The notes under the pieces were generated by a model. That model made no database searches, was not told the DNA's origin, and worked only from the letters and a program-made list of their open reading frames with translations. A program made the translations under genes and the position numbers. Positions 1 through 39,836 of a DNA stretch of 39,836 nt are shown one piece after another (the first letter of the stretch is position 1; each line of letters starts with the position of its first letter). The stretch is from a virus: positions 1-39,836 of IMG/VR virus record IMGVR_UViG_3300018083_000064. The stretch is one strand, 5' to 3'.

Positions 1-97
1 GTCGGCCATCGGCCTGTCCTGCCTGACCGACTCCATCCGGTACCAGCGGTGCGTGCGCTGACTGACGTACACGCTGACCTGCCTGCGCGGGCTCGGG
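1..97. other. left end: start of the wrap-around gene and its upstream region
   Basis: Bases 9..7 (minus) are the ATG of the DUF1508-like gene whose body is at the right end. Bases 10..97 lie between that start and the lyase stop at 98. A weak AGGACAGG is found upstream of the ATG. No other feature is seen. Confidence 0.5.
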
Positions 98-1201
98 TTA
101 GCCATGCGCCTGTTCGCAGCTCGCGAGCGCGGCCTTGGCGGCGTCGAGCGTCGCCTGAGCTGTTTTGACGGCGTCGCGTTGCGCCAGGCACGGGTCGGTC
201 GGGGTCGGGGTCGGCGGCGGCGTCGGCGCGATCGGTGTCGCGTGCGTCCAGCCTGTCCACGACATTTCCTTGCCGTCGTCGGTGCCGTCGCCCGTCTTGA
301 TCTTCGTGTACCCGAGCTGGTTGTACACGTACGGGATCCAGCCGTCGTCGCCGTCGAACTTGCAGGCGGCCTTGCCGTCGACGGTGCCGGTGTACCACTC
401 GACGGCCCGCTTGATCGCGCTATCGCTGGCGGCGGTCAGGTTCACGCCGCCGTTACGGCTGAGCGCCCATATCGCGGCGACGATCGAGCCGATGGCCGAC
501 CTGACGTAGTTCTCGCATGGCGGCGGCCAGGTGAACCCCCCGGCGCGGCGCTGGTCGTCGGGCAGCACGCCGCTGACTGACTTGCCCTTGATCGTCGAGC
601 CCGCCAGGTTGATGCCGACGGGGTGAGCGGGGTCGGCCTGCCAGGCTAGGTCGCCGTAGTCGAACCCGGCGTACGCGGTGCGGTTACCGAGCCAGCCTGT
701 CAGTACCACCATCGCCCTGGCCAGGTCGGCGTTGTCTTTCGCGGCCAGGTCGACGAGCACGCGGCTGATGCACGCTGACGTTCCCCAGTTGTTCGGGCGC
801 CGCTCGTGCACCTGCTTGATCGTGCCGTCGCTGAACTTGTAGTCGAGCAGGCCGTGCGCGTACGTGACGAACGCGGGGTCGCCGACCAGCTCGGCCGCGA
901 CGGTGTACGACCCGAGCTTGCGGCTGACGGCGAGCACCGGCTGATTGCCGCCGATCTGCGAGCCCTTCTCGGTCCCTGGGAGCTTGCCTAGCTCGGCCTT
1001 CACTTTGTCACGCATGCTCGCGTTACCCGCATGCGCGTAGATCAGGGCACCGGCCAGGCAGTTGCCGTTGTGTTCGTACGACGAGTCACGGATGATCGCC
1101 GACCCGTAGTTCGTCTTGTTCGCGGCTGCGAGCACCCGCTGGTAGGCGGCGCCTGACGCGGGCAGCTTGCGTACGTCGTCGGTGCTCAGCCATGCGGTCA
1201 C
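98..1201 (-). CDS. alginate-lyase-like (alpha-toroid polysaccharide lyase) protein
   Basis: A 367-residue protein starting at GTG, with AGGAGG about seven bases upstream. Its body (about residues 15-320) looks like the helical-toroid fold of alginate-lyase-type enzymes: helix-rich, with an Asn-Asn-Trp-Gly stretch at 137-140 like the NNWG/NNH active-site region of that family, plus many Trp and Tyr residues. A Pro/Thr linker (about 322-335) leads to a short helical tail with two Cys residues. I see no signal peptide, so it would leave the cell by lysis or as part of the virion. It could degrade capsule or exopolysaccharide of the host. The family assignment rests on motif impression, not a search. 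It is separated from the initiator gene upstream by 254 bp, and if the genome is circular it precedes the packaging genes. Confidence 0.6.
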   Translation of the reverse strand: MTAWLSTDDVRKLPASGAAYQRVLAAANKTNYGSAIIRDSSYEHNGNCLAGALIYAHAGNASMRDKVKAELGKLPGTEKGSQIGGNQPVLAVSRKLGSYTVAAELVGDPAFVTYAHGLLDYKFSDGTIKQVHERRPNNWGTSACISRVLVDLAAKDNADLARAMVVLTGWLGNRTAYAGFDYGDLAWQADPAHPVGINLAGSTIKGKSVSGVLPDDQRRAGGFTWPPPCENYVRSAIGSIVAAIWALSRNGGVNLTAASDSAIKRAVEWYTGTVDGKAACKFDGDDGWIPYVYNQLGYTKIKTGDGTDDGKEMSWTGWTHATPIAPTPPPTPTPTDPCLAQRDAVKTAQATLDAAKAALASCEQAHG

Positions 1202-1455
1202 GATATGCCTCCTGTTCGGTAGTCCGGCAGCGTACTAGCGCCGCCGGATGAACTGGCCCTCACGCGTGTGCGCGCGAGGGCGGGCGCGGGTAGCCCGGCA
1301 AGCCGAGCACCCCGCCGATCGGGTCGCGAGCGTGCATATGCGGGCGTGGTGTCGCCACGGGGCACCCCCCACAAGGCCACCATTCGCCCCGTACGGGCTC
1401 GCAATGGCCAGGGTGTAGGCATGGCAGGGGTGGCATGAGTTACCCACAGAATGAC
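1202..1455. other. intergenic region between the early block and the lyase gene
   Basis: I see no convincing gene in these 254 bp; the two minus-strand reading frames here lack a ribosome-binding site and look like by-products of GC content. The stretch holds one copy of an 18-bp motif (1377..1394) found again at 11840..11857, a TAGGCA that could be a plus-strand -10 (1416..1421), and a DnaA-box-like TTACCCACA (1440..1448). A promoter for the lyase is expected here but I cannot place it. Confidence 0.5.
1377..1394. repeat. 18-bp repeated intergenic motif, copy 1
   Basis: CCACCATTCGCCCCGTAC is identical to 11840..11857. Both copies follow the last gene of a minus-strand block, and both have a TAGGC(A/T) hexamer about 36-39 bp further on the plus strand. 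In this copy the last bases also form the palindrome CCCGTACGGG (1388..1397). An operator, promoter element or processing site is possible; function is unknown. Confidence 0.6.
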
Positions 1456-1468
1456 CTAGTTATCCACA
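1440..1468. promoter_or_regulatory. two DnaA-box-like 9-mers (possible origin element)
   Basis: TTACCCACA (1440..1448) and TTATCCACA (1460..1468) lie in the same orientation, 20 bp apart. The second matches the bacterial DnaA-box consensus TTATNCACA exactly. They sit at the 3' end of the putative replication initiator gene; the second overlaps its last codons, so chance is possible. Phage origins often lie in or beside the initiator gene. Confidence 0.35.
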
Positions 1469-2331
1469 GGGTCGGCTTCGCGTAGCAGCGGCGTGGCGGT
1501 CGGTGTTTCGCGCCAGGTGCCCTCGGCCGGGGTCAGGCCGAGCTTGATCGCGGCCCGCGCCCGGCTGCCTGCGCACACGGCGCACACCCGCAGGTCGCCG
1601 TACTGGTAGATCGGCCCGTCGCCGTTGCAGTCGCCGCACGCGTTCGCCCCGTCGACCACGGTCAGGTCGTCGGCGGTGTACTCGGCCGCCGGGCGCTTCG
1701 CCCGCCAGGCGTCAAGCTCGGCCGGGGTCGCGCCGCCCTGGAACAGTCGCGGGTCGGCGCCGTGCGATATGCAGTCGAGCCGCCAGCGGCGCTGATGATC
1801 GGTCATGGCGCCGTCGTCGAGCTGCACATGCTTGCGGTGCTCGTCGAGCCCGGCCTTGGCCCGCGCCTTGCAGTCAGCGACGAGCCGTTCCAGGTCGTCG
1901 GCGCTCAGCCCGAACCCGAACTTTCTTTCGTAGCGGTGGAACTCGTCGCGCAGCTCCTTTTCGAGGAACGCGGGCGGCCGCCTGCGCAGCTCGGCCCTGA
2001 CGTTCGCCTGGTCGTAGTCAAAGAAGAACTCGTGCCCCTGGCTGGCGATCAGCTCCTCGATCGCTTGCACCATGCCGCCGTAGCTGCGATCGCTGGCCAT
2101 GTCGTCACCGGCTTCGGCCCACGCGGCCGGGCGGCCGCCAGCTGGCAGCGGCAGCTCGCCCGAGCTGATGCCCTTCCACACGAACCCCGCCGGGTTCGTC
2201 AGCTTCGCGCCCCTGGCCTTGGCGGCGAGCAGCCACCGTTCGGCCACGTCGGCGTTCACGATGCAGGTGTCGATCTGTTTGTCGGTGAACCCGAGTTCGT
2301 TCAGTTGCACGATGATCTCGTCGAGCGTCAT
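1456..2331 (-). CDS. putative replication initiator or helicase-loader-like protein with zinc ribbon
   Basis: 291 residues, ATG start with GGAG upstream. The N-terminal 60 residues are helical and end in Asn-Pro-Ala-Gly-Phe (46-50), which resembles the NPAG(Y/F) motif after the winged helix of many phage and plasmid replication proteins. A charged helical middle follows. The C-terminus has two CxxC pairs (232/235 and 250/253) that would bind zinc, as in loader and primase-type proteins. It is the last gene of the early block and has DnaA-box-like sites at its 3' end, which fits a replication role. No ATPase motif is visible, so it is not a helicase. The functional call is an inference from motifs and context. 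Confidence 0.5.
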   Translation of the reverse strand: MTLDEIIVQLNELGFTDKQIDTCIVNADVAERWLLAAKARGAKLTNPAGFVWKGISSGELPLPAGGRPAAWAEAGDDMASDRSYGGMVQAIEELIASQGHEFFFDYDQANVRAELRRRPPAFLEKELRDEFHRYERKFGFGLSADDLERLVADCKARAKAGLDEHRKHVQLDDGAMTDHQRRWRLDCISHGADPRLFQGGATPAELDAWRAKRPAAEYTADDLTVVDGANACGDCNGDGPIYQYGDLRVCAVCAGSRARAAIKLGLTPAEGTWRETPTATPLLREADPVDN

Positions 2332-2569
2332 TGCTGCTCCTTCTTTTAGGTGAAATGCCTGCCCGGCCGCCCGCCTGCGCGCGGGGTGTTGCCGACGACA
2401 GGCAGGCGGCGGCGTTGTAGTTGCACAACAGCAACAGCAGCCGCCTTTCGGACCAGGCTGGCAGGCTGGCTGGTTGAATGACTTCGCTCACCCTGAAGAA
2501 CAACCCACGTGCGGGTGCGCCTTTATCGCGCACCCGCACGTACGCGATGTGCGCTCGTGAGCGCGCCCA
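2332..2569. other. 238-bp gap between the initiator and the 98-aa gene
   Basis: Besides the 14-bp hairpin at 2507..2541 I see no gene with a usable ribosome-binding site. A promoter for the initiator may lie here, but no clear -35/-10 pair is visible. Confidence 0.4.
2507..2541. terminator. perfect 14-bp hairpin downstream of the 98-aa gene
   Basis: Arms 2507..2520 and 2528..2541 are exact inverted repeats of 14 bp around a 7-base loop. On the minus strand it lies 29 bp after the stop of the 98-aa gene and is followed by GGGTTGTTCTT, a weak T-rich tail. It could terminate the early transcript or act as a regulatory hairpin before the initiator gene. Confidence 0.5.
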
Positions 2570-2866
2570 CTACGCGCCCGTGCGCCCGGGGGTAGTTCGC
2601 CTGGTCGTTGCGGCGGCCTTTTTGGCCATCGCCTCCCAGTCCTGCCACGCCTCGATCGACGCCTTGCCCCTGGTCGGTTCGGGCCAGCTGCCGACCGCGT
2701 ACATGAACAGCGACACGTTGTAGACGGTCAGTACCTCGGGCAACATCGTCGCTGACTCGGGGTTCGCCTTGACGGCCCCGATCACCTTGGCCATCTGTCC
2801 CCATGACACGTATCGGTCGCCCTCTATTCGTTCACGGTATTCGGGTGTGGTCATTGCCTTCGCCAT
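2570..2866 (-). CDS. 98-aa hypothetical early protein
   Basis: ATG start preceded by GGAAGGAG at good spacing, so translation is well supported. The protein is soluble, with an alpha-helical N-terminal half and a basic, Thr/Arg-rich end. I do not recognise a family. It lies between the helicase (81 bp upstream) and the putative initiator, so a replication role is possible but only inferred. Confidence 0.7.
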   Translation of the reverse strand: MAKAMTTPEYRERIEGDRYVSWGQMAKVIGAVKANPESATMLPEVLTVYNVSLFMYAVGSWPEPTRGKASIEAWQDWEAMAKKAAATTRRTTPGRTGA

Positions 2867-2947
2867 TTACCGCTCCTTCCCGTTGCCCGCCTGTGTGTCG
2901 AGCGGCGGCACCTTACCAGGTTGATTGCCCCGACACCATTACCCCTG

Positions 2948-4579
2948 CTAATAGCGGGTCGTGGTGGCCTTGCCCCGCCGTATTTGTTGCCTGACTTGCG
3001 CGGCCGATATAAGGTCGCTGGCCTCGCCCGACGTGATGCCATTCCACAGTTCGATGCGGCGTCGTTGCAGCACGGCCTTTTGTTTGATCGTGGCCGGGCG
3101 CCGTCGCCATGACGCCTCCCTACTGCTGAGCCCTATTCCGCCGTCCTCCCTGACGAAGTCTTCGGCATGGCCTTGCGCGTACCCGAGGTCGAGCTGTTCG
3201 GCGATGATGCGTTCCTGGCCGGTGCGTTGCGTCGGGTAGAACTTCACTGTCCATTTCTCGTCGTCGGGTTCAAGGGCGACATACCCGCTGCCCGAATTCA
3301 GCAGCCACGCGTTGTCGTCGTCGAGTCGTATCCAGTGCAGCTCACGCCGGTTGAACAGGTCGACGCGTTGCGCGACCAGCTCGGCAAGCACCCGCTCACG
3401 CTCAGCCGTCACGACCTGCTCGTCAGCGATCTCGTCGAGCACGTCGGTCACGGTCTGTTCGCCGTCGGTCAGCTCGTCGCTGCCCGACTCGCCGAGCCCG
3501 AACAGGTTCGGCATCGTCAGCAGGTCGTGACGGTGCGTCGCGCCGACCAGGTCGATGACGAGGCAATCGTCCTTGCCGGGGTAGGTGCGGGTGCCCCTGC
3601 CGACCATCTGCACGTACAGCCCCTTCGACCGTGTCGGGCGGGCCACGATGATGCAGTCGATGCGGGGCTCGTCGAACCCCTCGGTCAGCACCGCGCAGTT
3701 CGCGATCACCTTCACGTCACCCCTGCGGAACGCCCGCAGCAGCTCGCGCCGCTCCTCCAGCGGGGTGCCGCCATGCAACGTGACGCACGGCACCCCCCGA
3801 GCGACGAACGCCTCGGTCATCGCGGCCGCGAGCGCGACCGTCGGCGTGAACACGAGCGCGGTACGCCCGGCCGCGTGCTTCACATAGGCGTCGGCGGCGT
3901 GCTCGGGCGCGCCCGCGTGTTCAAGCAGCTCGGCCGACGCCCCATCCTGGAAGTCGCCATGACTGACTTTCAGCTTGCCGAAGTCGGCGCGGCGTAGCTT
4001 CACCCGCAGGCCGCGCAGGTTCGTCAGGTACCCCGCCCGGATCATCTCGAGTATGCCCTTGTGATACACGACCTCCTGCCAGGTGTCGGCCAGGTCGCGG
4101 CTGTCCTGCCTGCTCGGTGTCGCGGTCACCCCGAGCGTCAGCATGCGCCTGTCGGGGTTGAACGACCCGACATGCTTGAGGATGCGCTGATAGGTGTCGG
4201 CGGCCGAGTGGTGCGCCTCGTCGACGACGACGACGCCGAACTGCTGCGGCAGCTGGTCGAGCCGTGACTGCCTCGATAGCGTCTGCACGCTCGCGACGAC
4301 GACCGGGGCCAGCACGTCGTTGCGTTCGGCCTTCACGAGCCCGACGGCCGCGTGCGGGTCGACCTGCCGGATCTTGTCGGCCGCCTGGCTGAGCAGTTCG
4401 TCGCGGTGGGCGAGCACGAGCGCGGCCGTGTCGGCCAGCCTGATGATCTCGCTGAACACGACGGTCTTGCCTGTCCCGGTTGGTAGCCCGACGAGCTGCC
4501 GCCTGACGCCCTTCGCGAGCGCCGCCTTGACGGCTTCGACGGCCTCCTCCTGATACGGCCTGAGCTTGATCCCGCTCAT
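2948..4579 (-). CDS. superfamily 2 DEAD/DEAH-box helicase
   Basis: 543 residues from the ATG at 4579, which forms an ATGA overlap with the upstream gene; this start is preferred over an in-frame one 25 codons earlier. Motifs in order: the LRPYQ Q-motif region near the N-terminus, Walker A GLPTGTGKT (31-39), DEAH (120-123), VTATPSR (141-147), then the C-terminal RecA-like domain with a QMVGRGTR motif VI. The layout is that of Res/UvsW-like SF2 helicases, which remodel forks or recombination intermediates using ATP. Together with the ERF and HNH genes upstream it forms a recombination/replication set. A C-terminal extension of about 180 residues is not recognised. Confidence 0.9.
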   Translation of the reverse strand: MSGIKLRPYQEEAVEAVKAALAKGVRRQLVGLPTGTGKTVVFSEIIRLADTAALVLAHRDELLSQAADKIRQVDPHAAVGLVKAERNDVLAPVVVASVQTLSRQSRLDQLPQQFGVVVVDEAHHSAADTYQRILKHVGSFNPDRRMLTLGVTATPSRQDSRDLADTWQEVVYHKGILEMIRAGYLTNLRGLRVKLRRADFGKLKVSHGDFQDGASAELLEHAGAPEHAADAYVKHAAGRTALVFTPTVALAAAMTEAFVARGVPCVTLHGGTPLEERRELLRAFRRGDVKVIANCAVLTEGFDEPRIDCIIVARPTRSKGLYVQMVGRGTRTYPGKDDCLVIDLVGATHRHDLLTMPNLFGLGESGSDELTDGEQTVTDVLDEIADEQVVTAERERVLAELVAQRVDLFNRRELHWIRLDDDNAWLLNSGSGYVALEPDDEKWTVKFYPTQRTGQERIIAEQLDLGYAQGHAEDFVREDGGIGLSSREASWRRRPATIKQKAVLQRRRIELWNGITSGEASDLISAAQVRQQIRRGKATTTRY

Positions 4580-4749
4580 CGGTCTTCCCAGTAGTCGATG
4601 ATGGTGGGCTGTTCGGCGGTGCCGCTGCCAAGGTTCTGCAGCAGATCGGGCCATGTCCAGTCGGACGGGTACCCCTCGTCTCCTTCTTCGTGCCAGCCTG
4701 ACCAGGGTGGGTTGATACGCACGCGCACCTTGAACTCTGCGTAGAACAT
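4576..4749 (-). CDS. 57-aa hypothetical protein
   Basis: Starts at ATG 4749 with AAGGAG upstream and ends in ATGA overlap with the helicase start, so the two are probably translationally coupled. Acidic and Trp-rich for its size (five Trp). No family recognised. Confidence 0.75.
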   Translation of the reverse strand: MFYAEFKVRVRINPPWSGWHEEGDEGYPSDWTWPDLLQNLGSGTAEQPTIIDYWEDR

Positions 4750-4759
4750 CGGAGCTCCT

Positions 4760-4975
4760 TCAGTTGTCCTGGTCGGCGGCGACGATGATGTGGCTGCTCG
4801 TCGCTGACCTGATGACCAGTTCGGTGATCCAGCCGCCGTTCGTGTCGATCGCGCCGAACGCGCCGCTGAGTATGTCGGCGAGCACGTCATCGCTCGCGTC
4901 GGTGATCGTGAACCTGCCTTCGATCTCGAACACTCTCGGGCCGGGGTACTCGCGGCCGAACGGGTCGCCGCTCAT
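4760..4975 (-). CDS. 71-aa hypothetical protein
   Basis: ATG at 4975 overlaps the stop of the HNH gene (ATGA). It is a small acidic protein with a predicted alpha/beta pattern: a strand-like FEIEGRFTI, a helix, then strands WITELVIRS and SHIIVAA. No known domain is recognised. It is co-transcribed with HNH and helicase genes. Confidence 0.75.
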   Translation of the reverse strand: MSGDPFGREYPGPRVFEIEGRFTITDASDDVLADILSGAFGAIDTNGGWITELVIRSATSSHIIVAADQDN

Positions 4976-5571
4976 TCGCCCGCCCTGCCGTTGCCGCTTG
5001 TCAGGTAGTCGTGCAGCACCCCGACCAGCGTGTAATACCGCAGGCCGGGCGCCTCGGGGTCGTCGATGTTCATGCCTTGCGCCTTCATCTTTTCGGCTGC
5101 CGCCGCTAGCAGGTTCGTGACGATCTCGGTGCCGTTCTCGTGGTCGTCGGGCACCTGCACCGTCAGCGCCACTTTCTTGCGGCGGGTGATCTTCCAGGGT
5201 TGCGGGGTCGGCCAGTGACGCCCGCAGGTAGGGCACTTGCCTGACGCGGTGCGTACGTGCGTGTCACGCGAGTACAGCGCCTTCAGCCGCTCGCCCTGCC
5301 CGGTGACCCACGCGCCCTGACCGTCGCCCCACACGACCTGCACGCGCCCGGCGTGGATCAGGTCGTGGTGTCGCCGGCAGATGCCCGCGACGTTCGCGAC
5401 CGGGGTGCCGTCGATCGTTATCCAGTACCGGCCGCCCTGCGAGCGGAGCACGATGTGATGCGGGTCGACGGCAGGGTCGCCGCAGCGGGGCATGCGGCAC
5501 TCGCCCCGCCATTCGTACTCGGGCAGGGCCGCGATCGCCTGGCCGACCCTGACAGGCTCGACGGGGTTCAC
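4972..5571 (-). CDS. HNH endonuclease with extra CxxC zinc site
   Basis: 199 residues from a GTG in GTGA overlap with the membrane peptide upstream. The HNH core is clear: Cys25 and Cys30, His38-His39, Asn60, Cys65, His68-His69 and His73, i.e. a beta-beta-alpha metal finger with supporting Cys residues. A second CxxC (113/116) follows, then a C-terminal domain of about 80 residues not seen in minimal phage HNH proteins. In many phages the HNH gene sits beside terminase and helps packaging; here it lies in the early recombination operon, so a role in recombination or DNA breakdown fits better. Substrate is unknown. Confidence 0.8.
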   Translation of the reverse strand: MNPVEPVRVGQAIAALPEYEWRGECRMPRCGDPAVDPHHIVLRSQGGRYWITIDGTPVANVAGICRRHHDLIHAGRVQVVWGDGQGAWVTGQGERLKALYSRDTHVRTASGKCPTCGRHWPTPQPWKITRRKKVALTVQVPDDHENGTEIVTNLLAAAAEKMKAQGMNIDDPEAPGLRYYTLVGVLHDYLTSGNGRAGE

Positions 5572-5684
5572 GACTCCCTGCCGTTGTCGTCGCCCATGAC
5601 CCACCAGTACAGCCACAGCACCACGAGCACGATCAGCAGCAGCGCGCCGCCGAACGCGATCAGCGGCCACGCCCACACCGACAT
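5568..5684 (-). CDS. 38-aa single-span membrane protein
   Basis: Begins at ATG 5684, five bases after the stop of the gene before, and overlaps the HNH start (GTGA). Residues 4-27 form one hydrophobic, Trp-rich transmembrane helix, followed by a charged tail. The Shine-Dalgarno site is weak, so coupling to the previous gene is likely. Function unknown. Confidence 0.65.
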   Translation of the reverse strand: MSVWAWPLIAFGGALLLIVLVVLWLYWWVMGDDNGRES

Positions 5685-5689
5685 GCCGA

Positions 5690-5800
5690 TCACCGGAAGA
5701 AGTCGCGCAGGTTGGCCCCGGCCAGGTCGACCGGGCGCCTGCTCCACGCGACCGCGACCACCACCACGATCGCGGCCGCCCCTATCAGTGCCCATCTCAT
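5690..5800 (-). CDS. 36-aa single-span membrane protein
   Basis: ATG at 5800 has a good AAAGGAG upstream. Residues 3-19 are a hydrophobic helix (ALIGAAAIVVVVAVAW), followed by a short basic/polar tail. It is immediately followed by a second tiny membrane protein, so the two may act as a pair at the membrane. No family recognised. Confidence 0.65.
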   Translation of the reverse strand: MRWALIGAAAIVVVVAVAWSRRPVDLAGANLRDFFR

Positions 5801-5813
5801 GTGCTTGCTCCTT

Positions 5814-6284
5814 TCAGCCGAACGTCAGGGCGACGGTGTGCCCTGCCGGTACGGGTGTGATACCGGCGACCAGCTCGCCGTCGGTCAGCCAACGATCCTT
5901 CGCGAACTGCTTGAACGCCGTTTCGTCGAACACGGGCTTGACGAACCTGTCGCCGTACTCGCGCTTCGCGGCGTCGGGGTCGTCGACGACGACCTTCGCA
6001 GCTGTTCGCCTCACCTGCGCCTTGCCGACGTCGGGTATGTGCACGGTCGTCTGCCCGGTGTGCAGCAGGTACGCCTGTATCTGGTCGCGCAGCTGCTCCT
6101 CGTGGTCGGCGTGCTTGCGCATCGCCGCCATGTAGTCAGCGACGACGCGTTGCAGCAGCTCGCGCAGCCGCTCGCGCTCACGGGCCGAGCGGGCCACGTC
6201 GATCATCGCCAGCCGCAGCGTGTAGTCGTCGTCGACGTGCTCCCACGGGTTCGTCAGTAGGTCGTCGTGCATGTCGTCTCCCAT
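5814..6284 (-). CDS. Gp157/Gam-like protein (recombination partner)
   Basis: 156 residues if started at ATG 6284 (TGATG overlap with the ERF gene); an ATG four codons later (6272) has a better GGGAG site and gives 152 residues. An N-terminal coiled coil rich in Arg, Glu and Leu (about 25-80) is followed by a beta-rich part, TVHIPDVGKAQVRRT, and a helix-turn ending. This is the layout of siphovirus Gp157 and of Gam-type host-nuclease inhibitors. Directly following an ERF annealing protein is also typical of that group. It may protect DNA ends or assist annealing; the assignment is by architecture only. Confidence 0.55.
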   Translation of the reverse strand: MGDDMHDDLLTNPWEHVDDDYTLRLAMIDVARSARERERLRELLQRVVADYMAAMRKHADHEEQLRDQIQAYLLHTGQTTVHIPDVGKAQVRRTAAKVVVDDPDAAKREYGDRFVKPVFDETAFKQFAKDRWLTDGELVAGITPVPAGHTVALTFG

Positions 6285-7162
6285 CAGTCGAACGGCACGT
6301 CGTCGGCGGGCTCGGTCGGGTCGCCCGACACCGGCAGCGTGTAGTCGTCGGCGTCGCTCGCCGCAGGCACAGCCTCGGGCTCGGGCTCGGCCTTCGCCTG
6401 CTGCTCGGCCGCCTTCGTCTGCTCCTCGAGGAGGCGTTGGCTGAGCGCCTGCACGATCGAGTCGCCCCGATCGGCGGGCACGTCTGTCCAGCGGGCGACC
6501 TTGTACTTGTCGCTGATGCCCTTGCCCCACACGGCCTCTGAGCTGCCCTTGTCGCGGCCGAGCAGGTCGTCGAGCTTCGTCAGGATCGCCTGTATCGCCT
6601 GCCTGTGCCCCGGCCCGAGCGTGGCGACCTTGGCGGCCGCCTGCTGCTGCTGCGTGACGGGCTGATGATCGGAGTCGGGCTCGTCGCCTGTCGGTATCAG
6701 GAACGTCTTCCATATGGCGTAGCGCATCGCGCCGGTCATCGCCTTGTACAAGCCCTTGTCGCCCTGGTCGGCGCCCGACCCGACGAACTCGATCGACTCG
6801 CGCTCGCCGGTGTCGCCGTCGACGAACGTCATCAGGCCGTGCACGATCGTCAGCGACCCGTGCATTTGTACGTTCGGCCAGCTGACGAACGTGGCGACGT
6901 TGCGTGACGCGAGCTGCGACCTGACGGCCGCCATCAGGTCGTTCTCGGTCGGGTAGTCGTATGAGTATTCGCCGCCTCCTTTCATGCGTACGACGGCGTG
7001 CCCTGAGCGTGGCACGCGGTCGACGGCAAGCTGTACCTCGGCGAACTTACCGGCGAGCGTCTGTGCGACAGCAGGCACAGCGGGCTCGGCGGCGGGCTCG
7101 GCCTGCGCGGCCTTCGGCGTGGGCTTCTTGCGGGCGCGTGGTGCGGGTGTAGGATCGGTCAC
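6284..7162 (-). CDS. ERF-family single-strand annealing protein
   Basis: 292 residues, GTG start with AAAGGAG. The diagnostic ERF signature is at about 128-161: Gly-Ser-Gly-Ala-Asp-Gln-Gly-Asp-Lys, then AMTGAMRYAIWKTFLIP. A low-complexity Ala/Pro N-terminus precedes the core. The C-terminus is acidic and ends in DDVPFD, a tail like that of SSB proteins that recruits partners. ERF proteins anneal complementary single strands in phage recombination and replication. Gp157-like, HNH and helicase genes follow in the same operon; no dedicated exonuclease is recognised. Confidence 0.9.
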   Translation of the reverse strand: MTDPTPAPRARKKPTPKAAQAEPAAEPAVPAVAQTLAGKFAEVQLAVDRVPRSGHAVVRMKGGGEYSYDYPTENDLMAAVRSQLASRNVATFVSWPNVQMHGSLTIVHGLMTFVDGDTGERESIEFVGSGADQGDKGLYKAMTGAMRYAIWKTFLIPTGDEPDSDHQPVTQQQQAAAKVATLGPGHRQAIQAILTKLDDLLGRDKGSSEAVWGKGISDKYKVARWTDVPADRGDSIVQALSQRLLEEQTKAAEQQAKAEPEPEAVPAASDADDYTLPVSGDPTEPADDVPFD

Positions 7163-7202
7163 TAGGTCTCCTTTGTTCGCGCTCCTTCAGGGGGACTCTG
7201 CG

Positions 7203-7252
7203 GTCAGGTAAGGGGTCGCCCGCTGTTGCCGCTCGGGCGACCCCCGCCTGAC
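7203..7252 (-). terminator. extended hairpin after the 182-aa gene
   Basis: An 11-bp stem (7212..7222 with 7234..7244, GGGGTCGCCCG) is extended by GTCAGG/CCTGAC arms at 7203..7208 and 7247..7252. It starts a few bases after the stop codon of the minus-strand gene ending at 7257 and precedes the ERF gene, so it may terminate or attenuate the early transcript there. No U-run follows, as is common in GC-rich actinobacteria. Confidence 0.6.
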
Positions 7253-7256
7253 TTAC

Positions 7257-7805
7257 CTACTCGGCCTGATTGACACGCAGGGCACGGTGCCCGTAATGCC
7301 GTGTGCGGCCCCTGTACACCCGCGGCGTCGCCTTACGGCCCTGAGCGACGACGGTCGTGCCCTTCGTGCCGGGCTTCGCCTTGGCCCGCTCGGCCTTGTA
7401 CGCGGCCGCACCGGCCTCGGTCACCTCTGCGTCGGCGGCGTCGGGCTTCGCCTTTTTGTACGCGTCCTTCGCCTTTTTCGCGGCGTTCTCGGCTGCCCTA
7501 CCGGCCTCCGTCTTTCGCCGCTTGCGCCCGATGATCGGATCACGCAGCGAGAACGAGAACGGCTGTATCGGGTCACCGGCGTCGAACGCGATCACGTACC
7601 CCTGCACCGCGTACGGCGTCAGGTAGATCAGCCGGTCGCCTTCGCCGTCGGTGAACCTGATCGACTGCGTGTCGACGTCGATGCGGTGCGCGTCGGGCAG
7701 CGTGCGCGCGAGCGCCTGCGCGACAACACACAGGTACGAGTCGTTGCGTACCGCCTTCTCGATGTCCTTGTCGGTGACGACTACCTTCACTTGTTTTCTG
7801 GCCAT
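7257..7805 (-). CDS. 182-aa basic hypothetical protein
   Basis: Starts at ATG 7805 behind GAAAGGAAAG. The N-terminal 90 residues look like a compact alpha/beta domain (KQVKVVVTDKDIEKAV, then beta strands with RFTDGEGDRLIYL). The C-terminal half is Lys/Ala-rich and ends in an Arg-rich tail, typical of nucleic-acid-binding tails. No family recognised. A strong hairpin follows its stop. Confidence 0.75.
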   Translation of the reverse strand: MARKQVKVVVTDKDIEKAVRNDSYLCVVAQALARTLPDAHRIDVDTQSIRFTDGEGDRLIYLTPYAVQGYVIAFDAGDPIQPFSFSLRDPIIGRKRRKTEAGRAAENAAKKAKDAYKKAKPDAADAEVTEAGAAAYKAERAKAKPGTKGTTVVAQGRKATPRVYRGRTRHYGHRALRVNQAE

Positions 7806-7852
7806 GCCGCTTTCCTTTCTCGATTGTCGGGGCGCCCACCTTACTCGGTGGG

Positions 7853-8047
7853 TCACGCGGGCTCGTACGCCTCGGGCTGTATCAGCAACGGCTGCAATCC
7901 CTTCTCCTTTCGTCGGGTGTTCGCGCGCACCATGCATTCCTCGCACACCGGCCTGAGCTTGTCGGCGATCGGCACCCTGGGCACGTACTCGGGGTCGAAC
8001 GAGAACGGCTGCTTGCAGCCGAAGCAGCGGTCGGTGACGTAGGTCAT
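7853..8047 (-). CDS. 64-aa zinc-ribbon-like protein
   Basis: ATG 8047 overlaps the upstream stop (ATGA). Two CxxC pairs (Cys8/Cys11 and Cys35/Cys38) spaced 23 residues apart make a likely four-Cys zinc site. Basic region after the second pair. Possible nucleic-acid or protein adaptor. Confidence 0.75.
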   Translation of the reverse strand: MTYVTDRCFGCKQPFSFDPEYVPRVPIADKLRPVCEECMVRANTRRKEKGLQPLLIQPEAYEPA

Positions 8048-8274
8048 GGCTTCGCCTTCACGACCGCCTTCTCGATCTGTTCTTCCATGAACGGGGCGCT
8101 GACGAACTCGGCGACGCACTCGGTCATGTGCTGCTCGCACAGGTCGATCTCGTAGCGTTCGGCGCGGCCGCCAAGGTGGGCGACGTCGAGCGTCAGCATG
8201 TACCGCTGCGCCTGCTTGTCGAGCGTGCCGTCGAACCGCATGCCGCAGCGGTCACAGATCGTCGGTGTGGCCAT
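8044..8274 (-). CDS. 76-aa zinc-finger-like protein
   Basis: ATG at 8274 is chosen because AGGAGG lies five bases upstream; the adjacent GTG would be too close. CDRC near the N-terminus and CEQH about 40 residues later give a probable CxxC-CxxH metal site. It overlaps the next small zinc-ribbon gene, so two small zinc proteins are made in tandem. Function unknown. Confidence 0.75.
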   Translation of the reverse strand: MATPTICDRCGMRFDGTLDKQAQRYMLTLDVAHLGGRAERYEIDLCEQHMTECVAEFVSAPFMEEQIEKAVVKAKP

Positions 8275-8286
8275 CACAGCCTCCTT

Positions 8287-8409
8287 TCATCGGGCGATCA
8301 GCCCGTACAGGGCCAGGCCCGCGAGGGCCAGGCAGAACGCGACGGCCGCCCACCATCCGACCTTGCGCAGCTCGTCCTTGAACGTCGGCTCGCGCTCGTC
8401 GTCGGTCAC
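8287..8409 (-). CDS. 40-aa single-span membrane protein
   Basis: GTG at 8409 overlaps the upstream stop (GTGA). A charged N-terminus of about 16 residues precedes one hydrophobic helix (about 19-38), ending in Ala-Arg. Third tiny membrane protein of the early block. No family recognised. Confidence 0.65.
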   Translation of the reverse strand: MTDDEREPTFKDELRKVGWWAAVAFCLALAGLALYGLIAR

Positions 8410-8777
8410 GGCGTGTCCTTGCGCTGCTCGATCAGGTCGCGGGTGATGACCTCCTGCACGGCGTCGAACACGGGCTCCCACGAGCGGGCCGTGACGGCCT
8501 TGTACACCCCGGCGCCGTGGTCTTGCACGGCACGAGCGACCGCCGATCGCTGGCCGGTCGCGACGTGCTCGTCGAGCACCTGCCAGGTGCCCGGCCCTAG
8601 CTCGTCGTACCACCTGAGCACCACGTACGGGCGCGTCACGCGCCCGTCAGCGTCAGGCACAGGCTCGGGCTCGGCCTGCTCGGGCTCGACGTCGCCCTTC
8701 TTCTTGCGGGGCTTCTTTATCGCGGCCAGCCCGGCGTCGGCGTCGGCTTGCAGCTGCTCGACGTCCATGTCGGTCAT
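8406..8777 (-). CDS. 123-aa hypothetical protein
   Basis: ATG at 8777 overlaps the upstream stop (ATGA). A Lys- then Pro/Glu-rich N-terminal 45 residues is probably disordered; the C-terminal 75 residues look folded (PYVVLRWYDEL, WQVLDEHV, then helices). No domain recognised. Part of a chain of coupled early genes. Confidence 0.7.
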   Translation of the reverse strand: MTDMDVEQLQADADAGLAAIKKPRKKKGDVEPEQAEPEPVPDADGRVTRPYVVLRWYDELGPGTWQVLDEHVATGQRSAVARAVQDHGAGVYKAVTARSWEPVFDAVQEVITRDLIEQRKDTP

Positions 8778-8950
8778 GGCCGCACCTGCCGGTACACGCG
8801 CACGCGGGCGATGACTTCGGCCTCCGTCCAGCCGCGCAGCGCCAGCTCGCTTTCCAGCACCGTCGTTTCGTAGAACGACAGGGTCGGCACCCGCGCACGC
8901 AGCCAGGCGTCGGTCACGCGGTTCGGTATGAACGTGTCGGCGCCGATCAT
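8774..8950 (-). CDS. 58-aa hypothetical helical protein
   Basis: ATG at 8950 overlaps the DUF932 stop (ATGA). Mostly helical, with a C-terminal half rich in Arg, Glu and Val. No family recognised. Confidence 0.65.
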   Translation of the reverse strand: MIGADTFIPNRVTDAWLRARVPTLSFYETTVLESELALRGWTEAEVIARVRVYRQVRP

Positions 8951-9963
8951 CGGGTGAGCAGGGCGAACGCCCTGTCCTTCAGCTTCGACTCGTCGATGAC
9001 TCGGTTGAACCGGGCTTCGTCGCCTTTTCTGACTTTCGTATACCAGTCGGAGTACTCGGCGACGGCGTTCAGGGCCGCCCACCGTGTGCCCCTGACGTTC
9101 TCTAGGTTCGGCGACTCGTGGTACAGGCCGCCGATCAGGGTCAGCGACGCCTGCCTGTTCTTTTCGGTGCGGCTGTCGTCGGGCTCCCCCGCCTTTTTCG
9201 GGGCGAGCTTGTCGAGGAACGACCTGAACTCGCGGTCGCTCATCGGCTCGCCGATCAGCTGCTCGGCCGTGCTGGTCAGCTCGGCCAGGTACGTGTACGT
9301 CAGGCCGAGCGCCCGCCGTGCCTCGTCGAGCTTGTCGGCGTAGTTCGTGGTGTGCCTGACCTTCCACTGGCGGGGCGACCCGGCGAGTGCGAGCCGCAGC
9401 GTGTTCGTGCACACGACCCTGATCGGCGTGACCGCGATCGTCAGCGCCATCGACCCGTCGTGTGCGTTCGACAGCAGCAGGTACGGCTCGATCGTTTCGT
9501 CTTCCCATCCGGCGATGCGTATGTCGTCGCCGAGCTTCGACACGAGCGCGACCTTGGCGCCGCCCTTCAACGCGACGGCGCTGATGCACCTGACGTCGCC
9601 CGAGTCGAGGATAGCGTCGCCTAGCTCGGCCAGCTCGGCCTGCTGTATCGGCCGGTAGCCGTCGCCGACGATGCCGAGCACCTTTTGGTCGGTCGACCTG
9701 ACCATCGCCTTGCGGCCGGGCGCCTTCAGCCGGGTGACGCCTTGCGTGGCCGCGACGTCCCATCGTTCGACCTGCCAGTCGAGCCCGCCGATCGTGAGTG
9801 CGTCACGCCACGTCAGGTCGGGGTCGTCGACGACGGTGCCGAGCCCGTGCCAGGCGGGCTCACGGTTCGTGAACACGCCCGACTCGAACCCGCCGTCGCC
9901 GTACTCGCTCCTGTCCCACCCCTTTCGTCGTTCGTCGAGCGGGTTGCGTATGTCAGTCGCCAC
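8947..9963 (-). CDS. DUF932 phage/plasmid-like protein
   Basis: 338 residues, GTG start with GGAAGGAG. The sequence fits the DUF932 (phage/plasmid-like) family: EPAWHGLGTVV near residue 35, GIVGDGYRPIQ, the central LLLSNAHDGSMALTIAVTPIRVVCTNT block, and a helical C-terminal half. These proteins are common in phages and plasmids and often accompany replication or recombination genes; their biochemical role is not settled. It is the first gene of the early leftward operon. Confidence 0.88.
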   Translation of the reverse strand: MATDIRNPLDERRKGWDRSEYGDGGFESGVFTNREPAWHGLGTVVDDPDLTWRDALTIGGLDWQVERWDVAATQGVTRLKAPGRKAMVRSTDQKVLGIVGDGYRPIQQAELAELGDAILDSGDVRCISAVALKGGAKVALVSKLGDDIRIAGWEDETIEPYLLLSNAHDGSMALTIAVTPIRVVCTNTLRLALAGSPRQWKVRHTTNYADKLDEARRALGLTYTYLAELTSTAEQLIGEPMSDREFRSFLDKLAPKKAGEPDDSRTEKNRQASLTLIGGLYHESPNLENVRGTRWAALNAVAEYSDWYTKVRKGDEARFNRVIDESKLKDRAFALLTR

Positions 9964-10209
9964 TGTTCGCTCCTTCCATCGTTGTCACGCGAGCGGGCGC
10001 CCGCGCGTGCCGCGAGCCCTCATGGTACGGCCCCCTGAACACGGATACCCTGTTCTGCCGGGCTGGCCAGCGCACGAATACCCCGGTATTTGCGGGAATT
10101 TCAGTCTCGACAACGCCCGCAGCGGGCTCAGCAGTTCGGATCTGTGGGCTATCTTTCGTGCAGGCGCACATGCGCGCTAGTGAGTGGGCAACGAGGGAAG
10201 GAGCGGTAC
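9964..10209. promoter_or_regulatory. divergent control region between early minus and plus operons
   Basis: No gene fits in these 246 bp. Two inverted repeats stand out: GAACA-9 nt-TGTTC (10037..10055) and AATACC-CC-GGTATT (10077..10090). Read on the minus strand the first encloses GGGTATCC, a possible -10, so a regulator could block the early promoter. On the plus strand GGGCTATCTT (from about 10147) is a possible -10 for the 10210 gene. A similar GGGCTATCGT occurs on the minus strand upstream of the packaging genes (near 39523). No clear -35 boxes are visible. Confidence 0.4.
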
Positions 10210-10419
10210 ATGTTCAACATCGAGGCTGGCGATGGCTCGCTGATCGCTCAGGCCGACGACTTCGCCGGGCTGCGGCTCGCGCTGCGGACGCTGCTCGTCG
10301 ATGACGGCGAGCCCGGCCCGCTGTGCGTGACGTGGCAGTCGAACCTGACCGCCGGTCGCACGAGCAGCGCGACGGCGTTCCTCGACGAGCGCACCGGCGG
10401 CGTGGTGATACGGCGATGA
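10210..10419 (+). CDS. 69-aa hypothetical protein, first gene of the plus-strand operon
   Basis: ATG preceded by GGAAGGAG. A small alpha/beta protein with a C-terminal beta stretch. It overlaps the next gene by ATGA. One of the few plus-strand genes; no family recognised. Confidence 0.75.
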   Translation: MFNIEAGDGSLIAQADDFAGLRLALRTLLVDDGEPGPLCVTWQSNLTAGRTSSATAFLDERTGGVVIRR

Positions 10420-11327
10420 CCAGGCAGACAGGCAGCAGCCCGGCCGAGCGTGAGGCGCACGCCCGCGTGAAGGCCGAGCAGAAGTCGAACCTGCTGGCGA
10501 TCGCGGCCGCGACCAAGCGGCTCGACGCGGCCGCCCGCGTCAGGGCGAAGGCCGACAAGGCCGAGCAGGCCGCCTGGGCCAAGCACTTCGCCAAGGCGAC
10601 CGACGCCAGCCTGGCCAGCTGGCAGGCCGCGAGCGACGCGGTCGACAAGGCCAGCGTGCGCGAGCTGCTCGCGTGCGACTCGGTACGTGCATTGCAGAAG
10701 GAACAGCGGGTGCTCGACTCGGGCGACCGTTACACGACGCTGGTCAACCGGATCAGCGCCGACACCGATCGGAAGGAGCGCAACATGCGGAACTTGAAGG
10801 CAGCCAACGAGGCGAACGCGAAGGCACGCAAGGCAGCACCGAAGGCGGCGGCACCGAAGAAGCCGACGAAGGCCGACGCCGAGCGGGCCATCAGGGCCGC
10901 CCTGGCCGGTGACGGCGGCGCGGCTGGCGACAAGCTCGTCAGCGACGTGAAGGCCACCACGACCACGCCGAAGGCCGCCCCGGCCAAGGCGACCACCACG
11001 AAGAAGGAGACGAACATGGCGACGAAGGCAGCGGCAACACCGACGAAGGCAGCGGCCCGTCAGGTCAAGCAGGCGATCGACGCGACGAAGGCCGACCAGT
11101 CCGAGACGGCGGTCGCGGGTATGGCGAAGCTGTACACGAAGGCGATCGTGAAAAAGCAGAACGAGGCGTACAAGCCGTACCGCCGGTTCAGGCGCATGTG
11201 GCTGAACGCTGGCGAGGGCCGCACGATCGCGCAGGCGCAGGCTGTCGTGCGTGACCGGCTCGGCATCGAGCAGCCGAAGGCCGCCCCGGCGAAGTCGACG
11301 CGCGGCCGCAAGGCGTCGTCGAAGTAA
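10416..11327 (+). CDS. Lys/Ala-rich histone-H1-like protein with two internal starts
   Basis: 303 residues from the ATGA overlap. The N-terminal 120 residues form Ala/Lys/Arg/Glu-rich helices. The centre is low complexity of the H1/HU-tail type (repeats of AAPKKPTKA and TTTPKAAPAKATTTKK). The C-terminal 100 residues contain a folded-looking, basic segment (YKPYRRFRRMWLNAGEGRT) and a Lys/Arg tail. Such proteins usually bind DNA non-specifically. Two in-frame ATG codons inside the gene carry strong Shine-Dalgarno sites: ATG 10785 (GGAAGGAG) and ATG 11016 (AAGAAGGAG), which would give products of 180 and 103 residues. Confidence 0.8.
   Translation: MTRQTGSSPAEREAHARVKAEQKSNLLAIAAATKRLDAAARVRAKADKAEQAAWAKHFAKATDASLASWQAASDAVDKASVRELLACDSVRALQKEQRVLDSGDRYTTLVNRISADTDRKERNMRNLKAANEANAKARKAAPKAAAPKKPTKADAERAIRAALAGDGGAAGDKLVSDVKATTTTPKAAPAKATTTKKETNMATKAAATPTKAAARQVKQAIDATKADQSETAVAGMAKLYTKAIVKKQNEAYKPYRRFRRMWLNAGEGRTIAQAQAVVRDRLGIEQPKAAPAKSTRGRKASSK
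10785..11327 (+). CDS. possible internally started product of the histone-like gene
   Basis: ATG 10785 lies in frame inside the 303-aa gene with GGAAGGAG at normal spacing and looks like an ordinary phage gene start. It would yield the basic C-terminal 180 residues. A second candidate is ATG 11016 (103 residues). These may be true nested products or traces of fused small genes; there is no direct evidence for use. Confidence 0.35.
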   Translation: MRNLKAANEANAKARKAAPKAAAPKKPTKADAERAIRAALAGDGGAAGDKLVSDVKATTTTPKAAPAKATTTKKETNMATKAAATPTKAAARQVKQAIDATKADQSETAVAGMAKLYTKAIVKKQNEAYKPYRRFRRMWLNAGEGRTIAQAQAVVRDRLGIEQPKAAPAKSTRGRKASSK

Positions 11328-11348
11328 CACCGCAGAGTCAACTGTCGC

Positions 11349-11380
11349 GAGCGCGGGTCGCCCACGGGCGGCCCGTTCGC
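11349..11380 (+). terminator. imperfect hairpin between plus-strand genes
   Basis: GGGTCGCCC and GGGCGGCCC pair with one mismatch around a two-base loop, flanked by further GCGA/TTCGC pairing. It lies 22 bp after the histone-like gene stop and just before the exported-protein gene, so it may attenuate read-through. Confidence 0.4.
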
Positions 11381-11404
11381 GTGCTGAAGGAAGGAGACAC
11401 CATC

Positions 11405-11692
11405 GTGAAGATCATGTTTGCCATCGTCGTCGCCTGTGTCGCCCTCGTGGGCGCAGGTCAGGCGGCGGCCAGCTCGGCCCCGTACGACACGCAGGCGCGT
11501 GCTGTCAGGGCCGGGGTGAACCTGTTCGGCTGCTACCGCTGGTCGGTCGAGCGGCACGGCCCGCCGCACCGCTACCTGTGCATGTGGCAGACCAGGGCAG
11601 ACGCGGCCGTGCAGGCCGCGCATTTCGTCGTGTACCGGCTCGACCCTGACTGCGTGACCGTTGTGCGGCGGTACACGCGCCACTACTACTAA
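11405..11692 (+). CDS. small exported protein with signal peptide
   Basis: 95 residues from GTG 11405, eight bases after AAGGAG. The N-terminus is a signal peptide: Lys2, a hydrophobic core (IMFAIVVACVALVGAG) and an Ala-rich cleavage region near residues 20-24. The mature part of about 70 residues has three Cys and many aromatic and Arg residues. It has its own strong terminator downstream. No family recognised; an exported early phage protein could alter the host envelope, for example in superinfection exclusion, but that is speculation. Confidence 0.7.
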   Translation: MKIMFAIVVACVALVGAGQAAASSAPYDTQARAVRAGVNLFGCYRWSVERHGPPHRYLCMWQTRADAAVQAAHFVVYRLDPDCVTVVRRYTRHYY

Positions 11693-11740
11693 GATCGCCC
11701 GGCACATGCGCCATCCCCTCGTTGGCGCGTCGGGTGTACG

Positions 11741-11774
11741 GCAGGGGCCGCCTGTGCCCACGGGCGGCCCCTGC
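11741..11774 (+). terminator. strong 12-bp hairpin after the exported-protein gene
   Basis: GCAGGGGCCGCC (11741..11752) pairs perfectly with 11763..11774 around a 10-base loop, 48 bp after the stop codon. No U-tract, as expected in a GC-rich genome. It likely ends the plus-strand operon. Confidence 0.7.
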
Positions 11775-11783
11775 TAGATGTAC

Positions 11784-11825
11784 CAGGGGCGCCATGCTGC
11801 TGCGGCGTATGGCGTCCCGCCCCTG
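11784..11825. terminator. second interrupted hairpin
   Basis: CAGGGGC...GCCCCTG outer arms with an inner CGCCAT/ATGGCG stem. It follows the 12-bp hairpin and may insulate the small transcription unit downstream. Confidence 0.4.
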
Positions 11826-11839
11826 ATGCCCCTGTGAGC

Positions 11840-11857
11840 CCACCATTCGCCCCGTAC
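11840..11857. repeat. 18-bp repeated intergenic motif, copy 2
   Basis: Identical to 1377..1394. On the plus strand it precedes the -10-like TAGGCT (11876..11881) of the leaderless membrane-peptide gene by about 36 bp, start to start. It could be an activator or repressor site. Confidence 0.6.
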
Positions 11858-11875
11858 CGGACAGGCGGCCGTGGG

Positions 11876-11881
11876 TAGGCT
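11876..11881 (+). promoter_or_regulatory. putative -10 box of a leaderless transcript
   Basis: TAGGCT matches actinobacterial -10 boxes (TANNNT). Its last base is seven bases before the GTG at 11889, placing the expected transcription start at the start codon. No good -35 is visible; the 18-bp motif overlaps that region. Confidence 0.45.
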
Positions 11882-11888
11882 CGACAGG

Positions 11889-11981
11889 GTGATCGCCTGG
11901 GCCGCGCTCGTGACGACCGTGGCGGCCGTGACGCTGACCGTGGTCGAGCTTGTGCTGCTCGTGATCTGGCTGCTCGGGTAG
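11889..11981 (+). CDS. 30-aa hydrophobic membrane peptide (leaderless)
   Basis: GTG 11889 to TAG 11981. Nearly all residues are hydrophobic (Ile, Ala, Leu, Val, Trp) with one Glu at about position 20, so it would form one transmembrane helix. There is no Shine-Dalgarno site, but the -10-like TAGGCT is placed for a transcript that begins at the start codon. A strong hairpin begins right after the stop. Having its own apparent promoter and terminator makes it more credible than its length suggests. Function unknown; toxin-like, exclusion or lysis-modulating roles are all possible. Confidence 0.45.
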   Translation: MIAWAALVTTVAAVTLTVVELVLLVIWLLG

Positions 11982-12029
11982 CAAGCGGGATAGGGGCCGC
12001 CCGGTGCGACGAGCGGCCCCGCCCGCTTG
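11982..12029 (+). terminator. strong two-part hairpin after the 30-aa peptide
   Basis: Outer arms CAAGCGGG/CCCGCTTG (11982..11989 with 12022..12029) and inner arms GGGGCCGC/GCGGCCCC (11993..12000 with 12013..12020). It starts at the base after the TAG. Confidence 0.7.
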
Positions 12030-12037
12030 ATGCACTC

Positions 12038-12078
12038 GGCCGCCTATTGGCGGCCAGGTCGCGATGCGACACGCGACC
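12038..12078 (-). terminator. tandem hairpins ending the late operon
   Basis: On the minus strand, after the holin stop (12094), come GGTCGCG/CGCGACC (12057..12063 with 12072..12078) and then GGCCGCC/GGCGGCC around a 4-base loop (12038..12044 with 12049..12055). Two stems in tandem are a plausible terminator for the long late transcript. Confidence 0.65.
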
Positions 12079-12093
12079 TCCCGGCCGGTGATG

Positions 12094-12369
12094 TTACTTC
12101 TTCAGGCGCGGGTCCGTCTCGAGCTGCGTGCCTTTCGCCTGCGCCGCACGGATACCGGCGGCGCAGGCGCCGCTGATCGCCGCGAAGATCAGGGCGGCCC
12201 CGGCGTTCCAGTCGACGGTGCCGTCGGCGACGTTCTCGGCCAGGCCCGACCATATGACGGCCGCCTGCGCGATCAGGGCCGCGATGAACGCCCTGGCGAA
12301 GCTGAGCCCGATCCGACGCCAGAACAGGCCAGTCAGGCTGTCGTTCGTGCTGGTCGTGTTCGTTGCCAT
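12094..12369 (-). CDS. putative holin (two membrane spans)
   Basis: 91 residues, ATG start with GGAGG. Two hydrophobic segments (about 22-43 and 54-76) joined by a short acidic turn, a polar N-terminus and a charged C-terminus ending in Lys-Lys: a class II holin layout. It is the last gene of the late block, right after two wall hydrolases and other membrane proteins. Holins open the membrane so the endolysin can reach peptidoglycan. Which of the four membrane proteins in this cassette is the true holin cannot be told from sequence. Confidence 0.65.
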   Translation of the reverse strand: MATNTTSTNDSLTGLFWRRIGLSFARAFIAALIAQAAVIWSGLAENVADGTVDWNAGAALIFAAISGACAAGIRAAQAKGTQLETDPRLKK

Positions 12370-12407
12370 GCTGTCCTCCAGTCCGAGTGTTGCCTTGATC
12401 CAGTGGA

Positions 12408-12962
12408 TCACCGTAGCGCCTGCTCGGCCGCCTGCTCGGCCGCCGCGAGGTACCAGCGGTACGGCGGCGACTCGCCCTCCTTTCGCGGTGTCGTGTACGC
12501 CGCCCACGGGTTGAACGTGCGCCCGTTTTCCTTCCATATCTTCAGGGCCAGGCGGCAGTTGAACCTGCTGTCCATCAGCTGCCCTACCGTCGCCTCGTGC
12601 GGCGGCTTGCCGATCTGGAACAGGCCGCAGTCGGCCCGGTACAGGTCGCAGCCGATCTCGTGCAGCCTGACCCTGAACGCCGTCAGCGTCACATGCGCGG
12701 GCCACGAGTCGATCTCCGCCCTGAGCGCGAGCCCGCGCGTCGAATACCTGGACGTGTGCAGGTTCACGTAGGCGAGGTACCCGCGCGGGTCACGCATCGA
12801 CTCGGCGTTCACGACCGCGACCGCGTTCACGAGCACAGCCATGTTCCTCGGCCAGCCCGTGTCGATCAGCAGCCGGCAGAGCTCCAGGTTCGTCGGGCGG
12901 CGCGGCAACGGCGTCGGGTACCGGTCGGAGAAGTAGATGTTCGGGTTCGGGTGGCCTGCCAT
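12408..12962 (-). CDS. lysozyme/transglycosylase-like protein
   Basis: 184 residues from ATG 12962, one base after the upstream stop. It shows the pattern of lysozyme-like lytic transglycosylases: a helix with a candidate catalytic Glu54 (VVNAESM), then DCGLFQIG (111-118), a VGQLMDSRFNCRLAL helix and the NPWAAY (141-146) end of the fold. It would cut the glycan strand of peptidoglycan, complementing the CHAP endolysin. No signal peptide. It could work as a second lysin or as a virion-associated enzyme; its place in the lysis cassette favours the first. Confidence 0.7.
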   Translation of the reverse strand: MAGHPNPNIYFSDRYPTPLPRRPTNLELCRLLIDTGWPRNMAVLVNAVAVVNAESMRDPRGYLAYVNLHTSRYSTRGLALRAEIDSWPAHVTLTAFRVRLHEIGCDLYRADCGLFQIGKPPHEATVGQLMDSRFNCRLALKIWKENGRTFNPWAAYTTPRKEGESPPYRWYLAAAEQAAEQALR

Positions 12963-12963
12963 G

Positions 12964-13365
12964 TCAGCACTTCCTCGGGTCGGGCACGACAGCGAGTAGC
13001 TGCTGCCGGGCGGACACATAGCCGGGGTGATCGAGCGGTGCGTCGCCGCCGCCGGTCGGCGGCGTCGTCGCTTCGACGATGACGGCCTTGACGAGCGCCC
13101 TGTTCTCGTTCGTGGCCTTGCAGTTGTCGCGGCTCAGCTGCGACGAACGGACGAACCCGACGGCGAACAGCACGATAAGGGCGACGTAGGCTGACGCGAG
13201 CCACGGCGCCGACGCCATCTTCTGCTTGATCGACTCCCGCGCAATCTCGACGGGCGCCCCGTTCGACGTGACTTCGACGCTGACGGTTACCGGCTGCTGT
13301 GGATCTTTAGGAGGATCAGCAGCAGGATCGTCGTCGTCACGATCAGCAGGTACACGGTCGTCCAT
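12964..13365 (-). CDS. single-span membrane protein of the lysis cassette
   Basis: 133 residues from ATG 13365, which is well spaced from AGGAAGG; a GTG three codons earlier overlaps that site. A very acidic, Pro-rich N-terminus (about 1-25), a strand-like region, one transmembrane helix (about 54-73), then a 60-residue C-terminal part with two Cys, the last being the final residue. One-span proteins with an external tail in this position may act as spanin-like or holin-regulating proteins, but no family is recognised. Confidence 0.65.
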   Translation of the reverse strand: MDDRVPADRDDDDPAADPPKDPQQPVTVSVEVTSNGAPVEIARESIKQKMASAPWLASAYVALIVLFAVGFVRSSQLSRDNCKATNENRALVKAVIVEATTPPTGGGDAPLDHPGYVSARQQLLAVVPDPRKC

Positions 13366-13384
13366 ACGTACCACCTTCCTCGCC

Positions 13385-13597
13385 TCACTTCGCGTCCTTC
13401 TCGTCCTCCTCGTGCTTTTTCTCGTCCTTCCGTAGGAACGCTGGTAGCCCCATCATCGACCCGAACACGACCAGCAGCTCGACGTTCGGCTGCTTCGCGT
13501 ACAGCGTCTGGTGGGCGACCCCGAGCAGGCCCGCGAAGAACAGGATGCCGTCGCGTAGCTCGCGCCAGCTCGGATGCTGTTTCCTTGGCTCGGCCAC
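13385..13597 (-). CDS. 70-aa holin-like membrane protein
   Basis: GTG 13597 follows the upstream TGA directly and has AGGAA in range. The central part (about 17-56) holds two short hydrophobic segments, DGILFFAGLLGVAHQT and VELLVVFGSMMGLPAFL, and the tail is highly charged Lys/Glu. This short pattern with GLPAF before a charged tail is common in lysis regions of actinobacteriophages; I recall it only as unassigned or holin-like. Confidence 0.65.
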   Translation of the reverse strand: MAEPRKQHPSWRELRDGILFFAGLLGVAHQTLYAKQPNVELLVVFGSMMGLPAFLRKDEKKHEEDEKDAK

Positions 13598-13867
13598 TCA
13601 TGTTCCTCGCCACAGCCCATAGGCGATCATCAGGCATCCGGCGACGTAGAACGGTATCCGCCAGTTGAACGGGTCGCCGTCCATGATCCGGTCGATGGCG
13701 TTGCCGATCGTGCCGACGAGCAGCACCATCAGGCCGATGCTGGCCATTTTGTCGCCCCACCTGCGTGACCTGTCGAACGGGACGCCGACGAGCGAGCCGA
13801 CCGCCAGGCATGACGCGCCGATCACGGCCAGCCAGGCGACTTCGGCGCCGATCGCCGCGACGATCAC
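13598..13867 (-). CDS. 89-aa membrane protein (three spans), holin candidate
   Basis: GTG 13867 overlaps the endolysin stop (GTGA). Three hydrophobic segments (about 1-26, 42-58, 70-85) separated by charged loops. A class I holin could look like this, and it directly follows the endolysin gene, the usual holin position. Confidence 0.65.
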   Translation of the reverse strand: MIVAAIGAEVAWLAVIGASCLAVGSLVGVPFDRSRRWGDKMASIGLMVLLVGTIGNAIDRIMDGDPFNWRIPFYVAGCLMIAYGLWRGT

Positions 13868-14604
13868 CGCAGGACGCGTATCCAGGCTTCGACTTGCGAT
13901 CGTGACCGGTCGCGGATCATCACCTGGCCGGGGCTGCCGGTGTTGCCCTCGATCGACCTGAACCCCTGCCCGACCGTCCATTCCAGGAACATGCCGGTGT
14001 GGTCTGGTACGCCGCCGTCCCAGTCGAACGCGATCACGTCGCCGTGGCGGGGCGTGCCGACCGCCATCAGGTGATTGCGGTGATTGACGGCGTCGCCCGA
14101 CATGAACGGCACGTACGCGTACGTGTTGCCGCGCGCGAACGCGACCGAGTACGGGTCATGGCACCACGTCACGAACATCGCGCACCACGGGCCGCGCATG
14201 CCGTACCAGTCGCAGAACTCGACGTCGTTGTCGCCTACCTCACGCACACCTAGCTTCGTGCGGGCTCGCAGCACGGCCTTCGGCCCGATCTGCTGGTCTT
14301 TGTCGGCCATCGCTTTCTTGCGGGCCGGGCGCCGGGCCTGCCACTTCGCCGGTAGCTTCGCGTCGCCGACGAGGATGTTGTCGAGCGTCGGCCCGTATGA
14401 GTGGTTCACGAGGTCGGTGGGGAACCCGAGCAGGAACTTGGCCCGGTAGGCGGCGGCGCCGGTGACGACCCCGTACTGGCTGTCGATGGCCCCGGCGAGG
14501 AAGTCGCCGTACCTGTTCGTGTTCAGGTGCCGTTGCGCCGTTTTGACGTTCGGGCCGCGCGTCGGCGGCGACGTCAGCGTCAACGTGACGGGGAAGTCGG
14601 TCAT
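13864..14604 (-). CDS. CHAP-domain endolysin with N-terminal peptidoglycan-binding domain
   Basis: 246 residues. The N-terminal 80 residues look like a peptidoglycan-binding module (GPNVKTAQRHLN, AYRAKFLLGFP). The catalytic domain (about 105-246) is of the CHAP/NlpC cysteine type: PWCAMFVTWC with Cys141, GDVIAFDWDG, His202 in PDHTG, and Glu219/Asn221 in IEGNT. It would cleave peptide bonds in peptidoglycan to release progeny. There is no signal peptide, so a holin is needed. The ATG has no clear Shine-Dalgarno site. It opens the lysis cassette. Confidence 0.85.
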   Translation of the reverse strand: MTDFPVTLTLTSPPTRGPNVKTAQRHLNTNRYGDFLAGAIDSQYGVVTGAAAYRAKFLLGFPTDLVNHSYGPTLDNILVGDAKLPAKWQARRPARKKAMADKDQQIGPKAVLRARTKLGVREVGDNDVEFCDWYGMRGPWCAMFVTWCHDPYSVAFARGNTYAYVPFMSGDAVNHRNHLMAVGTPRHGDVIAFDWDGGVPDHTGMFLEWTVGQGFRSIEGNTGSPGQVMIRDRSRSQVEAWIRVLR

Positions 14605-14626
14605 GGGCTGATGGTACGCCGTCGGG

Positions 14627-15346
14627 TCACAGGGCTTGCACCCCTGCGTAGATCAGCCAGCCCTCGATCACGAGGTACGGCGGCTTGTTCTCGTGGGCTG
14701 TGCCGCTACCGGCGCTGGCCGCTGCCAGCGACCCGGCGTTCACGCTGCCCGACAGGCTGTGCGTGTGCCCCGAGTCGGTGTGCACGTGCGTGCTTGACGC
14801 GAGCGACCCGCCCGACACGTTCGTGCTGTTGCCGCCGAGCCCGGCCGACGGCATCGACAGGCTCGACGCGCCGATGTTCGCCTGGCCGGACGCGACCGAC
14901 AGCGAGTGGCCGGGCGCCCCGGTGATGGTGTGCGCGTGCGCGGCCAGCTCGGCCGTCGACAGCGCGACCGTTTCGGCGCCGCCTGTCGACCCGGCCGCGA
15001 CCGCGAACCCGCCCGACGTGTTCCTCGGGACGAGCACGCGGCCCATCATGTTCGGCAGCGTGAACGTCGCGGTGCCGTCGCCGACCCCGTACTTCGTGCC
15101 GTACTCGTTGAACAGTTGCGGCCACTTCGTCCGGCCGACCGTCGCCCCGTTCGCCAGCAGGAACGACGGCTTCACTTCCTGCTCGCCGGTCAGTGACGCG
15201 ATCGTCGCGGCCAGGTACGGCACCGCGAGCCCCACGAAGATCGGCACAGCGGTCTTTTCCAGGACGGCCAGGCGGGCGGCCAGGTCACCGAGGTCGACCG
15301 CGACAGCCTCGTCGGGTGTTGTCTCGCCTGGCGGCGTCTTGCTCAT
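14627..15346 (-). CDS. tail-collar-domain tail fibre protein
   Basis: 239 residues; ATG 15346 overlaps the hub gene stop (ATGA). A short helical N-terminus (about 18-55) would anchor or trimerise it. The collar domain follows (FLLANGATVGRTKWPQLF, then DGTATFTLPNMMGRVLV). The C-terminal half is Gly/Ser-rich with His-x-His clusters (HAHTI, HVHTDSGHTHS), the metal-binding pattern of trimeric T4 gp12-like tips, and ends in NKPPYLVIEGWLIYAG. It probably forms the distal tip of a short fibre that contacts the host. Confidence 0.85.
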   Translation of the reverse strand: MSKTPPGETTPDEAVAVDLGDLAARLAVLEKTAVPIFVGLAVPYLAATIASLTGEQEVKPSFLLANGATVGRTKWPQLFNEYGTKYGVGDGTATFTLPNMMGRVLVPRNTSGGFAVAAGSTGGAETVALSTAELAAHAHTITGAPGHSLSVASGQANIGASSLSMPSAGLGGNSTNVSGGSLASSTHVHTDSGHTHSLSGSVNAGSLAAASAGSGTAHENKPPYLVIEGWLIYAGVQAL

Positions 15347-17169
15347 TCGGGTGTGACCAGCAGGTCGGTCATGCGTTCGATGCCGTCGTCGCCTATCTGG
15401 AGGTTCCAGCCGTAGCAGCGCATGATGCCGCTGAACCCGCCGCGTAGCGACTCGTCGGCGGTGACCGTGAACGTGTCGCCGGGGTGCAGGTGCGTCCACG
15501 GTTCGGGTGTCAGCCCGGCGAACGGCGTCAGGTTCACGATCTCCCTTGACCGGATGCGGTACCCGAGCTCCTCCTGCGTCAGGGCGACGAGGAACTCGTG
15601 GTTCGTGACGTCGGTGAACGAGTCGACGGCCTCGAGGAGCCCGTAGCTGAGCGTGGCGCCGGGCGACTCCTCGCTGTATGACTCGGTGGCGCCGATGCCG
15701 TGCACCTGGCTGGCCATCAGGTCGGCGTTTTCGTCGCGGTTGACGGCGGCGATGTTCTTCGAGCCGGTGCCCCATTCGAGCACGACGGTCGGCTGATGCT
15801 GCCCCAACCGGCCGAACACGCTGAGGATGTTGAGGGTGCCTTCTTCGCGGTCGACGGGGCGGACTTCGAAGTCGAACCCGTTGAAGGCGTTCGACAGGTC
15901 GATGACGGCGCTGCCGATCGACTTGCGGGTGTACTCGACGTACCTCACGGGCGTCGTTTCGAACGTGCCTTCTGATGTGTTCATGCCTGTGAAGTTGCGG
16001 GCGTTCGTGTAGTCGACGAGCTGCCGTACGATCTGTGCGCCGTCGGTGTTGTCGAGCTTGAACAGCGGCCCCGTGAACCTTGACGTGAGCCGCTGTAACG
16101 AGTCGAACGCGGTCACCCGTGTGACGGCCCTGCCTGAGCTGTCACCGCTGTCGGCGAGCAGCCATATTTCACCGGCGAACCTGATGACGTACTGCGTCGA
16201 CCCGTCGGCCATCACTTCTTCCCGGTACGCCTTCACGACCCTGAACTTGTTCAGCCACGGCAGCCCGTCAGGGGCGAGCCCCTGGATGCGGGGATGGTCG
16301 GACGGGATCTGGAACGTGACCTTGGCCTGCTTGTTCATCCGGCCCTCGTACGACCTGTCGCTGGCGGCGCCGTCGAGCACTTTCATCGGTACCCCGGCAC
16401 GGTCGCACAGCACGAACCTCCACTTGACCTGCTCGCGGGGCTGCGCCGAGCTGGCGACGATGCCGTTGCCGACCTTGGCGGGGTCGGTCGTGCCGGGGTT
16501 CGTGCCGCCGGGGTCTGTTTCGCCGGGGTTCTGTCCGGCTTCGCCGTACGTGACGACGAGCACCGGCGCGGCCAGGGCCGACTGCGTCGGTATCAGCGAA
16601 CGCCGGGTGATGTACCCGCCGAACTGGAAGGAGTACACCTGGTAGGGCGCTGCGTTCGTCGCGTAGATGTAGATGCGGTTGTTGCCGGTCGGCGAGCCGC
16701 CGGTGACGTGTAGGCGCAGGCCGGTGACGCCGGTCTTGTTTATCGACGCGAGCGACGTCAGCTCAAGGCTGATCTCGCCTTCGCGTGTCGCGATCGACGA
16801 CAGCAGCGTGCCGCCGTGCGCGTTCGTTCCGGCGGTCGTGGTGTAGTCCGACGTGTCGGTGACGGTGCCTGCGTCGTACCAGTCGGCGCTAAGGGCTCGG
16901 GCGTCCGATGACGCGACGCCGCCTTCGGCGTGCACGTTCAGCACGAGCCTGGCCGACTGGATCGTCGCGTCGTCGGGTATCAGCGCCGTGTTGAACCGGA
17001 TCAACGCGACCGCGATCGTGTACGACGTGCCGATCTTGCCGCGTATGACAGGCAGCAGGCTGCTGTTCACCTGCGCGCCCTGGTAGGCGGGCGGGTATGA
17101 CGAGCTGTTCCCGAACGCGTAGCTGTCGCCGTTCGACGGGAACGTCGTAGGGAATTCCAGGGTCGGCAT
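15343..17169 (-). CDS. tail hub/minor tail protein fused to an N-terminal DNRLRE-like domain
   Basis: 608 residues. Residues 1-210 form an all-beta domain with IRFNTALIPDDATIQSARL, the signature style of DNRLRE-type surface modules. A Gly/Pro/Thr/Asp-rich linker (211-235) follows. The remaining 370 residues match siphovirus hub (Tal/gp27-like) proteins: a beta domain around FQIPSDHPRI, FAGEIW, then a long middle part and a C-terminal beta domain with LHPGDTFTVTADE. Hub proteins close the tail tube and organise the baseplate. The N-terminal fusion could help bind the cell surface. Confidence 0.75.
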   Translation of the reverse strand: MPTLEFPTTFPSNGDSYAFGNSSSYPPAYQGAQVNSSLLPVIRGKIGTSYTIAVALIRFNTALIPDDATIQSARLVLNVHAEGGVASSDARALSADWYDAGTVTDTSDYTTTAGTNAHGGTLLSSIATREGEISLELTSLASINKTGVTGLRLHVTGGSPTGNNRIYIYATNAAPYQVYSFQFGGYITRRSLIPTQSALAAPVLVVTYGEAGQNPGETDPGGTNPGTTDPAKVGNGIVASSAQPREQVKWRFVLCDRAGVPMKVLDGAASDRSYEGRMNKQAKVTFQIPSDHPRIQGLAPDGLPWLNKFRVVKAYREEVMADGSTQYVIRFAGEIWLLADSGDSSGRAVTRVTAFDSLQRLTSRFTGPLFKLDNTDGAQIVRQLVDYTNARNFTGMNTSEGTFETTPVRYVEYTRKSIGSAVIDLSNAFNGFDFEVRPVDREEGTLNILSVFGRLGQHQPTVVLEWGTGSKNIAAVNRDENADLMASQVHGIGATESYSEESPGATLSYGLLEAVDSFTDVTNHEFLVALTQEELGYRIRSREIVNLTPFAGLTPEPWTHLHPGDTFTVTADESLRGGFSGIMRCYGWNLQIGDDGIERMTDLLVTPE

Positions 17170-17172
17170 CGG

Positions 17173-18180
17173 TCAGGGGTAATTACCGACGCACCACATT
17201 GCGAGGTCGACACGATCGACGACAGCGGCCACGTTCGCCTCCACCCGCGCGTTCACCCACCTGTTCGCCGCCGACCCGCCGATGAAGTACGGGCCTATCG
17301 TCACTTCGATGTTCGTCGGCTGCGACGCGACGGTCACGGCCATCACCTGCGTCGACTCGATGCCCCCCGACTCGGTGACGGCAGTCACTTTCCGCCAGCC
17401 GCCGGACGCGTGATAGTTGAAGTACGCTTTCACCCTGACCATGTAGTGCGCCGGGGTTCGGGCGAATACGTGTACGGCGTCGGTGGCGATGTTCAGCTGG
17501 CCGTCGTCGTCGACAGCCTCTGTGTCCAGGGTTATGTCGGTCGGTGTCGACGCGGCCAGGGTGACGTCGGCGAGCCGGTGGCACATCACATGGCAGAACC
17601 GGTGCGCGTCGTAGCGCGGCCTGATGTTCGTGCCGCCGTTGTAGCTGTCGCCGAATGAGTCGATGTTCGCGGTCGTGATCGTCGTCGCCGCGGCCGGTAC
17701 CAGCACGTTCGCGAGCAGCATGCTGTTCGCCGGTACGGCGGCGGCGCCGGTCAGGTTCACGAGCGTGGCCCCGGCCGTCGCCGTGCCGGGCACGACCTGG
17801 AACACAGCGTCGTAGTTCGCGCCGCCGTCGGCGAGCCCGTCACGGATGGTGACGACGACCCGGTCGATCCTTGGCAGGGTCGCGTGCGCGGCCGTGAACG
17901 TCGTCAGCCAGTCGGCGGTCGGCGAGCCCGGCGTGCCGCTGTTGCTCGTGTTGCGGTTCATCACCTGGCGTGGCGCGTTGTTCGACTGCTGGAGAACCCA
18001 CGCGTAGCCGCCCAGTACGTCCGCGCTCATGTTCGCCCCGGCCGCTTTCTGCGTCACCTGGAAGTCGGCGAGACTGAGCACGCCCGACGGGCCGCCGACC
18101 AGCCGCATCATCTCGTAGAAACGGTGATAGGCGAACTCGATGTCCGACTTCTGCATCGGGAACGGCATGTCGAGCGTCAC
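17173..18180 (-). CDS. baseplate/receptor-binding candidate, minor tail protein
   Basis: 335 residues, GTG with AAGGAGG upstream. The N-terminal 190 residues follow a pattern common in siphovirus baseplate proteins: GVLSLADFQVTQKAAGANM, a GGYAW strand, LPRIDRVVVTIRD, then a run of small beta segments with ANVLVPAAATTIT. The C-terminal 140 residues are a beta-sandwich-like domain that could bind receptors. It lies between the distal tail and hub genes. The exact role is inferred from position. Confidence 0.7.
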   Translation of the reverse strand: MTLDMPFPMQKSDIEFAYHRFYEMMRLVGGPSGVLSLADFQVTQKAAGANMSADVLGGYAWVLQQSNNAPRQVMNRNTSNSGTPGSPTADWLTTFTAAHATLPRIDRVVVTIRDGLADGGANYDAVFQVVPGTATAGATLVNLTGAAAVPANSMLLANVLVPAAATTITTANIDSFGDSYNGGTNIRPRYDAHRFCHVMCHRLADVTLAASTPTDITLDTEAVDDDGQLNIATDAVHVFARTPAHYMVRVKAYFNYHASGGWRKVTAVTESGGIESTQVMAVTVASQPTNIEVTIGPYFIGGSAANRWVNARVEANVAAVVDRVDLAMWCVGNYP

Positions 18181-18192
18181 TCGTGTTCCTCC

Positions 18193-19770
18193 TTACACGT
18201 AGCCGTCGCGCCAGTACGTTCGCACCTTCGCGATCGACGCGGCCGTACCGCCGAAGAAGTTGATCGTGTTCAGGCCGACAGCGAGCTGCGGCAGCCGCGC
18301 GGTGCCGACGTCGAGATAGCTGATAAGTGACGCGTCGGTGTCGCCGTTCAGGGTGATCGTGTTCTGTCGCACGTCCACTTCGGCGTAGTCGCCCGACGCG
18401 ATCGTCAGGCCCATCAGCGTGAACATCTCGCCGGTCTCGGCGAGCTGCACGGCCGGGCTCGTGGCAGGCCCGTAGATCAAGAACCGTGGCCATGTCGGTG
18501 ACGTGCCGCCGTTCACGACGACGGCGGCGACGGCGTACGTGGTGACGCCGAACCCGACAGGGAACCCGAACGGGAACGAGAACGAACCGGCCCCGGCGAC
18601 GATCGTGCCGGTGTCAGCCGAGAACTCGGCCGTGCTGTAGATCAGCGGGTCACCGGCCTGTAACGCGACCTGCCACTGTTTCAGCGGCCCGACGCCTTGT
18701 ATGTCGATCGAGTCCATCAGGCGGACGGTCAGCTGCCGCTCGGTGCCGCCCGACGGCACGAACCTGAGCGTGCCGTCGGCCCGCGTCAGGCTGTCGGTGT
18801 AGGCGCGCAGCCGGTCTTCCCACCGGCGCCGCCTGGCCAGCATCACGTCGTCGCCGGTCGACTCCCACGTCGGCGTGTTCACGAGCGACATGCTGGCGGC
18901 CGCGCTGCTGTACCCGTTCCCGAGGGTCGTGCCGGACCCGGCGCTGGCGTAATAGATAAAGCCGGGGTTCGTGTCGGCCTGGGCGGGGTACACGACAAGC
19001 TCGATCTGGTCATACAGGCGGCGTATCTCGTCGGGTGTCAGCACCTCCCTGACGAACACGATCGGCCCGCGTATCTGGCCGTCAAGGTAGTTCGTCGCGG
19101 ACGACGAGTCGCGGCCGACGACGAAGAAGAACCCGCTCGTCGATTGCAGGGCGGCGCCGGGCGTCCAGGCGGCCCCGACCGTTTTCGTCAGGGTCTCGGC
19201 GATGCCGTTCACGTAGATCGCGGCTTCGCCTGTCGCGTTGTCGAACGAATTCGCGATGTGATACCACGTCCCGGCGGTCAGGGTCGTCGAGCCTGTCCAC
19301 TGATGCAGCACAGCACCCGACGACGCCGTGATCTCGAGCCGCAGCCTGTACGGGTTCGTCGAGAACTGGTCGGCGATCAGCAGCCCATGATTCGTCTTGT
19401 CCCATATCCGGGGCAGCGTGACCGTCGACAGCGAACGCCACTTGATCCATGACGCCCATGTGTGCTTGCCCGTCGCCTCGGGCTGCACGTACACGCTGTC
19501 GGCGACGGTCATGTACTGCGACGTACCGTTGAACGTGATCGCCCACGGCGGCGACGTGGCCTTGATGACGCCGCCGAGTATCGGGTAGCGGGCGCCCCGG
19601 TACGACGGGTAAATGTAGGCGCCGTCAGCGGCCGGTAGCGGCTCCGACGCGACCCTGAGCTGCGCGCCGTCCATGTTGCCGACCTCCCTGACGTGTATCC
19701 CGTCGCCGGACTGGACGAAGCTGATCGTGCCTAGCGGCGTGTCGAGGTACCACGGTATCGCGATCTCCAC
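18193..19770 (-). CDS. distal tail protein (Dit) with inserted LamG/ConA-like lectin domain
   Basis: 525 residues, GTG start six bases after the tape measure stop. The N-terminal 75 residues and C-terminal 230 residues resemble siphovirus Dit proteins (KQWQVALQAGDPLIYS, FTLMGLTIASGDYAEVDV and the closing TINFFGG). Between them (about 75-260) lies a complete LamG/concanavalin-type beta-sandwich: ITFNGTSQYMTVADS, WASWIKW, TAGTWYHIANSFDNATGEAAIYVNG and a late DGQIRGPIVF strand. Dit forms the ring joining tail tube and hub; such evolved Dits with lectin inserts can bind host glycans early in adsorption. Confidence 0.8.
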   Translation of the reverse strand: MEIAIPWYLDTPLGTISFVQSGDGIHVREVGNMDGAQLRVASEPLPAADGAYIYPSYRGARYPILGGVIKATSPPWAITFNGTSQYMTVADSVYVQPEATGKHTWASWIKWRSLSTVTLPRIWDKTNHGLLIADQFSTNPYRLRLEITASSGAVLHQWTGSTTLTAGTWYHIANSFDNATGEAAIYVNGIAETLTKTVGAAWTPGAALQSTSGFFFVVGRDSSSATNYLDGQIRGPIVFVREVLTPDEIRRLYDQIELVVYPAQADTNPGFIYYASAGSGTTLGNGYSSAAASMSLVNTPTWESTGDDVMLARRRRWEDRLRAYTDSLTRADGTLRFVPSGGTERQLTVRLMDSIDIQGVGPLKQWQVALQAGDPLIYSTAEFSADTGTIVAGAGSFSFPFGFPVGFGVTTYAVAAVVVNGGTSPTWPRFLIYGPATSPAVQLAETGEMFTLMGLTIASGDYAEVDVRQNTITLNGDTDASLISYLDVGTARLPQLAVGLNTINFFGGTAASIAKVRTYWRDGYV

Positions 19771-19776
19771 CGTCTC

Positions 19777-22700
19777 CTACTTCCCGAAGGCGGCGGCGGC
19801 CGCCCGCTCGGCGCGTTTCATGTTCGCGAACTGATCCTCGGGCTGCCGGTTGAAGTTCTGTACGACGGTGACGCCGGCAGCCCCGGCCGTTGATCCCATC
19901 GTCATTCCGCCAGGGCCGGGGCTGAATATGTTCGATCCCAGGTCGGTGTAGAACCCCTGCCTGGCCGACCATACGGCGTTCGCCTCAGCCTTTATCCGCT
20001 CCTGTATTTGCGCCTCGATCTCGGCGGCGGTCGGGCCTGAGTCGCCGCCACCTGCGCCGGTGTCGCCGCCGGTCGAACCGCCGGTGTCGGTGCCCTCGGT
20101 GTCGTCGGTGCCGCCGTCGACGGGGCCGGGCGGCGCGGTCGGCTGGTCGGCGATCGGGGCGACGACGCTGATGCCGAGTGACGGGTACTGCTTCTTCCAC
20201 CACTCGACCCCGCTGTCTTTCATCGACTGCCGCCAGTCGGAGTACTTGTCGAACAGCCGTTTCTCGTCGGCGGTGCGGTTGTCCTTGTCCTTCTTCGCGC
20301 CCGACACCATCACCTTGAACTCGTCGTAGGTCGGGGCGTTCACCCCGGCCACGTAGCCGCCCGCCTGGATCAGCGCGTCGACCTGCGCCTGCGTCGTGTC
20401 GGTCATCTCCGGGGTGGTGTCGTCATCCGAGATCTGGTCGGCGCCGCCGCCTCCACCCCCGCCGTCCTGGCCGCCACCTGGCGGCTTCGGCTTCGGCGGC
20501 TTCGGCTTCACCTTCGGCGTTTCGTGGTCGAGCAGCCAGGCGGCCTCGTCGAACTTCTTTTTCCAGGCGTCAAGGCCGGTGAGCTTGCCGCCGTTCTTCC
20601 ATTTCCACCATTTCTCGAACGCTTCTTTGCCGTGGCCGATCGCCTTGCCGAAGTAGTAGCCGCCCCACTTGAACGCCTTGCCTTTTTTCACTTCGGATTC
20701 GTACCGGCCGTGTTTCACAGCCCACTTGTCGTGTGCTTCTTTGTCCCATAGCAGGGCGGCGGGGCTGGCGGTCGAGCCGCCGATCGCGGCGTACCCGATG
20801 CTGAGCGGATTGAACCCGATGTGCAGGTGCGGTACCCCGGCGCCCTCGCCTGACTTCGCGAACGCCTCACCGGCCGCGACGTGCCCTGACACGCGCGACG
20901 ACACCATGTGCTTGTAGAACACGTCGCCGCCACCGTCGAGGTACAGGTGCACGCCGTAGCCGCCGTACCGTGACGAGCCCGGCCCGCCGTACGACGAGTG
21001 CCCGAGCGACCCGGCGCCGACCGCGACGATGTTCGTGCCGTGCGGGACCATGATGTCCCAGGCGTCGTCGTCCTGCCATATGTAGCCGTTCTCGGTTCGT
21101 GAGTGCGTGCCGCCGCCGGGGCCGCCCCCGAGCGACCCCCTGGGCGACGTCGGGAAGTAGTACCCGCCCTTCGCCATCGGCCCGCCGACCGTGACGCGCC
21201 TGAGCCCGACGGCCCGGCGCCACTCGTCGGGTGACAGGCCCGCGGCTGCGGCCGCCCTGGCCTGATGGATCGTCGTCATCACGGCCTCGCCTGGCGCGAC
21301 CATCGCGGGCACGCCGTCGACGCCGTACGACGTGCCGGGGTACAGGCCGATCAGGCCGCCGTGCTGCAACGTCGGCAGGTGCCCTATGTCGGGGCCGGGC
21401 AGGAAGTTGAACGCGTCGATGCCCTTGTTTATGACGCCGACGGCGGCGTTCCACACGGTGCGTATGCCGCCCACGAGGGCGCGGCCGATCGCGCCGCCTA
21501 TGTCGCCGATCTTGCCGGGTATGCCGGTGATGAACCCGACGACGACCCCGACTTTGTCCTGCACGAAGTTCTTGACGTCGTTCCAGCCGCCCTTCAGCTT
21601 GCCCCATATTTTCGAGCCGACGTCGCCGATCTTGCCGGGTATGTCTTTCACGAACCCGACTATGTCGCTGGCCTTCCCCTTGATCCAGCTGGCGGCCGAC
21701 GTGACGGCGTTCTTGGCGGCGTTGAACGCGTTCACGATCGCGTTCTTGACGGCTGTCATCGCCTGCACGATCTTGTCGCGGAAAAGGATGATCGCGACGA
21801 CGGGGCCGCCGATGATCGCGGCGAGCAACTTCCAGTGATCCTTGATCCAGTTGAACGCGACCTGCATCGCGCCCCACAGCTTGTCCACGATCGCCCTGAA
21901 CGTCTCGGAGTGCTTGTAGGCGATCACGAACGCGGCCACGAGCGCGGCGATCGCGATGATGACGAGCCCGATCGGGTTCGCGTCCATGGCGATGTTCAGC
22001 AGCCATTGCGCGGCCGTCACGAGCTTCGTCACGATCGCCAGCGCCTTGAACATCTCGACGATCTTCGTGATGATCGAGAACGCGACGAGCGACGCGCTGA
22101 CGGCAGCGAACGCGCCGACGAGTATCGCGAACGCCGTCTTGTTCCGTTCGGCCCACCCTGCCAGGCCAGCCAGCAGGTTCGCGACCCTTTCGACGACCGG
22201 CGCCAGCAGCGACCCCATCGCCTCTTGCAGGTTCTCGGTCGCGACGCCGATCTTCTCGGCGGCCCCGGCGCCGCTGTTGCCGTACGCCTCGGCCTGCCCC
22301 GCGAACGTGCCTTGCAGCTTCGCGAGTATCGTCTGCTGCGTCGCGGTCTTGTCGGCCGCCTTCGCCGCCGCGATCTGCTCGTCGGTCGCGTGCTTCGTCG
22401 ACTCCTTCAGCTTGTCCTGTGCGGTCGTGACCGGGGCTATGTCGATACCGAGCTTTTTCGCGGCACCCGCCGACCCCATGTACGCCTTCTGCAGCAGCTT
22501 GCTTGCGGCTTCGAGGCTCATGCCTTTCGCGCGGGCTATGTCGGCCGCGAGCCCGTTCAGCTTCAGCGCCTCGGTCACGTCGCCGGTCGTCCTGACGAGG
22601 TTCGTGAACGAGTCCTGTAGGTCTTCGTCGTCGAACGCGCTGAGCTGCGACTGCTTCTTGATCGTGTCGTCGATCTGCTTCGAATATTTCTCGTAGCTGA

Positions 22701-22965
22701 TGCCTGACGCCTTCAGCTGCGCCGTCATTTTCGCCTGCGATATTTCGGCGTCCTGGTACGCCTTGACGGCCTTCGTGGCGCCGACCGCGAGCAGCCCGAG
22801 CCCGGCGGCCCCGGCGACCCCGGCCGCCTTCCCCATCGTCGACATCCGCGACGTCGACGCCTTCAGGTCGCCCTCGGCCTCGCGCAGCCCCTTCTTCCAG
22901 CGGCTCGTGTCGGCCTCGATGATGCCGACGGCCTTGGCGACGGTCGACGACGACCCGAACGCCAT
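19777..22965 (-). CDS. tape measure protein with degenerate M23-like peptidase domain
   Basis: 1062 residues; ATG overlaps the chaperone stop (TGATG). The N-terminal 250 residues are helical (DTSRWKKGLREAEGDL near the start is typical), followed by long hydrophobic segments (about 285-350 and 383-398). The region about 630-740 looks like an M23 metallopeptidase (WDIMVPHGTNIVAVGAG, GYGVHLYLDGGG, PHLHIGFNP). The first zinc-ligand His of the usual HxxxD motif is replaced by Asp, while the HxH is present, so activity is uncertain. A Pro/Lys and Gly/Asp-rich disordered stretch and a C-terminal helix follow. Length sets tail length; about 1000 residues suggests a tail near 150 nm. Confidence 0.9.
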   Translation of the reverse strand: MAFGSSSTVAKAVGIIEADTSRWKKGLREAEGDLKASTSRMSTMGKAAGVAGAAGLGLLAVGATKAVKAYQDAEISQAKMTAQLKASGISYEKYSKQIDDTIKKQSQLSAFDDEDLQDSFTNLVRTTGDVTEALKLNGLAADIARAKGMSLEAASKLLQKAYMGSAGAAKKLGIDIAPVTTAQDKLKESTKHATDEQIAAAKAADKTATQQTILAKLQGTFAGQAEAYGNSGAGAAEKIGVATENLQEAMGSLLAPVVERVANLLAGLAGWAERNKTAFAILVGAFAAVSASLVAFSIITKIVEMFKALAIVTKLVTAAQWLLNIAMDANPIGLVIIAIAALVAAFVIAYKHSETFRAIVDKLWGAMQVAFNWIKDHWKLLAAIIGGPVVAIILFRDKIVQAMTAVKNAIVNAFNAAKNAVTSAASWIKGKASDIVGFVKDIPGKIGDVGSKIWGKLKGGWNDVKNFVQDKVGVVVGFITGIPGKIGDIGGAIGRALVGGIRTVWNAAVGVINKGIDAFNFLPGPDIGHLPTLQHGGLIGLYPGTSYGVDGVPAMVAPGEAVMTTIHQARAAAAAGLSPDEWRRAVGLRRVTVGGPMAKGGYYFPTSPRGSLGGGPGGGTHSRTENGYIWQDDDAWDIMVPHGTNIVAVGAGSLGHSSYGGPGSSRYGGYGVHLYLDGGGDVFYKHMVSSRVSGHVAAGEAFAKSGEGAGVPHLHIGFNPLSIGYAAIGGSTASPAALLWDKEAHDKWAVKHGRYESEVKKGKAFKWGGYYFGKAIGHGKEAFEKWWKWKNGGKLTGLDAWKKKFDEAAWLLDHETPKVKPKPPKPKPPGGGQDGGGGGGGADQISDDDTTPEMTDTTQAQVDALIQAGGYVAGVNAPTYDEFKVMVSGAKKDKDNRTADEKRLFDKYSDWRQSMKDSGVEWWKKQYPSLGISVVAPIADQPTAPPGPVDGGTDDTEGTDTGGSTGGDTGAGGGDSGPTAAEIEAQIQERIKAEANAVWSARQGFYTDLGSNIFSPGPGGMTMGSTAGAAGVTVVQNFNRQPEDQFANMKRAERAAAAAFGK

Positions 22966-23210
22966 CAGTCGACCATCCCGAGGGCACGCCTGCCCTGGTC
23001 GTGCGCGTCCTGGCGGGCCTGTTCCTCGTCGCGCAGCTGCCGCTGCTCGTCACCGAACCTGAGCAACACGGCCTCCTCGACTAGCAGCTGCTCGAGAGGG
23101 TCATGGCTGATACGCGGAAAGCTGGTCTGATACTCGACCACAAGCCTCGCAATCCTCCTCGCAGCCGTGCTCGTCGCGAAACAGCGCCCATCGTGAGATG
23201 GGCTCCACCC
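22965..23210 (-). CDS. tail assembly chaperone, frameshift-extension part
   Basis: No start codon of its own is needed: this 81-codon frame continues the chaperone gene after a predicted slip of -2 (equal to +1) at GGGGGG (23208..23213) and ends at TGA 22965, overlapping the tape measure start. The encoded part contains ARRIARLVVEYQTSF and LEQLLVEEAVLLRFGDEQ, a typical helical T-domain of gpGT-type chaperones. The frame lies exactly between chaperone and tape measure, as in lambda and HK97. Shift type and exact site are inferred. Confidence 0.6.
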   Translation of the reverse strand, partial: GWSPSHDGRCFATSTAARRIARLVVEYQTSFPRISHDPLEQLLVEEAVLLRFGDEQRQLRDEEQARQDAHDQGRRALGMVD

Positions 23211-23628
23211 CCCATAGGCGGCGGCCGGTGGCGTCCTCGTCGATCTCGCGTTGCGCGACCCTGAACAGGAAGTGGTAGTCGGCCGGTAGGAACAGCTCGT
23301 CCATGTCGGTGCCGTCGGGTATGGCGGGCTCGATCACCATGTTGCGGACGATGTTGTCCATGTACATGCGGGCGGCCAGCATGGCGTCGTCGTCGCCGTC
23401 CTCACCGGCGGTCGCGAACTGGCGGTGTATCTGTTTCGTCGATAGGGCGGTCATGCGGCGCAGGGTGGTCGGCAGGCCGCCCGACATGGCGTGCAGCTCG
23501 ACGTTGACGGGCCTGAGCAGCACCACGAGCCCTGACGGCAGCTGGCAGCGGCAGGTGCGTGCCTGCTTGAAGTCGGCGAGCGTGGCCACGCCACCGTTAG
23601 GCGGCGTGTGAGTCTCGGTGCTTGTCAT
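23101..23628 (-). CDS. tail assembly chaperone (G-type)
   Basis: 175 residues from ATG 23628 with GGGAGGAAA upstream. It sits between the major tail protein and the tape measure, the fixed place of the G chaperone. The sequence fits: a beta-rich N-terminus (LPSGLVVLLRPVN), helices with TKQIHRQFATAGEDG, IVRNMVIEP, LPADYHFLFRVAQREID. Chaperones coat the tape measure during tail assembly. Its 3' part overlaps the frameshift frame by more than 100 bases, with a GGGGGG slip site at 23208..23213. Confidence 0.8.
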   Translation of the reverse strand: MTSTETHTPPNGGVATLADFKQARTCRCQLPSGLVVLLRPVNVELHAMSGGLPTTLRRMTALSTKQIHRQFATAGEDGDDDAMLAARMYMDNIVRNMVIEPAIPDGTDMDELFLPADYHFLFRVAQREIDEDATGRRLWGVEPISRWALFRDEHGCEEDCEACGRVSDQLSAYQP

Positions 23629-23806
23629 CCGTTTCCTCCCAGGTATCGGATTCGACTTCAAGCTCGACGCACAGTTGCGCGGTGAGCTTGCGTGCCTCAG
23701 CGGCCTGCCGGTACGCGGCCGACGCTTTCTGGTGGGCGAGCCTGGCGAGTGACGCCAGCTCGTCGTCGTCGAGCGCCTTGCGCGCGTCACGGTGGCTGTA
23801 CCTCAT
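23597..23806 (-). CDS. 69-aa hypothetical protein between tail tube and chaperone
   Basis: ATG 23806 overlaps the major tail protein stop (TGATG), and the 3' end overlaps the chaperone gene by 32 bp. It is one long Ala/Glu/Arg-rich helix with a polar end. Small genes are unusual at this spot. No family recognised. Confidence 0.65.
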   Translation of the reverse strand: MRYSHRDARKALDDDELASLARLAHQKASAAYRQAAEARKLTAQLCVELEVESDTWEETDDKHRDSHAA

Positions 23807-24780
23807 CAGACGTCGAACGTGGCTTTCTGGTCCTTTATGACGACTGACATGATCGGGCTCGCCGCTGGCTTTTCGACGATCGTGGTCAGGTCGATCTCGA
23901 TCGGGTCGCCGCCGGGGTCGGCGTTCACGGGTACGGCCGCGAACCTGACTTGCGGCAGCAGGATCTGGCAGGACAGGTTCGCCGACGAGTAATAGGTGAT
24001 CTCGAACGCGTGCGTGGCCACGACGGCCGACAGGGTCGTTCCGGCGTCGGAGCCGTAGTAATGCTCGCGGTACTTCGGGAACGTCGTTGGCCCGCCGAAC
24101 CTGAGCAGCGCCGCCAACGTCACCTCGCGGTTGCCGGGGTCGATGTCCGAGAACGTGTAGCAGTCGGCCTGGAACCCGGCCGCGCCGTTTTCGATGCCGA
24201 GCGACACACGGCCGATCCGGTAGTCGATCGTGTCGAACTTGATGCGGTTGCAGGCGTCCATGTGCAGGTACGGGAACGTCGTGATGGCCGACAGCACGGT
24301 GTCGGTGGCTTCGAACGTCGCGGTCAGCCCGATCACGCCGATGGTCATAACGGGCGGCGACCCTGCGGTCGACTCGATCTGTATCGACGTGATCTTGCAG
24401 TCCTCGTAGCGTTCGGTGATGACGCCGCCGACCATCCGCCAGATCGTGACCCAGAGCATGTCGTTGCCTGGCGTGATCGTGTGCGTGTAGTTCGGGGTCG
24501 TGCCCGACTCGACGACGGTACCGAGGCAGGCGCCGAACACCATGCCGAGCCCGTCGGGGTGCATGTACACCGGGAACGAGCCCTCGATACGCATCTGCGA
24601 CGTGTAGCTGTCGCCGCCGTCACGGCCCGAGTCGGTCATGTTCAGCCGTGCCCTGTCCTTTATCGGCATGATCGACGGCGCCCCGGCCGTGCGGAACTTC
24701 ACGGTCGGCACCGACGCGGGTGTGCCCTTCGCCGACTGCTTGCCGATCGCGATGGTGCCGATACGCGAACTGATGCCCAT
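23806..24780 (-). CDS. major tail (tube) protein
   Basis: 324 residues, ATG with AAGGAGG. Position just before the chaperone, and a strongly beta-rich sequence starting GISSRIGTIAIGKQSAKGTPAS, with GSFPVYMHPDGLGMVFGA, fit the tail tube protein of siphoviruses (phage tail tube family). It polymerises around the tape measure to form the tube that carries DNA. Confidence 0.85.
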   Translation of the reverse strand: MGISSRIGTIAIGKQSAKGTPASVPTVKFRTAGAPSIMPIKDRARLNMTDSGRDGGDSYTSQMRIEGSFPVYMHPDGLGMVFGACLGTVVESGTTPNYTHTITPGNDMLWVTIWRMVGGVITERYEDCKITSIQIESTAGSPPVMTIGVIGLTATFEATDTVLSAITTFPYLHMDACNRIKFDTIDYRIGRVSLGIENGAAGFQADCYTFSDIDPGNREVTLAALLRFGGPTTFPKYREHYYGSDAGTTLSAVVATHAFEITYYSSANLSCQILLPQVRFAAVPVNADPGGDPIEIDLTTIVEKPAASPIMSVVIKDQKATFDV

Positions 24781-24789
24781 GAGTCCTCC

Positions 24790-25065
24790 TTACTTCGACT
24801 TCCCGGCGGCGCGGGCGCCTGACGCCCGCCTGATCCCTGGTGTGCCGTCGAGCGTGGCGATCAGCACAGGATCGCTCGTCTCGAATGGGCCGTCGATCTC
24901 GACCAGCTCCTCGACGCCTTGAACGGCGACGGTGACCCGGTTGACGTTCGCCTCCGGCTCGTACGTGACTTTCTCGGGCTTCGACGTGTCCTCGACAGGC
25001 GGTTCGCGCTCGGCGATCGCGACGTGATCGACAAGCTCCTGGTCGGTGGTCGGGTCGTCTGCCAT
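24790..25065 (-). CDS. 91-aa hypothetical protein upstream of the tail tube gene
   Basis: ATG with AGGAGG. Acidic N-terminal half, then beta-like segments (NRVTVAVQGVEELVEIDGP) and a basic Ala/Arg/Lys tail. It may be a small tail or neck protein. No family recognised. Confidence 0.65.
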   Translation of the reverse strand: MADDPTTDQELVDHVAIAEREPPVEDTSKPEKVTYEPEANVNRVTVAVQGVEELVEIDGPFETSDPVLIATLDGTPGIRRASGARAAGKSK

Positions 25066-25095
25066 GTCAGCCTCCTGATTCTACGACGGTGCCCG

Positions 25096-25530
25096 TCAGG
25101 CGACAGCCTGCGGGTTCTCCTGCCAGCCGATGATCGTCATGTCGAACCCCTGCTGTTCCATGTCGTACTCGGTGCGGGTGACCCTGGCGTACCACACACC
25201 GAGGTCGCCCCACGGGTGCGCGAGCGTGAGCTTGGCGAGCCACGCCCACGCCTCCAGCTTCGACGGGTCGATCGGCGACTCGGGCGCCCGTTGCGTGACG
25301 TACGCCTGGAACACGCGCACGCCGATCGTCACGACTTCCTCGATGGTGTTGTCGGGGTTCTCGTCTTCCTGTACCGGGTAGGTGCAGGCGAGGTCGCGTT
25401 TCTCGATCGGGCCTTCGAGCGGGCCGTCGACGAACCTGATGCCGAGCGCGTCGGCCAGGTGGGCGGCGACGGCCTGACGGAACACCGTCGTGGTGACGGC
25501 CGTCGTGACGTGTACCGCCGGTTCGCTCAC
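25096..25530 (-). CDS. tail terminator-like protein
   Basis: 144 residues; GTG overlaps the gp10-like stop (GTGA). It begins with a helix (VFRQAVAAHLADALGI), followed by beta strands and a closing strand region (DMTIIGWQENP). Its place between the gp10-like protein and the tail tube is that of the tail terminator, which caps the finished tail and joins it to the head. Confidence 0.65.
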   Translation of the reverse strand: MSEPAVHVTTAVTTTVFRQAVAAHLADALGIRFVDGPLEGPIEKRDLACTYPVQEDENPDNTIEEVVTIGVRVFQAYVTQRAPESPIDPSKLEAWAWLAKLTLAHPWGDLGVWYARVTRTEYDMEQQGFDMTIIGWQENPQAVA

Positions 25531-25886
25531 GACGGCAGCTGCTTCTTCAGCTCTTTGACGAACCGGCCGCGCGCCCGCTTGACGCCTTTCAGCAGGTAGT
25601 GGCGGCCTGTGACGCCGCGCTTCGTGCCGTACTCCTGGTGGAGCGCGTAGAACGTGTCGGTGCCGATCATCGCCTGCGGCTTCGCCGGGGTCGCTGTCTT
25701 GACGACCTTGACCGAACCGGCGAGGGTGCCGGTGTCTTTCGGGGCTGCGTTGGCGGCGTCGGTGGCGGCGTCACGGGCGATCACGTTGACGGCGTCGGCG
25801 ACGTCCTTCTCGGTCGCCATGCCGTACTGTCGGAAGTTGTTCTGGATCCTCCACTTCACCTTCGTCTGCGACTGCGCGGCGGGCAC
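25527..25886 (-). CDS. HK97 gp10-like neck/tail-completion protein
   Basis: 119 residues from GTG 25886, with GAGG upstream. The pattern is typical of HK97 gp10-like proteins: helix with ARDAATDAANAAPKDTGTLAGSV, IGTDTFYALHQEYGT, and a basic helical end. These proteins complete the head-tail joint. Confidence 0.75.
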   Translation of the reverse strand: MPAAQSQTKVKWRIQNNFRQYGMATEKDVADAVNVIARDAATDAANAAPKDTGTLAGSVKVVKTATPAKPQAMIGTDTFYALHQEYGTKRGVTGRHYLLKGVKRARGRFVKELKKQLPS

Positions 25887-25888
25887 GG

Positions 25889-26491
25889 CTAGTACCTCAC
25901 GAACGGGCGCAGCAGGCGGCGGGCGGCGGAGCATATCTCTAGACCTTCTTCTGACTGTGTCGCCTCGCTGAACGACAGGGCGCCGAGCGCCTGCGATTGC
26001 GCCCCGGCGCTGTTGCGGAAGAAGTTGTCGACGCAGGCGGCGACGGCGAGCTTGACGGTGGCTGGCACCGTCTCCATTCCCCAGTCGCCGGTCACGCTGA
26101 CCTGTATGTCGTTCCATGTGTAGGCGCCTGACGGCCAGGCGCCCCTGCCGACGGGGAACCCGGCTAGCCACAGGTAGGTGCCCCATTTCGTGCGTTGGCG
26201 GGGCTCGGCCCGCCACTCGTCGGTGCCGAGCGCGGTCGGGGTCGTGGTGTCGGTGTAGTACGACACGCCGGTGAGGGCTCGCAGCTCGTACGGTCTGAGG
26301 TCGATGGTGCCGCCGCCTGCCGAGCGGAAGTCGTATGTGACGTCGTCGGTCGGCGTGAACTGCCGTTCGGTGTAGTCGCTGACGGCTTCGGAGTACGCGT
26401 CGATCAGCACGTCGAGCAGTTCGTCGTAGGTGTCGTCGAGCGCGTCGTTGTTCAGCACGAGCCGGGCGTACCGCTTGTCGATCAGCCCCAT
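25889..26491 (-). CDS. head-tail connector (gp6-like)
   Basis: 200 residues; ATG overlaps the upstream stop (TGATG). Helical bundle at the N-terminus (DDTYDELLDVLIDAYSEAVSDYTERQF), then a beta insertion (RPYELRALTGVSYYTD, WNDIQVSVTGDWGMETVPATVKLAVAACVDNFF). This is the pattern of gp6-type adaptor proteins that bind below the portal. Confidence 0.75.
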   Translation of the reverse strand: MGLIDKRYARLVLNNDALDDTYDELLDVLIDAYSEAVSDYTERQFTPTDDVTYDFRSAGGGTIDLRPYELRALTGVSYYTDTTTPTALGTDEWRAEPRQRTKWGTYLWLAGFPVGRGAWPSGAYTWNDIQVSVTGDWGMETVPATVKLAVAACVDNFFRNSAGAQSQALGALSFSEATQSEEGLEICSAARRLLRPFVRY

Positions 26492-26796
26492 CAGTTCAGC
26501 CCTGTTTCGGCGACGAGCATGCCTTCGGCGACGGCGACGAGCTGACCGGCGCCTTCCCACCTGTAGCGGTAGTCGCCTTCAAGGTCGGGCTCGAACCTGT
26601 ACTCCCACTTGCCTTCCTCGGTGCGGGTGAGCTGGTCGGGGTCGGCGACGGTGCCGCTGATGATGGTGTCTTCGTCGAGCGGGTCGCGTAGCGTCAGCGT
26701 GACCGTGGTCGGGTCTTGCAGGTCGCCTGCCTCGTTGCGGAACTCGATCCATGTGCGCACGAGGTTGCCGGTCGTGTATCGGTTCGCGACAGTCAT
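26491..26796 (-). CDS. 101-aa Ig-like neck-region protein
   Basis: ATG 26796 overlaps the repeat-protein stop (TGATG). It is all-beta: GNLVRTWIEFRNEAGDLQDP, TVTLTLRDP and a closing GDYRYRWEGAGQLVAVAEG. The Ig-like pattern with a YRWEG strand recurs in small phage proteins near connectors. Function not settled; it could be a decoration or joint protein. Confidence 0.65.
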   Translation of the reverse strand: MTVANRYTTGNLVRTWIEFRNEAGDLQDPTTVTLTLRDPLDEDTIISGTVADPDQLTRTEEGKWEYRFEPDLEGDYRYRWEGAGQLVAVAEGMLVAETGLN

Positions 26797-28868
26797 CAGT
26801 CGTCCCCGATTGTAAGGCGGGATGCGGAGGTGTCGCCTGCCGCGATCAGGTCGTGCTCGGCCTGGTCGCCGTACCAGGGGCCGTCGGTGGCGACGGCGGG
26901 CTCGTGGCCGGTCACGGCTGTCATCGTCGCGGTGTCGCCCGTGGCGGCCGCGTTGACGGGGTTGTCGCCGACCGTGGCGACACCGTCGGAGCCGCCGCCC
27001 CGCAGGATGCGCCTGACGACGGTGACGATGCTGGCGGCGACGGCCGTGACGAGCTGGCGGCGGCTGCTGGCCCGGCTGACCGTGACGATGATGCTGGCGG
27101 CGGCGGTGACGGTGACGTGCCTGTGCAGCCTGCGTACGGTCGTGATGGCGGCGTGCGTGACCGTGGTGACGGTGACGCTGATGTGCCGCCTGACGGTGAC
27201 GATGCTGTGAGCGACCACGGTGACCGCCAGCTGCCGCCGTGCCGTGTGGGCCAAGGTCGCGACCCCGGCGCAGCTGGCGGCGATCTGACGGTACCTGTGC
27301 GTGGCCTTGCTGACCGTCGCGACGCACGGCCCGGTCACGGTGACCGACCGGAGAGCTCCGCGGTGTTTCGCGATCGTGACGCCGCTACCTGCGGCGGCCG
27401 CGATCTGCCGGGCACGGTGGGCTGCTGTCGCGATCGTGGCCAGGCCGCTGCTCGTGGCGGCGATCGTGCGGTGCCCGCCGACCTTGCGGCTGAGCGTGGC
27501 CAGGCCGGTCGCGGTGGCGGCGACGGTGCGGCTCTTGGCGGTCGACACGTTCAGGCTGGCCAGGCCGGTGCTCGTGACGGTGACGGTCTTGCTGAGCCCT
27601 CGTTTCAGCGTGGCCAGGCCGGGGCTCGTGACCGTGACGGCCCGGTAGCGGCGTGTGAGCCGGGCGGCGGTGGCGACGGCGACCGATGTGGCGGTGATCG
27701 TGCTCCTGAGCCCGCGCCTGACTGTGACGGCCGACCCGGCGGTGACGGTGACGGCTCGGGGATGGTGCGCGGCGGCCGCGACGGTCGCGAGGGCGGCCGC
27801 GACGGCGGTCAGCGGCTTGTGCAGCCCGAGCCGCCTGCTGATCGTGGCGGCCGCCGCGCTCGTGACGGTGACGGCCTTGTAGCGGTGCGCGACCCTCGAT
27901 ACGGTGGCGGCGGCCGTTACGGTGGCTGTGACGGCCTTCAGGGCGCCCCTGCGCCTGTCGACGGTGACGGCCGAGCTGGCCGTGACGGCGATCGCCCTCG
28001 GGTGCCGGGCCAGGCGGCTGATCGTGGCGGCGGCCGCGCTCGTGGCGGTCACCTGCTTGAGCAGGTGCGCGACCCTGCTGACTGTCACGTTCTTTCCGGC
28101 GGTGAACGCCAGCGCCTTGTAGCGGTGCGCGACCCTGCTGGCGGTGACGGCCGAGCCTGCGGTGACGGTGACGGGCTTGTAGCGGTGCACGACCCTGCCG
28201 ACGGTCACGGCCGACCCGGCTGTGACGGTGACGGGCTGCGCGACTGACGGGACGACGTTGAAGTTGTCGAACGCGCAGGTGTTCGTCGATATGTCAGAGC
28301 TGAAGTGACCGAACGCCAGCTCGACAAGGCAGTCCTCGACCCACACGCCCGACGGGGTGACCCCGGTGCCGATCTCCGTCCAGGTGATCGCGTCGGCCGA
28401 GTGCCAGTAGTGCACGACGCCGCCCGTCATCGTGATCTTGAGCCACGGGTCGGTGCCGGTGTAGGTGGCGTGGACGGTGTCCGAGCCCGCCCCGTCGCGG
28501 TACTTCGCCTTCCAGTCGCCGTTGATCGAGTCGAGCAGTATCCGGTGCGTCGAGTCGTTATGCAGAACGAGGTAGATCTCGGTGTTGGCTGACTGCGTCG
28601 GGTACGTCGCGACCTTGAAGAACACCGATGACTCCGCGAGCGAATACCGCAGGTCGGCGTCGATGCCGCCGTACACCGACGCCGCCGAGTTGTCGACGGT
28701 GACGACGAGCTTGCCGGTTGTCTCGGTGGTCGTCGCGCCCGAGTTGGCCCACGCGTCCCACTTCGCCGTGTCGAGGCTGTTGTCGTCGAAGTTGTCGGTC
28801 AGGGTGCCGACGAGCGGCAGCGCCGTGGGCGCGAACGCCGCCGAGTATCTGACCGGGCCGTAACTCAC
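26796..28868 (-). CDS. 690-aa lectin-like protein with about 21 tandem ~20-residue repeats
   Basis: Residues 20-205 look like a ConA/LamG-type beta-sandwich (LTDNFDDNSLDTAKWDAWAN, HYWHSADAITWTEIGTG, CAFDNFNVVPS). Residues 212 to about 625 are tandem repeats, mostly 20 residues long, of the form (A/P)VTVTAGSAVTVSRVAHRYK: an alternating Val/Thr strand, Ala/Ser, then a basic Arg/His/Lys turn. The last 60 residues are acidic and Thr/Ala-rich. The repeat array should be strongly positive and could form a beta-solenoid or stalk. The gene lies between connector and capsid genes, an odd place for a tail fibre, so a head fibre or decoration is possible. GTG start, weak Shine-Dalgarno site. Confidence 0.75.
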   Translation of the reverse strand: MSYGPVRYSAAFAPTALPLVGTLTDNFDDNSLDTAKWDAWANSGATTTETTGKLVVTVDNSAASVYGGIDADLRYSLAESSVFFKVATYPTQSANTEIYLVLHNDSTHRILLDSINGDWKAKYRDGAGSDTVHATYTGTDPWLKITMTGGVVHYWHSADAITWTEIGTGVTPSGVWVEDCLVELAFGHFSSDISTNTCAFDNFNVVPSVAQPVTVTAGSAVTVGRVVHRYKPVTVTAGSAVTASRVAHRYKALAFTAGKNVTVSRVAHLLKQVTATSAAAATISRLARHPRAIAVTASSAVTVDRRRGALKAVTATVTAAATVSRVAHRYKAVTVTSAAAATISRRLGLHKPLTAVAAALATVAAAAHHPRAVTVTAGSAVTVRRGLRSTITATSVAVATAARLTRRYRAVTVTSPGLATLKRGLSKTVTVTSTGLASLNVSTAKSRTVAATATGLATLSRKVGGHRTIAATSSGLATIATAAHRARQIAAAAGSGVTIAKHRGALRSVTVTGPCVATVSKATHRYRQIAASCAGVATLAHTARRQLAVTVVAHSIVTVRRHISVTVTTVTHAAITTVRRLHRHVTVTAAASIIVTVSRASSRRQLVTAVAASIVTVVRRILRGGGSDGVATVGDNPVNAAATGDTATMTAVTGHEPAVATDGPWYGDQAEHDLIAAGDTSASRLTIGDD
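26994..28235 (-). repeat. tandem 60-bp coding repeats
   Basis: About 21 units, most exactly 60 bp, encode the repeat array of the 690-aa protein. Units vary by point changes and a few are shorter (about 16-19 codons) or longer (about 21). Closest units, such as the first two, share GTGACGGTCACGGC-like blocks. This is a protein repeat, not a CRISPR or regulatory array. Confidence 0.85.
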
Positions 28869-28872
28869 GGGC

Positions 28873-29199
28873 CTACAGCTTCAGCACGGCCCAGTCGAAG
28901 TTGCGGCCGGTACCGACCGTCTGTTTCAGGGTGAACTCGATGTAGTCGACCGAAGGGATAGGCACCGACCTGACGACGTCGATGTCTTGCGCGTTCACGT
29001 AGATCGCGTACTCCTCGAGCGCGGCCGACGACCCCGACAGAACCTTGTGCTTGACGCGCAGCTCGACTTCGTCGCCGTTCACCATGTTCGACAGGTCGAC
29101 GACGAGCTGGTAGATACCGGCGGCGGTGCGGGTCGATAGCGAGTGCTCGGTCGTGACCGTCGCTGTTTGTGTGCCGTTCGCGTCCCGTGTGATCGCCAC
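28873..29199 (-). CDS. 108-aa beta-rich structural candidate
   Basis: GTG start with GGGAGGGG upstream. An all-beta pattern (GTQTATVTTEHSLST, GIYQLVVDLSNM, DEVELRVKHKVL, VDYIEFTLKQTVG). It sits between the repeat protein and the duplicated paralogues, inside the accessory module. No family recognised; a small virion decoration or adaptor is likely from context. Confidence 0.65.
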   Translation of the reverse strand: MAITRDANGTQTATVTTEHSLSTRTAAGIYQLVVDLSNMVNGDEVELRVKHKVLSGSSAALEEYAIYVNAQDIDVVRSVPIPSVDYIEFTLKQTVGTGRNFDWAVLKL

Positions 29200-29211
29200 C
29201 TGGCCCCTCCC

Positions 29212-30042
29212 TTATGCGAGCAAGAATACGCTGGCGTCGAGTATCCGTTCGGTCGCTGTGTTGACGGTGCATTGCGCCCGGCACGACACGCGGGTACCGG
29301 CCGGTATCGAGAACGGGAACGCGTACCACCACGCCCCGGCGCCGTCGACGGCTGTCTCGCACGAGAACGACAGGTTCGGTATGACGACGACTTCGGCGGC
29401 TGCGGCGCCGACGGCCAGGTCGGCGAGCCATGACAGGTCGGTGGTGGCGCCGCCGAACGAGCCGAAGTCGAGGAACAGCCACGAGCACGGCATGTCGGTC
29501 GACGCGACGATCTGCGCGTACGCGCCTTTCGTGTTGATCGTCGCGCCGGGGTCGACCTGCGTGTGCCGTGTCGCCGACGTGTCGGCCCCGTAGTGGCGGG
29601 CCTTCTGGCAGGGTGCGCCCGGCATCATGCCCTGCCCGGTCAGGTGCGCCATCACCTGGATCGTGCGTGACGCCGTCGAGCACTGGCAGCGGGCGCTCAG
29701 CCGCACCCCGGCCGGTACCGCGAGCGGTATCCACACGTGGTTCTGGTACAGGCCGTTGGAGCCGGTGCCGCCGACCGACAGGTCGGCGACGATGACGACT
29801 TCTGAGCCGCCCGCCCCGACGGCTATGTCGACGAGGAACCGTCCGTTGTTCGCGCTCATGCGGAACACGCTGAGCATGATCCCGGTGGCGGCGAACGGGG
29901 TCGTGGCGATCAGCTGCGCGTAGCTGCCCTTCGTGTTCGCTGACCCGGCTGCGGTGACGGTCGTGCCGAGCGTGCTGGCGGCGGTGGCGCCGCACGCCGC
30001 GACCCTTGACCCTTTCGCGACCGCGAGCGGCCAGCCGGTCAC
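29212..30042 (-). CDS. 276-aa duplicated beta-domain protein, paralogue B
   Basis: GTG 30042 overlaps the upstream paralogue stop (GTGA). It contains two similar domains of about 130 residues. Each has NTKG(S/A)YAQ(L/I), a (V/A)DxAVGA..(S/A)EVV strand pair and a PAG(V/T)R(L/V)S.R.QC block. The next gene upstream has the same two-domain plan, so this is a tandem duplicate of an already duplicated protein. Probably an all-beta virion surface protein; receptor or glycan binding is possible. Paired Cys residues occur in both halves. Confidence 0.7.
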   Translation of the reverse strand: MTGWPLAVAKGSRVAACGATAASTLGTTVTAAGSANTKGSYAQLIATTPFAATGIMLSVFRMSANNGRFLVDIAVGAGGSEVVIVADLSVGGTGSNGLYQNHVWIPLAVPAGVRLSARCQCSTASRTIQVMAHLTGQGMMPGAPCQKARHYGADTSATRHTQVDPGATINTKGAYAQIVASTDMPCSWLFLDFGSFGGATTDLSWLADLAVGAAAAEVVVIPNLSFSCETAVDGAGAWWYAFPFSIPAGTRVSCRAQCTVNTATERILDASVFLLA

Positions 30043-30881
30043 GCGAGGCACACGACGGCGCAGTCGATCACGCGGTCGGTCGACGACGTGACGCTGCTGG
30101 CGCAGCGGGCGGCGATCCTGACACCGGCGGGCAGCTCGACGGGCAGCGAGTACCACGGGTTCGAGAAGTTGACGCCGCCACCTGAGCTGTCGATCGTGAC
30201 TGGCAGGTCGGGCACGACGACGATCTCCGAGCTTGCGGCGCCGACGCCTATGTCGACGAGGAACGTGGTGTCGGCCGCCACGCCGCCGTTCGTCGATGTT
30301 TGTAGCTGCACCATCATCCAGCGGCACGGCGCCGACGACGCGGCCGTCAGCTCGGCCCACACGCCCTTCGTGTTGCCGCTGGCGCCGCCGTCGAGCTGCA
30401 CCCCGGTCGAGTCGGCCGTCTCGGCGCCGTACGTGTACGCCTTTTGTAGCGGGGCGCCGCCAAGCAGCTCGCCCGACACGAGCAGGATCTGGAAGTTGTA
30501 CGACCGGGCGGTACCCGCCGACAGGGCTTGCGCTCGCATCGACAAGCGCGTGCCGCGAGGTATGTGCAGCGGTATGAACGCCCCGGCCTGACCGGCGCCG
30601 CCCTGGCGGCCCTTACTGATGATGTTCGGCAGGATCACCTTTTCCGATCCGGCGCCGCCGATACCGAGGTCGGCCAGGTACCAGCCGACCAGGTTCGACC
30701 AGCACTTCGTCCATACCGGCATCACCCCGATCGCGTTGAACTTCGTCGACGCGATCAGCTGCGTCCAGCCGCTTTTTGTGTTCGTCGTCGTCGCCGTCAG
30801 CAGGGCCAGGCCGTCGCTGTTCGCGGCGTCGAGCCCTGCTGTTTCGAACGACGTGCCGACGGTCGCGCAGGCGAACTCCAT
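30039..30881 (-). CDS. 280-aa duplicated beta-domain protein, paralogue A
   Basis: ATG start without a clear Shine-Dalgarno site. Two related halves: NTKSGWTQLIASTKF with ADLGIGGAGSEKVILPN and PRGTRLSMRAQ, then NTKGVWAELTAASSA with VDIGVGAASSEIVVVPD and PAGVRIAARC. It matches its downstream neighbour, giving four copies of the domain in about 1.7 kb. Role in the virion is inferred from location in the late operon. Confidence 0.7.
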   Translation of the reverse strand: MEFACATVGTSFETAGLDAANSDGLALLTATTTNTKSGWTQLIASTKFNAIGVMPVWTKCWSNLVGWYLADLGIGGAGSEKVILPNIISKGRQGGAGQAGAFIPLHIPRGTRLSMRAQALSAGTARSYNFQILLVSGELLGGAPLQKAYTYGAETADSTGVQLDGGASGNTKGVWAELTAASSAPCRWMMVQLQTSTNGGVAADTTFLVDIGVGAASSEIVVVPDLPVTIDSSGGGVNFSNPWYSLPVELPAGVRIAARCASSVTSSTDRVIDCAVVCLA

Positions 30882-30894
30882 ACGGGCCGCCGGT

Positions 30895-31263
30895 CTACGT
30901 GAATTGCAGCTTGAACGTGAAGTCGATGGTGTCGTTGAGTACCAGCGCCACCCCGGTGAAGTCGCCTTTCACGTACAGGTTCCCTGACGTCGACGCGTCG
31001 AACACCCCGGCGTTCGTGATCGTTTTCGACCCGTTCGCGACCATCTGCCCGACGACCTGATGCGAGTCGTTCGTGACGGTCGTCGTCACCCTGGTCGACG
31101 TGCCCGACACGCGGGCCTCTGACGCCTCGGTGAACAGCGTCGTGTCGGCGACGGCGGCGGTACCTGCCCCTGTGCCCCACGCGACGTATTTCGGCTCGGT
31201 ACCGGCCCCGATGATCCGGTTAGTGGTGATCGCCTTCCCGGCGTCCGCGAACACGCTCGCCAT
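30895..31263 (-). CDS. 122-aa virion structural candidate (fibre-like beta protein)
   Basis: ATG 31263 overlaps the upstream stop (TGATG). The C-terminal half (KTITNAGVFDASTSGNLYVKGDF, then VLNDTIDFTFKLQFT) has the style of phage tail-fibre or decoration proteins in which such strands form a jelly-roll. The N-terminus is a short helix followed by PKYVAWGTGAG. No firm family. Confidence 0.65.
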   Translation of the reverse strand: MASVFADAGKAITTNRIIGAGTEPKYVAWGTGAGTAAVADTTLFTEASEARVSGTSTRVTTTVTNDSHQVVGQMVANGSKTITNAGVFDASTSGNLYVKGDFTGVALVLNDTIDFTFKLQFT

Positions 31264-31529
31264 CACGTCACCCGCCTTCGCTCGACGGTCGGCACGAACT
31301 CGATCGAGTGGTACTCGCCCACCTGCTTGTCTCCGTCGACTTCGCCTAGCTCGTACAGGGCGACGTCGCCGCTGTCGATGTCCTCGGTCATGGCGGCTTC
31401 GACGTCGTCGTGGTACCAGTACGCCTTCCCGCCTTCGACCATGACAGCCAGGTCCGAAGGCAGCGAGCGGCCCATAGGCATCTTCTCGCCCTTCAGCGGG
31501 CCGTCCTTGAACCTAGCCTCATAGGTCAT
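31263..31529 (-). CDS. 88-aa hypothetical late protein
   Basis: ATG 31529 overlaps the upstream stop (ATGA) with GGGAG nearby. Beta-rich start (TYEARFKDGPLKGEKMPM), then an acidic stretch with YELGEVDG and a basic end. No family recognised. Confidence 0.65.
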   Translation of the reverse strand: MTYEARFKDGPLKGEKMPMGRSLPSDLAVMVEGGKAYWYHDDVEAAMTEDIDSGDVALYELGEVDGDKQVGEYHSIEFVPTVERRRVT

Positions 31530-31801
31530 GGCATCTCCCACGGTTCGATGTGTTCCCATCCTCGTATCGACTCGACGCCCTCGAACGTCTCGTAGTCGAC
31601 ACGTAGCGGCCTGCCGTTGCTGTCCCACCCGTACCTGCTACCGGCCGACCTGTTCTCCTTCTGGCCGTCGGTGCGGGTGATGACCATGTCGATGCTGCTG
31701 ACCGCGTGCGAGCGCACCATGATCGGCGGCACGGCCCGCCCGGCCTTCATCGTCATACCGGCCACGCCGGTCGCGCTCGCGCTCAGGTCGTGCTCGGTCA
31801 T
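31526..31801 (-). CDS. 91-aa hypothetical late protein
   Basis: ATG 31801 overlaps the upstream stop (ATGA). Contains an MTMKAGRAVPPIMV segment and an acidic, Trp-containing C-terminus. No family recognised. Confidence 0.65.
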   Translation of the reverse strand: MTEHDLSASATGVAGMTMKAGRAVPPIMVRSHAVSSIDMVITRTDGQKENRSAGSRYGWDSNGRPLRVDYETFEGVESIRGWEHIEPWEMP

Positions 31802-32064
31802 GGCGTGACGGGGCCGCCGACGGTGTCGCCGTCCAGCACCTTCTTGCGGCCGTCAACGGTGTCGCCGACGACGAGCCCGCTTGTGTCGTCGTACACGTCA
31901 AGCATCACCGAGCTGACCGGCACGGGCGCGGCGGGGTCTTCGACGACGCTGTCCTCGTTGGCTTCGGCGTCCTCGGCCGTGACCTCCTCGCCGATCGCGT
32001 ATTTCAGGTAGCCGTGCCCGAGCGCGTCGGTGCCGACTATGTCTTCGGTCGCGAAGAACGCCAT
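31798..32064 (-). CDS. 88-aa late protein, paralogue 2
   Basis: ATG 32064 overlaps the upstream stop (TGATG). Related to the gene before it: both share EDI/EEI near the start, (V/L)(R/K)YA(A/I)G(D/E), a DDTxGL(V/I)VGDT block and a (D/E)GR(K/R)K end. An acidic middle region separates the two conserved parts. A tandem duplication just after the capsid gene; likely capsid-associated. Confidence 0.7.
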   Translation of the reverse strand: MAFFATEDIVGTDALGHGYLKYAIGEEVTAEDAEANEDSVVEDPAAPVPVSSVMLDVYDDTSGLVVGDTVDGRKKVLDGDTVGGPVTP

Positions 32065-32330
32065 CACTTGTCCCCGGCCGGTGCCTTCGCCTTGTTCTGC
32101 GCTGGCGTCTTGCGCTTGCGGCGCCCTTCGAACGTGTCGCCCACGATCAGGCCGGTGTCGTCGTCGGCGACTGTGCCGCTGACGGGCTCGTCGGGCGGCC
32201 CTTCTTTCTCGACCATCCTCGCGTACTTTTTCGCGTCGTCGTCGCCGACCGGGTCACCGGCGGCGTACCTGACGAACATGTTGCCGTTCGCGTCTTCCTC
32301 GAGGATCTCTTCTTTCGCGATGTTCCCCAT
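32064..32330 (-). CDS. 88-aa late protein, paralogue 1 (possible N-terminal Cys extension)
   Basis: ATG 32330 has AGGAGGG upstream and is the preferred start. The reading frame stays open to a GTG at 32456, which would add 42 residues with CRLCG, a second Cys and two His (metal-binding style). The ATG form is supported by similarity to the following paralogue, which starts at the same point. The body ends in a Lys-rich tail. Confidence 0.65.
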   Translation of the reverse strand: MGNIAKEEILEEDANGNMFVRYAAGDPVGDDDAKKYARMVEKEGPPDEPVSGTVADDDTGLIVGDTFEGRRKRKTPAQNKAKAPAGDK

Positions 32331-32479
32331 GCGCCCTCCTGACGTGGTGGTGCGTATCAGGCCCACGACGGTCGGTCGCGCGTGGGGATCATGCCCGCAC
32401 GCCGAGTCTGCCGTGCCGCACAGGCGGCAGGCTCGTGGCGGGTCGATGATCTCCACACGTCACCCTTCCCGGGGTCGAC

Positions 32480-33772
32480 CTACAGGCCAGTGACCTTGCA
32501 GAACGCTGCCGGGCGCGGCACACCGAAGGCCCATCGGCCTTCCGCGAGCACCGCGACCAGGTTCTTGATGAAGAAGTCGGCGTGCTCGGTCGACGCGGTG
32601 ACGGTGACGCCTTCGCGAGCCCACAGGATCGCCTGCTTGAAGTCGCCGACGAGGGCTGTGCCTGCGGCGATCAGCGGCGTCGTGATGACCGGCACGCCCC
32701 ACAGGGTGAGGGTGCCGCCGACCTGCGGGCCGCCGAACAAGAACCCGCCCGTACCGGCCGCTGCGCCACTGTCGTCACGGACGAGCCGGATCGCCTGCCA
32801 GTCGGCCGGGTTCATCACGATCGCGTTCGGCTCCATGAACGCGGCCCTGACGACGTCGAGCGCCTTCAGTATCGCGACCATGCCGCTGTCGGACGCCTTC
32901 GCCTGCGTGCCGATACCTGACGTGTTCAGCAGGCCGCGCAGGTTCGGCGCGGTGCCGTTGCCGTTCAGTATCTCGGCTTCTAGCCGCAGGTCGATGCCGA
33001 GCCGCAGCTGACCGTCGATCAGGTCGCTCATCTGGGCTGCGTCCGACAGGGCGCGGCGTGTGACGGCGACCCAATGCGCGATCGTCTGCACCGGGCTCTG
33101 GACTATGTCGAACGCGAACGTCGACTCGGGCTTCGTGCCGGTCGCCTGGTCGACAGCCTCGGCGACTTCGGCGGCCGCGTTCGTGAACGAGGTCATCTTG
33201 ACCCACTCGACGGTGTCCGAGTCGGTGCTGTTCACTGACACGAGGTCGATCAGCTTGATCGGCCGCTGCAACAGGTTGTAGAACCCGGCGAGCCGGTCGG
33301 GCTGCACGAAGATGCCGGCGGACGTGTCGGAGGCGCCGGTGATTAGCGCCTTGACGCCGTCACGGTCCAATACTTCGACGGGGTCAGTGTGGATGCGCGC
33401 CCGCTCCGAGTGCAGGGTGCCGCCACCGAGCAGCCGCTTGTAGCTTTCCGAGCCGACCCACTTCTGCCCCATCGACAGGCGGGCCTTACCGGCCGGTGCG
33501 TCGTCGCCCTTGTCGCTGGCGGGCTCACCGGGACGCGGGTCGGCGGTGCCTTCCATCTTGACGGCGGCCGCCCACTTGCGCTCCAGGTCGTCGATCGTCG
33601 CGGCGATCTCCTGATGCTTGCCGAACAGCCCTTCCAGCTCGGCGAACTGCTCGTCGGTGACGTCGTCGTTGTCGACGGTCGCCTGACGCTTCGCCTCGTA
33701 CTCGTCGTACGCCTGCTTCGCGTCCTCGCGCGCCTTCTCAAGCTGCGCCCGGAACTTGTCACTCAGGTGCAT
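32480..33772 (-). CDS. HK97-fold major capsid protein
   Basis: 430 residues from ATG 33772 with AGGAGGG. The first 95 or so residues form a charged coiled coil, the scaffold-like delta domain cut off by the protease encoded just upstream. The shell domain follows (TSAGIFVQPDRLAGFYN, SDTVEWVKMTSFTN, RRALSDAAQMSDLIDGQL, NPADWQAIRLVRD and the closing WGVPVITTPLIAAG), as in HK97-type capsid proteins. Order terminase, portal, protease, capsid supports it. Confidence 0.92.
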   Translation of the reverse strand: MHLSDKFRAQLEKAREDAKQAYDEYEAKRQATVDNDDVTDEQFAELEGLFGKHQEIAATIDDLERKWAAAVKMEGTADPRPGEPASDKGDDAPAGKARLSMGQKWVGSESYKRLLGGGTLHSERARIHTDPVEVLDRDGVKALITGASDTSAGIFVQPDRLAGFYNLLQRPIKLIDLVSVNSTDSDTVEWVKMTSFTNAAAEVAEAVDQATGTKPESTFAFDIVQSPVQTIAHWVAVTRRALSDAAQMSDLIDGQLRLGIDLRLEAEILNGNGTAPNLRGLLNTSGIGTQAKASDSGMVAILKALDVVRAAFMEPNAIVMNPADWQAIRLVRDDSGAAAGTGGFLFGGPQVGGTLTLWGVPVITTPLIAAGTALVGDFKQAILWAREGVTVTASTEHADFFIKNLVAVLAEGRWAFGVPRPAAFCKVTGL

Positions 33773-33791
33773 GTGTTCCCTCCTTCGGTGG

Positions 33792-34700
33792 CTAGACCAC
33801 GAGCGGCGCACGGGGCGAGCGGTGCTCGCGGGCGCGTCGGTCATCGACGTTGAACAGGGTCTTTAGTTCGGCGTCGTCGTATTCCCTGAACTCGGGCGGG
33901 TGCTTGTCGAACTGCTCGTAGTGCGCAGCCAGGTGCTTGTACACCTTGCCCCTGTCGCCTTCAGGAATGTCTACTCCACCGCGGGTCCCCAGGAGGGTTC
34001 CCATTGCGCCACGTACGCCACGCCACACGACCGGGTGCCCGGCGTCGGCGCGGTGGTGCACGAGCTTGAACGCGTTCTTCTCGATCGAGCCGTTGCCGTC
34101 ACGGCCCTGGCTGTCGTACCAGGCGCACATCGCCATCAGGTCGTCGGTGTCGCCTTTCGCGAACTCGGCCGCCGCGTCCCACGGGGCGTCCTCGGCGGCG
34201 ACGGCGGTGCCCTTGAACGGTATGGCGCCCTTCGACCTGACCTGTATCAGCTCGGTCGCGGGGTTCGCGCCGACCAGGGTCGGGCCGACTTCGAACAGGT
34301 CGAGGTCGGCGAGCTCCCGGATTTCTTCGCCGTCCTCGGTGACGCTGTTCGACTGCATGATGTCGAACGCGAAGCTGAACTCTTTCAGCACGTCGGCCTT
34401 CATGGCGGCGTACGCGATGCGGGCGCCTTCCGACTCGTCGAGGAACAGCTTGCCTTCGACTTCAAGGCCCGACTTCGTCTCCTCGGCGTGCGTGGTGTAC
34501 CCGATCAGCGACCCGAGGTCTTGCCACTGATGCGAGTAGAACACAGGCGGCAGGCCGCGGTCTTTCAGGGTTCGTGTGAACGCGCCGGGCATCACCCTGT
34601 CGCCTTGTAGGTCGACGTTGCCGAACACGCTGACCAGCGCCTTGAACTCGCCGGGGTCGCCGTCGGCCTTCACCGCTGCCTTGAACGACTTCTTTTCCAT
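33792..34700 (-). CDS. HK97-type prohead protease (S78) with C-terminal extension
   Basis: 302 residues, ATG with GGAGG. The protease part (1-160) shows FGNVDLQGDRVMPGAF, His57 in FYSHQW and Ser109 in LKEFSFAFD, the catalytic pair of S78 proteases, and LFEVGPTLVGANP. Residues 190-285 are an extra helical domain (FKLVHHRADAGHPVVWRGVRG, GVDIPEGDRGKVYKHLAAHY) common in actinobacteriophage proteases or minor capsid fusions. It cleaves the capsid delta domain during maturation. Confidence 0.9.
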   Translation of the reverse strand: MEKKSFKAAVKADGDPGEFKALVSVFGNVDLQGDRVMPGAFTRTLKDRGLPPVFYSHQWQDLGSLIGYTTHAEETKSGLEVEGKLFLDESEGARIAYAAMKADVLKEFSFAFDIMQSNSVTEDGEEIRELADLDLFEVGPTLVGANPATELIQVRSKGAIPFKGTAVAAEDAPWDAAAEFAKGDTDDLMAMCAWYDSQGRDGNGSIEKNAFKLVHHRADAGHPVVWRGVRGAMGTLLGTRGGVDIPEGDRGKVYKHLAAHYEQFDKHPPEFREYDDAELKTLFNVDDRRAREHRSPRAPLVV

Positions 34701-36029
34701 CTAACCTCCGTTCAGGCTATGCCCGTTGCCGGATAGTACGTCAGCCGCGACGAGTGTACGCATCGCCTGCACGACCTGCGTGACGTCGTCGGCGGGCGCC
34801 TGCTCGACGTCGTCGCCGACCGCCCGCATGTTCAGCGGCAGCAGTATCGCGTCGGCGAGCGGGTCGTCGATGCGTTTCAAGCCCTCGATGCGGCGCAGCT
34901 CGTTCGCGGTGTACACCGACGAGATACGGAACTGAGCGTAGGCGGCGGCGCGCTCTTGCGGGCTGCCTTTCAGCATTTCGTTCAGGTCGAACCTGACGGT
35001 CTGCCCTTCGAACGTCGACTCACCGGCGATCAGCTGCACGTCGAGGGTGTCGGTCATGTTCACGAGCCAGGGGCCGTACGTGTCCTGGTACAGCATCCGG
35101 TGCTGCTCGCTGACATTCGAGAACGTCGCCCGGTCGAGTATCCCGATCGCCGGTGGCGGTATGTCGTAGGCGGCGGCTACTTCCTCGCGGGTCAGGCGCC
35201 TGGTCTCGATCGTCTGTGAGTCGGCCGCCGAGTACCCGAACGGTTTCCAGTCCATGCCGCCTGACAGCATCAGCATGCGGAACGAGTTGTCGACCCCGGC
35301 GTGCAGGCTGTCGATCTTGGCTTGTAGGGCGGCTTCTTGCTCGACGCGCATACGGGCCGGGTGGACGAGGGCGCCCGATGGGCGGGCCGCGTTGCTGAAG
35401 TTGGCGATCCCGTAGCGTTGCGCGGCGTCCTCAAGGGCGAGGGTTCGACGCAACGGTTCGAGCGGGGAGATCCCTGGCCCTTCCGGCCCGTACCACTGGA
35501 AGTGTACGACGTCGTCGGGGTAGAAGATTCGTTCGCCGTCGCCGCCGTAGCGGTACGCAGCGACCGGCGTGTTGGTACCGGCGATCGGCTCGATGCGTCG
35601 CCAGTCGACGGGCCACAGCTCGGCCGGTGGGGCGCCCCGGCCGGGGCGCCACTTCACGAGCAGCGCGTTGCCGTGTATCGCCATCTGGCCGACGACGAAC
35701 TCTTTGACGGTGTACCCCGACCCGCGCGGGTACGGCCGGTTCAGCAGGCTGTCGAGCGGGCCACCGAGGTCGCGGTCTTCGTTGCCTTCGACGTCTTGTG
35801 TGTAGCCGCCCCACGGTAGGCGGCCGATGCCTCGCATCAGCTTGTTACAGACGATGTACACCCACGGCTGCGCCCGGTACAGGGTGACGTAGCTGGCGCC
35901 TCGTTCGGCGCCGAGCAGGTCGATGCCCCTGGGCTGGCCGATGACGCTACCGGCGTTGTTCGTTCTGGCCCCGGCGAGCGGCCACGACTTCGCGGCGGTC
36001 GGCCTGCCGTCCGAGATGACGACGGTCAC
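34701..36029 (-). CDS. portal protein (HK97 type)
   Basis: 442 residues; GTG 36029 overlaps the upstream stop (GTGA), preferred over an in-frame codon 15 residues earlier. Features of HK97-type portals: YRAQPWVYIVCNKLMRGIGRLPW, NALLVKWRPGRGAPPAELWPVD, DDVVHFQWYGPEG, GISPLEPLRRTLALEDAAQRY, IPPPAIGIL and NELRRIEGLKRID. It forms the dodecameric ring for DNA entry and exit. The stop touches the protease start region directly. Confidence 0.92.
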   Translation of the reverse strand: MTVVISDGRPTAAKSWPLAGARTNNAGSVIGQPRGIDLLGAERGASYVTLYRAQPWVYIVCNKLMRGIGRLPWGGYTQDVEGNEDRDLGGPLDSLLNRPYPRGSGYTVKEFVVGQMAIHGNALLVKWRPGRGAPPAELWPVDWRRIEPIAGTNTPVAAYRYGGDGERIFYPDDVVHFQWYGPEGPGISPLEPLRRTLALEDAAQRYGIANFSNAARPSGALVHPARMRVEQEAALQAKIDSLHAGVDNSFRMLMLSGGMDWKPFGYSAADSQTIETRRLTREEVAAAYDIPPPAIGILDRATFSNVSEQHRMLYQDTYGPWLVNMTDTLDVQLIAGESTFEGQTVRFDLNEMLKGSPQERAAAYAQFRISSVYTANELRRIEGLKRIDDPLADAILLPLNMRAVGDDVEQAPADDVTQVVQAMRTLVAADVLSGNGHSLNGG

Positions 36030-36241
36030 AGGTCGGGCCTCTGCACGAACCTGACGGCGTGGCGGGGCACCCACACTTCGCCGTCGACTTTCACCGTGGT
36101 GTCGCCGAGCAGCGTCGCGTGGGCCAGCACGATCCAGTCATCGTAGACCCCTGTCAGGACTCCATCTAGTGATTGCCCCGTCGCGTCGTTCACGATCACC
36201 CGCTCGCGAATGGGGATAGTGCGGACGCGACGGGGCCACAT
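36026..36241 (-). CDS. 71-aa small beta-barrel-like protein
   Basis: Between terminase/Ig genes and portal; the stop overlaps the portal start. A five-strand pattern (RERVIVNDATG, SLDGVLTGVYDDWIVLA, TTVKVDGEVWVPRHAVRFVQ) resembles a small SH3/Sm-like barrel. Small proteins before the portal are frequent in actinobacteriophages; function is not known. Confidence 0.65.
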   Translation of the reverse strand: MWPRRVRTIPIRERVIVNDATGQSLDGVLTGVYDDWIVLAHATLLGDTTVKVDGEVWVPRHAVRFVQRPDL

Positions 36242-36249
36242 GTGCCCGG

Positions 36250-36747
36250 TTAGGCAGGCGGTGTTTCGGTGCTGCCTTCGGTGAAGTCGACCGAGCCGAC
36301 GGCTGCGTCGCCCGCGCTGACGTTCACGAGCCCGGTCGCGGTGACCGTCGAGCCGTCGTCGTTCGTCGAGTTGACGGTGACGACCGCGCTGCCTGGCGTA
36401 CCGGCGATCGTGACGTCGGCGCTCAGGCCGTCCTCACCGGCGGCGACCGTGGCGACGCTCTCGTCGCTCGACGTCCACTGAGGAACGTCGTCGGCCGTGG
36501 TCGGGTGCCCGTGCGCGTCGACGAAGCTGACGGCCGCGTGCAGCGGCTCGGCCTGCGTGTCAGGAACGGTGATTTCTCCCATGTCTAGCTCGACCTCCTT
36601 GCCTGGTGTGATGGCGCTCTGCCAGCCCGCGATAGCCTGGGCTGGTACGCCCGGTGCCGCCCGCTCGATCGCGTCGGCCACCGCGAACAGCCACTCACTG
36701 ATGAGCCTGGCGTTCGTGCGTACGAGCCGGTCAAGGAACGATCCCAT
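36250..36747 (-). CDS. Ig-like (Big_2-type) protein, possible capsid decoration
   Basis: 165 residues. The N-terminal 45 residues form a helix. From about residue 50 it is an Ig-like domain (AAVSFVDAHGHPTTADDVPQWTSSDESVATVAAG, SAVVTVNSTNDDGS), of the Big_2 kind found on phage surfaces. An internal in-frame ATG (residue 56) has AAGGAGG eleven bases upstream, so a shorter Ig-only product is possible. Location next to terminase and portal suggests a head protein. Confidence 0.7.
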   Translation of the reverse strand: MGSFLDRLVRTNARLISEWLFAVADAIERAAPGVPAQAIAGWQSAITPGKEVELDMGEITVPDTQAEPLHAAVSFVDAHGHPTTADDVPQWTSSDESVATVAAGEDGLSADVTIAGTPGSAVVTVNSTNDDGSTVTATGLVNVSAGDAAVGSVDFTEGSTETPPA

Positions 36748-36760
36748 TGAGTCGTCCAGT

Positions 36761-38335
36761 CTACGCGAGGCTTGTCACGTCGGCCTGCGCCCCACCGAAT
36801 TCTTCTTCGACGCCGACGCGGTGGGCCATCAGCAGGGCGATGCAGCAGTCCATCGGGCGCTGCGAGTGACGCTTGTCGAGCCGCCAGCCGATACCGACGT
36901 CACGTACCGACCCGGCGTATATCTGCGCCTGGAACACGGGGTCGTTGTCGTGCTCGATCGACCCGTCGACGATCGCGTCGTACAGGTCTTGGCTGGCGGG
37001 GCACATGCGCGGGTTCGACTGCGGGAACTCCTCCATCGGCAGCCCTTCTTCTTCGAGGTCTTCGGCTGAGCGGCCGAACCTGTACGGGTCGTACGGGGCG
37101 GCGATCAGCTGGTACTCGTGCGCCAGCTCGCGCACGTAGTCCTCGATCAGGCGGCGCGGTATCGACCGGCGTAGGTGTACGTGCGCTGCCGGTTTCGGCT
37201 TCGACGGGTCGTCCCACACGGCCCACACCTGCGCCCTGGCGACCCACCGGCCGTTCTTCAAACTGACCCACACGACGGCTGTCGTGTCGCGGTTCTTGCT
37301 GGCGTCGATGCCGACATAGATCGGGTCGCCGCGTTCCAGGGGCGTGGTACCGGCTAGGCGTTCCCAGGCGCCGGGCGGCAGCCACGCTTCGTCGGCCTCG
37401 GTCCAGAAGTTGCAGTGGAACCGCTTGAACACGAACGGCGGTTTCTCGCGGCCGAGCTTCACGAGCTGCGCCTTCGTGATCCATGATGCGGGGTTCACTT
37501 TTTTGGCGACGGCGAACTTGCCGTGCTCGATCTGGTCGAGGTCGTCGGCGCCTAGCTCGGGCACGTAGAAGAACAGGTCGTCGCGTGAGCCTGTTTTGCC
37601 TTGCAGGTACACCTGGCCGCACACCGTTTCGAGGTCGGCCCCGGCGTTCGTTATCGGCAGGATCATCGGCTGCGACCTGGCGATGGTGCCGCCCTTCAGT
37701 ACGTCGTACAGCTCGCGTGTGCGGTGGCGGTGCAGCTCGTCGATGACGGCGGCGTGCACGTTGGCGCCTTCTTCGAATAGGGCGTCAGCTGAGATGACCT
37801 TGAACGTGCCGTCGTTGTCGGGGCACACGATCGTGTTGCGGTACACGCGGCACCAGTCGGCCAGCACGGGTGACTTCTCGACCATCGCCTTCGCCTGGTC
37901 GAACACGATGCGGGCCTGGTCGCGTTTCGTCGCGGCGCTGAACACATGCGGGGCGTTTTCGCCGTCGGCCGCCAGGAAGTACAGGGCGAACGCCGCAGCC
38001 AGCGTCGACTTCCCGTTCTTTTTGGCGATCTGTACGTACGCCTCGGTGTACCGGCGCAGGCCCGGCTCGACGGGCGGCTCGTCGGCCAACCTGGTCAGCC
38101 AGGCGGCGACGGCTTCGGCGCACCCTTGCGCTGTACGGGCGCGCGCGGCGGGTATCGTCGTCCACCGCTCGTTGTCTGTCTGTAGCAAGCCTGACGCGAG
38201 GTCGAGCTGCCACGGTTCGAGCAGCAGCGGGTCACCGGCCCACCGGCCGATCGTCTGCCTGATCGCGACATGACAGAACCGGTGGAACCGCGCCCCGCCG
38301 AGACTGACACGCAGCGGCTTGCCGGGCTGCCACAT
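36761..38335 (-). CDS. terminase large subunit
   Basis: 524 residues. ATPase: Walker A QIAKKNGKST (102-111) and Walker B AAVIDE with Asp199-Glu200. Nuclease: Asp344 in VGIDASKNRDT and later acidic residues. It follows the P27-like small subunit by six bases. It packages DNA into the prohead and cuts the concatemer. Phages with P27/HK97-type terminases usually make cohesive ends, but the end type cannot be read here. Confidence 0.95.
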   Translation of the reverse strand: MWQPGKPLRVSLGGARFHRFCHVAIRQTIGRWAGDPLLLEPWQLDLASGLLQTDNERWTTIPAARARTAQGCAEAVAAWLTRLADEPPVEPGLRRYTEAYVQIAKKNGKSTLAAAFALYFLAADGENAPHVFSAATKRDQARIVFDQAKAMVEKSPVLADWCRVYRNTIVCPDNDGTFKVISADALFEEGANVHAAVIDELHRHRTRELYDVLKGGTIARSQPMILPITNAGADLETVCGQVYLQGKTGSRDDLFFYVPELGADDLDQIEHGKFAVAKKVNPASWITKAQLVKLGREKPPFVFKRFHCNFWTEADEAWLPPGAWERLAGTTPLERGDPIYVGIDASKNRDTTAVVWVSLKNGRWVARAQVWAVWDDPSKPKPAAHVHLRRSIPRRLIEDYVRELAHEYQLIAAPYDPYRFGRSAEDLEEEGLPMEEFPQSNPRMCPASQDLYDAIVDGSIEHDNDPVFQAQIYAGSVRDVGIGWRLDKRHSQRPMDCCIALLMAHRVGVEEEFGGAQADVTSLA

Positions 38336-38341
38336 CAGCCG

Positions 38342-38836
38342 CTAGTCGACGCGTCGGTTGTTCGGGCCGAGCAGCCTGTCCATCTCGACGTCGAGCTTGC
38401 GTTTCTTGGCGCCCTCAAGGCCGAGCCGCGCACGAGCCGACGGGGTCGCCGCGAACTGCTCAGCGAACCGCAGGTACAGGGCCGCGTTCGCCTGCGCGAT
38501 CGCGACGGCCGGGGCGACAACGACCTGCCCCATCGACCCGAGCGCGTACATGCCGAACTCCTCGACGTCCTGGCGGGCGCGTTCGAACAGCGCGTACGCC
38601 ACGCACATCATGCGCGCCGCCGGAAGGTCGATACGGTCGAGTATTCCTGCCTCGTCGAGCCTGACCACGAAGTCGTCCCAGTATTCGTCAGCCTCAGCAG
38701 GCAGGTCGGCGGGCTTCTCTAACGTGCCGTGCGGGCGCCCGGCCACCACGACAGGCAGCGGCGGGTGCGCGTCCTTGACGCGCTTGCGCCCCTCGCTGAT
38801 GCGCTGTTCAGCTGGCTTCGGCTTGCGGCCGCGCAC
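38342..38836 (-). CDS. terminase small subunit (P27-like)
   Basis: 164 residues; GTG start overlaps the previous gene by 29 bp. The start RGRKPKPAEQRISEG, the PADLPAEADEYWDDFV segment and the helical C-terminal half with LGPNNRRVD fit the P27 family, which recognises the packaging site. Confidence 0.85.
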   Translation of the reverse strand: MRGRKPKPAEQRISEGRKRVKDAHPPLPVVVAGRPHGTLEKPADLPAEADEYWDDFVVRLDEAGILDRIDLPAARMMCVAYALFERARQDVEEFGMYALGSMGQVVVAPAVAIAQANAALYLRFAEQFAATPSARARLGLEGAKKRKLDVEMDRLLGPNNRRVD

Positions 38837-39134
38837 GGCGCCTGTCGGGGTCGTTGAGCTTCAGGAACATGTCCATGTTCTCGACCTGCACTTCCAGCTT
38901 CGTGATCGCCGCGAGCGTGCCGGGCGTCACGACTTCGCGGCTGGCGGTGTCGATCGCGTTCGCGAGCGCACCGACGAGCATGTCGGGCGACCCGTCAGCG
39001 ACGGCCCGTTCAAGCTCGGCCTTCGCGACCTGCCCCGCCCGCAGGGCGAGCGACGTGCGCTGCATCACGTCGCCCTTGATGCCCTGCAACACGCGGCGGT
39101 TCTCGGTGAGCCTGTCTGCGAGGTCTGCTCTCAC
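38808..39134 (-). CDS. 108-aa helical protein upstream of terminase
   Basis: GTG 39134 overlaps the upstream stop (GTGA). Nearly all-helical, rich in Ala, Arg, Asp and Leu, with a basic C-terminus. It may assist packaging because of its position. No family recognised. Confidence 0.65.
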   Translation of the reverse strand: MRADLADRLTENRRVLQGIKGDVMQRTSLALRAGQVAKAELERAVADGSPDMLVGALANAIDTASREVVTPGTLAAITKLEVQVENMDMFLKLNDPDRRRARPQAEAS

Positions 39135-39490
39135 GCGTCCGGGATCGGGTCAGGCGGCGGCGCCGGGCCATCGACGTCGAACACCCCGTCGAGCACCTGC
39201 ACCGCGAGCAGGTGACCCCTCGCGATCGGGCCGATGCCGTTACGGTCAGCGTTCGCCGCACGCACCTGCGCCTCGCCCCGCAATAGATCACTGATCGACT
39301 GATGCGCCTGCGCGATCACACCACGCACAGCCGCCGAATACGTCAGGTCAGGGTCGCCCTTATGGTCAGGGTTCGCCTTCATCTTGTCGTACCGCTCGTC
39401 AGCCTTCACCCCGAGCGCCGACAGGTCGATCAGCGGGCCATGCTCGATCTCGCCAGCTTCAGCCTCGTTCAGTTCATCCACATCAGACAC
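39131..39490 (-). CDS. 119-aa hypothetical protein, first gene of the late block
   Basis: GTG 39490 with AAGGAG six bases upstream. Acidic N-terminus, then helices (YSAAVRGVIAQAHQSISDLLRGE, GHLLAVQVLDGVF) and a Pro/Asp-rich tail. No family recognised; it is the entry gene of the packaging operon. Confidence 0.7.
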   Translation of the reverse strand: MSDVDELNEAEAGEIEHGPLIDLSALGVKADERYDKMKANPDHKGDPDLTYSAAVRGVIAQAHQSISDLLRGEAQVRAANADRNGIGPIARGHLLAVQVLDGVFDVDGPAPPPDPIPDA

Positions 39491-39641
39491 CTGTAGCTCC
39501 TTCCGATTAGGTGGGCTTTGCGCCCCACGATAGCCCGCCCCGAAAATCCGGCCGGATTCTGACGGCGCGTCCATCTGGTTGGGGGGCGGTTAGATGTGTT
39601 CCTTCAGAGATTTTCCCCTCCCCTCGGTGTGGTCCGAGAAT
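39491..39641. promoter_or_regulatory. intergenic region before the packaging genes
   Basis: No gene fits. The region holds a perfect 14-bp palindrome AATCCGGCCGGATT (39545..39558) and, on the minus strand, GGGCTATCGT (near 39523), like the possible -10 at about 10150. A CTCGG/CCGAG stem (39622..39637) after the DUF1508 stop may be a terminator. The space upstream of terminase genes is also where cohesive-end sites lie; none can be identified. Confidence 0.4.
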
Positions 39642-39836
39642 TTATCCGTCGTCCATTTCTGCGAACGGCGGTTCGGTTGCGTATTGGCGTGGGTCGGTGT
39701 CGGGTGGGTCGAACAGGGTGAGTGCGTCGGCTGATTCGTCTTGGATGATTTCTATGGCGTGTGTGGCGTCTTGCCAGTTGGCGTAGCCTTCGCCTGAGCT
39801 GGCGATGATCTTGTTGTTAGGGGATCGGAGGTGCCA
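39642..39836 (-). CDS. DUF1508/YegP-like small protein, completed across the window ends
   Basis: 64 codons are visible here, and the frame runs off the right end. If the right end is joined to the left end, ATG-GCC-GAC at 9..1 continues in frame, giving a 67-residue protein beginning MADWHL. The sequence RSPNNKIIASSGEGYANWQDA matches the repeat unit of DUF1508 (YegP-like) proteins, of unknown function. Codon use differs from neighbours: many codons end in A (GAA, CAA, CCA, GCA, ACA) where neighbours prefer G or C, which suggests later acquisition. Confidence 0.7.
   Translation of the reverse strand, partial: WHLRSPNNKIIASSGEGYANWQDATHAIEIIQDESADALTLFDPPDTDPRQYATEPPFAEMDDG

Follow-up and report, generated by a model that had tools for sequence, protein, structure and literature searches.

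A frameshift in tail assembly chaperone genes of the lambda gpG/gpGT type was reportedly described by Xu, Hendrix and Duda in 2004. The lambda gene lies between those for the tail tube and tape measure proteins, and a short G protein is followed by an extension, in another frame, that ends at the tape measure gene (PMC5009743). The same source cites the chaperone of the haloarchaeal virus HSTV-2 as very likely using +1. In influenza A a +1 shift at UCC_UUU_CGU produces PA-X, as proved by a junction peptide, and for this system it was argued that UUC is a better pairing partner than UUU for the anticodon of tRNA-Phe (PMC3498833). According to the authors of PRFect, a general motif for forward shifts had not been identified (PMC10885494).

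The window, by which we mean the whole stretch of 39,836 nucleotides that was analysed, is a viral contig with the structural genes on the minus strand. The tail tube gene (Phage_tube_2, 23806..24780) is recognized by a match to PF18906 (E 3.7e-13) and the tape measure gene (19777..22965) by a match to phrog_58 (E 6.4e-30). Residues 635-718 of the tape measure protein also match peptidase M23, under the Pfam cut-off (E 2.6e-5). Between these two genes, as in the gpG/gpGT type, sits the chaperone gene. The zero frame, G, occupies 23101..23628 on the minus strand, with ATG at 23628 and TGA at 23103..23101, and encodes 175 amino acids. A 69-codon ORF (23597..23806), which has no family match in Pfam or PHROG searches, is placed between tail tube and chaperone and overlaps the start of the latter. 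The window chaperone itself has no Pfam or PHROG match. When a model of G (mean pLDDT 68) is compared with the PDB using Foldseek the best match is the HK97 tail assembly chaperone, at a level that is not significant. In BFVD weak fold matches are obtained to several proteins annotated as tail assembly chaperones, among them those of Madruga, Predator, Hawkeye, Onyinye and Papyrus.

The frame displaced by +1/-2 is open across the overlap with G and continues to a TGA at 22967..22965, which the tape measure ATG at 22965 overlaps by one base. The original prediction, that the chaperone ends at 23101 with the displaced frame open to the tape measure start, is accurate in these respects. The overlap between G and the extension is approximately 230 nt so the frames alone cannot place a shift. 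The choice of frame is simpler. The -1 frame closes 20 nt past the G stop and was rejected for that reason, leaving +1/-2 as the right one.

Direct searches with the window chaperone retrieve nothing from cultured phages, and neither does a single-protein scan of viral contigs. The chaperones of its relatives retrieve nothing from phages or plasmids, and two scans of genome contigs were also negative. Relatives were reached by other routes. The tail tube (54% identical) leads to L010, a contig where the chaperone is in two pieces, a G that is 38-40% identical and an extension placed in the +1/-2 frame. Here approximately 2.6 kb of extra ORFs (6963..9565) lie between tail tube and chaperone, unlike the arrangement in the window. 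The capsid gene leads to L018, and the contig to which it belongs, L036 in our reading, carries another such chaperone. A profile of the tube leads to L037 and L038, and a profile of the chaperone to L050 and L048, the last being the same sequence as L038. The distinct members of the family are six in number: the window, L010, L036, L037, L048 and L050. Five other distinct sequences therefore encode an extension homologous to that of the window and placed likewise with respect to G, and the +1/-2 frame is used in six out of six. Such conservation excludes sequencing error as the cause of the frame break. As in the gpG/gpGT type the extension is conserved in a different frame from G and reaches the tape measure gene, and the sequence comparisons provide good support for a real extension, reached from the tail assembly chaperone by programmed frameshifting into the +1/-2 frame. 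L003, L006, L009 and L014 carry different chaperones, with extensions judged by eye to be in the -1 frame. In L014 the tape measure ORF is seemingly interrupted, at about 13100..14100, by an intein-like stretch starting CLEQDAEALTRDRGWVRHGDLAAGDEIL, an assignment also made by eye.

Every G gene of the family contains exactly one TTT codon, and in all six it is followed by CGN. In the window these codons are TTT at 23181..23179 and CGC at 23178..23176, the candidate shift site UUU_CGC (23176..23181, minus strand). With the preceding codon included the sites read CTG TTT CGC in the window, CGG TTT CGA in L010, CGG TTT CGT in L036, ATC TTT CGC in L037 and CGA TTT CGT in both L048 and L050. Homology in the zero frame runs to the TTT codon and ends there; that of the extension, T, which in the window covers 22965..23177 on the minus strand (70 codons and the TGA), starts right after. 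Proteins fused by a one-base skip after TTT align across the junction in the family alignment, with RWALF/ATSTAARRI in the window, EWRIF/AASKTATRL in L037, EWRRF/VASTTATRL in L048, EYERF/VTSRAAVRM in L036 and RLARF/DALLRSDDAVQRI in L010. The junction phenylalanine occupies one alignment column in five of the six, and is three columns off in L010 because of an alignment gap.

A comparison of L048 with L050 shows the switch at the nucleotide level. Substitutions before the site are distributed 12/9/46 by codon position, marking the third positions of the zero frame, and past the G stop 14/8/26, marking the third positions of the +1 frame. There is no change within the 24-nt dual-coding stretch. 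The switch in codon periodicity is best placed 384-456 nt from the ATG, and the TTT is at 408. The sequences conserve both frames and the way these relate, as well as the position of the switch and the TTT CGN pair. The part of G that is read only when no shift occurs (23101..23175 in the window) holds a cysteine cluster, CEEDCEAC, which L010, L037 and L048 lack in their short tails.

TTT is a rare codon in these viruses, representing 2-11% of the Phe codons in the genomes of family members. In the minus-strand genes of the window there are five TTT against 267 TTC (272 Phe codons), counted from an ORF list in which some ORFs overlap one another, and the TTT CGN of the chaperone is the only one in frame. 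The product of the TTT fractions over five lineages is about 3e-7, a rough value given that related sequences are not independent. In 24 motif-bearing genes the junction Phe is TTT in every case compared to 15 of 129 other Phe codons (Fisher p 4e-18), although we caution that this p value overstates the case since genes were counted for having the motif and many are related. Exactly one in-frame TTT CGN is present in each of 21 genes checked. The -1 chaperones that served as controls, from phages with related tail tubes (TIN2, GMA7, Chelms, Orchid and Perlina), contain no TTT CGN.

We consider it very probable that ribosomes undergo a programmed +1 frameshift at the UUU_CGC of the chaperone mRNA. 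The tRNA-Phe would shift +1 from UUU with perfect re-pairing to UUC, C 23178 would be skipped, and with GCG (23177..23175) as the next codon, reading would continue GCG ACG AGC. Most ribosomes would produce G, and the remainder GT, a predicted fusion of 220 amino acids (150 of G and 70 of T) ending on the tape measure start codon. We infer the slippage itself, its mechanics and its efficiency from the pattern of conservation. By analogy with lambda gpG/gpGT (PMC5009743), from which the assembly roles and efficiency assigned to G and GT are also drawn, G may coat the tape measure protein while T may recruit the tube protein.

P-site slippage at +1 is the preferred reading because, of the sites where a P-site tRNA could re-pair, TTT_CGN alone is common to all of 14 chaperone overlaps (six from the family and eight from the Hafunaviridae), and because PA-X provides a precedent. 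The -2 site TGG GGG is present in two of the same 14. It counts against this mechanism that the A site is not obviously a slow one, CGC being in common use in the window. No consistent downstream stimulatory RNA structure was detected when z-scores were calculated for the six members, in a search for structures other than pseudoknots, and inspection by eye revealed no upstream Shine-Dalgarno-like element common to the members. A +1 shift driven by the stop codon, of the prfB or CCC_U type, was rejected since none of the codons preceding the G stop (CCA, CGA, GTG, GAC) is able to re-pair, and since the stop codons are not the same throughout.

The original prediction placed the programmed frameshift elsewhere, at a GGGGGG run on the minus strand (23213..23208) that is indeed read in the zero frame as TGG GGG GTG. 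The TTT CGC is 32 bases downstream of this run. Within the overlap of the window, P-site re-pairing at -2 is possible once and at +1 twice, at GGG_G and TTT_C, and TTT_C is chosen over the other two because of conservation. The -2 proposal is that tRNA-Gly on GGG slips back two bases, as in phage Mu, which is known to use -2 (PMC5009743) in the same kind of gene and with the same target frame. Re-pairing would be perfect at TGG GGG GTG, and L010 has TGG GGG AGG, a run of five G, at the same codons. These two are the only members with a run at that place. It is absent from L037, L048 and L050 whilst the GGGGG of L036 is nearby but offset, such that -2 re-pairing is impossible there. Moreover, zero-frame homology goes on past the run to the TTT codon, and the existence of the run is accounted for by a Trp-Gly pair, the gene being rich in GC. 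A Mu-like -2 shift is on these grounds highly improbable. What stands of the original prediction is a frameshift into the +1/-2 frame, for which the homologous extensions speak; the site lacks support since the run is not conserved, an outcome that the original prediction itself named as grounds for refutation, and the -2 direction lacks it too as the homology break lies elsewhere. A +1 shift at GGG_G inside the run, where GGG to GGG re-pairing would also be perfect in the window, meets the same objection from the continuing homology. There is no homopolymer codon at this point in L037, L048 and L050, and we give such a shift almost no credence.

An explanation of a different kind dispenses with frameshifting and treats the extension as a gene in its own right that overlaps G and is initiated separately, for example at the GTG at 23141..23139. 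This codon is in frame with the extension and has a GAGG three bases ahead of it, and in many records of related phages the two frames are left as separate ORFs. However, similarity between the extensions starts upstream of such starts, directly past the Phe codon, and a separate gene gives no reason for the rare TTT CGN to be invariant. A separate gene in place of the +1 shift at UUU_CGC is very unlikely, though some internal initiation may occur in addition to that shift.

The same codons are found in the haloarchaeal Hafunaviridae. The only TTT codon of the HSTV-2 chaperone occurs in TCC TTT CGC, eight codons before the stop and with an overlap of 57 nt, and in seven further records TTT CGC or CGT is likewise close to the stop, to give eight viruses in all. 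Three Hafunaviridae records are annotated as -2 and others are unjoined. In NC_062755, NC_062759 and NC_062760 (L058, L059 and L060) the note reads 'putative programmed translational -2 frameshift'; the overlaps hold TTT CGC or CGT, which points to +1, against these notes. HSTV-2, HF2, HRTV-5 and the others share with the window TTT CGC or CGT at the junction, a +1/-2 extension and the place of the gene, but differ in having archaeal hosts and contractile tails. A profile comparison of the two families is weak (20%) and covers T, beginning at the junction Phe.

A sample of 12 actinophage chaperones was drawn from the Foldseek BFVD group and from relatives of that group identified by tblastn. 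All 12 have their extension in the +1/-2 frame, and TTT CGC or CGT is at the junction in ten. One exception, Nocardia phage P3.1, has TTT CCT. The other, Mycobacterium phage Onyinye (L071), has no UUU_C in the overlap before 1341 and another putative site. The chaperone of Microbacterium phage Krampus (L076, 799..1669), with the junction GAG TTT CGT, carries the record note '-slipp is weird', and many actinophage records keep both frames as separate genes. The G parts are related to those of the window family according to a profile comparison (probability 83%). This group (Predator, Papyrus, Troll4, Krampus) resembles the window in that respect, in the codons at the junction and in the frame of the extension, but has other tail tube families and is too distant for pairwise search from the window. 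Common descent or convergence may account for the sites in the window, the actinophages and the Hafunaviridae.

With respect to better characterized systems, lambda and most others use -1 on a slippery heptamer (PMC5009743) whereas the window would use +1 at UUU_CGC. Closer in the signal itself are PA-X and the UUU_CGN of plant amalgaviruses (PMC5052127). In common with the window these have UUU then CGN, a +1 target, UUU to UUC re-pairing and no evident stimulatory structure; they differ in that eukaryotic ribosomes and unrelated genes are involved. In PA-X the UCC in the E site matters, whereas the E-site codon varies among the chaperones and UCC is seen in HSTV-2 alone. A literature search, which matched papers on eukaryotic viruses, a review and an unrelated paper, returned none that links UUU_CGN to tail chaperones, though an earlier mention is possible with key papers outside the search. 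Recoding of tail chaperones is known; what appears new, within the literature searched, is a +1 shift at the motif of PA-X and the amalgaviruses. We lean towards the view that UUU_CGN is the predominant +1 signal of tail chaperones in bacterial and archaeal tailed viruses, the same codon pair as in eukaryotic RNA viruses, and that many frameshifts whose records call them -2 or odd, or carry no annotation of them, would be +1 at this pair. A rule of six bases, TTT CGN towards the end of G combined with an extension in the +1 frame, would then let split genes be joined and the direction of the shift be stated. The comparison suggests that one pair of codons induces slippage in bacterial, archaeal and eukaryotic ribosomes alike.
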